A stretch of DNA of 64,000 nucleotides from NCBI RefSeq assembly GCF_037975245.1, contig NC_092567.1:8678714-8742713 (forward strand), in the 5' to 3' direction. The notes under the pieces were generated by a model. It was not told the DNA's origin. It saw only the letters and a list, made by a program, of their open reading frames with translations, and searched no databases. A program made the position numbers and the translations under genes. Shown one piece after another: positions 1 through 64,000 of this stretch; the stretch's first letter is position 1; each line of letters starts with the position of its first letter. This DNA is from Apostichopus japonicus (Eukaryota; Echinodermata; Holothuroidea; Aspidochirotida; Stichopodidae).

Positions 1-570
1 CTGATATTAGTTAGAGTAGAAGTTTCCTTTTCATGATCCCTATAACATTAAATTACATTTTCCTTCTGAAAGTTCTAAATAAAAATACAAATAAATTTGA
101 TCAATACTTTTCTTCAAAAGATAGATAATCTCAATTAGTATTGACCCATTTCTTATAAAATTCTCAACCCGTCATTGAGATTTGTTTCCTATTAACTAAT
201 AAATAAAAATATGTAGCCTCGCATTCTTATTTTATTAAACCTTACTAGCTATAAAAACTTTAATGAATAATTTAATTGTAAAACAATCAAACTAACCCTT
301 TAATCGTACATTACCACTTTATTTTCTCTAATCTAATGTAATTATTCCTGTTTATATTTGTGTCCCCATAAAATCAGCCCCTTATATCCGTTCTAATAAC
401 TGATTCCGTCTTACAAATAAACACGACCTAAATGTCTTAGTTTATCGCTTTATTTTCCTTTATCTTTTTTTCGTTATTTTTATTTTATTATAATTATTCT
501 AAACCTAACCAAATCCAATATATTTATCTCCATCTACTCTATTATCAGTAACTCTATTCTTTCATTCTAG

Positions 571-776
571 ATTCCTATCTCCCGTGTGGATCTAGATTAC
601 TGCTCTCCTAGAGTTGATGAGTCTGGTCTGAACCTTATCCTTGAGTCTGGTCTCTCTCTCTCTATCCTGAGTTCTCTCCAGAAGCTGTGGATCACTGACA
701 ACAGGAGACTAACTAATGAAGAGTTGGCGGCCATCTTGTCTTACTCATCACAGTGTACAAGCTTGAAGGAGCTGCT
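571..776 (+). CDS. LRR exon (internal, gene continues to the left)
   Basis: This exon encodes leucine-rich repeat sequence of the ribonuclease-inhibitor/NLR type. The 68 codons read from ATT at 571. They contain a first leucine-rich stretch (SGLSLSILSSL) and then a clear repeat with LQKLWITDNRRLTNEELAAI followed by C-x-SLKEL, the expected spacing for a 28-29 residue LRR. A TAG in frame just before 571 is part of the acceptor sequence (pyrimidine-rich run, then CTAG at 567-570), which fixes the left boundary. The donor is a consensus GTAAGTA starting at 777, leaving a two-base remainder (phase 2). LRR exons of this type form curved ligand or partner surfaces in NLR receptors, but the domains that would name the receptor are not in view. 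Other LRR proteins (FBXL-like, RNH-like) cannot be excluded. Confidence 0.75.
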
Positions 777-3700
777 GTAAGTATTCCGGTGTAGATGTTA
801 GAATCATCATAACAGTTTAACAGGGAATTAATTTAATTAATACAAGTAATCAATATAAAACTGACAATAGAGAATGTGAAGTCTGCAGTGTTTTCATTAA
901 GGATTGGATGTAATTAGTTTGGTTGGATTTATTTCAGTAATTAGGTCATCGTGGAAGGAATTCTGCAGAATGTTATGATTAATAAAACAAAATATAATGG
1001 ATAAATAGGGAATATTTTAAGAGGGTGTTGGTAATAGAGGGGTGCAGGGGTGGGTGGTGGTTGTTTAAATGTTCTTTGTTTATGTTAATGTTAACATTTA
1101 ACTAAATAGGTTTTAGAATTACAGGAACGTTTATTAGGATAAAATAAGAGATATATAGACAAGGAAATTGGATTTTAATAATTCTAGCGAGTAAAATTAA
1201 TATTCTAAAGTAAAGTTTTATAAGGAATAACTGTTAATTTTGACTGAAACCTCCGAAATAGTTGATTTTCAATTATGTACAATTAATTTAAGAAACAAAA
1301 GAGATTGAAAATCGTTATTAATTTTAAAGTAGTAAAATGATGGCAATAATAATAGCATAAACTCCTCAAAATTTTGATCAGATTATGATACTCTAGCAAA
1401 ACTGAAATTCATACAAAAGAAGCAACCAATAAAATAGTTTTAGTTGTCAAAATTTAAAAAATAGTTACTCAAAATAAGTTAACTAATTAAAACAAGATAA
1501 AAGTTAACTAGAAGGAAATATATAATTGCAATTGAGTTAACTATATAGTTAAAAAAATGTATTGCCATAAATATCATTAAAGGCAAATCTGTATATCTGA
1601 TAAATTTCAAAGGTTCAAATTTAATCCGATCAAACTACGTCATCACTTTCTTCGTTATAGTTTGAAATACGACGTTATACAAAATAAGCTTAATTATGTC
1701 TTATGCTTATATTGTAACCTAATTTTTAAACAATAATTACAAAATTACAAAATTAACCGAGAGCTTCAACTTTGTATAATTGATAACTTTATACAAAAAC
1801 TGTTTAATATTTTAATATTCCTTGTATTAATGTTACTTCATACTTGATTCGATCATGACGTCCCTGCTTGGTCCGTTCCAATGAAGTGTTAGTTTAGACC
1901 CCCACACCCACCCACCCAACCCCTCCTCTTGCCTCCTCTCGCCTTCTTTGGTCTCACAGATCAAACCTCGTAAAAGTTTCTCCTTTCCGTCTTTACCATT
2001 CACAACATAAGCAGTAACATTTTCAACTTACAACTGACGTGTTACTAAAAAGAAAATATTTAAGTCGCACCCGTCACCTCCCCCCCCCCCTTCCCACCGC
2101 GCATCACCCAAATCTCGAAAGAAAAGGCAAAAGCTATTGAGTAGTTACATAAATGAAATATATGATAACGAACGATGCTTAACGTATGTTATATGTGAAA
2201 CAACGCCATTCCGGGAATAACTGTGACCGCGGAGAAAATATTACTGGAAATAATACAGTTCGGAGGTTTTGTTTGGTCTGACCATGGAGGTAAAGTGGTC
2301 TGATTATAAAAAAAAATGTAACAGAGAATGTTGATTCCCTATCTATACTAAATACTTTACCCCAATCCCAGTGTGCTCTTGGGTAATTTTAGTCTCGCCT
2401 CCTCTGCCCCACTCCCCTTCAGATACCATACCTGTACCCACCACCACCCCTTCCTTCGCCGCCGCCCCCCCCCCCTTCGCACATCATCTTATTTAGGGGG
2501 CCCTTCAAATCAATTCCGTTTATACCCGATAACATCTTCACCGTTTTAGTACACACAGTAGGCCTACTCTACTTCTACAATAGTTTTCTGCACAGACGAT
2601 TGATTCAAACAATTTATTTCTAAAGTAAAATAAGTTATCAGTAAAGATGACACACCTGGATCTCCCGTAAATACCAAATTAGCATAACAATAGATGATCT
2701 AAGGCAGTTAAAGCTAATGAATAGAAAGATAAACGAGCCACGCGTGTGTATTGTACACCTGGAATGTTGTAACTGTCATGCAACGTAACCATGGAAACCG
2801 ACGATAAGTAGGTCAGTCCGTGTCTATCAGTGGCTGGGAATAATGCATCTTTTTATTCAATACGGGTTAGGTATATATCTAACAGCCATTCAGTAATACT
2901 GTATGTAATATGCCATGATATTACGGCGTGTTCTCATTATTATTCTTTGTTTATATATTTTAAATGAGTTAACTTGATTTCCTTGGTTGTTTAATACATC
3001 CCTCACTTGCTCCTCTCCCTAATTTGATAGAAGGATTGTTTTATTTCCCTTTCTTCGTTTTTTCCCTTTATGTACTTCTCGTTGGTATATGGAAGTCTGC
3101 CTAATTAGCACATAATTAAATAGCCCTTAATGTAACTCACATATCTAATATGTGATACAAACATTGCGGGTACTTAATTGCCTAGTTTATGGAGAACAGT
3201 TTTGTTCTGTGAAGTTGATTAAACGGTTAAACGGTGGGGATATAATATTGCTCGTGTTTAGCAGAGAGAAAGGATTTCGAAGGTTCATGTCGCCTTACCA
3301 AATCTGAAATATATTAATATTATCCAACTAAGTTAATATATTTCTCAGCCATAAATCATAAACAAGCAAACAACAACACGAGCAAGAAAACAAAGCACTT
3401 GAGATCCTCTAAGATTCGTTTGATGAGATCTTTTATCTCTTTAAATATCGAATTATATACAGCACTAGTTCTTTTTATCTACAGACAACAGGCGAAAGTG
3501 ATTAAATTATTCCATCGAAGTTTAAAATGTATAATGGATAACGACAACTAGAATCGATTTCAAATTTGCAACTTAACTGTTTTTAGCGAATTTAGAAAGG
3601 CTTAGAAGGCTGTCATCATCGCCTTCAGAACTCTCTTCTAATGGTTTACATTATTGTTATAACACACGCTACAAAATGAAGTACAGATTTCTTTCCCCGG

Positions 3701-4787
3701 TACACAATGAATGAATCTACAAGTATACAATCAGAATAAACACTTATACAACTGTCAGGGTCATATCCAGGTCGTAAATATGGCCACGGTTCATTTAGTT
3801 TTGTTGCTGATAAGGAAAAAAGAAGCAGTTATTCACTTGTTGAAATGAATTCATTGCGTCATAATTTGCGATGTTTTACATGAATCATGGTGGTATGCTG
3901 ATTAAAACTGAACAAAATTATATTGTCATAGTAACATGGTGGACAAGTAAAAAGAAAAAGAAAGGAAAATAAAACAGAAAAGAACCCGAAGGAGAGGTGT
4001 TGTGTTCCTGGGAATACAGTTAGAAGAGATCTGTGGGTTATTGTATTCCGTCGGTCGCACATCCGGGGTTTTCCTCCCGTCAAATCGCAGCGAATAGGGT
4101 GAAAACATGTAAAGTAAATGTGTCTAAATATCGCGAGTCTACGCTTTCAGAACATATGACGAGAAAGATGAATACTCTACGCATAGACCTCTAGGCATAA
4201 GAATGCAAGCTAAAGTTGTGCACATTTCGTGACGGGTGGGCTAGGTGCTTCACCGTTTACATAACGCGTTGCCAATTTTTCAACAATATTGTTTGCTCTC
4301 AATAAATCAACAATTACGTAAGACATGATCTGAACTGTTGAAGAACCATAAACCCGATTTTTGCATACCTAATTAAAGTACGTCACTATATCTTCTCTCA
4401 ACTTTGTTGACCGATTTCGTATGTATACACACGCTCAGTTATCTCAACACTACACATTGTTTTAACCCCAGCCACATGACGTAATACACATTAGGACGAC
4501 AAACTCGGCGATACATAGTTTAATAGTTTTATAGATAAATTTGATAAATAAAACCAAGGTGAAGAGTGTTTGACCTGTAAATTGAAGCAAGTTTGAACAC
4601 TTCACTGTTCATCAATCTGACTTCAAGCATTAACGTTGTTTTGGTTTCGATGATAATCGTAACGTATGCATTCATGCAGACGGAGAGTGTGTGTGTATGT
4701 CTATATGTGGGTGTGTTTGTATTATCGGACCTCCAAGGACGATGACTTGACTACACACCTTTTGTCTGAGGACGTACAGGTATGTAC

Positions 4788-4810
4788 GTGTGTGTGTGTG
4801 TGTGTGTGTG
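4788..4810. repeat. (TG)n microsatellite
   Basis: About eleven uninterrupted TG units. It adjoins the first unit of the diverged 140-bp repeat. Confidence 0.9.
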
Positions 4811-4821
4811 ACGCCTCGCTT

Positions 4822-5150
4822 GTAAACACGATATCTCAAGTAGGGCAGCTTGGAACAATCTAAACTTTGGTGTATATACGTACCACATTGAGTAGAAGAA
4901 CCCTATTGTTTTGTGGGGAGGTCATTTGCGGTCACTTGGGGCCAAATACTTAAAATTTTGTAAACACGACATCTCAAGGAACTAAACTTGTACCAATCTC
5001 ATATTTCGTGAATAGGAGGACCACATTGAGGAGCAACAGCCTATGTTTTTTTTGTGGAGATCATAGGTCATTGGGGTCATCGGGGGTAACATTTTGGAAA
5101 ACCTTGTTTATAAGCTACCGTATCTCTCACCAGCCAACCTATCAGATAAC
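4822..5150. repeat. Diverged tandem repeat, about 138-144 bp period (block 1)
   Basis: The phrase GTAAACACGATATCTCAAG recurs at 4822 and 4960 with one mismatch, and a third, weaker start is at about 5104. Within each unit ACATTGAGTAGAAGAACC and a purine-rich GGTCATTTG-type motif recur in the same order. The units are too diverged to be a recent expansion. No reading frame is kept. Confidence 0.65.
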
Positions 5151-5744
5151 GTGCTCGTTACGCCTCATACGAATATGAGGCTATTGGCAATTGGTAATGA
5201 GCTTATGAGCAATAGTAGAATCTAAAACTGAAAATACGAACATATTTGCATTGGCTTTAACGTGCCGCTCGGAAACCTTATTGTGTGTGCAGAAAGGTGT
5301 ATTTGTAATACAGCGGTTCTGTTGGACGTTTTCGTCTATTTATTTCAGGTTGAATGTAGTTTCGTTGTGACCTTCGTAGGTATTTTACAGATTTTGTATC
5401 TTTAATTGTTTGAGATACTACAGTAGGACTACCTGCTTATTTACGATTCTACGTCATGTTTCCCTTTGTTCAACACTTACTTTTGGTGGAAAAAGGTTTT
5501 AATTTCGTACTGAAAAAATTATAAATTTTAATGTGCAATTACGTAGCACTTTGCATCTGCCTAACTGCCTAACCTTGTTCATAGAAAGTATTGATGTTGC
5601 AGATCTGTACTTTGGAGACTTGACCAACAATCACAGGCCTAGTTGTGTGTGGAATTTGGCGAGTAGAATTTTAGTCACGGTCGCCAAATAGCGATTACTT
5701 TCAAAAATAATTGTCGAGGCCTGAAAACCTTCACAACCAGATTT

Positions 5745-5965
5745 CTCATGGTAGAAATCATGGATACTTTTCATACATGGTACATGGATTTGCCATATTG
5801 AGTACAAGAATCCTAAATGCTTGTGAGGTCAAATCTCCTATAGGTCACCAGAGGTCAAACTCTGAAAAAAACCTTTTACATGATTTGTAACGATGGAAAT
5901 CGCGGATACCTCTAATACTTGGTGTGTGGGTTCATATCATTGAGTACAAGACCCCTATTGTTTTG
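5745..5965. repeat. Diverged tandem repeat, about 142 bp period (block 2)
   Basis: The phrase ATTGAGTACAAGA recurs at 5797 and 5939, each time preceded by a TGGTRCATGG/TGGTGTGTGG-like segment and followed by a GGAGGT or GAGGTCA segment. Order and spacing match block 1 about 900 bp to the left, so both blocks belong to one old repeat family. Confidence 0.6.
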
Positions 5966-8091
5966 GAGGTGCGTATAGCCACGTATAGTAGACTGACCTG
6001 TGTTATCATGCCATATTGTTATTGTAACATCTAGTTCTGGTTATACTAACAAGCAGAAGTCTAGTGCATTGAAGTCATCGAAATATCAATGCATTTTGCA
6101 TTCTGGTTATCTTTGGAAAGGAGGGGTGGGGGTGGGCTCCAAATATGACTTGCGTCCGTTGGGAGGGGTCTAAACGGGGAGAACCCTTTTATTAAAATAT
6201 AACCTTTAATAAATAGTTTTCAATGCTGTAGCAATATAAATTATTAGTGCAACAATTATTTCCAATATATTACCTACATGTGTACATTGAGTTGTTGTGT
6301 CCGCTATAGCCCTAACATTATATATAAGATTAGTGAAATATTCGAACGCGCCTGTTTTAACCAGTCACTGGATAGATACGGAAAACTAACGATTGTAAAG
6401 AAACGTTTTACATAAGAAGTAGCAGTATTTATGCGTTAATTATGCTAATTAGATACAAGGAACATAACCTACTGTATATATTATCTTTCCATTGTCCGGA
6501 GTAGTGTTTTACATAGAACTGGGCAATTCAAGTATAAGGTAGGATGATACTGAGCTAGACTTTAACATATTTATTGGATATTATGCACTATCTGTTACCG
6601 GTTAATTCCACATAATTTCATTTCATGCTCGATAAACTCAAGTGCCCTGTTGTTGTTGTGTGTTTGTAACGAGTGCCTTTATGTCTAAAAATTTGCTATC
6701 TGGCTTCAAAATAATAATATTGATAAAATATGCAGTTCAAAAGTACCGGTATATATAAAGAAAACTTTTGCTGAAAACATTCAAATACGGTACTTGAACC
6801 TGTGGAAAGGACTGCACAGATTATTTATTTTGAGAGGGTTTCAGATAATTTGACAGTCTAGTGGTTTCTTGCGTAAAATCGAAGTCACATTTTCCCCTGT
6901 CCCTCAGTGGTTGTGCCTCCATATTCCAATAAAACTTTTCTTTTGCGATTCAACGACGATGGCATTAGTGTATTCTTAACAAAGTATGACCAGGAAGTCT
7001 TAATAACTCCTCGGTATAAAGGGGGTCGGATATTTTAGACACATGCAGCCCTTCATTGAGAACATAGTTGAATAGGAAGATTCGATTGTGTAATGGTTAA
7101 GGTAATTATTATCAACTCCACAAAAAAAGTTATAATTTTGTACAATTTGATTTAGATCAATGACAAAAAACAATGCGTGCAATGTGATAAAATTATTGAA
7201 TGTTGCTATTGAATAAATACTTAAATAACGTTGGTATATCATATGATAGTAACAATTTGTGTTTGACTTCCACCCGAGATGACAAATTGTTGCGCCCAGT
7301 AAAGAATGTTGCTATGTCCTCGACCCTCCTATCCCTCTACCTTCTATTTCTCCTCCATTTTAGTGCAAGATTGTGCAGGTTTGTAATTCCGAAATTACGT
7401 TGAAAAATATAATTTGTAGCATCTTAAACTTTTCTGAGATTAAGAAACAATTTTCAGCTTTATAAGATTCATAATTTCTAGATTTTACATTTTACCACTG
7501 CAATCTAACAATCTCAGACATTTTAGGTCTCATTTAAAAGTAAGAAGGGTTCACGAAAACGATCTATATTATCAATCAATTTACCGAAAATAACATACGG
7601 AAAAAATCACGTGATCCGAGCGGAAAATAGCAAGCGGTTGTTACAAGGATTTGCTCCGTTTACTTAGTTTATTGTGTACAATGTTGTATTTCTACATGTT
7701 TGAACAACTTTAAATGAATTGATAATTTAAGCATACAGACAATTTAGCCAATTATGATCATGTGGACAGCTATACTTTTCACAGTTACTACCAACCGCAT
7801 ATAATTTACATACGGTAGAGCAGTTCCAACTATCATCATTATTATCTGCAACACTATATCCACTCTAATTTATTTTTCTTGGAATCGTTGAAACACAAGA
7901 CCTGTGATTATAATTAATTCTGATTAGAATGATCAATTAGGTGTGATTTATTTCCTTGTTATTTGTTATTTACTTTGTCTATTTTGTTGTTTATCTTCAT
8001 TGATTTAGTAAACAATAAACCTGACTAGGAGGACATTCCTCTACGTCTTCTACATCTTATAACACGATGATTACTCCACTTCTCTCCATAG

Positions 8092-8168
8092 CTTTGTTGA
8101 ATACGATCTGCCAGACACTATTCCGGTTGGATCCATTCCATCATCCTTGAAATCAAGATATGTGAAAG
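8092..8168 (+). CDS. Second visible exon, unrecognised tail segment of the LRR gene
   Basis: The 77-base exon lies between a good acceptor (TTCTCTCCATAG ending at 8091) and a GTACTG donor at 8169. Two of its three frames contain stops. The only open frame needs a two-base remainder from the previous exon, which is what the LRR exon supplies, and it reads VEYDLPDTIPVGSIPSSLK and a few more residues. It leaves a single base (phase 1) for the next exon. The segment is rich in proline and short hydrophobic runs and no longer fits the LRR pattern, so it probably starts a C-terminal tail. I do not recognise the domain. A TGACGTCA palindrome lies 12 bases downstream of the exon. Confidence 0.55.
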
Positions 8169-8650
8169 GTACTGTCACAATGACGTCATTACGGACGCAC
8201 TTAAATTTCTTACATTTAATTAAAGGCTTTACGAACTATGTGAATTTCTTTTGACTTGTTGACTGTTGTTGAATTATATACAAGAGAGTAATGGATCAGC
8301 AACATATGATTGCCATTTTATATGAAGGAGACACCCAAAACAGAGCATTGTGGTAGTAAACAACGAACTGAATAATAGAAATGTAACAACAATAAATATT
8401 GCTAGGCTTGGTTGATTTAAGAGATAAGTCATATTCCTTTAATTTCGCTCGTTCAAGATCCCTGCCCTATAAGATGTTTTTGAGATTAGCAATCAAATCA
8501 ATTGATGCTTTAAATCTCTTTCCGAAAAGTAGTGGTATCATACACTTTGGGAAACTTAATTACACAGCGACAATTATTATGTAAGGGTTTTGAAGTGATG
8601 TTATGCCCCTCGGTGTCTGTCAACACCCCCGCCCCCAGTCCCCCCCATTG

Positions 8651-9402
8651 GTGAAAATTTGGGCAATATGCTGAGAATTTTGCGTGCACCTACCAGTGGC
8701 GGAGCGTCCATAAAGTCAAAAGGGGGCGGAAGCCCCCCTGGCGGACTCAAATGGACTGCTGGCGCCCTTTCAGCTTTTTACCACTTTTTACTTATTCGCG
8801 ATTATTGACTTTTTTTATTGCGCTCTCAAATACCTATTGACATTTGTCACATTTTGTTGGTGCAATTTTCTGACAAATGGCGATGACACCTATTTATTCT
8901 TCGTTTATCTGCAAATTAGCAAGGCCCGGAAAGGGTCATTTCCGGCGATCTAGGGAGTAACTTTACTCAAAAAATTTCTGTACGCTCCGCGCCAACCTGT
9001 GGTGACGCTCCGCTTAGATAGTGTCAAAAGCGCCCCTACAGACCATTCTCCCCCCCCCCCCCCGACCAATACCCCCTAGCTCCGCCACTGGCACCTAGTG
9101 AAAAATGAAGAATTTGCAATGTGTTTTTCAATGGTTAAACTTATATTATTATTATTATTATCATTATTGTTGTAACGACTTCCCCAATAATTCTAACCAA
9201 TATGGAAGGGTAATAACACGGAAAATGATTTTATGTTATTGGCAGGTGATGTAATAACTGATGGATGCCTATATGATATGCACATTAACATTTGGAACGC
9301 GCGCGGACCGCGCGAAAAAAATTTGGTTATATTTTTCGGGCAAGTCGTTACAGCCCCACCAAATCAAATGAGGCTCCTACGCCTACCCCCCCCCCCCCCC
9401 GG
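8651..9402. repeat. Unclassified interspersed repeat, copy A (interrupted)
   Basis: It shares a segment containing AATATGCTGAGAATTTT, a TAATAACACGG...ATGATT segment, CCTATATGATATG and TATTTTTCGGGCAAGTCGT with 14389-14697 in the same order. Both copies end in GAGGCTCCTA or CAGGCTCCTA next to a long C run. Copy A is interrupted by the MITE at 8694-9090; copy B shows the uninterrupted site. No clean left terminal inverted repeat was found. The reading frame at 9233-9541 lies inside this repeat and is not credible as a gene. Confidence 0.6.
8694..9090. mobile_element. hAT-like MITE (397 bp) with terminal inverted repeats and target-site duplication
   Basis: It starts CAGTGGCGGAGC and ends GCTCCGCCACTG, perfect inverted termini of 12 bp. 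It is flanked by GCACCTAC (8686-8693) and GCACCTAG (9091-9098), an 8-bp duplication with one mismatch, the size typical of hAT elements. The related repeat at 14389-14697 carries the empty site (CACCTACTGAAAG). The element holds no transposase frame. Its right half contains GACGCTCCGCTTAGA, the block shared with other MITEs in this window. Confidence 0.85.
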
Positions 9403-9849
9403 CGAACACACACATATTAAAACATCCTTCTTTCAATCTGAATTGCAGAATAAAGCCGCGAAGTTTAACTTAATTCTTTTCCAAGTTCTGCAACAAATTT
9501 CTTGTTTCTCTAAAATTGCTGCAAAGTGTATTACAAAATAAACGAAAACAAAACAGACCAAAAGTGTATCGGAACTGTTGGTGCTAGATGTATCGTACTC
9601 AAAATATACGAATAGGTAACATCAGCATAAAGATTTTATGAAGGCAAAGATAAGACACTCGTTCTGCAGTTGTGTACAGGAACAGAGGGTCGTCAACGCC
9701 GATATCATATATACGGAGGAGGGGGGGGGGGGTCTGTGGTCTTTCTCCAGAAAAAAGGGAAGTTTAGACTTCAAACGATACCTCTGAGGCATAGTTTGAC
9801 TTATATGACTTGACTTATGTCCAATATAAAAGTCTAAACGCAACATTGT

Positions 9850-10969
9850 GTTTTACTATTCTAAGTTAGTTTGAAATGCGTGGTGGTGGGGTGGGGGGGG
9901 GGGGTAACACCACATCACCACTTTGATCGGCGCTTGAAAAGAGTACAATCTAGCGAACATTAACATCCATGCACCATTTGCCTAGAAAAAAATAATAGTA
10001 GAAATAAAATTTGGGTAATGATGTTAGGGAAAGCATTTAGAACTATATGTGAATTTAAAACCATATTTTATTTTATTTTTTTTCATTTATACACTTACGA
10101 AAGTAAGAGTTATAATACAAAAACAAAGAAAAGAAAACATAATCGGTCTGTCTTTTACTCCCTTGCTTCTGCCTTTTCCCAGATTTGGATAATATTTGGC
10201 TAATAAAATAAAGCAGCTTCCAGAGGCTTCGCCCCCCTGACCCCCAACCCGCCCAACCGGGGCCTTACACTACTATCCGCTGAAAATTGAGTTCTTCTCA
10301 TAAATATATTTCTGTGTTTCAAAATTTATTCAAGATAACGACAAATATCTTCTAAGGGTACAGCTTAACTCCAGTGGATCCCCACCAGCCTGCTTGGAAT
10401 ACATTATAGATAACACTCATTTATTGATTACATCTGTTTTGTGTTTTAGTGCTTTAAACTCGCTACGAGAGAACAAGGGATATCACCAAATGCAAATACT
10501 TCAGGGGTTTCCCCTCCTGTAACCATCCAGGGCTTGAAATATATTCCAGAGAAAGCCCCTCGACCCCGCTTGAGCTCTCAGAAACGTTCCGTATAATTTT
10601 CAAGTTAAGCTTGTTTTTGACAACCCTATCTAAAAATTATGCAGTTTCCTGGGACTTCGCATCACACCCTTTAATAACATTAATCTATCAAAGAAAAATG
10701 TCTCATTTACATGTTTGGTCTGTAAATCTGCATACAAGGCATAATGTGCATAAAACAGGCTTTGTGCTTATTAGATAAGTACTAGTTTAATTTTCAAGCC
10801 ATCAATATACATATTGTGTATCGATTCGATACAGTTTTACATCGGTATTATATACTTAATGAGGTAACGATGTATACTGTATTCCATTTACCGCGTGTTA
10901 TCTGTCAAAATTTTAAGTTAATATTTTTGTTTGATTTTCGCTGAGATGCTAAACTGTCAGAAAGAAAAA
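9850..10969. other. No gene seen
   Basis: AT-rich stretch with a G run at about 9890-9903 and two short C-rich patches near 10230 and 10510 that resemble transposon ends but lack partners I could match. The reading frame at 10018-10203 shows no protein features. Confidence 0.3.
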
Positions 10970-11493
10970 TTAAATAATAGAGTAACCACTAAACTTACAA
11001 GTAGTAGCGAAGAGAACCAGGGACTTAGCTAAGGCCTGATGATTGGGGGGGGGGGGGGGTGTAGTGGCTGAAATTCCAACTGGACGGGTTTTGAAGCCAT
11101 AAAATTCCGACTGCTGCCCTTTTAACCCCCCACCCCCCCCCCCCCCACTACTCGTCAACGATACGGTTAGTGTCAGTTCAGACACCTCATCTTTCGCGAC
11201 TGCACTTTTGTTCCGAACTTTTTCGATACATTTGCACCACCGGCCCTCACTTCACAAACTTATTAATCATTCTGGTTAAGCAAGTAAGCAACTGAGGCTA
11301 CATAGGCTACACACACAACAAAAGCTATGTTAATGTAACAAAGGGGAAAACTTTTTTTCTTCAACAAATTATATTAGACGACATAGTGAATTACCACAAA
11401 ACACCGGGGTTTTTACTAGCGCGCTTACTATTTTTTTTGGGGGGGGGGAGGTGGGGGGTGGGCAGCGGGGCTATTTATCACTCACATGAACAA

Positions 11494-11534
11494 TCTGCCT
11501 ATCATCTTCGTCAAGGACCAAGATGATAGGCAGA
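11494..11534. repeat. Perfect 15-bp stem inverted repeat
   Basis: TCTGCCTATCATCTT (11494-11508) is the exact reverse complement of AAGATGATAGGCAGA (11520-11534), with an 11-base spacer. It sits at the point where copy 1 stops matching its relatives, just after a G-rich tract, so it may mark an insertion or repair event. Confidence 0.8.
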
Positions 11535-12446
11535 TGATAGGAATTCTTAAAAAATAAGTATAAAAACATACTGTAAAAACATACAGTTTTCAGTGGTTTC
11601 AGTTCTCATATAGGCGTTTATATCAATTCGATATGCACCTATTCGGTGGCGATATACGCCAACCCTTACTAACTAGTAATAACCTGATAGTTAACTCTGC
11701 TCTAAGATGAATAAACAAAGTTCGCAGATAAAACAACTACAACCGTGACTAAAACTAGTAGTGTTTTTGTGGCAGCCATATGCATATAAAATAGCTTTAA
11801 AGGGCGCTAGTATTCAATTTTAGTCAGTCTGACTCTGCCAATGCGAAACGTAGCCGGGAAATATCCCAAGGGGGGGGGGGGATGCAGTTAAGGAACATAC
11901 TAAGTATTGCCCACATGTTACATATACCAAATTAATCGAGAGGTTTTTCAACATCATGGATCTCTCGGCCACTGTACAATTGAGATATTCAGTTGTAACT
12001 AGTTAAACCTAGCCTAGGGCCCAATGGAGTTTGGAAACGCCGATACTTTAAAGAATATAATTGGAAAACAAAAAATGAAGGAAATCATCAAAAAGTTAAA
12101 TTTAAGGCCAATCCCCGAACACTTTTTCACTGCTCAAACCTTAGTTTATTTGGTGTAAACCTCCTACCTTTTTTTATGGTCATTACTTCTGAGGAAGATA
12201 ATTGTCTACTCCTAAGCTATACATTATTTTGTGGGCCCGATTCCGCGAACAAAAATAACAACTGATCTATTTCTATAAAATATATTCCAGTCTAAACATG
12301 GCCAAAATAGTCTTACACTTATCTTTGACAACTGTATAGGATGTAATTGACTGAATTATAAAATACGAACCAATTTTGGCAAAGATGAAAGAGTTTGGTG
12401 AGACGTACCAAGTAACGTACTGTAACAGTTACAACTAGTACAACTA

Positions 12447-12447
<1 letters not shown>

Positions 12448-12505
<58 letters not shown>
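12448..12505. repeat. (TA)n microsatellite
   Basis: About 29 uninterrupted TA units. It replaces the first 45 or so bases of the nested element that is complete at 21729-22589. Confidence 0.95.
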
Positions 12506-12506
<1 letters not shown>

Positions 12507-13245
12507 ATATGGGGAGCGATTGATATGGGGAGGGATCTAAGGGGAGGGGAGTCCTGTTTTGAACAATTGAAGGTCCTTAGATGCGATCTGGAGCAATGTT
12601 TTGCCAATTTCATCATGATCATATGATATCATATTATCAGCAGATTTTATTTCCGTTTTGAAATATTCTTTCAGAAAGACAAACATAGTGCTATTTTACA
12701 ATTATTCCAGTAGGATGATTCTTGTTGTCCAATGTCTGGACTTTAATACATTTGACTAACTTAACTGAAAGACAATATAAACTCTCGTATTTAGCAGTGT
12801 AATAATTATTTATAGGAAGCGCGTATCACGTACGATTGCTAGCTTAGCTTCATAACATGCTGTTCTTGCGAAAACTTATGAAGAATCATAGAAAGGATGA
12901 GAACGCACGTTGTCGTCGTCGTTGTGTATACGGTTCGTGACTCTTCACCGAGTGCGGTTAGGTAGGCTATATGTATTTTATTACGCAGTGGCCAACTGTA
13001 GGCTGGTAATAGGTAATAGGCTACTGGCTAAATTTAGCTAATTGCATCTGCCAAACTAAGTAGCTGAATCAGTAGGCCTAAATGTTACTACGAATATAAT
13101 CGAGTGAACGGAGCTGACGTGTATTCAAGATCAAAAGAGCACTGACAAAATACCATGCCATAAAAATCCAACAGTATTTACCATTTTTTCGACACTGAAA
13201 GGTATGGAGCAGTTGCTCCCACTGCTCCTCCTGGCTACGTCTCTG
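12506..13245. mobile_element. Nested hAT-like element, left end lost, in copy 1
   Basis: From ATTGATATGGGGAG to CTCCTGGCTACGTCTCTG it matches the nested element at 21729-22589, including the G-rich block (12521-12555), the AGGTCCTTAGATGCGATCTGG segment and the AGGCTATATGYATTTTATTACGCAGTGG region. The right flank ATATATAC occupies the same site of the host element as GTATATCC at 22590. Copies 1 and 2 therefore share one ancestral insertion. Confidence 0.7.
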
Positions 13246-13734
13246 ATATATACTGAACTTACTTGAAGCTAGCGAACAGGGTCAACCCACGCAATAGCAA
13301 AATTAGTACATAAATCAAACGAATTGAAGCTTGCGAACGTTGTACGGTAGTTCTTTAGGCATTATTTTTAGAGTATTCAAAATCATGCGAAGTTTTGTAT
13401 GGAGGGGTGTAAGGATCGCGAGATACAATTTCTCAAAGTGGCAAGGAAAACGTGGTAAACGTGACTGATTAAAGGTCAATTTTGACCAAACTTTTTTCAA
13501 ATTTTAGGTCATTCACAATCACAGGAATATATGAATAGGCCTAGGTGAATTAGAGTGCGACAGTCGGAAATTCCGACAGTGGTACTCCAATTTCCAACTA
13601 TCGTCATATTTACCAAGCTTGGGTGGTGAGGCCCCCCCCCACCCGCCCCCACCCCCACCCTTTCTAGCGTAAATACAAGAAAACATCATTTTGTTATTGA
13701 ATGTTTTCGACTGTTTGGTCCACCATCTTGTCTA

Positions 13735-13885
13735 CAGACGTATCCAGAATTTTTCTAACCCGGGTGGCGCGACTTACTATCCAAGCGGAGCGCCACCTTC
13801 GGTTGGAGCGCAGTGTACAAGAACATTTCTGGTTTTGATACCCCCCTCCCCCCAGATCACCGGAAATGGCACTTCTCGGGCTTGA
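13735..13885. mobile_element. hAT-like element fragment
   Basis: CAAGCGGAGCGCCACC, then GGTTGG, GCGCAG and GTACAAGAACATTT recur in the same order and spacing as in the element at 44293-45317. The left end is about ACAGACGTATCCAGA; no matching right end was found, so this is a fragment. Confidence 0.55.
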
Positions 13886-14388
13886 AAATGACCAGCCAGA
13901 TGTACACATTTGTCAGAGAACCAAGTATTTCCCAATAGTTTTTTTTTTCATCCATAACCTATTTGAAGATTGTCACCAGTCACACATCATGTTCACTGCA
14001 TTTCCTGTGGATCATTGATATTGTAGGCGATTCTACGTCGCGGCCCACAATGCCTGTCAGACCCACTTGTCAAGGTTTTAAGCCCAATATTTGTTCAGAA
14101 TTTGAAAATATTATTCGTGAATAAATTCACTTCAAAACATACCCGTACTGTTGCACAAAAGTTCATCTATGGACAACCAATATAGAAGAACCTTCTTCAA
14201 CCCCTAAGTTAACAGACCGGTCAAATTGCACGAGCAGGGGAAAGTATGATGAAGAATGTTGGTCAGGGAATTTTGAAAATTCAGACAGTTAATTTATGTA
14301 ATTAAATTAATTGGTCTACAAAAATTAAAACCTCTTATCACGGCTACTATAAAACTTCGGGGGGGGGGGGCTGCAAATATTTTTCAGA

Positions 14389-14697
14389 AAATTCGGGTAA
14401 TATGCTGAGAATTTTTCGGGCACCTACTGAAAGAAAAATAAATTGCAATGATGTAGCTAAAAGAAAATCAATAAAAAGAATCTCCTTGGTAATTAAAATA
14501 AAGTTCTTAGCTTGCCCGACAAATTCGCCATTTCGGTAATAACACGGCAAATGATTGCATGTAATTGGCATGCGATGTAATAACCGATGCATGCCTATAT
14601 GATATGTAAATTAACACGTTGAACTGAAAAAATGTGGTTATATTTTTCGGGCAAGTCGTAAAAGCCCCCCCCCCCCCCCAATGAAATCAGGCTCCTA
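14389..14697. repeat. Unclassified interspersed repeat, copy B (uninterrupted)
   Basis: It is the relative of 8651-9402 without the MITE, and reads straight through the target site (GGGCACCTACTGAAAG). A G run precedes it at about 14358 and a C run lies near its right end at 14667-14680. Confidence 0.6.
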
Positions 14698-15835
14698 TAT
14701 GACTACAAACATAAACAATTGGAGGCTGTTCATCCTGGAACGCCATTTTCTGTTCATGCTCACTGATATGATGTGATATCTGCTGTGTGCTTTAAAAATT
14801 TGAACAATTTAAATGAGACTGAAATAAATAACTTTTATATGTATATTGTGCGAAGCCCCACATTCTTTTCATTTCGAAAGACGCACAGTTTCAAGTTCAT
14901 TACACACTGAAGGCTTCGATTCTCTATCTGCGTTCGGTTTATGGAAGATCTTGCGAATTTCATCTCTAGATATTGCTAGATATTGCTAGATATCTATTCA
15001 GTGTAGTGTCTTTGGGGTTTCTTGGGATTTTTGGGGGCCTGATCTTGGGAAATTGCAAAATCGGAAGAGGTCACACTCCATGTAGGTTAGTGCACGACCT
15101 CTAGACGTCACTAATACACAACCCGATCACTTGTAAACGATGAAGTGGTGTGTTGCCGGATTTTGTCAAGGTCTTGGTACTACGGGCGAAGGTCATTAAA
15201 TAAGTTTCGCAACTCATCGGGAAGCGATTAGAGGGGTGGGCGTAGGGTTGTGAGGCGCGCGTTTTCATGCAAATGGGGACAATCTCAAGAAGAGATGCGC
15301 CCCCCCCCCCCACCCCGCCGCGCCAATGATAAGCCCTTGGATCCACTACATTATATTCACAGGAGATGCCACCGATTCTCCAATCGCATGCGTTATTTTA
15401 AGATTAATTGTACGAGTTACGGTACTAGATTTGGGGTAACAATTAGCGTTTAGGTCGGAGTGCATTACATTGTATCTGTTGATGACAGTGTTGCATCGAA
15501 GGACACAGGTCTAGTGCAGTTCACATATAGATCCTGGTCTAATACCGAAATGCGTCATGTTCCCCGACGACTCGGATAAGTTCGAGACCAGCCACAGTTG
15601 GTTTCATAGCACAATTGTACAATTGTTTAAGGCGTCCATACACACACGCGCGTTATGATAGACCATATACATTAGTGAGAGAGGAAATGTGGAGTTGTCG
15701 GTGTAAGTGGTAGGGAGAAGCGCACGCCCCTTCCGAAATCCTCGATCCGTCACTGGCTACCCTGTGTATATAATAGGGATCAGCGCTGTAATTACGTCAC
15801 TGTTCCTCTTTGTCTTCCCGGTGTCTTTGCGTTTA

Positions 15836-15962
15836 TCTTCTACTCCCTCCTTTTCTCCTTTCTCTCTTTCTTCTTTTTCTTTTCCCTCCCTTCCATTCCT
15901 CCTCCTCGTGTTTCCCTTTTTCTTTCTTTTTTCTTCTCCCTTTTTTCTCCTCTTTTTCTTAC
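15836..15962. repeat. Polypyrimidine tract of about 125 bp
   Basis: The + strand is almost purely C and T with very few purines. It produces overlapping Ser/Phe/Leu-rich and Arg/Lys/Glu-rich frames on the two strands (15707-16027 and 15757-16017), which are low-complexity artefacts rather than genes. Confidence 0.85.
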
Positions 15963-17479
15963 CCGGTGGGGGGAGGGGCAACGACACCAAGGTTACGCGC
16001 CTGCTTATAGGATTCATTGTCGTTTAAGTGAGTTATAACTAACCGAATGCATTACTAGGAGAGAGGTATAAATATTTCACGCCGCACTTCTTGCTCATGT
16101 GCTATTTACTCGTTGGTTGTTATGGTATCTCTTCTTTTTTTGGAGGGGGGGGGTGGGTTTGTGGGCTTGGGTCATTTGAATTAGACGCTGCAGTATATGT
16201 GCATCTTACTGTTTTGTTATTTACGTCACTAGCCAAACACAGTGTAAAATGTACATAAATGGCAGATTACTATGCCACCTTACATTACATCTCCGAAATA
16301 TTCGTTTTAAAACGATACTCCTGTTGTTATGAACAACTGAATTTCATGTTTTGATGCATAATAAATAATAATGCAAATGAACATGAAATAAAGAATAAAC
16401 TTGCATAAAAATACTTGCAACTGTTTCTTTTACTACGATCCAGGGTTCGCATTAGCCGCGGGATTGCGTGATTCTCGCAGTTTGATTCCAAATCCTGCAT
16501 GTAAAAAGTTGTCAAGACGGGATTTCCCGTAATAAATTTCAGCTCTCAACTTGAATTAAACATACATTACGCCTGTGACCGTGTAGCGATTCATCGCTAA
16601 GCAATCGCATTTGAATAAACGATTAGTAAAAGGCCAGGATTATTTTTGTTTTGTTATCCCGTCTTTAATCCATCTTCATATCCCGTAAATATCCTTGCCA
16701 GTCTTTCATTCTATTTATAAATGAATGAAAAAATAAGGCAATTTTGAGAATTCTAATATTTACGCATGCACGAACGTATACAGTAGCTCTACCTATGAGA
16801 AGAAAGCAATTGCTATGGACTACCAGAGCAAGCTGCTTGATGACAACAAAAGCGTGCACTTGACAAATTGTGTTTGTGTAAAATCCCGAAAATTCTCCGA
16901 CCACATGGTAACCTAAAATTACAAAGAGTCAACATGGAAATCTAGCCTAACCATCTGCTTATTTGCTCAAATTGTAAGGCAGTTAGCTCGAACTAAAATA
17001 GTCAAGGAATACTGTCATTATTACTGCTAACTTTAAACACATGCTAGCCTACACCACATTAATTCAATGGGAATAATCTTGCCTTAACCATCGGTTTTTT
17101 TACACACACACACACATAAGCGTAGCCTTTTATACAACTTTCAATTCGCTGTTGTTAGCAATTGCGTGGAAGATATGTGCTATGTTTTGTAGAGGTAATA
17201 TAGTATTCTACGTACACTGTTACTGTTGCGATGGATTGAAGATTTCAATCTTGATTCGTTTTCACCGGTATAATATTTTCGTTTTCGGTGTTCTGTGATT
17301 TTATTTACACACGAAAAAGAACCATTACGAATGGCTAAAACTAGAAATAGTAAGCAATTAAAACAGCCATCTACATTTACAAGAAAGTTATTTCATTAAA
17401 ATAATCTTCCGTATTCGTGTGTCTTGATTGAACTCAAAACATGAAATCATGCAAGCACTCGCATAGCAGTTACGCGATC

Positions 17480-17590
17480 CCTTCCGCCCCCCCCCCCCTT
17501 TTAGAAAACGGGTACCCGTTTTGTGTGTTTTCGATTCGGGTACACGAATGTTCGGTCGGGTACCCGGGTATCCGGTTACCCGACTCAGGC
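17480..17590. repeat. C run followed by clustered GGGTACCCG palindromes
   Basis: A C homopolymer is followed by ACGGGTACCCGT, then CGGGTACACG, then GGGTACCCGGGTATCC and GGTTACCCGAC, all within 80 bp. Such clusters resemble the ends of some DNA transposons, but no boundary or duplication was found. Confidence 0.5.
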
Positions 17591-18997
17591 CTAAAATGTT
17601 CTTACTCATTAAATAAAAATAATGCTCAAGAGAAAATTTTCATCCTTCGCTCGGATCAAGTAAATTATCATGGATGCAACTATGTTGCAGGCTATGGTAG
17701 TCTCTGATGAAAAAGGAATTATCGTGGTATTCAAACTAGATACGTGTTTCTTGAGTTTAAAGGAAATGAGCATTTGTCATATCGTCACCAGTATTGTTAC
17801 TGAATCATAACCGTATGACTAGGGACGTGCAGTAAGTTACAGCAGGTTGGTAGATATGAACCGATAAGACAACCGAGTACGTAATAGAGTGCGCACTGCA
17901 GCTATGATAGCTTTGTAAGATCGGCTGCAATAGTCTAGGCTCGCATTAAAATTCCGGAAAAAGAAAAAGTGAATAAACAGAAACAAAGGTACGTTGCAAT
18001 GGTCTGTTCTATTTCAATTCAACAAGTATTGTAATTGTATACAATTGCTGCTGATATTTCTGTTTAGTTCGTGTTGCAGTTTTGTCACGGCCCTATTGAT
18101 GATTTGAAAGACAAACTACGACACAAAACATAATTTATATTGATATCATATCTTCATTAATAGTTGTTTACATGTGAGTTGTTTTGTTTGTATCCATCAA
18201 CACTTCTGTCGATAATAGACTTTAATGTAGGTTTCTTGAAACCTCTTAGAAATTTGGACAGTGTTATCGTTCAATGGTATAATTGTGCATGTCAAGTTAT
18301 AATAACACGATGTTAGATTATACTAACCTTCATCTTCCATAAGGGACTAGTAGAGAGATTGATGTATTTATTCTTAATACAGTTGAAAACAAATATACCT
18401 AAGAAATTGACTGGAAACAAGACATATAACCTTAGTTTACACAACTGACATACTCTCAGGACATCGGAAATGTGATCACGTGATTATGACGATGATTTGT
18501 CTAGTCTTGTAGCTCCATAATTTAACTCAATAAAGTAATTCCAAAAACAATTAGTCTTTTTCTATGATCAATATTTAAATTATTGGTTTTCATGATCTTT
18601 GATGACGTCACTAATGCGTTGTAATATAAAGCTGAATATCTTGAAACCAGGATAGTTTCACAAACATCACGAGCAATCAAATGTTTAATTTCTCTGTACA
18701 ATAATAACACATATATACTAAGATTCTACCTACATTTATTATTTAAATTAATTAATAGTAATGTAAATACATACAAACCTCTCTATCTCCACCCCTCAAC
18801 ATTATTTCTCGGACTCGTACACATTGTAACCTCGTTCATTGTTTTGTGTTTAAAGGACACATCGAGATTCCCATTGTTAATGGCGGAGTGACGTCACTGC
18901 TGATGATGTCATCATTGATCAATCTCAAAGACATAAGTAATTAACTGTGTAAACAACACGTTTGCCTCGATCCATTAAATGTTTGACTATTTTAGAC

Positions 18998-19086
18998 AGA
19001 TGTGTGTATAATAGCTACTAAATTATCTCGTGATAACAGCTTAGAGAGAGATGTGTGTTTAATAATTCTACTAAATTATCTCGTGA
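18998..19086. repeat. Short tandem duplication, 51-bp period
   Basis: AGATGTGTGTATAATAGC...CTACTAAATTATCTCGTGA at 18998 recurs at 19049 with a few changes. The second copy runs to 19086. Confidence 0.75.
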
Positions 19087-19678
19087 GGAACATATACGAG
19101 AGATATTCAGGGAATATATAGTCAAAGTCAGTTTGTGCATTATTTAGAATATTCTAAGCCGTCGAATATGGACTTCATTTTCTAACACCCTCATAACGTA
19201 TTCCTACACCCCCACCCTCCTCATTCCTATCCACTTTGCAAAGCGAGGTGTCAGCTGTCACCTGCACCGTGTTTCTACAGCTATGATGTATTCTTAGAAC
19301 AGTTTGAAGAACATTAAGCAAAGGAACCTTGAGTGTAAAACCTAAATAACCTCCTTTACCGAACTGGGATGCTCTTAGATCCAGCAATCCTCTGGCATGG
19401 AGACTGGCTACGTTATTCTGAAACTGTTTTGTTTATTCTTTTACATACATAATTTAATTTTTTTGTTATTAAACCAATTCAATTTTTCTTCTTTTAAAAA
19501 TTGTTAAACAGTGTTTAATTATGGCTCTCGTGATTGGTGATGACGTCACTGATGTTGGGTGTTCTCTGATCCGTTCATCGTCTCATGGATTATTATTCTT
19601 GATCTGAGCATCGAATACTCGACTATCATGATTTGGTTTCTTCATATAGTCCAAAATGTGTTTCTGTTTGAAAGGGAG

Positions 19679-19955
19679 CAGGAACGTAGCCAGCCAAAGG
19701 GGGCGAAAGGGGCGACCGCCCCCTCCTTGAGCATATTTTGTATATATTTTTTTATGATATCGTTATTAATTTCAAAATAGAAAATGCGTAGATGCTACTT
19801 ACAACGCCTGGGAAGTGCCATTTTCAGCGATCTGGGAGTCATTTTCGGCCAAAAATGTTCTTATGCGCTTCGCACCAACTCATGGTGGCGATACGCTTAC
19901 ATAGTTTGCCTTCAGGCTTCGCCCCTCGCTTGGCAAATTCCTCGCTACGCGCCTG
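19679..19955. mobile_element. hAT-like MITE (277 bp) with perfect 8-bp target-site duplication
   Basis: It starts CAGGAACGTAGCCAG and ends CTCGCTACGCGCCTG; the termini are imperfect inverted repeats. The flanks at 19671-19678 and 19956-19963 are both AAAGGGAG. It contains GGTGGCGATACGCTTACATAG near the right end, related to the GCGGAGCG block of other elements here. There is no coding capacity; the frames at 19559-20035 cross the element and are not genes. Confidence 0.85.
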
Positions 19956-20090
19956 AAAGGGAGCATATGCTTTCATTTAGGATAATTGTGCAATTGATCA
20001 GATATGTTAATGAGATGAGACAAATTCTAATCTGATTGGTTATATAACTAAGAGGATAATAGTTGTAAACTGATCAGGTATAAGGAAGCA

Positions 20091-20749
20091 GGTCACTTCG
20101 CCCAACAACCATTTCGCCCAACCTTACCATTTCACCCAACCAGCTTGGTCATTTCGCCCAACCAGCCTGGTCATTTCGCCCAACCAGCCTGGTCATTTCG
20201 CCCAACCTTGATTAAATATGATACTTCAATAAGGAAACGTTCGGGAATTGTTAACGTTACGGGATACGAACCGAATATTAAGAGAACTTGATGTCGTGGT
20301 TACATTGATACAGTGGTTACATTGATTAAATATAATACTTCAATATTACGGACAGGTTTTATATTTTAATTTTTTTTCAATTTAATAAGGAAACGTTCGG
20401 GAATTGTTAGTCGGTAGGATGGATCAGTGTTTTATGGGTTAGGTTTGATAGATTTATATGGAGATCGATTCCCCTTTGTTTGTATAATAATATAACTTCC
20501 ATTGTATGCGTAACCGCCTAAAGTAGTGTAATACTATAACCCAAAATAAATCAAATTGAACTAGTGAAATAGAAAAAGTAATATTATTCTGACTGAATAT
20601 GAGTATAAAAATGGTTGGGCGAAATGACCAACAATGTTGGGCGAAATGACCATGTTGGTTGGGCGAAATGACCAGCCTGGTTGGGCGAAATGACCAGGCT
20701 GATTGGGCGAAATGGCAGTTGGGCGAAATGGTTGTTGGGCGAAGTGACC
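20091..20749. mobile_element. Foldback-type element with arms built from a tandemly repeated motif
   Basis: The left arm (20091-20208) starts GGTCACTTCGCCCAACAACC and repeats a unit of about 22 bp containing GGTCATTTCGCCCAACCAGC. The right arm (20613-20749) is its reverse complement and ends GTTGGGCGAAGTGACC. The outermost 32 bases of the arms match exactly. AGGAAGCA (20083-20090) and AGAAAGCA (20750-20757) flank the element as an 8-bp duplication with one mismatch. The 400-bp interior carries two further direct duplications: AAGGAAACGTTCGGGAATTG at 20230 and 20389, and ATTAAATATRATACTTCAAT at 20210 and 20324. The frame at 20561-20767 only translates the arm repeats. Confidence 0.85.
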
Positions 20750-21033
20750 AGAAAGCAGGTATAACACCGAGATGATAATGATAGTAAATTGATCGGTAAT
20801 CTTACTGTGATATAATGATTGTAAACTGATCAGCTATATTACTGATATGATAATTATAGCAAACTAATAAGATCAAAATTAAGGAATCAAATATAGATTG
20901 ATTACTCCGCTAATATGAAGTTATCATCGAGAGCCAACATAAATATATATAATGTTTATGATTTCATTCCAGACCAACAAAGATTAAGTATGCACTTATC
21001 ATTAACATAACTCTCTTTTATGTTTTTCATCAG

Positions 21034-21095
21034 TTTGGAATACTATCGTCCATGGCGAGTATCGTCGTCTGAATCTACAAACCGGTCAATGGCAG
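21034..21095 (+). CDS. Third visible exon, unrecognised tail segment
   Basis: The 62-base exon has an acceptor TTTTTCATCAG ending at 21033 and a donor CAG|GTAAAG. The frame set by the single base left over from exon 2 is open and reads WNTIVHGEYRRLNLQTGQWQ. One alternative frame has a stop and the other is open but cannot be joined in phase. It ends on a codon boundary (phase 0). Two tryptophans and the TGQW turn give it the look of a small beta-rich extracellular or adaptor segment, but I do not recognise a named domain. The 12.9-kb upstream intron makes this the exon pair most in need of transcript support. Confidence 0.5.
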
Positions 21096-21421
21096 GTAAA
21101 GAGTTTGATCATCTTTCATTTAGCTTTTGCTCATAATGCAAGTCTGGTCAGCTTGTTTGCGTTATGCTGCCCTAGCACTGTCTTCAGTCCCCAATAAGTG
21201 TAAATAAATCAATAAAGTGATACATTATCTGTGAAGTGTACGTGTTGCTGGTAGAAGTTCCGATTAACAGAAAGAACTTTCAGACATCTTCCCGCTCCTA
21301 CTTTCAAGGGTTGGGGGGGGGGGGGTCGGGTGGAACAAGCGGATGGAATGTTGCGTGCGAACTTTGTCTAAATGTATCTCATTCAGCAGTCACAACGCTT
21401 ATATCTATATTGACACACCCG

Positions 21422-22997
21422 CAGGGACGTAGCTAAGGCCTGATGATTGGGGGGGGGAGGGGGGGGTGTAGTGGCTGAAATTCCAACTGGATGGGTTTTG
21501 GAGTCAGAAAATTCCGACTGCTGCCTTGTACCCCCCGCATTCATCGTCAACGATACGGTCAGTGTCAGTCAGACACCCCATCTTTCGCGACTGCACTTTT
21601 GTTCCGAACTTTTTTCAATACATTTGTACCTTATGGGGCAAGTTTTTGCTTATGTTGATGGCACTTTTAAACTTCCGTAGATTAGCATTGAGTGTTTTAA
21701 TTGTATACCATAGAGACAATGTATATCCCAACGTCGTAGCCAGGAATTTGAAAGGGGAAGCACTTTTTGCGGTTGATATTGGGGAGGGGTCTAAGGGGAG
21801 GGGGTGTCCCCATCCCCTTTGAGATTTTTTTGAACAATTGAAGGTCCTTAGATGCGATCTGGTGCAATTTGTTGCCAGTTTCATCATTACATATGATATC
21901 ATATTATCAGCAGGTTTTGTTTCCTGTTTGAATTCTTTAACATGTTCTTTTACATAATATATCAGAAAGACAAACATAGTGCTCTTTTACAATTTTTCCA
22001 GAAGGATGATTCTTGTTAATTGTCCAATGTCTGGACTTAAATACATTTGACGAACTTAATTGATGGACAATATAAACTTTCATATTTTGTAAGACAGCCA
22101 GATTTGCAGTGGCCTAAAAAAAAATATCGTTATCTCCGTGTCTTAACAGTGTAATAATTATTTATAGGAAGTGCGTATCACGTACGATTGCTAGCTTAGC
22201 TTCATAACATGCTGTTCGTGCAACAACTTAGGACGAATCATAGAACGGATGAGAACGAACTTGTCGTCGTCGTTGTGCATACGGTTGGTGACATTCCATC
22301 GAGTGAGGTTAGGTAGGCAATATGCATTTTATTACGCAGTGGCCAACTGTAGGTTTGAAATAGGCTATAGGCTAAATTCATCTAATTGCATCTGCCAAAT
22401 TAAGTAAGTAGTTGAATCAGTAGGCCTGCATGTTATTACGATTATAATCGAGTTAACGGAGCTGACGAGTATTCAAGATCAAAAGAGCACTGACAAAATA
22501 CCATGCTAAAAACAACAGTTTTTAAACATTTTGTTCGACACTCAAAGGGGGGAGCAGTCGCTCCCCTGCCCCTCCTGGCTACGTCCCTGGTATATCCTGA
22601 ACTTACTTTAAGCTAGCGAACAGGTTCGACCCACCCAATAGCAAAATTAATACATAAATTTTCCGAATTGAAGCTGGCGAACGGTTTATTTTTTTTTTAG
22701 AGTATTCAAAATCATACGAAGTTTTGTATGGTGGAGTATAAGGATCGCGAGATACAATTTCTCAATGTGACGAGGAAAACGTGGTAAATATGACTGATTA
22801 AAGGTCAATTTTGATCGAAAATTTTATGTCACTCACAAATTACAAGAAAATATGAAAATAAGAGTGCGACAGGCAGAAAAATTAGAGCGCGACAGTCGGA
22901 AATTCCGACTGTCGCACTCAAATTTTCCAGCTATCGTCATTTTTACCAAGATTGGGGGGGTGAGACACCCCCAAACCCCCCTCTAGCGACGTCCCTG
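21422..22997. mobile_element. hAT-like non-autonomous element, copy 2, carrying a nested element
   Basis: It starts CAGGGACGTAGCTAAGG and ends CTAGCGACGTCCCTG, which are inverted repeats. The flanks at 21414-21421 and 22998-23005 are both CACACCCG, a perfect 8-bp target-site duplication. A long G run follows the left end and a G/C-rich tract precedes the right end. Compared with the copy at 58509-59779 it lacks about 650 internal bases after 21628 but carries an inserted element at 21729-22589. No transposase frame is present; the short frames at 21236-21977 are shadows of repeat sequence. Confidence 0.9.
21729..22589. mobile_element. Nested hAT-like element (861 bp)
   Basis: It starts CAACGTCGTAGCCAGGA and ends TCCTGGCTACGTCCCTG, which are inverted repeats with a few changes at the left end. 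The flanks at 21721-21728 and 22590-22597 are both GTATATCC. The uninterrupted host sequence is visible at about 59375-59400, which confirms the insertion. The G-rich block at 21774-21820 lies 45 bp from the left end. Confidence 0.9.
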
Positions 22998-24120
22998 CAC
23001 ACCCGTACAATGTCCATGTCAGTTTGAGACCGTTGATATTTTTCAACATATAGTTATAGCTAAAAGACTGACATTTGGACAGGTTTGCTATATATTGTAC
23101 AATCATTTTTGACACTTGCTGTTTTATTAATATTCGAGGTTTATTGTTCACGTTTATTGTGAAATTAAACCGTAGAATGTTAAAAATCATATTGAACAGG
23201 TCTGTTCTTATAATTTATGTGAATTGTTCATCATAACACATAACAACAGTCGTAACAGTTCGTTTACCTGACCCTGTATCTTACTGTAGCAGCTCCCTGG
23301 TTTTAACTGGTCATGTTTAGTTTAGTTGTTTCTGATGGTGTGAGACGTGGGTCTTCCATGCATCAATTTAACACTAACAGATACATTACTTAAAATTGTT
23401 GATCTTGATTCAAGTAATAACTAATCAAATTAAATTTAACCCTTTCTATGGTACTTTGCGAATTGGTCAAATGCACATGATGGTGAGGGGGAAAAATTGG
23501 AAGTTAGTAATAGGAACAATAGGAACAAATGTATAATTTGACTCTAACAACTTATTTTAAGTTGATTTCTATACTTTCGTAGTGTTTAACTCAAATAATG
23601 TTGAAAATTAAGTCACTGGGTAGACGTTTTAATAAAATTAAATAAAACTGCATGCTACGTAATAGGTTATAACGTTGACCAATCCATATAATATTCACAC
23701 ATAACTGGATAGCCCTGCAACTAATTAAGATATATAAATAGGTTGTATCAATCACATGAGTGCTACTTATACTAGTGAGGTATTTATCGTTTAATCAGAG
23801 TAAGACAATAGTTTGTCCCACAAAATTATTGTCATTTTTATTTGTTTGTTTCCAAACCTTTAATATCTCTGCCTACTCTCATCTTTCTTGGTGTGATTTT
23901 GGTGAAATAAAGTACCATTAAGTTGTCAAGAACATTATCTTTCTTTTTACGGTCAAGTTTGTTACCAGCAGATTGTAGCAAAAACAACACAAAGTGCAGA
24001 AGCTAGGAATATCCATTATGGTACTCTATTCTTTAGAATTAAACCTTACTAATACATTAACTGTGTTGCTTAGAAAGCTTCAGGGGATTTAAAGGATCAC
24101 TTGATTAAAATATTATCCAG

Positions 24121-24772
24121 ATTAGTGTATATGTGACTGACATAAGTGTGTGGGTCCAAGCAGGCCTAGATGTAATGAAAGGACGGTTCTGGTTTTTATT
24201 TGAAACCAATAAACTCTGGTATATTCTTCTGAATGGTAATGCTTGCCATGATCATGGTCATTTGTGTATATGAAGGGAAGAGGAGCTATTCTAATTACTG
24301 ATATGCCAAGGGTTTCGGGGATTATTGTATTCGTGTAAAATGGGAATAAATTAGAACATAGTACTATGTGCTCTCCATATAGAAGTAATTGTCTTGTGAA
24401 TGAATGAACCACCTCAATTTTAAAATAGAGAATATTCAGACAGATAAAAACATATAAAGCGAAACGAATCTACCATGCTTCCAGTATCTCTCCCACACCG
24501 TATCAGTCAAAAAATATTTTATTGGTGAAAATATAGATGGATAATTTAATCTCTAGAATCTTTACGTCTGACGTCACTGTAAGCAGCAATACAAAAATCA
24601 TTAAATGTTACTTAGTAGTTTGAGTTGTAATGGGATTTGAGGGATCCATATTGATTATATTTCTTTATCAATTTAGATTAATGTGTATATACGTGACTGA
24701 TATGAATGTGTGGGTCCAAGCAGGCTTATATACGAAAGGACGTATCTGGGTTTAACTTGAACCTAAGAAACA
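24121..24772. repeat. Direct repeat pair (about 95 bp each, 557 bp apart)
   Basis: 24121-24215 and 24678-24772 share GTGACTGA, then GTGTGTGGGTCCAAGCAGGC, then GAAAGGACG and TCTGG in order. Spacing resembles a small terminal-repeat element, but no target-site duplication was found. Confidence 0.55.
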
Positions 24773-25087
24773 AATATCTTTTTAGGTAGGTTTCATCAAC
24801 TTGATGTACTTTAACATACTAGGAAAATTAAATGGAGAGGTGACAACTTAAAAGTGTAACTAAAAGATTAAATTGAAGGTTTTTATTTATTTTTCAAGAA
24901 ACGTACCATCCTCTTTGTACCATCCTCTTTATGTACAGTACTATGAATAAACAGCAGCATTATGATACAAAAAAAAAGGCAACGGTGAATCTGAAATAAT
25001 AATGTTTTTTAAAATATTTGTATTATTTCTTTCGTCTTTTTGAATAACTGATAAATAAAATTTAAAACAAAAATAGTATTTCGAAAG

Positions 25088-25128
25088 AGCTAAGGCCCGA
25101 GTGGGATGACAAGGGGGGGGGGGGGGTG
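25088..25128. mobile_element. Solo left-end fragment of the AGCTAAGGCC family
   Basis: GAGCTAAGGCCCGAGTGGG followed by a long G run resembles the left end seen at 21422 and 58509. No right end was found nearby. Confidence 0.4.
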
Positions 25129-26337
25129 TTCAAATTACCTGGTAATGTGGCTGATTTTGTAAAATTTACCACCCGGCAAATTAACTATTGTATCTTCATA
25201 ATTATATTCAAGTGCTGACGATAATATAATGTTACTTCCGGGCCTTGTATCCTCACATGGTTAATTCCTATTGTTCTTAGTACTTAATTTCTAACAGAAC
25301 CATTCAATATATATTGGTATGTTATAGTATAAGAAACACTCTGATGTGGTAGAGTCCAAATATTCGTTATTCAGAGCCAAGTTTGAGACCACTTGGTTCG
25401 AATATGGCACTCTCGAGTCCGAACAGAGTTCTATAGAGTATATGAGCAATCCAAACCAAGTCCAGCACGTGGTTTCTGCCAATACTAGTCTAATAGACAC
25501 ACAGAGCGCATCGGTTACACAAACCTAATATATTCCTTAATTTACAGACCGTCGCTTCCTGGTCTAAGTGTTCCTTGCCTAACGTTGAACAGAAAGAGAC
25601 AACTATTGGAAAACTGATTATGTGGCATGTAAAAAATACCAATTAAACATACACACACCCATGGTAAATTTAGAAAGAAAAAATCTGTGCAGGGATTATT
25701 ATATTTTATGATATTTTTAAAGGTTAACAGATCTACACTAGTCTATTTAATTCTCCCCTTGTGTCTCTTATTTTATTTGTTCATCATACAAGTACATTTC
25801 CTAAACTGTCATGGTTATCTCTTCACGATCAACAATACGATAGAAACAGAATATCTAAGACGAAGGGGGAAGGGGCTACTCAATATTTTGCTTTGTTTTT
25901 GCCATTACATCGATCCGACAACGATGTTCTGGTGTCTATTTTTGAATACTGCCCTCTTTACCCTCCTCGTCATCTTCTATATCGTTCATGGTATCTATCT
26001 GATCATCTTAGTGAGAAGCTCATCATTATGACGTCACTCAGTTTTTGATGACTTCACTCAGTCTGTATTGACGGGTTTAAAACTAACTTTGTCTTCCCTA
26101 TAAAGCTGCTGTTTATACTCATGTTATTAAGTCCGTGTATCTTACATTGGCGAGTCTGTCTCCTTTATTGACTTTAGGGTGTTCAATGTAGATGTGTGTT
26201 TACCTGCCAGGAATAGTTTACTGTGATATTTGTGGAGATATATCATTCTAATTTATAAATTTTTTGCTTCGCCATGTTATATTTTCCTGAAATTCATTTT
26301 CAAAATCTCATTAATATAATATTTGTCTTACTTTCAG

Positions 26338-26373
26338 GCCTGTGACAACAGGGGCAATCTACCAGGAGAAGAG
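26338..26373 (+). CDS. 36-base micro-exon of the LRR gene tail
   Basis: The acceptor TCTTACTTTCAG ends at 26337 and the donor is GAG|GTAAGAG. The exon is exactly 12 codons, phase 0 at both ends, reading ACDNRGNLPGEE. Both splice sites are strong, and the frame joins the flanking exons without a stop, so it could be included or skipped without changing the frame. It carries the only cysteine seen in the tail. The function of the segment is unknown. Confidence 0.5.
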
Positions 26374-26999
26374 GTAAGAGAGACAAAGATTAATGTTCCT
26401 GTTAATTAGTAACGGTAATTTTAATAACAGACAAAGAGGTATAAATGAATGTTGAACAAAGAAATAAGACAAAAGAGTATTAGTCTTTGCTTTTCATCAG
26501 GAGGAAAAGATTTATAACTGTCGTGTATCGAACAGGGAATTCAGATAGGCCAGTTACAAGTTTATATCTCGTAATGATGATAGCACTGTTCTCAATGTCA
26601 AGATTAGATGAGGTCTAAAGGATCTTACTTCCGCACACACACTCGAAGAAATGCTAAACAAAGAAACGGATAGACTTTTAAATACTAAAGGTTTAGTCAG
26701 ATGTTATGGAGCGTTACAAGCAAACAACTCACTAACACAAAGTTGGAATATCGCCTTAAAAATGTCAGCCTTCAACACCACAAACCCACGACTCCACCCC
26801 AACCATATGCTTCATGATTATTTTTTTTCACTTTGCTGATGTGCAGATAATAATTCGAAAGGATTAAAAAGAACATTTTTAGATTCATGATATTAAATCC
26901 TTTGTTCGTGCATTTTTTCGCGAAATAAATTTTCACACGTTATTGACTGTGAAAGGATATAACAATAACACCTTAAAAGTAACCTTTATTAAAACATAA

Positions 27000-27434
27000 T
27001 GTTAGGTGAACATTCAACACTGTTATCATAGTAATTTTCTCTTCACACGTAAGGGCTAACTTTAGAGGTCTATACTCAAATCGCTCAAATTCTTCGGTAT
27101 TATTTGATATTTACTTATTATAATCATTATCTGGGACTGCAGGCGGATTGGGAATGGATGAGGACGCATATACGTATATAAGTAACCACATAATCGGTAA
27201 TCAGTAAGGTTACCTTACTGATTACCGATTATGTGGTTACTTATATCGTATTGATTATTGAAATTGAAGACATAACCTGGTCCGCTTTGTTGGTATAATT
27301 AGAGTACCAACAGAGCGGACCAGGGTTATCTCTTCAATTTCAATAATAATAAATATGTTAGGTGAACATTCAACGCTGTTATCATAGGAATTTTCTCTTC
27401 ACACGTAAGGGCTAACTCTTAAAGTCTTTACTCA
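27000..27434. repeat. Two adjacent long hairpins between 78-bp direct repeats
   Basis: Hairpin 1 has arms 27171-27210 and 27212-27250, which pair over about 39 bp with one extra base and a one-base centre. Hairpin 2 has arms of about 42-45 bp (27254-27296 and 27303-27348) with a few mismatches and a loop of 6 or so bases. Direct repeats 27000-27078 and 27356-27434, sharing TGTTAGGTGAACATTCAAC and TTTTCTCTTCACACGTAAGG, bracket both. The right repeat starts 8 bases after hairpin 2. This is either a small mobile element or a locus able to form double-stranded RNA. Confidence 0.8.
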
Positions 27435-28956
27435 GTATGAGTGAATCTAGGAGCAAGATGATTTACTGGGTTGTGAGGGTATCCGTTGGGTAATAGCATC
27501 ATTATTATTCATCGTGATACGAGGGCGTCCTCTGTGGCATAAAATGACTAACTCGGGATAGAAACCATTCCCTGTGGAATGCAAGCATGCCAAGCTGTTG
27601 CGATACCAAATAGAAGGAAACTAGAAAAAATATAAAAAGTAAATATTTCAGTATCTCAGGGATCACGAACATCTGAGAGATCACGTCATACATTTTCCCA
27701 CAACATACACATCAGAATAATTGTTAAGTTTAGTTTGTGGTAGGCGCTGTCGCTAGCCTGCTAGCCGGTTTTACTTTTATGTTGACAAACCTAACACATG
27801 TGTAAGAAATTATCCAAGTCTTATAAGAAAGGAATCTGGCTTTCAATTTCCTGTTTTCAATGGTTTTGAGTTTGATCCTCTTTGGCCAAACACATTGTGT
27901 AAGATATAAACATGAATATCAGTAATCGGTTCTCTTTAATTAAAACAATAACATTGTGGTCTTTCACTCAGTTTCACAAATTTCTCTGTCAAATAAAATC
28001 GAGCTAGATGAAGTCGAGGTCAAGCCTAACTGTTACTATAGGCCTAGTATCTGCAAACTAACAGGCTTCAAGAAAATGGTACTATGGTAACCACACATGC
28101 CCGTATGCTGCGGAAGATGATGTGAGTGTATCATGATCGCGAATAACTTTTACAAAACATTGATAGGAATTGTGCTTTCGCATTGGGGTCCTGGGAGTAC
28201 ATTAAAAAAGCCATTGCATGAGTTTTACGACTTCTTAGGCAATATGTCCCCGGGTCCAACAATGCCTCTGACCAGGGTCTTTAAGCGTGCTCTTACACCG
28301 TGTGAACAAACACAGTGCAGCACTTTCAGCACCACTGACCATCGGTATGTCTTAGCCCCTCACCTACCACCACCCCTGCCTCCCGCCCCACCACCTCCCC
28401 CCCCCCTCAATCTTTAAACTTGAGCAATGAACCGAGTTAAGACTGGTTTTTATATCACCATCGACCTCAAATCTGAATGACTTATCCTTGATAAAATTAT
28501 AGTTTTGGGAGAACAAGGTAACGCTAGCAAATGCAAAGAAAGAAACAAGGAGACGTTGCCTGTAACAACATAATATGTGTTTAATAATTAAAGTCTTAAT
28601 TATTAATATTCCTCCACTGAAAGTAAAAGCTGATAATGAGAACACAAGTTACACCATTACAAAACATGAGAGCAGAATATATCAATCTCAGTTTACCTTC
28701 CAAAAAAGACTTAACGGAAGGGTGAGTGACATGAATATAAGTTATGTAACGATATTATCAAAGTTAGAAGGAATTGTCGGACTTCATAAAGAGTAGAATG
28801 TTAGGCCCTGCAGCTCATATAAAAATGGCGACCCCAGTTGACGAGACCAGTGTTACACCCGATGTACACAGAGAACACAGTAAATACTGCAAATCATTTG
28901 TACCACACTAAAAACTGGATTGTGTTACAAATCGGTAGCATATTCTATGAGGATTA

Positions 28957-29035
28957 CAGTAAGAACTCAAAATATGTGTAATCCCAACAAATCAAGTTTA
29001 TTTGTTAGGATTACAATTATCCTCAGTTCTTACTG
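28957..29035. repeat. Imperfect long hairpin
   Basis: CAGTAAGAACT (28957-28967) pairs with AGTTCTTACTG (29025-29035), and GTAATCCCAACAAAT (28978-28992) pairs with ATTTGTTAGGATTAC (29000-29014) with one mismatch around a 7-base loop. Weaker pairing extends outwards to about 28933 and 29060. Two stems with an internal bulge resemble a microRNA precursor or a worn MITE. Confidence 0.65.
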
Positions 29036-29828
29036 AAATCGTAATAGCAAATGCTATCAATTAATCAGATATATCAGCACGATCCAGCTTTTACTCTGGA
29101 AATAAACTTTTAGTTTAATAGTAGTTACTGTAATCCCTGTGTGAATCGGTTTGGTGTTAAAACATGACGGAAAATTTCACTAGGTAATAATGTGATAGTG
29201 CATTGGGTTATATTGGTTCAGTCATAGTGATATGAAGGGGAAATCCCTTGAACAGGCCATTTATTGTTACCAGCAGGGAAGAGAATAGGGTGTGGAGTTG
29301 AGTGAACTGATTCTTGTACAGTAATCCTGTTCTACACATATATCACTTTTATATATTGGGAGAGGATTATATCTTTGCGCTATGAGTCAATATTTGTTGA
29401 CATCAACTATTAATATTTGTTATTTATATACTTGGTATCAATATTTCAAGCACACAGTCGAACTTTTTCTTATAGAATTCAACCGTCACAAATCAGTCCT
29501 TTCAAGCATGGAATCAAAGGGACCACAGCATTAGTGACCATGGTTTCATGAATTTAGGCTAAATATGTATATCATGTCCAGTACTTAAATATTCGCAGGG
29601 CGTACTAAAATAATAACTGAAATAATAATAATAATAATAAACAGGACAAAAATTGTCAAGACATTTTAAACATGCAAAGTTTAATGTAACATGAATCGAT
29701 TGATCTGAAATTACACTTTTAATATGGAATGCATATGATGAATATTAACAACATTTAACTTTACTACATTGACTTTGTTTCTGTGATATCTTATACATAT
29801 TCATTACTTATATTTTCCTCTTATTAAG

Positions 29829-29896
29829 GGGTTCGATGGTGGGAGATTTTACCAGTTGAGCTTGGCGAAACTCAACCAGGCAAGGCGCAAGTAACT
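29829..29896 (+). CDS. Last coding exon of the LRR gene
   Basis: The acceptor is CCTCTTATTAAG ending at 29828. The exon continues in phase 0 for 21 codons, reading GFDGGRFYQLSLAKLNQARR and a lysine, followed by TAA at 29892-29894. Two bases later a consensus GTAAGT donor begins at 29897. The stop therefore lies only 2 bases before an exon junction, too close to trigger nonsense-mediated decay under the usual 50-base rule. The C-terminus is basic (RRK). The other two frames close early. I do not recognise the segment. Confidence 0.55.
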
Positions 29897-30398
29897 GTAA
29901 GTCAATACAGCTGAATAATCTCTACCTTAGTATATAACATTGTATTTGTTAACAGTGATTGTCTGCTACTTTTAGTTGTCAAACTTTAATATATTTTTAA
30001 TAATAATCTCCATCAATAACCAGAATTTGTATTCCTATATCTGCGATGATCTAATTTTATCTGGTCACTAATATCATTTGCTTCAACTATAATTGGTTTT
30101 ATTATATTTTTCTTTCACAAAGCAAATCCCTGATTAAATGTATTGAAATGAGTGATAAGCTCCTTCCATTAACAGAAACATCGTTCGCTTGTTTCCCGTG
30201 TCGCGATGTTTTGTTTAGCTGTTGGGTTAAATTATTTGTCGGTTCATGGTACTGCTGGCGCTTTTTCGAGGAGGGGCAGGTTGGGAGGGGGTTGTCTAGG
30301 TATTACTTCCCCATTATTCTACGAATAAGTGTTTCCTTGACCCGTTTATTATGATAACAATATGACCTAATATATATCATATTATTTTTATATTACAG

Positions 30399-30535
30399 CT
30401 CAATGAAAAATGCATGTTCATCTGGCGATGACAATCATCAGCAGGACTATGACGTCATCCACTCAATTCTCAAATTGATGGTAGTAATTTCAGTGAGAAA
30501 AGATCTAATAAAGATTTGGGTTGTTAACTGTTAAT
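30399..30535 (+). other. Likely 3' untranslated exon with poly(A) signal
   Basis: A strong acceptor (ATTTTTATATTACAG ending at 30398) follows the donor of the last coding exon after a 502-base intron. AATAAA at 30507-30512 could direct cleavage about 15-25 bases later; the right end given here is an estimate. A TGACGTCA palindrome lies at 30450-30457. Confidence 0.4.
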
Positions 30536-33500
30536 ATCTCCCAAATACTACAAACAGCGCCAGATAGAGCTCCAGTATAATACACATGGAACTAGTCTAG
30601 TATGATTGTGACGTCATCAAATGCCTATATTCTCAAGTGAATGTAATGGTGACTTTATGAAGACTTTAACTTTTACATTCATTGTGAAGGGATCCTGTAG
30701 AGAGATTAGGTTGTGTAATAATATTAATAATTCCATACACAATAACGAAGTTAAGTAAAAGATAACTCTTCAATTTACATGTTGTTTTAAAGGATTAATT
30801 TAATCTAAATTTCAGTCTTTAAATATTATAGTCCAAACATGGAATGTTACTAAAGTTTCTTCAACTGTTCTGGGTTTGTTAGATATTCACTTTTAAAATA
30901 TGATAAATGTCTGGAATACTCCTTTTAATGCTAAAGTGATAATGACTTCAGCCCCTGAGTGCAGGCCTAAATATTTATGTTAATAATGTAATTTATACAT
31001 TGAATAACTCAACAAAATCAAGTTGTGTAACTTCGTATTTAAAACAGAGCATATTTAAATGATTTTCAACTACATCTGTCCGTGTGGAATTTGTACTTCA
31101 CTGTTAACATGTTATTTGAGGCCATAACATTTTTCTCATCCCATTGAGTTTTGTGTTGTATTTGATGAACTGACATAACTGTCTCCGTATTATATTATAT
31201 AGTCCAGCTACCTGCACTGATAAACTCAGATGTTTTAGGTAACATGTCTCAACATTAAACAAAATGTTATAGTAAAAGCAGCCTAGACTGAAATCCAGTG
31301 GTCTACGACATAACAACATTAATGTTGTGCTTAAAGTCATCCTTTAATATGCTACATGTTCAACAACTTAGTTTTGTGCGCTAAAATGTACAAATGTATT
31401 TTGTTAGGTGTTGTTAGTGACATTGGTGTCGTTCGGGGGAAGGGAATAGAGGGGTGGGTGATGGGGGAAAACGGTATCCTGTGACCATTTCTTAATTTGA
31501 TGTATATATAACGTTTGTAATGAGTTCACTGTACACTATATATCTCTCATTAAGAGACAGCGACCTCATCTTCGCCACCAACTGAAATAGTCTGGTGACG
31601 TCACTGATTACCAAGTTGTGTCTCTTGAATTTAACTCGATGACAATTAATACAAAACGATAACAGATAAGTACATCTTAGAAAGAATGATTAATTATGAG
31701 AAACTCGTCCACTATTAATTAAGATATAGTACCCACCTAGTATTAGGCGGATGTAACCACAGGTAGCATACATAATTTAAATGTTATGCTAGCGTTTTCT
31801 TTTCTTTTCGGAGAAGGGGATTGGGTGTCTAGTGGATTCCTTCTCCATCCTATCAAGAGATTAGGTTTGTAAACTGTTAGTAACTGCAAATACTACAAAG
31901 AACTCCAAACAAAGATGCGATATCTTACATGATCATACAGACTACTTAGTATTTTATTGTAAAGTGTAAAAAAAAGTACTTTCTTACGTTTTAATAATAA
32001 CATTACTGTCCACATATGCGTTTTTTTCTAACTCTAAATTAGTTTGCTCTTCAAGCCAAATTCAAACTTGCTAAGACCCAATCAGGGTTCTAATGACGTC
32101 ATCCATCAATCACTACGTCATCAGTATAGGAGACTATATTTTCTTGGATGTCAACTATTGAAAGAGGGGAGAAAGAGAGCACAATCCCTACCTTACTCTT
32201 TGTGTGTATTTGGCGATGTGTGTGTGTGGAGGGGCGGGTAGGGTGTGAAGGGGAGGGTGTTGGAGGGGCTAGAACCACCACATTGGTGATCAAGTAGATG
32301 TTATAGTAGTTATTTGCACCACCACCAAAACGCTTATTTGTAGAATGTAAATTAAATGGTAATGCGCAGTATTTTTTCTAATTTTGTATTTTTCTAATAT
32401 GTATTAAAGTCATCGTTACTTTTGTAAATTAAGAGAAAGGTTTGTTCACCTACTCGTGTGTCCCTGATCAGATATTACTGGAACTGCTCTCGCCCTCCAC
32501 GCACTCCTCGTGTGCAGGGTATAACATCTTTCATTGGTCCATGTATGTAATGTTATGATTCATCCCAATTCCAGACCCATATCTTTACCTTCCACCCACC
32601 CCTCCCCCACCCCCTCGATAAACACTTTACTACTCAGAAAAATAATTAAACGTCTAATTATGTTAACATTTCTAAACTTATTATCTTGAGCAGACATGTT
32701 TGAAATGCTTGGTTAAAATATGTACATACTGTATCCACATACACTCGGTAACTAGGATTGCGTGATTATTCTTTACCTTCGTTCTTCCTTCTACTAAATT
32801 TTGATGGAAACTGTGACGTATCGGTTACGTAATGTCTTAAATCTAACAAGAGTAGAGCCACATTAATTGTGCCAACGTTAGGACTAAATGACATTCATTG
32901 GTTATTTACAATACAATTGTGTTATTAAAATCGATCTACAAGAACTTAGAGGTGATATTAATTAATATCTGTGGAATGTTTCTTCTATGTCAGCATTTCT
33001 TCATTTCTTTATATTCCTATGAATTATCGTTCTCAATATGAAGACAATAATATGACGTAATATCATATGACTTAAAATAACAAATGTATATTATGTATAT
33101 TACGTAACTGAGACTTCAATAACTTCATCTATCAATATTTTCATTTTATTATTGTATTATTATTATTTTAAGCTTCGCTTTATAATTGTTTCAATTGATA
33201 TATTCTGTTTGTTTCAAATCATCATTTTAATAATTTAGTTTATTATCAATTTTACGGAATATCCTATTTGTTGTATTAAATTATCCCATCAGCGCACGGA
33301 GAATATAACATGAAAACTCAAAATAGTTCACCGACAAACAAACATACACAATTATATATTTAGTGTTTACGCTAACCCTTCGAAAATAACAGTCAAGTTA
33401 AGAGCGCTTTTATCATGCGTAGTTAGTTAAATCTCTCCAGGTATGATGAAATGACGTCAATATAAGATTAATAACTTTACTATAGAAATTATCAGATAGA

Positions 33501-33684
33501 CATGTTTCCATTATTGTTAGCGCTTTTCATGGAATTCATATTGTTATTTTTCATTTGGTTACTTTAAATTGTTGCTACATTTTAAAAACTGTCTGTTGAA
33601 GTGTTCTTTACGTTTTGACTCAAAAGAGACTGCAACGTCGATAACCTTAACAAGTTTGTAACAAAAGTGAACTTGAAGCAAACA

Positions 33685-33757
33685 GATGTGATGTCATAGC
33701 AGGTGTGATATCATATCAGGTGTGATGTCAGATGATGTCAAGTGTGATGTCACTGAC
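33685..33757. repeat. Short irregular repeats of GTGTGATGTCA
   Basis: Five GATGTCA or GATATCA motifs occur in 70 bp, most preceded by GTGT or AGGTGT. It is a degenerate tandem array with a spacing of roughly 15-20 bp. Confidence 0.65.
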
Positions 33758-33983
33758 AGCAAAATGTTATTTTTTTTTCATTTTTTATACTTCCTTGGTT
33801 TGACTTTGGGAAGGAAAAGATCCCAACTTTGTTTTATGGTATGTGACAATGACGATACATAGTTTAGTACATACCAATTTTGAAAAAGAAAATTAGACTC
33901 CCCCTTTATCGAAGGCAAAAGGAACCTATGCGATATTGAAGTCGTGTGTCTGTGTGTGCTTCTGTGACACATGCTTGGGTCCG

Positions 33984-34260
33984 CGATAACTCAACAACGG
34001 AGTGATGGATATTTCTCATACTTGCTTAATGTAGATGTATTTTAGTAAGAAGGTGTGCCCTATTTGTTAGCACTGACTTTACGAATCTTAATGAGGTTAT
34101 GCACTTCTGGACCCAAACTTGTGAGCCCCAATATTTTTGGAACATTTGAGCGCAAAGTTTAATTAGGCCCAATTTTTGGGAAAGGCCAAAATGTTATATT
34201 GCAATAACTCCACAACCTACTTCATATTGTATCCAAACTTGGAATACTGTTGTTGGTTAA
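33984..34260. repeat. Diverged two-unit repeat
   Basis: GCGATAACTCAACAACGGAG (33984) and GCAATAACTCCACAACCTAC (34203) begin two segments of similar layout (CATACTTG or CCAAACTTGG follows in each). They resemble the old repeat blocks at 4822 and 5745 in style but were not aligned to them. Confidence 0.45.
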
Positions 34261-34650
34261 TAGCTGGTACATGTGGACATAAATATTATGATACCGTATT
34301 GGGTGATGACGTAAAACACTTTAATATTCCACTAATCACGTAACCATAGTGACCGTTGGACTCTTGTTAGTATTTTATCGTCTTCATTTACCTTCCGTTG
34401 TTATTAAAGTCATAAACAGAGCCTTGTTTGTTAAGACAATACGATCACGTGAGCTTACACAATATATCAAGATTGAATAAGATAATAATGCTGATAATGT
34501 AATGTACATTAAGTAAACATTAAATACAATGGTATGCTCTCTGTGTTTCATTATTCGTTTTCATTATTTCCTTCACGTTCTTATTTTATTGCATCTGTAA
34601 AGTTTCTACTTGTTTGTGATATTAAAGGAGAATCAAACCAAATGATAAAA

Positions 34651-36202
34651 TATGTGATAGGTAAGCTATCGATCATATTAATATTATGTGATAGGTAAGC
34701 TATCGATCATTTTAATATTATGTGATAGGTAAGCTATCGATCATTTTAATATTACATGATGGGTAAGCTATCGATCATTTTAATATTATGTGATTGGTAA
34801 GCTATCGATCATTTTAATATTATGTGATTGGTAAATTATCGATCATTTTAATATGATGTGATAGGTAAGCTATCGATCATTGTAATATTATGTGATAAGT
34901 AAGCTATCGATCATTTTAATATTATGTGATAGGTAAGCTATCGATCATTTTAATATTACATGATGGGTAAGCTATCGATCATTTTAATATTATGTGATAG
35001 GTAAGCTATCGATCATGTTAATATTATGTGATAGGTAAGCTATCGATCATTTTAATATTACATGATGGGTAAGCTATCGATCATTTTAATATTATGTGAT
35101 TGGTAAGCTATCGATCATTTTAATATTATGTGATTGGTAAATTATCGATCATTTTACTATTACATGATGGGTAAGCTATCGATCATTTTAATATTATGTG
35201 ACAGGTAAGCTATCGATCATGTTAATATTATGTGATAGGTAAGCTATCGATCATTTTAATATTACATGATGGGTAAGCTATCGATCATGTTAATATTATG
35301 TGATAGGTAAGCTATCGATCATTTTAATATTACATGATGGGTAAGCTATCGATCATTGTAATATTATGTGATAAGTAAGCTATCGATCATTTTAATATTA
35401 TGTGATAGGTAAGCTATCGATCATTTTAATATTACATGATGGGTAAGCTATCGATCATTTTAATATTATGTGATTGGTAAGCTATCGATCATTTTAATAT
35501 TATGTGATTGGTAAATTATCGATCATTTTAATATGATGTGATAGGTAAGCTATCGATCATTGTAATATTATGTGATAGGTAAGCTATCGATCATGTTAAT
35601 ATTATGTGATAAGTAAGCTATCGATCATTTTAATATTATGTGATAGGTAAGCTATCGATCATTGTAATATTATGTGATAGGTAAGCTATCGATCATTTTA
35701 ACATTACATGATAGGTAAGCTATCGATCATTTTAATATTATGTGACAGGTAAGCTATCGATCATTTTAATATTATGTGATAGGTAAGCTATCGATCATTT
35801 TAACATTACATGATAGGTAAGCTATCGATCATTTTAATATTATGTGATAGGTAAGCTATCGATCATTTTAATATTATGTGATTGGTAAGCTATCGATCAT
35901 TTTAATATTATGTGATTGGTAAATTATCGATCATTTTAATATGATGTGATAGGTAAGCTATCGATCATTGTAATATTATGTGATAAGTAAGCTATCGATC
36001 ATTTTAATATTATGTGATAGGTAAGCTATCGATCATTTTAATATTACATGATGGGTAAGCTATCGATCATTTTAATATTATGTGATTGGTAAGCTATCGA
36101 TCATTTTAATATTATGTGACAGGTAAGCTATCGATCATTTTAATATTACATGATGGGTAAGCTATCGATCATTTTAATATTATGTGATAGGTAAGCTATC
36201 GA
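34651..36202. repeat. 34-bp tandem array, 46 copies, with higher-order structure
   Basis: The unit runs from TATGTGATAGGTAAGCTATC through GATCATTTTAATAT. Starts at 34651 and 36181 are exactly 45 periods apart, with no length change in between; the last unit breaks off in the unique sequence after CTATCGAC. Variants recur in fixed order: GATAGG, ACATGATGGG, GATTGG, GATTGG with AAATTATC, GATAGG with CATTGTAA, GATAAG, GATAGG. This order is seen around copies 3-10, 23-30 and 36-42. The AAGCTATCGATCAT core is nearly invariant. Each unit can fold as GATAG-GTAAG-CTATC. It lies 4 kb downstream of the LRR gene, and no function is known. Confidence 0.98.
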
Positions 36203-39200
36203 CGAGCAAGTCTCTTTAGGTCACTTTACGCATTTGTGAGATATTACATTTGAACTTGGAGATACCGTTTCTATACAAGATTCGTAGATTTGGATAAGTT
36301 TTGTAATATTACAGTTTGCCTTCATTAATTGCTTCATATAAAGTCTTGTTTTATAAGGTATATAAGCAGAACGTTAAACAGTTATTGTCTTAGCATTACA
36401 TAATTATGTCGTAGTAAAGCTGATAATATTATGTGTATATCAAGTAATCCTTAAATACTTAGATCGGCTCTGTATTGTATATACTCTTCATTTAATTCTT
36501 TCATTGTTATTTCAATGCGCTTTATAAATGAGTCTACTGATTACGTTTTTTCTCAAATCTTTTTTATTTCTTTATATTCCGATATTTTCCTTCGATTTAG
36601 AACAATTCTAAGACTACATCTAAAACTTGCTCTAATTATTGTTATATTTAGTCATTAATTATTAGATAACATTCTACTTAAACAATTTACCAATGTTACT
36701 TTCTTTCAAGATTTAGTTGCTATCTTTCGTTCCTCCTATATCTCTATTATGAATTAATCTTTGATATTACTTACGCGTAATACAGTGAATATTAGAAGAA
36801 TATTTTTAAATGTTACCATAATAACAATGACTGGCTGTCTACCGTTATACCATTGATTGTGTTACTCAAAATCACACTACATTGTCTTAGACATTAATTA
36901 ATTAATAACAATGACATAATTTGTTTTTCAATCCAGTTCTTTGCTCCATTATTATGATCTCGAAAGATGTTTCTTTGAAGACAATAGGAACACGTGACTT
37001 TGACGTACTATAATAAGCTTTTAACAAAAAAGCAACAAAGATAATGTTCTGTATATTTTACATGAACCTTAAGTGCAATGATTGGCTCTCCATACATATT
37101 TTTAATCATCTTGTATCGTTATTTTGCTACTTCTTAGTAATGATGCTAACTGATGATTAATGAATATTCATGATCGCTTCATTGTTATTCAGTTTTTGTC
37201 GAATTTGCATTAACTCAATTGGATATTATGAAGCCATAAAGTGTACCAATATAACCCAAGCCCCGTCCCGCAAAACAGTATATATTTACATAACTATACA
37301 ACACAGACTAACATATAAATATGGAAAACTCACTGCACTGCGGTATCGATTTATGGTACTGTATATTTCCAAGGAAATAATTATCCCTTTATTTTGTATT
37401 GTTCTTGGTATCTTCCGTATTTCTGTATGGTTGTACAAATATTTAATTTTTGCAAACCAAACACACTTGTTCTCTTTGTGATACACTTAAAACCGATTCA
37501 TCCCGTTTATCTGTTACTATATCATAAATTCATCTCCTAGAATCTAATCATGAAATTATTAATATGTATTGATGTTGTAATATCAATGGAAGCAATACAA
37601 GAGAACTAATGAGAGATATATTGTCAACAGTGTTATGTAACATGTAGTCTATATAGGCTACTAACTTGTAATATCAACCTCTTACTCTGTTATGTCCTGC
37701 ATCAATGCCACACAGAAGGTTATGGCTATACAGTAACTCTCAAAACAGGTGAGGCTGGTATAGTTGTGGTCGAGATAACGAAATTCTTCTTCTCCTAATA
37801 AAAGTGTCGCTATCACTCTGTGTGCCATAAATTTAAACTTTCTTTTCAAGTTCATCCCGAACTTTTCTAGAAACAAGTGTTGGTCCCGCTTGACCTCAGA
37901 TGACCTTCGACAGAAATTTAGTGAAACGGTAGATGAAATATGTATAAACTAGGTATGATTCTGGCCAAGTTACGTAAGTTCAAAAATAATTTGATTTCAT
38001 TCAAACCAAACTAGAATCTGTTAAGAACTGTTTAGCTGCTCAAAAGACTTGTTTTTCTCTGTAATTCAAAGACAGAATATTTGGTGTCTCACAACTTAAT
38101 GTATGATTCTGTATCGTTTAATTCCAATGACTGAGTAAATGGCTTATGTTATCCGTCATGCTGTGACTTTGTGGTCTGAAGTGCAAGATATATATCTTCT
38201 CGTTAACAGGGCAGTTTACGGTATACCGCAAGCTGATATATTGTGGCCATTCATTCTAAGCAAGCGTTAATATCAGATTAATGAAAAGTTCAGTTATAGG
38301 GTAATGATTGTTCCTAGTTATTTTTTTTGTGTTTAATTAGTCAACGTACTGATAATGATCATTAAATTAATAAACAAATACAACAGAACACACATCAAAG
38401 TTCAAGATTGACAACACGAAAGTCTCTCTCTAGTTGCACAACGATAAGGAGTATTTGGTTGTATAACGAGAAAATTTGACTGGAAAACTGGCTGATCTTA
38501 TTTTACGTCAGTGTTTAATAATACCACCTACTGATAATAATGACGTAAAGGAATAACACGAACTTAAGTTCACGTTTAGCAGAAGTGAAGTTTAGTTGGT
38601 TCGCTGAGAAGTGGATGGGTTTTGGGAATTTTGAATCATTAGCATATATGACGTCATCATCAACTGTTGGTATGTAAGATATGCAGCACCACATGTAATT
38701 CACGGGAAGATTAAAGTGGAGGGGTGGAGGAATGAGGGGGTGGATGTATCGATGTGGTTAAGTTCCATGATTTACCTGAAGTACTGGGCTACATTCGCTT
38801 CCATATCTTACTATAAACAAGAATAAAACAATCTTGACGTATGTGCAGTATATTTTACCCCTCTTTTGTGAGTTGGCGAGAAAATTGCTTAACAAGAAGA
38901 AATTCTAACGCAAAAAGTTAGTTGATCCATTTCGAGGGTGAGACAGGAACGGCATGGGTGTTAAAGGCTTCTGTGACCGGAAAGATGTTAAAATCTGATC
39001 ATACTTGATTACGTTATGAGTGAAAATAAGTAAACGTTTAACGACGCTTTAAGTTGTACTTTTGTGCTTATTTGTAACATTTTCCTAGCCATGTAAGGTT
39101 AACTACTATGATAATATTATCAACCTATCTAACCATGTGGCTGTGGCCGTGCACCTGCTGATAAGAAACATGTTGTTTGAACTAATAATATAGGATAAAT

Positions 39201-42200
39201 TACATTTGTGTTGTCTGATACAAATTTAGTGTAAGTTTTTACTACTTCATTTACAAGCATTCTATGGGCTTATGTATTATTGAATCGTGTAATGATAACC
39301 TAATTTACCTGAAGTTACTCTTAAGAAAACGTTATTTTACACATCAGTGATGAAAAGAAAGTGTTCATATCTTTGTAAACCTTAAGGCAGCCGTATTACG
39401 ACTTACCGAGAATGTTACCAAAATCTTCAGAGTATTCAAAATTAGATTGCAGTTAATCAAATTAAAGTATCTTGTTTTAAGTCGGTTAATGAGAAAAATT
39501 AATAAAGTACATAGAGCTTGTAACCCGTCGTCACCAAGCTATTTTTTTCTAGATTAAAACCTTTGAAGAACTAAAGATGAACTGGAAACATCCAAACTTT
39601 AATTTACTGTTTGTTTGAATTAAGCATAACAATTTTAACGAACAACTTTGCTACGGTAGTCCTGAAGCGAATAACAGATTTATCAAAATCAACCGAATTA
39701 TTTGATTTAAACTTACAAATAATATTATATTTAGCCTAAAACGAAATAGTCCCACGTTACAGACTAGCATTCAATCTAAAAAATGCTCTTAAAATATTTT
39801 GCATTCAAACTGAAACCATTTCTGTGCTCTGACCTTAACAATATCAGCATTGATCGCCGCACAGTTTCCATATCTCTGTGAATAAATGGTACGAGCGCCC
39901 TCTTGATTCGCACGGGAGAAGAACACAACCAACTTTTGATTATAACAAAGTTACCGTAGGATGAAGAATGTGGATTACGGTCAGGGTAGTCAGAGTGAAG
40001 TTGTATGATAATTTAGATCATCCATGCTTATTTGAGATTAGAAAGGCCGCCCTGACATTCATTTGTTGTTGATGTTCACAATAATGAATATTCAAAGAAC
40101 ATAATGATATAGATATTAAACATCAAGAGAAACAACAGTGGAATCAGAGTAATGTACAGCTTACTACAGTTTAAGCTATTTCCATTCCTCGGAGGTTGGG
40201 GCGGGGAGTTTTGAGAGATTAAAACCAATATGATTTCGTTAAACGTTGTGAATACAATACAATTACAGGCTAAATTTAGTTATAGCTAAACATTCGTTTG
40301 AACGATATGTTTATGATGAGAGTTAAAGGCCAAACTTGTTTTTATGTATTGTTCAACACGATGACTATCGAAATATTGCTTGTTACGGACATTTGGCATA
40401 TATGGATACAAACGATTATTCCGGTTAATTATTCCATAATCTAGCATTTTGAACGATAAGCCTGCATAGTCGGTCGAAAAACCTTGATTAACGATGATAA
40501 ACTCCGATTATTAACCAGACAATCTGTCAAATTTTTAACCGATTATCCAATTTTATTGCCTATTAGCTTTCATTTTCAGTTGTAAAACCTGGAGTACCGG
40601 TTCAAAACAAGACCGGCATTGAGCAATGATCCAAATTTTCCGACAGAATCAAACTGGAATATATCATTAGTTGGTATTTTTCTTTGCCATACGCGTGATT
40701 CAGGAATAATTTCGACATGCGAGCAATTATCCGGTAAGATTAGCATAACAATACGAGTAAATCCCATTCTGAATGAGAAGAAAACCGCAGGTGGCTTTAG
40801 CTTTGTTTAGCATTCCAAGGACAGATGTTCTGTTAGTCATACAGCATTGTATTAAGATAGCTTGAATATACTCGCTGCTTGTGCATCGAATCCAACATAA
40901 GCAATGGAACGTACGGGGACTGCTGGTGATAGTGTAACCATTTAGTTAAATAATAATTACTTCAAATGCATCAATTAAAAGACACTGCAACCTTCTCATC
41001 GTGCTCTACATCCATGGACATGTTTTTACAAAATTTCTCGTTGGATCAATATCGCAGGATTTACCATGTGAATATTTCGCAATGATTTCGTAATCCAAAG
41101 TGATGTAACATGAATTCAGGATCAATAGTTTTCAGAGACCTATACATATTTTAGAGGGTTGCAAAAATGATTCCTTATGAAGGAGGATTCAATTTTTCGA
41201 GAGGATCACTTTGGTTTTATACCGGGATACACTTTAAACTATAGCATAACGATAATCATGATCAGGTGGTGAAGTTCGAACGTAATTTTACCTTCCTGAC
41301 TTTCTGAAAGTTTTTGGAGATTAACAGATATTGGATTTCAAAGTATTGTCCCGTTGACCTCTCGTCATCCCATGTGAGTACACATTCCAATGAAAATCTT
41401 TGCTAATATTGATAATCTGGAATAGACGGTATTAGTTTAAAAACTAAGAACAGTTAACTTCTCCAAGACATAGGTTATTGTCACATCAACATCCAGAAAC
41501 ACTATTCAGAATAAATAACTTTAACTAGCCCATTATTTTTTTTTTAAAAAGAAGCAACTTTTAATGACCTTCATTATAATTATTTTTGATAAACATTTAA
41601 ATTAAAATATCGGCTTAACAAGTAACAATCTAAATTTTGTTACGGTAAAAAATGATGTTTTGAACATCCTCCGATGATCAATCACAACCCAAGCCCAAAG
41701 TGAACAATTATAATAAAGTGAATTATGTAAGACAATAGTCATTCACTTTCTTGATAGAGGCTGAATTAGTTAGTGCAGTCATTGTCTGTCATTTGTGCTG
41801 ATAACACAGAAACCAAAACAAATACACATTGACCTGTGACTGATTCCTTTGCGTAATTAAAGTAAATTAGTCATCATTTCCAGGGTAAGAAAATCGTTTC
41901 TTGGAAACTAAATTATAGAAAAACCTAACATGATATTACATACGAATTAAACTAATTATCAAACGAACTATGTCACGCTAATGCATCAATTAATCACCTT
42001 TCACTGTTTTGCGTAATTCAATGGCGTTAAGTACCTTCCGTCAAAAGCTCGGTCTAAATCATTTCTTTACTATGGTAATAACAAACTGTCTCCCTGAAAA
42101 CATAATGTCCAGGCAAGTACAATTATATTCGTGATGTTAAGTTTATTCGAAATGTTTAAAGCACCGATGTAGTCTTTACCAACCATTTACTGCTTTTTCG

Positions 42201-44292
42201 CTACGAAAAATTCTTGACCAACCTTCAAAATGATTTGTAATTACCAGAATTGATTTTGCCACCATTTGAATATAAATTGCTGTCATTGTGAAAATGGAAA
42301 AGCCTAAGTTTATATTTTTTTAGTACCATCATTATAAAATGTATGAAATATTAAAATATCTTTACAGGGATTAAACAGCAAGTATAGCGCATGCGCCTAT
42401 TTAAAGACATTTCCCCTTCTTTACTCAAAATGCTTCTTAAAAATTTGACATTCTGGTGTAATATGATCGAACAATCGACTGTATGATGTTGTTGAAGTAT
42501 CAAACTAAGCCGCAAATTAATATCAGAGAGATCCCCATCAGTAGTGTTCCATCAGTGTTATCAATCACAGAACATACAGATCTAAGCGTCATTAAGTTAC
42601 CGTATTCCAACATAAACATACATAGGTTTTTATCCACGGCACTGAAATTAGTTGACAGTGGTAAAATGTCGAAAGTTATTTCCATTATGATGATCAAATG
42701 ATTACTTCCTGAAACGTTTAATTTCATTTTCCTTTTTAGTCATAATATTATATAGAAATTAAGCCTATGCTGCATCAAGCAAATGTATGTCGGCTGTAGT
42801 TTCACAGCGTTGTAAATCTACGAAAAGTTCGATCGAATTATCTTTGCTGGTACCTTCGTGTCTATTTCTTTTTCGTAACTCAATAAAATGACGGCTATTG
42901 CGAGCTCATCACCACGACTCAATAGAGATGCAGAGCTTTAGGGAGAACGTGACTGCTGGTGGAAGAGGATAGTATAGCTATCAATGGTATCAGTGTGACG
43001 TCATATTATCAGCATACTTTATAGTCTTCGCTTCCGATTTCTTATTTCCTGGATGAAGTTCGTACGTATGATGTTTATCTTTGGATATTTAATATTAAAT
43101 ATGATTGTTGAAAGAACATCATTTAAATTATATATATTTCAATGTACATTCTTAACTTACGGAGCCTTAGACATTAAATTGCTAAATACACGTTATCAGT
43201 TAGTAACGATTCTGCCTAAATGCCGCAGTTTGTGTTGAATTTCCACCTTCAAAAGTACAACAACGTACCTACATAACCTAACATATAATATACTGCAATC
43301 TACTTAAATCACTCCAGAAACGATAAAATTAGACAAAGAGTGTAAGAGTTTGCACAATAATGCATAATTGATCTTTAATATTTGCTATCATATTATATCG
43401 TAAAGCCATTTATTATCACTGGCTTATCTAACGAAACTCTGATAAGGTAAGATCACCCAGGCCCCATTAAGCATCAAGTTATATTGTCCGTCATATACTC
43501 AGCTCGTTCAGTTATCAGATTCAAAGTAACATGACGGTGAATAGAGAATCAATATGAATATTGATAACCATTAAAAGCATAGCTCGTATGATACATGATA
43601 CAATCTGATCATATAACAACTGTTTCGGTTATATTGATAAACATTCCTCTTCCTTTTATAAAATTTGACCCAAGAAAGGTTTAACTATCAAAATAAGTTC
43701 ATCTTCTCGGAACTGGGTTTAAATTAATGACGTCAGCACTGGACACAAATGTCTGAACTAATTTTGTAATATAAACGTTCATCGAATGGAAACGAATCCG
43801 ATCAAACTTGATCTGTGAAATCTGCTCTTTATGTTTCTTTGCCATTTCTTTTTGTTCTGCTATAACAAAGCTAGTGGGGTGAAGGAGGGGTGCAATGGTG
43901 CGCATAGGCGTCGCAGACAGAAGTGCTCCATAAGAGCCGTCCTTCTTTCCATAGTTACAACTTTGAGAACTTTTTTTTACCGTTAAGTCAAATTCACCCC
44001 TCCCCCTATCCATATAGGTCATGCCACTGTTAGCGTATAATTGTCAACGCTATAAATATGTACGTTACCTGTGTCCTTTTCCGCCTAAAGTGTGGGATAT
44101 TATTAATAGTGGTCGCTGTTTCAATTATATATTTTTCTATCTAAACTGTACATGTTGTAAACTACAAAAATACCACTGCTGTCAGCATAGGTTTTATTTT
44201 AATATTTTATATATTTAGTTTTGAGAAATGACAGTTTAAACAGCTGACGTCATCAATAAAAGTGACTGGATTATACAATCTAGTACAGAGAC
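36203..44292. other. Intergenic, no gene seen
   Basis: 8 kb of AT-rich sequence without identifiable elements except isolated TGACGTCA palindromes (38649, 42996, 43728, 44245). The overlapping opposite-strand frames at 37170-37486, 42483-42727 and 43699-44022 have no domain features or splice support. A diverged or fast-evolving exon could be missed here. Confidence 0.4.
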
Positions 44293-45317
44293 CAGGGGCG
44301 TCGTGCGAAAATAAATTTTTGGGGGCCCGTGAGCAGGTGATGACTATCTAAGCGGAGCGCTACCACGGGTTGGCGCGCAGCGTACAAGAACATTTTTCGT
44401 CTGGCAGACCCCTCAGATTGCAGGAAACGGCACTTCCCGTGCTTTATGGCAGTAAGCAACACCCCTAAAATTGATCAAAATTTACGGCAATTTTTTTTAT
44501 TTTGGGAAATATTCTCGAAGGAAGTGATCGCCATTTATTCCTCAGTTTACCAATTCCTCGTCTCACAGAAGCGCCCAAAATTGAAGACATTTTTGTGTTG
44601 GCTGATCCATGATCGCCGCCCATGCCCGTGAGAAGTGGTGACTGGGTAAAGAAAAAACGATGCCGTTTGAAAACATGGGCAGAAAAAGCGAAAGTAGCGA
44701 AACCTAAGGTAAAACGCGCGATAACGAAGTGATTATTTTCCAGGTTAATTGTGACTGTATTTGAAATGATTATTATTATTCATTTTTTTCAAAACTACCT
44801 GTCAGATCATGAGGAAAATGTATCCTAGTGGACCTTTTAGCGAACTGATTGCATTACTTAAGAAGAAGTTCACATGGAGTCCCATAATCTCTGTTCACTA
44901 CATTTATCTTAACTTTCCGAACTTTGTTACAGGCTTAGAAAACAATTAAAAAATTTGCCATTTTTTCATGGAAAATTGACTGACTTTGGCAAAGGTAACG
45001 GGTTGCCCTTACTCTGGGACTACGTATATATAATATTGTTCAACGATGGCAGCGTTGATGGCACATTTGGTTCATTAGTTATCAACCAGTAATTATTTAA
45101 CTGTTTCGATTGACTGAATATCAACAATTAACCAATTAACCATTGACCAAGCAGTCAATAGAAGCCCCATTTCTCGTAAGCCCTACAAGAAATTCAGTTG
45201 CTGACACTGTTCGAAAACACTTTTTTTAAAATTATGGCAAAATTTTATGACACCTTTGACAAAATTTGGGGGGCCTGTGCCCCCCCCCCCCAGGCCCCAA
45301 TGGGCACGACGCCACTG
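44293..45317. mobile_element. hAT-like non-autonomous element (1,025 bp)
   Basis: It starts CAGGGGCGTCGTGC and ends GGGCACGACGCCACTG, which are inverted repeats. The flanks ACAGAGAC (44285-44292) and ACGGAGAC (45318-45325) form an 8-bp duplication with one mismatch. CTAAGCGGAGCGCTACC lies about 57 bp from the left end, then CGCAGCGTACAAGAACATTTT, shared with 13780. A C run precedes the right end. The frames at 44280-44631 and 45198-45398 are fragments without transposase motifs. Confidence 0.88.
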
Positions 45318-48300
45318 ACGGAGACAATTATGTCAGTCTTTCGAATGCAACACAAAACTTACGGTAACGGGCAAAAAATACTTTATAGCCGCAAATAACA
45401 TGTTTACAGTAAAGTACATATTTGTCACGCATAAATTGGAACTTATCCAAATAGTGTTGAAAATTATCAAATTTATTTATACAGACTTTAAATGAAATAT
45501 CACAAAAAAAGACAGAAAAGGAAAATATAAGAAGAACTCCAAAAAAGTGTAAACAATATTTAAAGTATTACAAATTATGAATTCGTTTGCTCTAATAACT
45601 TCACATTGTCAAGAAACAATTCAATTTCCATTGTCGTCATTCATCAATCACTACGTCATCAGTATGTATGACTATAATTCTCATGGACGTCAATTGGTTA
45701 AAATCACAATCAATAAAATATAACAATTTAAACTAATATACAATAATGTCAATTTGTTTTTAATCTGTATATATCACGTACACTCGATGATTAGGAAAGC
45801 CTATATTACTTGTATTGTGCTTTATTTCCTTACCATATTTTTACATAATGGCCTTAACTTTTATATAATGTATCTGTTACGTAATGTCTTGAATCATTAC
45901 TTATGACACTATATTATAATTTGTCAATGTTCACACTAATTTCCATTTTCTAATTCGCTGCTTACCTGGAAATTTCAACAACTGTTCCAAATTTAATATA
46001 TTTTCATAAAGAAATGATATCTTTCCTGGAAATTGTCTTAAATTATTTTAAGAATGTTAGAATTTTGGTACTTAAGAAGTGGAAATTTCGAAATAACAGG
46101 TCCATCTTTTCACTTTTAAGAACCAATTTGCATTTTTTTAATCTCAAACTTTCACTGCTATATTTCAAACTATCGCCTATTTTCTCTAACTTTCGACTTT
46201 AAGATGGGAAGATTAAATAAAGTATTTCGACTTATTATCTTAACATATTGGTGTTGTATTTCATAATTCGACTTATTCCTCACGATATCGCCTTAATACC
46301 TCATTAATTCAACTATGTTATCTCAGAATATCAACGTTTCTTGATTAGATTGGTGTTAGGTAATACGGGGTAAAGAAAGGACCACATGGACAAACTGTTG
46401 ACATTTCGACTTAGTATGTCGAAAATTAACCGATAATGAAGTATGTAAGAAAAAGGTTATACATTGATATAGTGGCTATGAGTATTTCATCTACTTGATA
46501 TAGGCTCCTGATGGTTTGGTTGTTCTTATGCATATCTCTGGTATGAAAATGAAGATTGTGAGCAACATATTTAATAGGGCGGGCACAATGATTTATTGGG
46601 GGAGCAATTGCCCACTCAGTATTTTATTTACTTCCGGGTGTAGGGTTCTGACCAAGTCATTTATACTACACATTATAGTATACACCTCGGTCTAACTAAG
46701 AGATTTGAGTGACCATAATGATATGTCCGCTACGAGCTATAATCTTGTCATGCTTTATTCTCTGTTTTGAAAAACATAAATGGTCTTGTCTAATTTATAA
46801 ATTCCTGATGTAATTTTTGTGACATGTTACATTTATTTTGCTCTGACGGAGGAGGATGATACCGCTCGATCGATACATATTTATAGGCGTGGGATGCGGG
46901 GGGGGGGGGGGTAGGTTTCATTATAAATAATTTGATCAAACTATTCCGCAGATTTTCTAGAGGATTTCAGAACGTAGTATAAGACCCAACATGCTGTACC
47001 ACAAACTACAATTGTTAAGAATAGATACAAGGAGAGTGAATTTAAATTGCTATTTCATTTGGAATAGTGTTTATTATATACTAGACAGTACCATTGTACT
47101 TAATAAAACCTTTACATAGATTGTCACCGAGACAACGCTCAATGATTGCTGAACAACGTAGTCGGAGGTTTTTAACACGTTTATTTGCACTCGTGGTTCA
47201 ACAGGACCACGGTGAAAACTCAAAAGTAAAAATATCAAAACATTAGTATGCAAACACAGGTGAAACAAACACATGAATTTGCACAAATCAATAATAACAT
47301 AAAACAGAATAAAAGTTCCTCTAAGAAATACTGCACAAAAGGAAGAAGTATAACAAAGAACATTTGGTAACATGAAACACAAAGCATAAACTAAGATTAA
47401 CAAAAATTACCTCCATAATAATAATAACGCTCAACTTAACATCGCTGACGTGCAAAACTAGCCGCACGTCAAACTGCGAAATACAGGGGCATTCAGGGGT
47501 TTATGCGGCTTTTGGGGGTTTTCGGCGGCTTTTTGGAGAATCATAGAATACCAATAAAAATAATAACCTCTCGAGAGATACTCCACGAAGATGATACTTT
47601 AACCCGAGATACTCTTACAAATAAGCAACGCAATAAATACACGAAAAGGCAACAAAGATGGTACAAAGCATATAGCAAAATCACATTAAAAGCAAATCTC
47701 AAGAATGCGATATTAAAGAAGTATACAATTAGGATATCTACCCCTTTAATGCCTTTATAAAACATATATAGATAACATATTACTTAGGATTTCACTATGA
47801 GAGCACATGCGACGCCACCCCTGCACCATGAGAGGAATGAAGCATGTAACTACGTAACACTCACATAATACGTAAGTATTCATCGATTACGTAAGTATGC
47901 GAAGCAAGGATGTGGGTATAAAAGGTCACAACCTAAACACCTAATTACCATTGGGCTAGGGCAGCATTAACCTTTGCCCGACATCGACCAATCGCAAATT
48001 TCCTTTTAACCACGCTTAGGAAATAACACACATCGGCAACGATGACATAGATCATTAATATGTTGCTTCTTTGATAAATTTTCACCAATAATTAATCCTA
48101 AGTATTTTGTTAAATGTGATTTAAAAAATATGAAATACCCTCAAGTGAAAAATATCGTAACATTAATGACTATTATTACGAGCAAGGAAATTGTGTTGCT
48201 GGTTTGCTAAATGTGTTAAATTAACTTGCGTCAAATTGCATCAATCAATTTACTAAACAATGTCTTCCTATAGACTCTTTTATATTTGTCTATTATCTGT

Positions 48301-48486
48301 ATTTCCCCCAGGAGGGAGGTATTGCCAGGGTCGTAGTAGCCTTCCAGTAAAGTCAGCTTCGCCTTCTCTTAGTTTGGACTTTTTTTTCGGATATGCTTCC
48401 ATTCTGAATATAATGTGATTGTCTTTTCTTACGTTTACTGCATTCATTAAAATACTGTTTTTATTTCTGTTCATTCCGGAATGATT
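45318..48486. other. Intergenic, no gene seen
   Basis: It holds a segment related to about 32100-33120 (at 45630-46020), a long G run at about 46899-46911, and a TATAAAAGG sequence at about 47916 that could be a core promoter but has no supported transcript. Frames at 47074-47403 and 47503-47765 show nothing recognisable. Confidence 0.35.
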
Positions 48487-48489
48487 CTG

Positions 48490-49730
48490 CTAACATGCAG
48501 GATCCGTACATAAGTATACCAGATAACACTTTGTTGCCAAGAAATAATTTGGTATTTTAAAGAAACTATTGCCAATGAGACTATAGCTTTGATCATTAAT
48601 TCTGGTTGGAAGAGTAATAGAGTACGGTCGGATTCGTCCAACACGGCAACATACGGAAACGTTGTACTCAAAGCCGAAGTCTTCTTTGTACAAACCCTTT
48701 GGCCCGCAACGGCAGATTCGATATTGTTCAAAAGGTTTCTTTTACTAACATCGTAGAGTCTGTATCATTTGTATTTTTTTTTTATCAAACTCGACCCACA
48801 GAGTAGAATAAAGTTATCAAAGGAACTTTAAAATTCCTCTTGGTAATATTAAATTAGTAAATGTTAATAATTTTATGTAGTTAACATGTCGTTAAATGTT
48901 GTATAAATAACTGCTGGCACCGCAGCAGACGTATGAGGAGCACATGTACTTGTTTATGTATTATAAATAAGGTTCTCATTCGACTACTAAACAATTATAT
49001 TACATGCCAACCTTACGCATTACCAGTTGAAACCCTCTACAAAATCTAACAATGTCCTCTGCGAATTAATAACGTCACACATCCGGATGTTGTTCAAGCT
49101 AAGTTCTTCAATACCGCCCTCACTCCCATTTGGTGAACATTTCATACTGATTGCTCAGCAATATCAAAACCACAGGGTCCACATTGTAAGGAAAGGTGCA
49201 CGTCACAGAAAACAGTGCCTTGGAGCTGAAAGAACCGGCGAGTTGTAGTCACGTCAAATGATTTCTATCAAGTTGACAATGCACATACTCAACTTGTTAA
49301 TTTTGGCCAAGATATGAATAGAGCGTTTACTTTACAACTCGATGAAAATCATATCTTTGACTTGTTGCCAAGTTACGTGAAGCACACCAAGCTCGAATTT
49401 GTTTTATCATTTTCGTCAAGCGGTAACGTTAGCGTAACTCGTGAGCTCTACAAAATAGGCAACTTTAAAGTGTTTTGAAGAACTCGCCTGTCCCTCCAGA
49501 ACCACTGTAGATTTGTCACCAGTGTCGTTAATATATGATATTACATGCGGCGGATATTGTATACTGTCATAGATTCCTACACGCACGCTACGATTACGTG
49601 ATTTGTATTTTTGAAAATCTACTAAACTTTTTTGACGGAAGAATACGACGAGGAAAGTGCGTTTCATGACGAGTAATTCTAGTAATAACCCGCTGTTTAT
49701 TGAATTTCCAAATAGTCTGAAATGTTCCAT
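48490..49730 (-). pseudogene. Possible degenerate exons of an Ig-type receptor gene
   Basis: Three nearby - strand pieces look more protein-like than their surroundings. At 49416-49730 a frame ends with VRVGIYDSIQYPPHVISYIN and later VELTSYANVT; the next frame continues LDENDKTNSSLVCFT, which suggests a frameshift. At 49225-49120, after a good acceptor (GGTTCTTTCAG), a frame begins SKALFSVTCTFPYN, a VxCxFP pattern like an Ig B strand, and stops at TGA. At 48730-48490 a cysteine-rich frame reads YNVSVCCRVGRIRP and ends TDPAC. The order would fit successive Ig domains, but no complete domain, conserved tryptophan or phase-consistent chain was found. It could equally be chance open frames; the family link is recollection-based inference. 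Confidence 0.2.
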
Positions 49731-49815
49731 TGCAAGGCCGGGCGTGATTTTTTTCCCAAACAGCTAATCGTCTAATCAGATTGCTCGTGACGTCAGCATC
49801 AATGATGCCCATCAC

Positions 49816-50894
49816 TAAATAGAAAAATGGAAGACATACACTGAATCAGAAGAATGATAAGGCCAATGGGTCTTAAATGTCAAAACATGAATGAGTTCAT
49901 GGACGTCACTGAAACATGATGCTTAAGCTGAACATATACAATTTTGTTGTTGATTGTCCTGTGACGTTTAGTTAAATCTACTTAAGGGGTTGCCTTCTAA
50001 ACGCCCTAACTTTACCTTTAAGGCTTGGATCACTTGTTGACCTTACTTATGATACATACGCTGTATACATTGCAAGATTCGTGAGCCGTTTATTGAAATC
50101 GGATTCGATTCGTGGAATGGATACACTAAAATAACACGTCTTAAATGAATATACGCAAACATGACAGCAGCAATAGTTTGAATTGGAACTATACGTGAGT
50201 GTATTGCGCGACTAGATTAGGACTACAGTAAGTCTGCAATTTTCCTGTCTAAAATTTGGGAAATGGTTTGCGAATAATCAATGCTTTATTTACACAACTT
50301 TTCTGTTAAATCATATGTATCTCCATTGGGTTAGATCATATATAGAGGAAACTATTGAATATACACAGTACATATAGGACTAAACAGGATAGGCCGAAGC
50401 TCAAGTGAGGGGTGAAGAATGCTGGGTAACCGTCATCAATGACTGATATCCTTGAAAGAATTATTTTTGGTGGAGAGGAAGTTGGTCCTTTTATTGAGTC
50501 AAAGTATAGACACAAGCTACTAATAATAATCAATCCTGTCATCTCGACAAAAGTTCTGAGCAATTTTAAGAAGTGGTTTCAGAAGGGGATAGGAGTGGGG
50601 TGGGGGGGGGGGGGGTAGGGTAAAAACTGAACTGTTTTTGCATCACAACACAGTTCTCAAATGTCCATACTGCATAGTGTGCAGTATGGTAGCCTATACT
50701 TCCGTCACTGCACTGTGTTCACCTTAATACATATATGCCTACAGCACATGTGTGATGCACCATGTACGAAACTGTTACGGTGCTATGTTATCGATAAATG
50801 GCTTCACAGAAAACTTCGATCAAACATCGATAGTAGATCATACAATCTAACAAACTAGGGTGCTTAATATATAAACCAATTCCAAAGATATCTA
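49816..50894. other. No gene seen
   Basis: AT-rich sequence with a G-rich run at about 50596-50617. The frame at 50336-50563 has no support. Confidence 0.35.
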
Positions 50895-51209
50895 CATATA
50901 CTCACTGGCGGATCCAGGGCCTTTGTTTGGGAGGGGCCAAAGTGGCATTAGAGTGATATGGGGGAGGGGTCTAAGGGGAGGGGGTGCCCCCCTCCCCTTT
51001 GGAAAATGTTCTATTGCTGAATGCCCTCAGATGCAATCTGGTGCGACAAAAGTGTACAAAAGTGTACAAAGTGTAAAATATTTATAAAACAAAGTTGGGA
51101 TCATCTTTCTCAAGAAATTTTATTTCTCATAGGTTATATATTTCTTACAACCAGCCTGTAACTGCAAAATGGTGTTAAACTGTAAATCCTCATGCTCATA
51201 CATTTACAT

Positions 51210-52190
51210 AGCTCCCAACTCTTGAGAAGGCAAATACTGGTCCATGCCACGAATCGCCGTCCTGGGGGAGGGGTATAAGGGGAGGGGGTGTCCCCCTCCC
51301 CTTTTGAATTATTTTTGGAATCCTGGTGATGCCTACATGTAAAATGGTGGCACTTAGAAAGGCTTTTGTCACCCAAAATTTTCTGAGAAATATGCATTTT
51401 TTTGTGTGTAACATCAATAAATTGAATAGTAGGTGATAATTCATTCTTTCCCGTGGCATGAAAATGTTCGCTGCTCGCCCCAATGAAAAGAATTATAGGC
51501 TAATTTGAGGTTCAAATGATGCTGTAAAGTAAGGTGACCATATTTACCTGACTGGAATCAGGGACATTTATTGCGTGACTGATATGGGGGAGGGGTCTAA
51601 GGGGAGGGGCTGTCCCCCTCCCCTTTTGAAAAATTTCAAGTGCCTAAGGTGCTTAGATGTAAAATGGTGATACTTAGAAGCACTTTTTAAGTCGATTTTA
51701 TTTTCAAAAATGTAGCTTTCCTTAGATGAAATTTACTTACTTTACGAATGAGTGCTAGGCTAGATCGATCTAGCATATTCCACTTTACACTGGCCCAACT
51801 GAAATACTGGCTAGTTCCGTTCTGCGACTGCACACTTGACTAAATTCTGTTTTTACAATTGTTTTACTAATAATGTGGGATATTTTCGAAATTCCTGAAC
51901 ATTTTGCGAATCAGGGACATTTTCGGGGACACTTGTTCATCGGGGACAACACACTGTAATCGGGGACTGTTCCCGAAAATCGGGGACGTCTGGTCACCTT
52001 ACTGTAAAGGAGGTTTTATACTCTATTATGCTAAATGCTAAAGAAATGATGGTTGCTAAGTCAAAATTTGATGCAAATTTTTTTATGTATACTTGACAAT
52101 TACAATGCGGTTTTTCGGACGCTTGTGCGGGTCAGCGGGTTTGGGTGTTAGAATGCGGGTCTAATTCCCGCGAATTGCGGGTCAGTTGGG
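51210..52190. mobile_element. Second-level nested element
   Basis: TAGCTCCCAACT near 51210 and AGTTGGGAGCTCTG near 52180-52190 are inverted repeats. The flanks CATTTACA and CATTTAAT agree at six of eight positions, so the exact ends are uncertain. The G-rich block at 51263-51304 lies 53 bp from the left end. The right subterminal part contains TTCCCGCGAATTGCGGG, a short palindrome. Confidence 0.65.
51530..52001. mobile_element. Innermost nested element (472 bp)
   Basis: It starts TAAGGTGACCA and ends TGGTCACCTTA, perfect inverted termini of 11 bp. The flanks 51522-51529 and 52002-52009 are both CTGTAAAG, a perfect 8-bp duplication. The G-rich block is at 51581-51626, 51 bp from the left end. 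The right part contains repeated CGGGGAC(A/T) phrases. A close relative lies inverted at 62344-62875. Confidence 0.92.
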
Positions 52191-53393
52191 AGCTCTGCAT
52201 TTAATTTTAAACCAGAAAACGAAAAGGTTAAGTCTAGTCTACCACTGCTATTCCTCTCGATTTTTTTAATTTCCAATCATATGATTTAGCGGATGTTCGG
52301 AAACACTTTTTGGCTCACCTTTGGGGGGGGGGCATGGCCCCCCTTGGCCCCCCTTGGATCCGCCAGTGCATATACTGACGAAAAGCTTCGGGAAATTTTA
52401 AACGGGTATACATTCGTTGCAACGAATTGATTCAGACATTTTGCTTACCGCGAAGTACAAGGTTTCTATATTTATATACTTCCGACCAATCATGAGCGAC
52501 TATTTACACACAATTGCAAACTTGTTTGGGGAAAAACGCGACCGGGTAGGGCCTGGGTACGCTCCCCATCCAGATTTGTAAAACTGGTTAATAAAAAGGA
52601 ACCTGTTAATTTTTGTAAATTGAAAGTGTCCTTTCCTTATTTAAAAATGTCGTTTTGTTGATAAATTAAGAAATATTTCATTTGAAAGTGCCTTTTTTTG
52701 TTTAACCCCCCCCCCCCCCCTTCGCAGCCCATGCCAAAAAAGGTAGATTGCCATACAGGAATAGTGTGTGTATTTGGGCATACATGGTAAAATGACAAAC
52801 TATTTTAAGAAATTCATGCATTCACTTGGGAAGAAGGAGATATGACATTAAGGAAACAGATACATCTATTGGAAACGTATTTATTATTGTATGAAGAAAT
52901 GATACATAAAAAGATGTATTAGGGTATGAATGTAAAATTTCAGTTCCAAGATAAAATGGTTGAGTTTGTTACATCACGATTGTCCATGATACCGTACGGA
53001 TCGAATTCCTGTCGGATAACTAAACCATTTTGTTACACAAAATGAAAAATAGCCGCCTGTATGATACGTTGAATAGCGAGTTACATTCTGGTACATTAAA
53101 CAAATAAACCATGTAGTAAATAGTATATAATTCAAAGAACAATTCACAATCAACCCCCCCCCTCCCCCACACACACACACACACCGCTACAATTACCACT
53201 CCATGTCAGTTTTTGCAGATACATATAAGGACACTACAAAAAAACAAAACATTAACAAGTAATTCCTGTTAATGATTCATTGTCTTCATAGCAAAAGTGG
53301 CAGAATGTAGCAACATTTTGCATCTAAGCACCCTTCCATTTTACAAAAGTGCATTCCTGGGGTGCATCGAATGAACCCAAAAGCCTATTTGTT

Positions 53394-53445
53394 GACGATG
53401 ACGGTGACGATGACGATGACGACGAAGACGACGACGACGATGACA
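53394..53445. repeat. GAC/GAT triplet microsatellite
   Basis: About 17 triplets of GAC, GAT, GGT and GAA. It is read as poly-Ser on the reverse strand or poly-Asp on the forward strand, without flanking coding sequence. Confidence 0.85.
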
Positions 53446-54544
53446 GCAAGAAAGAAATAATTGTTGACACATCTAAAACAAATCTTTGGTAACTCTTTAC
53501 AATAGCCATATATACAAGTTTAATTCAAGTTCAAATTGTGTATTCAAATTCAATCTTCGGTTATCAATCTATTTACCAATAGAGATAAGTAATATAATAC
53601 AAAAAGTATGTAGCCAGGGCCATTTTTAAGAAGTCATTTAAGCGTTACTTAAAACAGGACAATTCGCAAAGGCGTTACAAAGGCTTTTACGTCATCAGTT
53701 AAAATTTAGTAACTGACGTCTCCCTGCTATTGTATATGCAGTAAGGCCTCCGACTCGGTTGGATAATTATGAATATATTTGTTTGTTCCTACGTTTACTG
53801 AAGAAATGACTCATAACTGAAATTGTGTTTATAATAAAAGTACACAGAATATAAGTGTAACTAAATAATCAAATCAGAACGTATGGCGCATCAGTTGTAC
53901 GACAGGTTTTAACACGGCGATCATGGAAAATATGAAGTAGTGGATATGTTACTGGAAATAGCTTTATAAATCTGCACAGTTTGGACATATTGACCGGTTT
54001 TGTAATGGAATTCCGATACTGTCATTTTCACCTTAGACTTAGAAAAGCTTGATCTATAACTATGGCATTGTATGTTAATCAACACTTCCTCAACCAAACA
54101 ATTGGACACAACCACCCATTCCAGGACCATTTGATACCGGAACCAATAATCAAGGATTGAATATAACATGAAGGATTTCCATTTTATTGAAACTAAAGCT
54201 CATTGAGTCAATGATATTTACACCAAAACAAAGGACATCCAATTAAAACCTGATTAGGTAAGTAAATAAGGTTCATAGATTGTACTGATCAATGTAGGAA
54301 ATAAGGGAGGTGGTATAGTGCAGGACCTGGTGACAAAGAGGGAAATCCACCACTCCCGACCTCCCCCCCCCCCCCCCTACACACACACACAAACACGATA
54401 TACTTCATTTAGTGTCAATTTGTATTCAAGTTATTTCATTTTAGGGTGAGCTTGTGTATGTGTGATGTCTTTTTGTTGTTGATTTTGAACTCACCTATGT
54501 AGTTCACTTTTTTCTTTGTTTATGTAATCTACTCTCCTTAAAAT

Positions 54545-54850
54545 GAAAGACTGAAATGTTAGTCTAATCATCTGAAATTTTAGTCTAATGATGGATGGTA
54601 TTAGTGATCAAACTACAAAGACTAAATTCCAGTCTGAAATGTAAAGACTGAATGTCAGTCTTAGCTAGACTAAATACTCTGCAGTATAATAGACTGAAAA
54701 TCAAACCATTTTAAACTGAACAGTTAGAAGTTTAGACCGAATTATTGCAGCACCAGTCTAAATTAGATTGAACACTTTCTAGGATATTAGACTGATATAT
54801 AGGCTGAAAAGTCAGTCGTTTAGAATGAATTATTACACATCATAGCTATA
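54545..54850. repeat. Irregular cluster of AGACTRA / AGTCTRA motifs
   Basis: About a dozen occurrences of AGACTGAA, AGACTAAA, AGTCTAA or AGTCTGAA, in both orientations, fall within 300 bp. There is no fixed period. It lies a few hundred bases beyond the 3' end of the LINE. Confidence 0.55.
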
Positions 54851-55073
54851 CTGTCAATCTTATGAATTGCAAATTCTGGTTTGAAAATGCTTTCCTAATG
54901 ATCCTCCATGTTGGCTAAGTGCTGAAATTCGTCATTGTTGATGCATTTACCCTCAAAAACAACATTCTAAGATATGTTAATGCAAGGGAATTTACTGAAA
55001 GGTGCATAATGGCTCCTGAGTTAGTATGGTCTGTATTTCAGTCTTTTTCTCAACACAAGCACCAGAAAACACA

Positions 55074-56400
55074 CTACTTGTTAAGAAAAAGTCGCCTAGG
55101 AAAGAACCTGGGCACGAAAACCAAACTACCGAACGACTGATGCGCTCTCAACCCCAGTCCTGCAGCACTAAAAGAACAATCTCCATATGTGACTTTGTTA
55201 GTATGAGGAATGATTAGAGAAAGATGACTTTGGGACCGTAATGCCCTAGCTGGCGTGTAGCGTTTAACTAAATCAGACATATAACCCGGAGATTGATCAT
55301 TAAGAACACGAAAAACGTGCAGAATGAGTTTGTAATTTATCCGGCGATGAATTGGTAACCAATGCAGGTCTCGGAGTACAGGAGTTATATGTTCGTAACG
55401 ACGGGTTCTGGTGATGATTCTGGCAGCCGTATTCTGGACCCTCTGTAGTTTTTTGATTGAGGAGCATGACGTTCCATTCAAGAGAGCATTACAGTAATCG
55501 AGACGAGATGTAACCAGTGAATGGACGAGAGACTTGGTTACCTCCTCGTTAAGGGATAGACGAATTCTCCCGATGATACGTAATTGGCTGTAACAAGACC
55601 GACTAATTAAATTTATATGGTTTTTCATGGACAAATATGAGTCAAATAACACACAAAGATTCCGTACTGATGACGAGGGTGGAATGACATCATTGCCCAT
55701 TCTCAATGAAGGAAGGTGGATCGTTCGTTTGCTATGCTTTGAATGGAAAATTATCATGTCTTGTCATCGTTAAGCTTAAGCATGTTAACAGCCATCCATT
55801 TTCTGACATCTTCAAGACATGTCTCCAATATATGTAGAGGATTAATTGCATCAGGAGAATCAAGTGGCTTAAACGAAAGGTAAATTTGGGTGTCGTCGGC
55901 ATACATATGGTAATCAAGGCCATGCTGCCTCATAAGATCGCCCAGTGGTTTAGTATACATGGAGTATAACTTTGGTCCTAGTACTGATCCCTGAGGAACA
56001 CCATATTTAAGTAACAGAGGTGCAGATTTTATGTTATCAATGATGACGGACTGGCGTCTATTTTGAAGATAAGAAGTCATCCATTTTAAGGCGTTTCCGG
56101 TTATCCCATACATATTACGAAGCCGATTTAGCAAAATTGAGTGATCGATGGTGTCAAATGCAGCAGATAAATCCAGTAAAACTAATGCTACTGCCTTTCC
56201 GTCGTCTATGTTATGCACGATGTCGGACTGTACCTTGATTGGGGTTGTTTCGGTCGAATGTAACTTGGTATAGGCACTTTGATATTTTTCTTGAAGTTCG
56301 TTGTCGTCCATGTACTGATCGAGGCGCCGAGCAACAACTTTCTCTAATACCTTTGGCAAGAAGCTAAGGTTTGAGACAGGTTTTGTACGAAGTATAGGAG
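55074..56400 (-). pseudogene. Non-LTR retrotransposon reverse transcriptase, 5'-truncated and frameshifted (CR1/L2-like)
   Basis: The upstream frame (56359-55754, and about 30 bases above it reading KPVSNLSFLPKVLEK) holds the RT fingers and palm. It has a HSTET segment near residue 34, motif A LLDLSAAFDTIDH near 61-73, motif B GVPQGSVLGP near 120-129 and the catalytic YADDTQIY near 153-160. It stops at TGA 55756-55754. The downstream frame (55757-55074) continues with the thumb and C-terminal region: LVTSRLDYCNALLNG, then LQRVQNTAARIIT and LHWLPIHRRI. The two frames overlap in ATGA and differ by -1, as expected from one lost base in KT-E/M-IIFHSK. An AFDT(I/V)DHS motif A is typical of CR1/L2-type LINEs. 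No endonuclease domain is present, so the copy is 5'-truncated and dead. It would have primed reverse transcription at nicked genomic DNA. Confidence 0.92.
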
Positions 56401-56694
56401 AGATCCAGATCTACTAGTTGGCAGCTTCCAATAAATATACCTCTTCATATTTAACTATCTGTGCAACATGTAGATTAGAGTAGATATAGTACAGATGTCC
56501 TTCTGAAATGAAAAGAAAGAATATTAAATAATTAGAACATCACATAAATTGCACCATCTAGTCCAAATGGTATGGACTGTTCATTAAGCTACTTCCCTAA
56601 TCACAGGCTGAGAGATTTACCATCCACCTCCTACAACTTTTACAGATGGTATTACAAGTAGATTTAATATTCGGCATATTTTTTTTTTCCTAAT

Positions 56695-56903
56695 AGGGTT
56701 GTAAATTAGTATAACGGTTTGCCTGAGAAAGTTGTACTTGCAAGTAGTGTGAATGGGTTTAAGAATGCTTTGGACAAGCACTTTAAGCATGGTTATTGGC
56801 TCAGAGTGTTTGTTTCTTCAGTTTTCTTTCTCTCTCAGGACTATAAGGTCCTTGATGGGGACTTGAGTGTCCCTCCTGATCCTGTTTTTCTACTAAACTA
56901 AAC
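56695..56903 (+). pseudogene. 3' tail of a second LINE
   Basis: The frame reads NGLPEKVVLASSVNGFKNAL and then DKHF, the W-N-x-LP-x-x-V-V...S-V-x-x-F-K-x-x-L-D pattern found at the C-terminus of many non-LTR retrotransposon proteins. A TAG just upstream (RVVN-stop-YNG) shows decay. The frame runs on to LSVPPDPVFLLN and a stop, followed by ACTAAACTAAACTAAC, a short tandem tail as left by CR1-like LINEs. It is about 300 bp from the - strand LINE and in the opposite orientation, so it is a separate insertion. Confidence 0.7.
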
Positions 56904-58500
56904 TAACCCGTTTCACACGGCCCTCTGATACCTTACACCCAATAGCTACTCTAAGTTACAACTTACGTAGTTACTATTGTTTTTTAATGATCAAATCTGA
57001 GCACTGTACACAAAACTTGTTTGGCTCCACAAAGTAGTTTGAGTATGATACAGGCCACCATATCACCTTATTTCTCTTCCTTAACAACATTATATCCCTA
57101 ACGCAATGTTATTAAGAAGCATAGACCTAGGCTTATTGGTCGAGGTTACAATTAACTAGCGTAGCCTCGTTAGGCTTAGGTAACTTAACATGATTGGGTA
57201 AATTTTAAATAAAGTAAATAACTAAGTAAATAAAAGTTAGGCCTAGGCTAGATTGACTTAACTGCACATTTACCAACTACTAACTAGCCTACTATAACTA
57301 GTGCTAGACCAAGACTAAGCCCTGTTGTGTTAAACCTAGGCTTTAGACAGTAGTACCAGCCAACTATAACTTACAATCCTAGCCGTAGGGATGTAGAAGA
57401 CGGTAAAATCGCGTATCACGTGACATCTTGTGATCACACGCAAATTTGAATGATTCGATACGTAAAGCACAAAGAATAAGATAGACGCTCAAAAAGCCTC
57501 AAATTCGATCAAGTTCAAAGCAGTATGTTACCTTCTCACCATGAGAGAGAAACAGCTCTGTTGAACTGTGTTTTAATAAATTTAATTTATGTTTCTCCAA
57601 TTTTTCTGTACCATCGACATGCGAATAGTCAGTGCATGTGAATTGTGTGTAATTTCAATGTAAAATAATTTAAGGTCGGCCTAGCCTAACTTTTTTGTCA
57701 TAAAACTGTTGTACGGATACCTTTACAAAGGAATAATTTAATCTTGCATCATGGTTCTATCAGAGAATATCTCAAAACGACATTATCATTAATCACGTCC
57801 GTAATATCCCAACGGGTACATTTTGTACGTCCACGATTTTAGAGACATTTTCTGAGGCTTCACCTGTCAAAACTTCAATTTAGTCAAATATTTGAAGGAG
57901 AGTATAATATTAAATAATCTTCAGGAAACAGAACGATCAGCTGCATCATCAGTTTTTGGAGAAAGAAAAAGACCAAATTAGCATCGCGGTTTTACCGTAT
58001 GCATATACCATCTAAGTTTGGGCCTACATCTTTTCATCATTTCTCTTTATTTATAAGCTTCTTGAGCGTCCACAAACATATCAAAGTAATAGAGTATAGG
58101 ACAAGACAGAACACTCGAAAATAATTTGCCTATGCTAAGTTTGTCATGATAGGATTAACGTTAGGCCTAACTCGAACCTAGGCCTAAATTACTATTAGTT
58201 AATACTAGCCCTACGTACAGTGATTCGTTAACGCTAGCCATATAGCCTGTAAGTATGTTAGGCCTAACTAGACTATGCCTACCGCCAGTCAACATCCTAT
58301 TCAGTGTTCTAAACTGCAAATGTACAATATGCACGCAGGCAAAGCCACACAATTGTGCCTGTTAACATTTTATATAAATTAAACAAAAGAATAAAGTAGG
58401 ACCTACACTCAATCTGTGTAAGGAATTCGTCACCAAAGCCTTCTCCGCCAGAAACGTTCTTAGCAATTCTGCCATTTTCACTGGAACTTCCAAGTACATA
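56904..58500. other. No gene seen; TAGGCCTA-rich
   Basis: AT-rich sequence with many CTAGGC/TAGGCCTA-type words between 57120 and 58290. The frame at 58167-58352 runs through these words and is not supported. Confidence 0.4.
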
Positions 58501-58508
58501 CGTGTATA

Positions 58509-59779
58509 GAGGGACGTAGCTAAGGCCTGATGATTGGGGGGGGGGGGGGGTGTAGTGGCTGGAATTCCAACTGGATGGGTTTTGAAGTCAGAAAATTCCA
58601 ACTGCTGCCTTGTACCCTCCATGCACTACTCGTCAACGATACGGTCAGTGTCATTCAGACTCCCCATCTTTCGCGACTGCACTTTTGTTCCGAACTTTTT
58701 TCGAATCATTTGTACCACTGGCGCTCACTTCACAAGCTAATGAATCATTATGGTTAAGCAAGTTAACTGCGTATAAGTTTTATGCTTGAAGGCTACATAG
58801 ACTACTAACTACAAAAGCTATGTTAAAATAACAAAGGGGAATTTTTTTTCTTCAACAAATTATATTCGACTTAGTTAATGACCCCAAAATACAGTGCTTT
58901 TTCCTAGCGCACTTAACATTATTTCCAATTGGAATGAAATGAACAATAATTATTAAACATTTTGCAGAAAAATGTTGAGTTTACGAGATACGATAAGTTG
59001 TCTTTTAAACATTTGGCAGAAAATCGTTCAATTGCTCAGTTTGAATGAAGTGAACAATTGAACATTTTGCAGATTTTTTTTTTTAAATTGACAAGATATG
59101 ATAAGTTGTCAGCTAAACATTTTGCAGAGAAAATGTCCAATTGACGAGATATGATGAGTTGTCAATTAAACATTTTGCAGAAAATTGTTCAATTGCTCAG
59201 TTAAAGCAACTGACCAATCCAACATTTTTTCTGTTTTATAATAAGATTTTATCTTGTTATCTAAACAATTTACTGAAAAATGTCAACTTACGTGACAAAG
59301 TTTTTCTTATGTTGATGGCACTTTTAAGCTTCCGTAGATTAGTATTGAGCGTTTTAGTTGTATACCATAGAGGCAATATATATCCTGAACTTACTTCAAG
59401 CTAGCGAACAGGGTCAACCCACCTAATAGCAAAATGAGTACATAAATAAACCGAATTGAAGCTGGCGAACGTTGTACAGTGGTTCTATGAGGCATATTCA
59501 AAATCATACGAAGTTTTGTATGGTGGAGTATAAGGATAGCGAGATACAGTTTCACAAAGTGGTAAGGAAAACGGTAAATATGACTAATCAAAGGTAAATA
59601 TTGAACGAAATTTTTCACATTTTAGGTCATACACAACCACAGGAATATACGAATAGGCCCAGGTAAATTAGAGTGTGACAGTCGGAAGTTCCGACGGTCG
59701 GACTCAAATTGTCCAACTGTCGTCAGTTTGACCAAGTTTGGGGGGGGGGGGGTGAGACACTCCGCTATCGACGTCCCTG
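58509..59779. mobile_element. hAT-like non-autonomous element, copy 3 (uninterrupted)
   Basis: It starts GAGGGACGTAGCTAAGG and ends CTATCGACGTCCCTG. The flanks CGTGTATA (58501-58508) and CGTGCATA (59780-59787) form an 8-bp duplication with one mismatch. It reads straight through the site (ATATATATCCTGAACTTAC near 59375) that carries the nested element in copies 1 and 2. A long G run follows the left end (58537-58550) and another lies near the right end. The interior contains a five-unit 54-bp tandem repeat. The frames at 58362-58757 and 59141-59618 are repeat shadows. Confidence 0.88.
58953..59222. repeat. 54-bp tandem repeat inside copy 3
   Basis: AAACATTTTGCAGA or a close variant begins at 58953, 59007, 59061, 59114 and 59168. 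Between the starts the words TTCAATTG, ACGAGATA and GATAAGTTGTC recur. Copy 1 has lost or never gained this array. Confidence 0.8.
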
Positions 59780-59787
59780 CGTGCATA

Positions 59788-62335
59788 TATAAATAGTTTG
59801 TATATATCCCTGCACTACTTGCAATGCGCTAGGGTGCGCGGTCCTATCATGTACGCCACTCATTGTAATCATGCAAATATCAAGAACACGTGATCATATA
59901 TTACTTTCCTGATTGGACGTGATTTCAGTGGAATAAAAAGACTTACATCAACGCGATCCCGTAGCAAAATTGAATAATATGATTGGATACTTCGGTCAGT
60001 GTAAACAAAAATTGAGCTTCGCAACGGATTCTTTATATGATATGGAGTGATTTTTGGTCTAAACTCAGTCCAATACACTGAAAACAATTGCAATCGCACT
60101 TCAAACTGAAACATTCAGTCTATCATGTTAAGAGAGTACATGCAATAATTTCCATCATCCGTTGCTCTACACATAGCCCGTTCACATTCCCGTTGCTAAG
60201 TAGAGAGGTTTAATTTGGGCAGTTGTATATAGAAACTAAACGAAAAAAAACAACAAAATAACGAATCACAGGTCCCCACGATAGCCTACGTACCCCCCCC
60301 CCTCTCTCTACCGTACATTATATAGATGATGTGTATTTTGTTTCGTAAGAAACCTATCAACAACTAGAAACCGTGTACTGGTACAAGTACCTTGAAAGTA
60401 TATACAGTTAATATATTGAACTAATCAATGAAGGAATTAAGGAAGGTGAGGATAGTACAAAACCTGATAGCCAGGCAATAGAATTGTACCCCAGTCCTCT
60501 CTCATCAACATATCAACAAAAAAAAAAATCATTGACTATGCCTTGAACAACAAAATCTACTTTTCTTCGAAGCGTATATTATTACAGCAAAACCAATTAT
60601 AAAGTGCTTAAACTCCGTAACGGTTGCCATGATACAATTATTCCGTCTGACGTCACTGTGTCTATACTTCTCTTTTACAAATTATTGTCTCTTTGTGGCA
60701 ACAAATTCGCATCAGTGGTTTCAATTGTTCAAGTTTATAAAGTATTTTCTGCATACGAAACTTACCCGACTACTAAGTTTGTAAAAGTACCCTGTCTTCG
60801 CTATGCACTGTAATATGCTGGAAGCAAAATGTCTTTAATGTGAATACAGTTATTGTAAGATTAGTTTCTGCAAGCTTTAAATCCAGACCTACATAGCGAG
60901 GTCTTCTCAATTACTGGTCATGTTCCCTGCACTGAACTACGTTAATCCACACTGATGTGCTATCACTCTTGTCATAGACTAGTCATTAATCGAATTTTAC
61001 GAAGATTATTTTTGTATCAGGAACGTAAATTCATGGTGTGGGTAGGATAAGAAACGAAAGAAACACGAAATATACGACAGTACTGCAATGGTCAATGGAT
61101 CCCCACCACGGTTCTGGGATACAAACAAAGCCATTGCATTCGTCGTTCCCACGTGTATTTTTATGGAACTAGAAATCTAAGCAAGCAAGTAGTTGGGGAG
61201 AGACTAAATTAACGAAGTTTGTTTTTACATAATTGCCAGTAAACGGTTTAGTAAAGGTATTTTTTTAAAAGCCATAATTGCCATCTCGTATTAGAAATTT
61301 AAGTTGAATGACTGTCACGCAAATTATATTTATTTATAGAATCTTTACACAGTCAAACCAAACGCTAAGAAAATGATCATTTTGTGTTTGCTATCAAGTG
61401 AATGATCGAGGTCTACTTTTCTAAGTTTTAAAGCAGCTTTTAGCGTCCTTTTCTATAATGTTCTCAACCGCATTGACCCCACGATGCCATAACGGCATAC
61501 ATACCTAGCTTATCTATTCAAATCTAACTTCGCATGGTGGTATAATGTAGTATAATTTACAAATGTGAACTTTTTCTTTCTCGAAGATATTTTCCGTTAG
61601 GATCGAAATCAATCCCGCCATAACATGATTAATTAAATTCTGCGAACGTCATTGAATAATGAGATAAATAATGTTTACTTTGCCGGCGTCGTATAAGCAA
61701 CCCAGAACATCAGTATGTACTACAACGCTGTGCTCTATTTGTTTATATTCTGTATGGCTGTGATAACGACTCAACTTTTTCGGATTACTGAATGAATCTA
61801 TTTTAAGCAATGGCTCATTTTTAAACTTGTCAGCTATTCACTGATTGGTTGAATTCAACTTAGTCGATTTGGGGAACTGTATACGAATAATTTTAAATGA
61901 GGAATTTGTCAGGAGACACTCTACTCATTATCTGCAGAAGTCCTTAATTACTCGCCAATTGATGCTCTTGGCAGGGAAAAACTTGGCTAATATCGTAGTT
62001 TGCTGTTTTGTGATTAATTTATGTAAAAACACTCGATGGACATGTCAATAGGGTGGGAAAACTGCGACAAAACGCAAAAAAAAAGGTGCTTTAAGAAGTT
62101 ATAATAACTTGCAAGCAAAATACCGATTACAGTAGTATCCCACCCGCTGAAGAAGGCTAAATAGGGTGGGGCGGGGAATTCGAGAAACAACTTTTCTGTT
62201 ACTGAGATATAAATGTTTGAGTTTAGTCATAAAAAAGAAAAGTACTGGTTGTGCAATAACCTATCACGTCACAACATTATGCACCTTAAATTGTCTTTGT
62301 TTTCTGTTATAATTGAAAGCGGCTTACGTAACCTT
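59788..62335. other. No gene seen
   Basis: AT-rich sequence with a C run at about 60293-60302 and one TGACGTCA at 60648-60655. Frames at 59869-60114, 60604-60813 and 61845-62051 have no recognisable features. Confidence 0.4.
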
Positions 62336-62343
62336 TAGTATGG

Positions 62344-62875
62344 TAAGGTGACCAGACCTCCCCGATTTTCGGGGACAGTCCCCGATTACAGTGTGCTGTC
62401 CCCGATGAACAAGTGTCCCCGAAAATGTCTCCGATTCGTCAAAATGTTCAGGAATTTCGAAAATATTCCACATTATTAGTAAAATAATTGAATAAAAAAA
62501 ATTAGTCAAGTGAGCAGTCGCAGAACGGAACTTATAACCAGTATTTCAGGTGGGCTAGTGTAAAGTGGAAACACTGTTAAAATATGCTAGCTCGATCTAG
62601 CCTAGCACTCTTTCTACCGTATAATTGGCAACTACGGCGACACAACCACGATTATATTGTGAGCATAACCACTCACAAGCTCTCAAAGAATCACGTAAAG
62701 TAAATGAATTTCATCTAAGAAAAATCTACATTTTTGAAAATAAACTTCATTTAAAAAACAGTGCTTCTAAGTATCCCCATTTTACATCTAAGACACCCCC
62801 TCCCCTTAGACCCCTCCCCATATCAGTCACGCAATAAATGTCCCTGGTTCCAGTCAGGAAAATATGGTCACCTTA
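62344..62875. mobile_element. hAT-like element (532 bp), inverted relative of 51530-52001
   Basis: It starts TAAGGTGACCAGACC and ends ATGGTCACCTTA. The flanks TAGTATGG (62336-62343) and TAGTAGGG (62876-62883) form an 8-bp duplication with one mismatch. The reverse complement follows 51530-52001 throughout, with the G-rich block at 62794-62825 on the opposite strand, 50 bp from its end, and the repeated CCCCGAT phrases at the other end. The frames at 62324-62509, 62625-62837 and 62761-62967 cross this element and are not genes. Confidence 0.9.
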
Positions 62876-62883
62876 TAGTAGGG

Positions 62884-64000
62884 CCATATAATTTAGTAAT
62901 TTACAAAAGTCGTACCTATCGACCAACTCTCTCCGCGTTCCATACGCGTATGACTTGTGATGAATAACTGAATTATGAAACAGACACAGCAGACAGGCTG
63001 TTATGCGTATTATAGTATAATAATGACTCGGATCGTGTCTCGAAAAGTTGGGGGTTCGTGGACAACTGTGACATCCACAGGGGGTTCGTGGGGGGAATAA
63101 AGTTAGGGGAACCCTGGTTTAATGTTTAAGCAGGGGGGTCCTTGGTATGTGCGATAGTCTGTGTATCTAGGGGTATCAATGTATTGCTGGCTGGAAGAGA
63201 GATGGTTCTTGCTGCCGGGGTTTATGTTAACAGTCTGGTGGACAATTTTTGTCTCTGAACTTAGTATACGGGGAAGTAACAAGAGACGGATATACCGTGG
63301 GGCGGGGTCAGCTCATTTTTGTAGCAGGGTAGAGAGCGTTGATCGGCTTGTTATTGTTTTCTGATATGTGTCAATGCTATCGGATATGTCGTAATTGGTC
63401 AGTTACTCGTGTATAGGCTTCTACACAGTTACGGGGTCGTTTATATTGCTATGCGAGTAGCGTTTTATACATTAATTTGGTATACATTATGAACAAGTTG
63501 CCAGGCAGAATCCTTGCCGAATTTTATAGCGTTTGTCAGAGGCAATGTTTTCAAGGTTATTTTTGGGCTTCTGCAAAAGACATATGGATCGGATTGATAC
63601 ACTCTGCAGCTGCGCTGCGCACACTGCTTGTGCGGTCACAAGGCCGTTGCAGCGTAGGGTTCACGGGCTGACGCGGTCCATCGTTAGCTGCGCTGCGTTG
63701 CCTTTGACGAATTCATCATTTGCTACGCTGCGTTGTCTATAGCGCAATGCCGACAGTTAAACACGCTGCTAGGCAACTTGCGCATTACAGAATAGTTGTG
63801 CCGGGATAGGGTTAGTTTATGTACGTTATCCGTGTGTCGTGTTTTAGTCGTTGGGGTATTCCTACTTATATATATTTATTTGTTTGTCACACTGGGAAAG
63901 ATGTACTACAGGTACAGTGTAAAAAGACAAGTATATATACTTATAAATCTCAGGATGCACTTTTAGTGTATTTTATTCAACGGTGTTCTCGATTCTATCC
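62884..64000. other. No gene seen
   Basis: It contains two GGGGGTTCGTGG phrases (63047 and 63078) resembling transposon ends and a small GC-rich patch with repeated GCTGCGCTGCG (63605-63735). The overlapping frames at 63477-63742 run through that patch. Confidence 0.35.

What the first reader, a model, noticed from the sequence alone, without database searches (positions are those of the whole stretch)
50903..52001. One G-rich, hairpin-capable block sits about 50 bp from one end of elements with different termini
A block of two G4-A-G4/5 runs separated by TCTAA, followed by its own C-rich complement (GGGGAGGGGGTGTCCCCC type), occurs at 50955, 51263 and 51581. It recurs at 21774 and, on the other strand, at 62825; degenerate copies are at 12521 and 6159. 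Distances from the nearest element end are about 52, 53, 51, 45 and 50 bp, although the four terminal sequences differ (CACTGGCGGATCC, AGCTCCCAACT, TAAGGTGACCA, CAACGTCGTAGCC). Homology extends about 60 bp further inwards (CTTAGATG...ATCTGGTGC type). The block has four G runs, so a quadruplex is possible as well as a hairpin. It could be a transposase-binding or replication signal retained while the ends diverged or were exchanged.
Basis: partly seen in the sequence, partly recalled or inferred. Interest (0 to 1): 0.75.

Follow-up and report, generated by a model that had tools for sequence, protein, structure and literature searches.

The report
Swappable recognition block in hAT transposons
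The G-rich block is part of a roughly 100-base stretch near one end of many different cut-and-paste jumping genes of the hAT kind in this genome, probably the place where their enzyme grips the DNA, and the stretch seems to have been swapped between families whose enzymes are only distantly related.

Summary
The block is real: its core occurs 3,028 times in the 671.6-Mb genome, against 0 for the reversed control. It belongs to a ~100-bp module whose TCTAA lies 58-77 bp inside the tip in 66 of 70 copies with an assigned tip. Families with different tips carry it, most with signs of 8-bp target duplications. It lies downstream of the transposase gene, reading inward, in DUF4371 (Tip-type) hAT elements; one is a complete 5,064-bp A-family element with TSD TTTAAAAT. 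A second module ("type 2", TCTAAGCGGAGCGCCACCAT, 5,748 exact copies) takes the same place in other families, so quadruplex potential is not general. A hairpin is not general either: some type 1 copies lack the C-rich arm. Module type disagrees with transposase phylogeny (one origin of type 1 rejected, AU p=0.004 to 4e-7), and one tip (D) occurs with both types. Best reading: a subterminal transposase-binding module at one end, analogous to Hermes left-end repeats, exchanged between families as a cassette. Position and mismatch with phylogeny are shown. Binding is inferred and untested. The copy at 6159 is not supported.

The parts
50903..52368 (+). H element, termini CACTGGCGGATCC..GGATCCGCCAGTG, TSD CATATACT; hosts the nested B and C elements
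50951..51047 (+). type 1a module of the H element (G blocks, C arm, AT stretch, CAGATGCAATCTGGTGC tail)
   Evidence: nhmmer E=4.7e-27
51209..52194 (+). B element, termini TAGCTCCCAACT..AGTTGGGAGCT; no clear TSD; nested in H
51246..51355 (+). type 1a module of the B element
   Evidence: nhmmer E=1.3e-27
51530..52001 (+). C element, TAAGGTGACCA..TGGTCACCTTA, TSD CTGTAAAG, nested in B
51570..51675 (+). type 1a module of the C element
   Evidence: nhmmer E=4.9e-27
62344..62875 (-). second C element, TSD TAGTATGG/TAGTAGGG
62792..62841 (-). type 1 module of the second C element; C arm and spacer deleted in this copy
21766..21870 (+). type 1a module next to the D tip (CAACGTCGTAGCC at 21729)
12519..12597 (+). 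degenerate type 1 module (D-like tail)
   Evidence: nhmmer E=1.7e-8
8919..9018 (-). type 2 module (TCTAAGCGGAGCGTCACCACAGG..), tip CAGTGGCGGAGCTAGG upstream; inner limit approximate
13780..13880 (+). type 2 module, tip CAGACGTATCCAGAA; inner limit approximate
19802..19901 (-). diverged type 2 module, tip CAGGCGCGTAGCGAGG; inner limit approximate
44347..44446 (+). type 2 module, tip CAGGGGCGTCGTGCG; inner limit approximate

Best explanation
The block is the outer half of a ~100-bp cis module in the 3' subterminal region of DUF4371-type (Tip-group) hAT transposons and their short derivatives. Type 1 reads TGGGGGAGGGG-TCTAA-GGGGAGGGGG-TGT-CCCCCTCCCC, then an A/T stretch (TTTGGAAATTTT), then about 15-25 bp, then YTYAGATGCAATYTGGTGC. 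Other families carry type 2 in the same place: ACTATCTAA-GCGGAGCG-CCACCATCGGTTGGC-GCGGAGCG-TAC-AAGAAAATTTT..CAGATNNCNGGAAANGGCAC. Most likely the module is where several transposase N-terminal zinc fingers bind GC-rich direct and inverted repeats beside an A/T stretch. That would mark this end and load the transposase before it cuts at the tip. Because the tip and the module are separate signals, the module could be replaced while the tip stayed, and modules have passed between families. Shown: position, location 3' of the gene, sharing across divergent families, conflict with the transposase tree, and one tip with two modules. Inferred: protein binding, and the route of exchange (insertion plus deletion, or gap repair with template switching).
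For: Position: TCTAA at 58-77 bp from the tip in 66 of 70 type 1 copies with a family-assigned tip; G lies at 86-91 and L086 at 102; type 2 at 40-83 in 33 assigned copies. Complete A element, TSD TTTAAAAT on both sides, 5,064 bp, 752-aa open frame with DUF4371 and hAT-dimer domains, type 1 module 3' of the gene; complete L082 element (4,373 bp, TSD CACCCGGA) with type 2 on the same side. Of 18 DUF4371 loci, 8 (5 lineages) carry the module at an end confirmed by TSD or by the boundary between copies, 7 at a probable own end, 3 do not; in all 15 it is 3' and reads inward. 0 of 5 non-DUF4371 hAT loci show either module in the stretches fetched. Cross-family BLAST hits of the MITEs lie mostly in the module (listing cut short). 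Mismatch with descent: type 1 not one clade, p-AU 0.0038 (firm labels without D), 7e-6 (with D), 3.9e-7 (all labels). D tip, 53-58 bp: type 1 copy L042 is 92% identical to three D copies with type 2; L075 and L109 are 97% alike right up to that tip. TGATATGG, next to the G block in C, D and H, remains beside type 2 in the D copies, so type 1 was probably replaced there. Analogy: Hermes binds its left end through BED fingers on a quasi-palindrome of repeats that needs an A/T-rich region, its right end with none (PMC10368747, abstract and passages).
Against: No binding or transposition data. The 5' tip was reached in only two elements. The L078 family (866-aa frame) has neither module at its end, so not all members need it; none was found for L063; the type 2 module near L080 sits in a 288-bp MITE. 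Only 3 of 10 further, mostly broken DUF4371 loci showed a 3' module. Type 1b lacks the palindrome. Homology of types 1 and 2 is not significant by local alignment (57 of 500 shuffles as good). A generic tip finder put only 50 of 65 type 1 copies at 60-74 bp (4 at 48-55, 3 at 86-91, 8 at 103-104); the last 8 probably are D copies whose tip its pattern misses. The 13 type 1 D copies trace to one insertion, so the swap rests on one type 1 and three type 2 insertions. Labels of L080, L081 and L085 were revised after the first tree.
Confidence: 0.62

Rival explanations
1. No exchange: the module is ancestral to Tip-type hATs and kept by selection; types 1 and 2 arose by descent, and the apparent conflict comes from long branches or wrongly assigned ends.
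For: Both types share the order TCTAAG(S)GGAG(S)G .. AAAATTTT .. AGATG and lie on the same side. Three end branches are flagged as long. Most single branches place type by only 3 changes on the tree.
Against: AU tests reject one clade even with firm labels only. The same near-identical type would have to arise at least twice. One D tip carries both types.
Confidence: 0.18
2. The working feature is a DNA or RNA structure: a cruciform/hairpin or a G-quadruplex formed by the block.
For: Four type 1a copies fold at -12.0 to -15.2 kcal/mol, z -2.2 to -2.7. Four G runs with short loops fit the usual quadruplex pattern (rule recalled).
Against: Type 1b copies, including elements with long transposase frames (L070, L086), lack the C arm; L070 does not fold. 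Type 2 has no G runs and folds weakly (z about -1, two copies).
Confidence: 0.12
3. The module ends or slows transcription of the transposase gene (a 3' pause or terminator), since it lies downstream of the stop codon.
For: 3' and inward in all 15 module-bearing DUF4371 elements of the first batch; in the sense strand type 1a reads AAAGGGGAGGGGGACACCCCC. G5AG5 pause sites are known in mammals (recalled, no call).
Against: Gene-less MITEs keep it at the same offset. The offset is held relative to the tip, whereas the distance from the ORF varies from 244 to 2,918 bp (single ORFs, some genes split).
Confidence: 0.1
4. The module is itself a small mobile or satellite unit that happens to insert near transposon ends.
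For: Tandem copies spaced 138 bp occur (G family L052 and L073). Three of 60 fetched loci (L017, L019, L050) got no assigned tip.
Against: Near-fixed offset and orientation; no solo module with its own ends or TSD was recognised, though none was searched for systematically; the tandem copies in L052 and L073 lie inside G elements.
Confidence: 0.04

Closest known systems
Hermes (hAT) left-end subterminal repeats bound by BED zinc fingers (PMC10368747, abstract and passages seen)
   Same: One end specially marked; quasi-palindromic repeats, helped by an A/T-rich region, inside the tip; hAT superfamily with 8-bp target sites.
   Different: The Hermes quasi-palindrome lies within the first 27 bp and its AAGT repeats recur through the ends; here a ~100-bp GC-rich block lies ~60 bp in, is shared almost letter for letter by distant families, and occurs in two alternative types.
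Tip group of hAT transposons: Tip100 of Ipomoea, BuT2 of Drosophila (PMC3942097 and PMC12511174, passages seen)
   Same: DUF4371 plus hAT dimer domain (BuT2), 8-bp TSD, Tip100 TIR CAGGGGCGGAG, transposases of 643 and 808 aa.
   Different: No such subterminal module is mentioned in the passages seen; the Tip100 and BuT2 DNA sequences were not compared here.
Tol2 / Ac / Tag1 end requirements and subterminal repeats (named in PMC10368747 passages)
   Same: hAT ends need about 100-200 bp, with repeated short motifs in Tol2 and Ac.
   Different: Different motifs; sharing of one motif block between separate families is not described in those passages.

Membership tests
hAT superfamily | 8-bp target-site duplication | tested here: met
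   A: 8 of 8 in 15 of 21 copies (5 had no right end found, 1 unclear); G: 8 of 8 in 1 of 2 (other: no right end); H: 8 of 8 in 1 of 1; C: 8 of 8 and 7 of 8 in 2 of 3 (third: no right end); D: 7 letters agree after a 1-base shift in 2 of 13; E: 6 letters agree after a 2-base shift in 5 of 6; F: 6 of 8 in 1 of 2; B: none. Autonomous L066 and L082: 8 of 8
hAT superfamily | short terminal inverted repeats | tested here: met
   inverted ends found with TSDs for A, C, G, H and for autonomous L066 and L082
hAT superfamily | transposase with hAT dimerisation domain PF05699 | tested here: met
   six of six long ORFs scanned; of these L064, L066, L068 and L070 bear a module
hAT superfamily | catalytic DDE triad | not tested
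   residues not aligned to a solved hAT transposase
Tip group of hAT | DUF4371 (PF14291) in the transposase | tested here: met
   P0001, P0002, P0003, P0005, P0006 over cut-off, P0004 (L069) not; PF14291 hits at the 18 loci of the first batch
Tip group of hAT | transposase clusters with Tip100/BuT2 in a tree | not tested
   reference sequences not held; tree of local sequences only
Hermes-type subterminal transposase binding site | demonstrated binding of N-terminal zinc fingers | not testable with these tools
   a CxxC..H..H pattern is visible by eye near the N-termini of P0001 and P0002; no binding data
Hermes-type subterminal transposase binding site | one end marked more than the other | tested here: met
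   module at the 3' side only, in the two confirmed full-length elements L066 and L082; 5' tips not reached elsewhere
G-quadruplex signal | G runs kept in the corresponding position of all families | tested here: not met
   type 2 has no such G runs
hairpin signal | strong palindrome kept in all families | tested here: not met
   type 1b lacks the C arm; type 2 z about -1

The most novel reading that the evidence does not exclude
Tip-type hAT transposons in this genome draw on a common pool of interchangeable subterminal recognition cassettes: the module is a trait that moves between transposon families independently of the transposase and of the tip. Families with about 25% identical transposases could then meet through shared cassettes and perhaps share or capture one another's transposases.
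Probability: 0.35. Interest if true: 0.75.

Novelty: new variant of a known kind. Interest (0 to 1): 0.56.

Why it matters
How transposases tell their own ends from others, and how non-autonomous elements change partner, is a long-standing question. A near-identical internal recognition block shared by families with different tips, with an alternative block in the same place, offers natural swap experiments and a simple marker for finding Tip-type elements. If the blocks are exchanged, transposon classification by terminal sequence or by transposase alone misses a third, independently moving part.

Tried and rejected
Strict search for full-length elements (TSD and TIR within 4 mismatches) found none in 19 stretches; a search seeded on known 3' ends then found two with TSDs on both sides, L066 and L082.

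First labels called L081 and L085 type 2. Reading the sequence showed, by eye, that those type 2 modules lie in an inserted element with TSD GTTGAGCG (L081) or in an adjacent element outside the end (L085), so they were relabelled type 1 (L081's own tip lies beyond the fetched stretch). L080's type 2 module proved to be in a 288-bp MITE with TSD GCGATTTC and was dropped. AU tests were rerun on firm labels.

A MITEs beside L070, in L077 and in L078, and the G MITE in L073, were first taken as possible own ends and rejected.

Homology of types 1 and 2: shared order of short words, but local alignment is no better than 57 of 500 shuffles; not claimed.

Search outside this genome: two exact-pattern scans of viral contigs, 0 hits each. 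No eukaryote collection other than this genome was available. I recall similarly built repeats from other invertebrates; that is memory, not evidence.

Papers: exact-sequence searches CACTGGCGGATCC and GGGGAGGGGGTGTCCCC found 0 papers; GCGGAGCGCCACC found one listing, on Drosophila nucleolar stress; word searches listed no title or abstract start that describes this module. Only open-licence PMC papers were searched, and of these only passages of PMC12511174, PMC10368747 and PMC3942097 were seen.

Full report
What was checked. The window is C7:8678714-8742713 of an unnamed 671.6-Mb genome in 35 contigs. The block is present as described at 50959, 51263, 51585 and 21779 (+) and, without its C arm, at 62821-62797 (-). 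The core GGGGAGGGGGTGTCCCCC occurs 1512+1516 times in the genome and the pattern read backwards 0 times. The copy at 12519-12597 is degenerate but significant; that at 6159 is not.

Anatomy. Sixty loci with flanks were fetched; the first 20 came from the exact core, the other 40 from patterns chosen to enrich rarer forms, so family frequencies here mean nothing. Fifty-seven fall into families by tip (L035 in two): A CAGTGGCGTAGGAAGG, B TAGCTCCCAACT, C TAAGGTGACCA, D CAACGWCGTAGCCAGG, E CAGGGATGAGAC, F CAGGGATGTGCC, G CAGGGGCGTAGCGAAGG; three (L017, L019, L050) were not assigned. H CACTGGCGGATCC comes from the window. A has perfect 8-bp duplications in 15 of 21 copies (5 without a right end, 1 unclear); single copies of C, G and H are perfect and a second C gives 7 of 8; D (2 copies) and E (5 copies) agree over the 7 and 6 letters that could be compared; F gives 6 of 8 in one copy; B has none. 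At 50903-52368 the three blocks of the finding are three elements nested in each other, H containing B containing C. Thirteen of 15 B copies share the H flank and all 13 D copies share their upstream flank, so these two families moved mainly as parts of larger units.

The module. Aligned across families, the shared part runs from about 15 bp before the first G block to the tail GATGCAATYTGGTGC or GATGYAAAATGGTG, about 100 bp. Elsewhere the MITE families share little: their printed cross-family hits against the hAT loci lie mostly in the module (listing cut short). From tip to TCTAA the distance is 58-77 bp in 66 of 70 copies with a family-assigned tip; the exceptions are G (86-91; with tandem 138-bp copies of the module) and L086 (102). 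Thirty-three further rows of that call had no tip; most are probably the other arm of the palindrome read on the opposite strand, since a stricter pattern finds 71 sites in all. With that pattern and a generic tip rule, 65 of 71 sites got a tip: 50 at 60-74 bp, 4 at 48-55, 3 at 86-91 and 8 at 103-104; the last 8 probably are D copies whose tip the rule misses.

Which transposons. PF05699 gave 150 scored hits and PF14291 60. The A family has a complete copy: L066 with its upstream extension, 5,064 bp, TSD TTTAAAAT on both sides, 752-aa open frame with DUF4371 and the hAT dimer domain, type 1 module about 470 bp downstream of the frame reading inward from the tip; L084 is a second copy, 97.5% identical over 4.5 kb and ending at the same tip. 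L064/L065 (804-aa frame in L064; tip CAGTGGCGGATCC or CAGTGGCGGAACC) carry it too, and L070 and L086 carry a form without the C arm. DUF4371 with the hAT dimer domain is reported for BuT2 of the Tip group, which includes Tip100 (PMC3942097 and PMC12511174, passages seen).

A second module. The 3' ends of other DUF4371 elements carry TCTAAGCGGAGCGCCACCATCGGTTGGCGCGGAGCGTACAAGAAAATTTT..CAGATNNCNGGAAANGGCAC instead. Its 20-letter start occurs 2844+2904 times exactly (control 0). The window holds copies with 3-4 differences over 31 letters at 9018(-), 13780(+) and 44347(+) and a more diverged one at 19901(-). L082 is a complete example (4,373 bp, TSD CACCCGGA).

Counts. First batch of 18 DUF4371 loci (15 lineages), chosen mostly for long frames: module at a firmly defined own end in 8 loci (L064, L065, L066, L084, L068, L071, L075, L082; five lineages; copy boundaries fall on the tip except L064/L065, within 19 bp of it); at a probable own end in 7 (L070, L074, L079, L081, L083, L085, L086; TSD pair not found; L074 is doubtful because its copies L073 and L076 diverge before the tip; L081's tip lies outside the fetched stretch); absent or not own in 3 (L063, L078, L080). 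In all 15 the module is 3' and inward; the one inward copy on a 5' side, in L070, is an A MITE with its own TSD. The 5' tip was reached only in L066 and L082. Second batch of 10 mostly broken DUF4371 loci, 3' stretches only: 3 of 10 with a type 2 module (L111 partial, L113, L117), 7 without; one of these (L114) is a cut near-copy of L081. Non-DUF4371 hATs: 0 of 5 within the roughly 5-kb stretches fetched (L061, L062, L067, L069, L072).

Exchange. In a maximum-likelihood tree of 17 transposases, L066/L084 (type 1) group with L068 (type 2) and L078 at 96/96, while L064 (type 1) sits in another starred clade (99/99) with L070, L081, L085 and L075. The type needs 3 changes on the tree. Holding type 1 together is rejected: p-AU 0.0038 with firm labels excluding L075, 7e-6 including it, 3.9e-7 with all labels; an earlier run with L080 still counted as type 2 gave 1e-13, and 0.001 when L086 was put among the others. 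Labels were revised after the first tree, which weakens the formal meaning of these values. Independently, the D tip occurs with type 1 (MITE, one insertion amplified; 13 copies) and with type 2 (L087, L099, L109; three different flanks): L042 is 92% identical to all three over 52-53 aligned letters and the window copy 88.5-90.6%, after which the sequences switch to different modules (the L055 comparison failed because its TGATAT is mutated). L075 and L109 agree at 97% up to exactly the D tip, so that chimeric end moved as a unit. The relic TGATATGG beside type 2 lies next to the G block in C, D and H, so in D type 1 was probably replaced.

Structure versus sequence. As single-stranded DNA the type 1a palindrome folds well in four copies (z -2.2 to -2.7), the type 1b L070 copy and the 62.8-kb copy do not, and type 2 is weak in two copies (z about -1). 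TAAGGGGAGGGG followed within 8 bases by AAAATTTT, that is, without the full C arm, occurs 71 times. So neither hairpin nor quadruplex is general; short GC-rich repeats next to an A/T stretch are. This resembles Hermes, where BED fingers bind a quasi-palindrome of repeats that needs an A/T-rich region, and only at the left end (PMC10368747, abstract and passages seen). In the A element the tail motif is repeated 78 bp further in (TTAGATGCAATTTGGTGC at 4844 and, with one mismatch, at 4922 of 5,064; shuffled mean 0), as binding repeats often are. In L082 the type 2 tail occurs once.

Reading. A 3' subterminal transposase-binding module of Tip-type hATs, retained by MITEs and exchanged between families. 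Shown: place, side relative to the gene, sharing, two types, conflict with phylogeny, one tip with two modules. Inferred: protein binding and the route of exchange. Not shown: any function, or the same module in another species.

Noticed in passing
L066 extended (element 5' end) and L082 5' end: The opposite ends also carry G/C-rich palindromes, about 15-45 bp from the tip (CAAGGGCGTAGGAACCGGGGGGCTGGGGGGCGCCAGCCCC; CAGGCCCGTAGTCAAGGGGGGGCGAAAGGGGGCGCCGCCCC).
   Followed up: no
L078 gene-sense end and L110: A DUF4371 family with an 866-aa frame ends in CAAGGGCGGCGGAAGC and has neither module; two copies were compared, a third hit with an 871-aa frame is listed.
   Followed up: partly
L063 about 4020-4230: Tip CATAGGCGTAGGAGCCC resembles that of type 2 copies L091, L096 and L101, but is followed by AAAATTTTTCCCGCGCTCCGCGCGC, perhaps a third or inverted module.
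   Followed up: no
L052, L073; C1:2188359-2189203: Copies of the module about 138 bp apart in tandem (seven cores at C1:2188359-2189203; several in G elements), a possible satellite seed.
   Followed up: no
L087/L075 and L109: The autonomous D element seems to have lost its type 1 module to a segment of about 750 bp (by eye) that begins CAGGGGCGTAGCCAG, holds a type 2 module and lacks its own outer tip.
   Followed up: partly
C2:4763940 and C1:20051305: A type 1 module without the C arm lies about 300 bp before verified B copies (L034, L027), at the place of the H module in the window; C4:24627927 and C7:10422278 have the same spacing but were not fetched. The arm may be lost repeatedly.
   Followed up: no
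window 55754-56359 (-): Reverse transcriptase (RVT_1) ORF, E=2.4e-24.
   Followed up: no
window 34651-36202: 34-bp tandem repeat, 45.6 copies, 91% matches.
   Followed up: no
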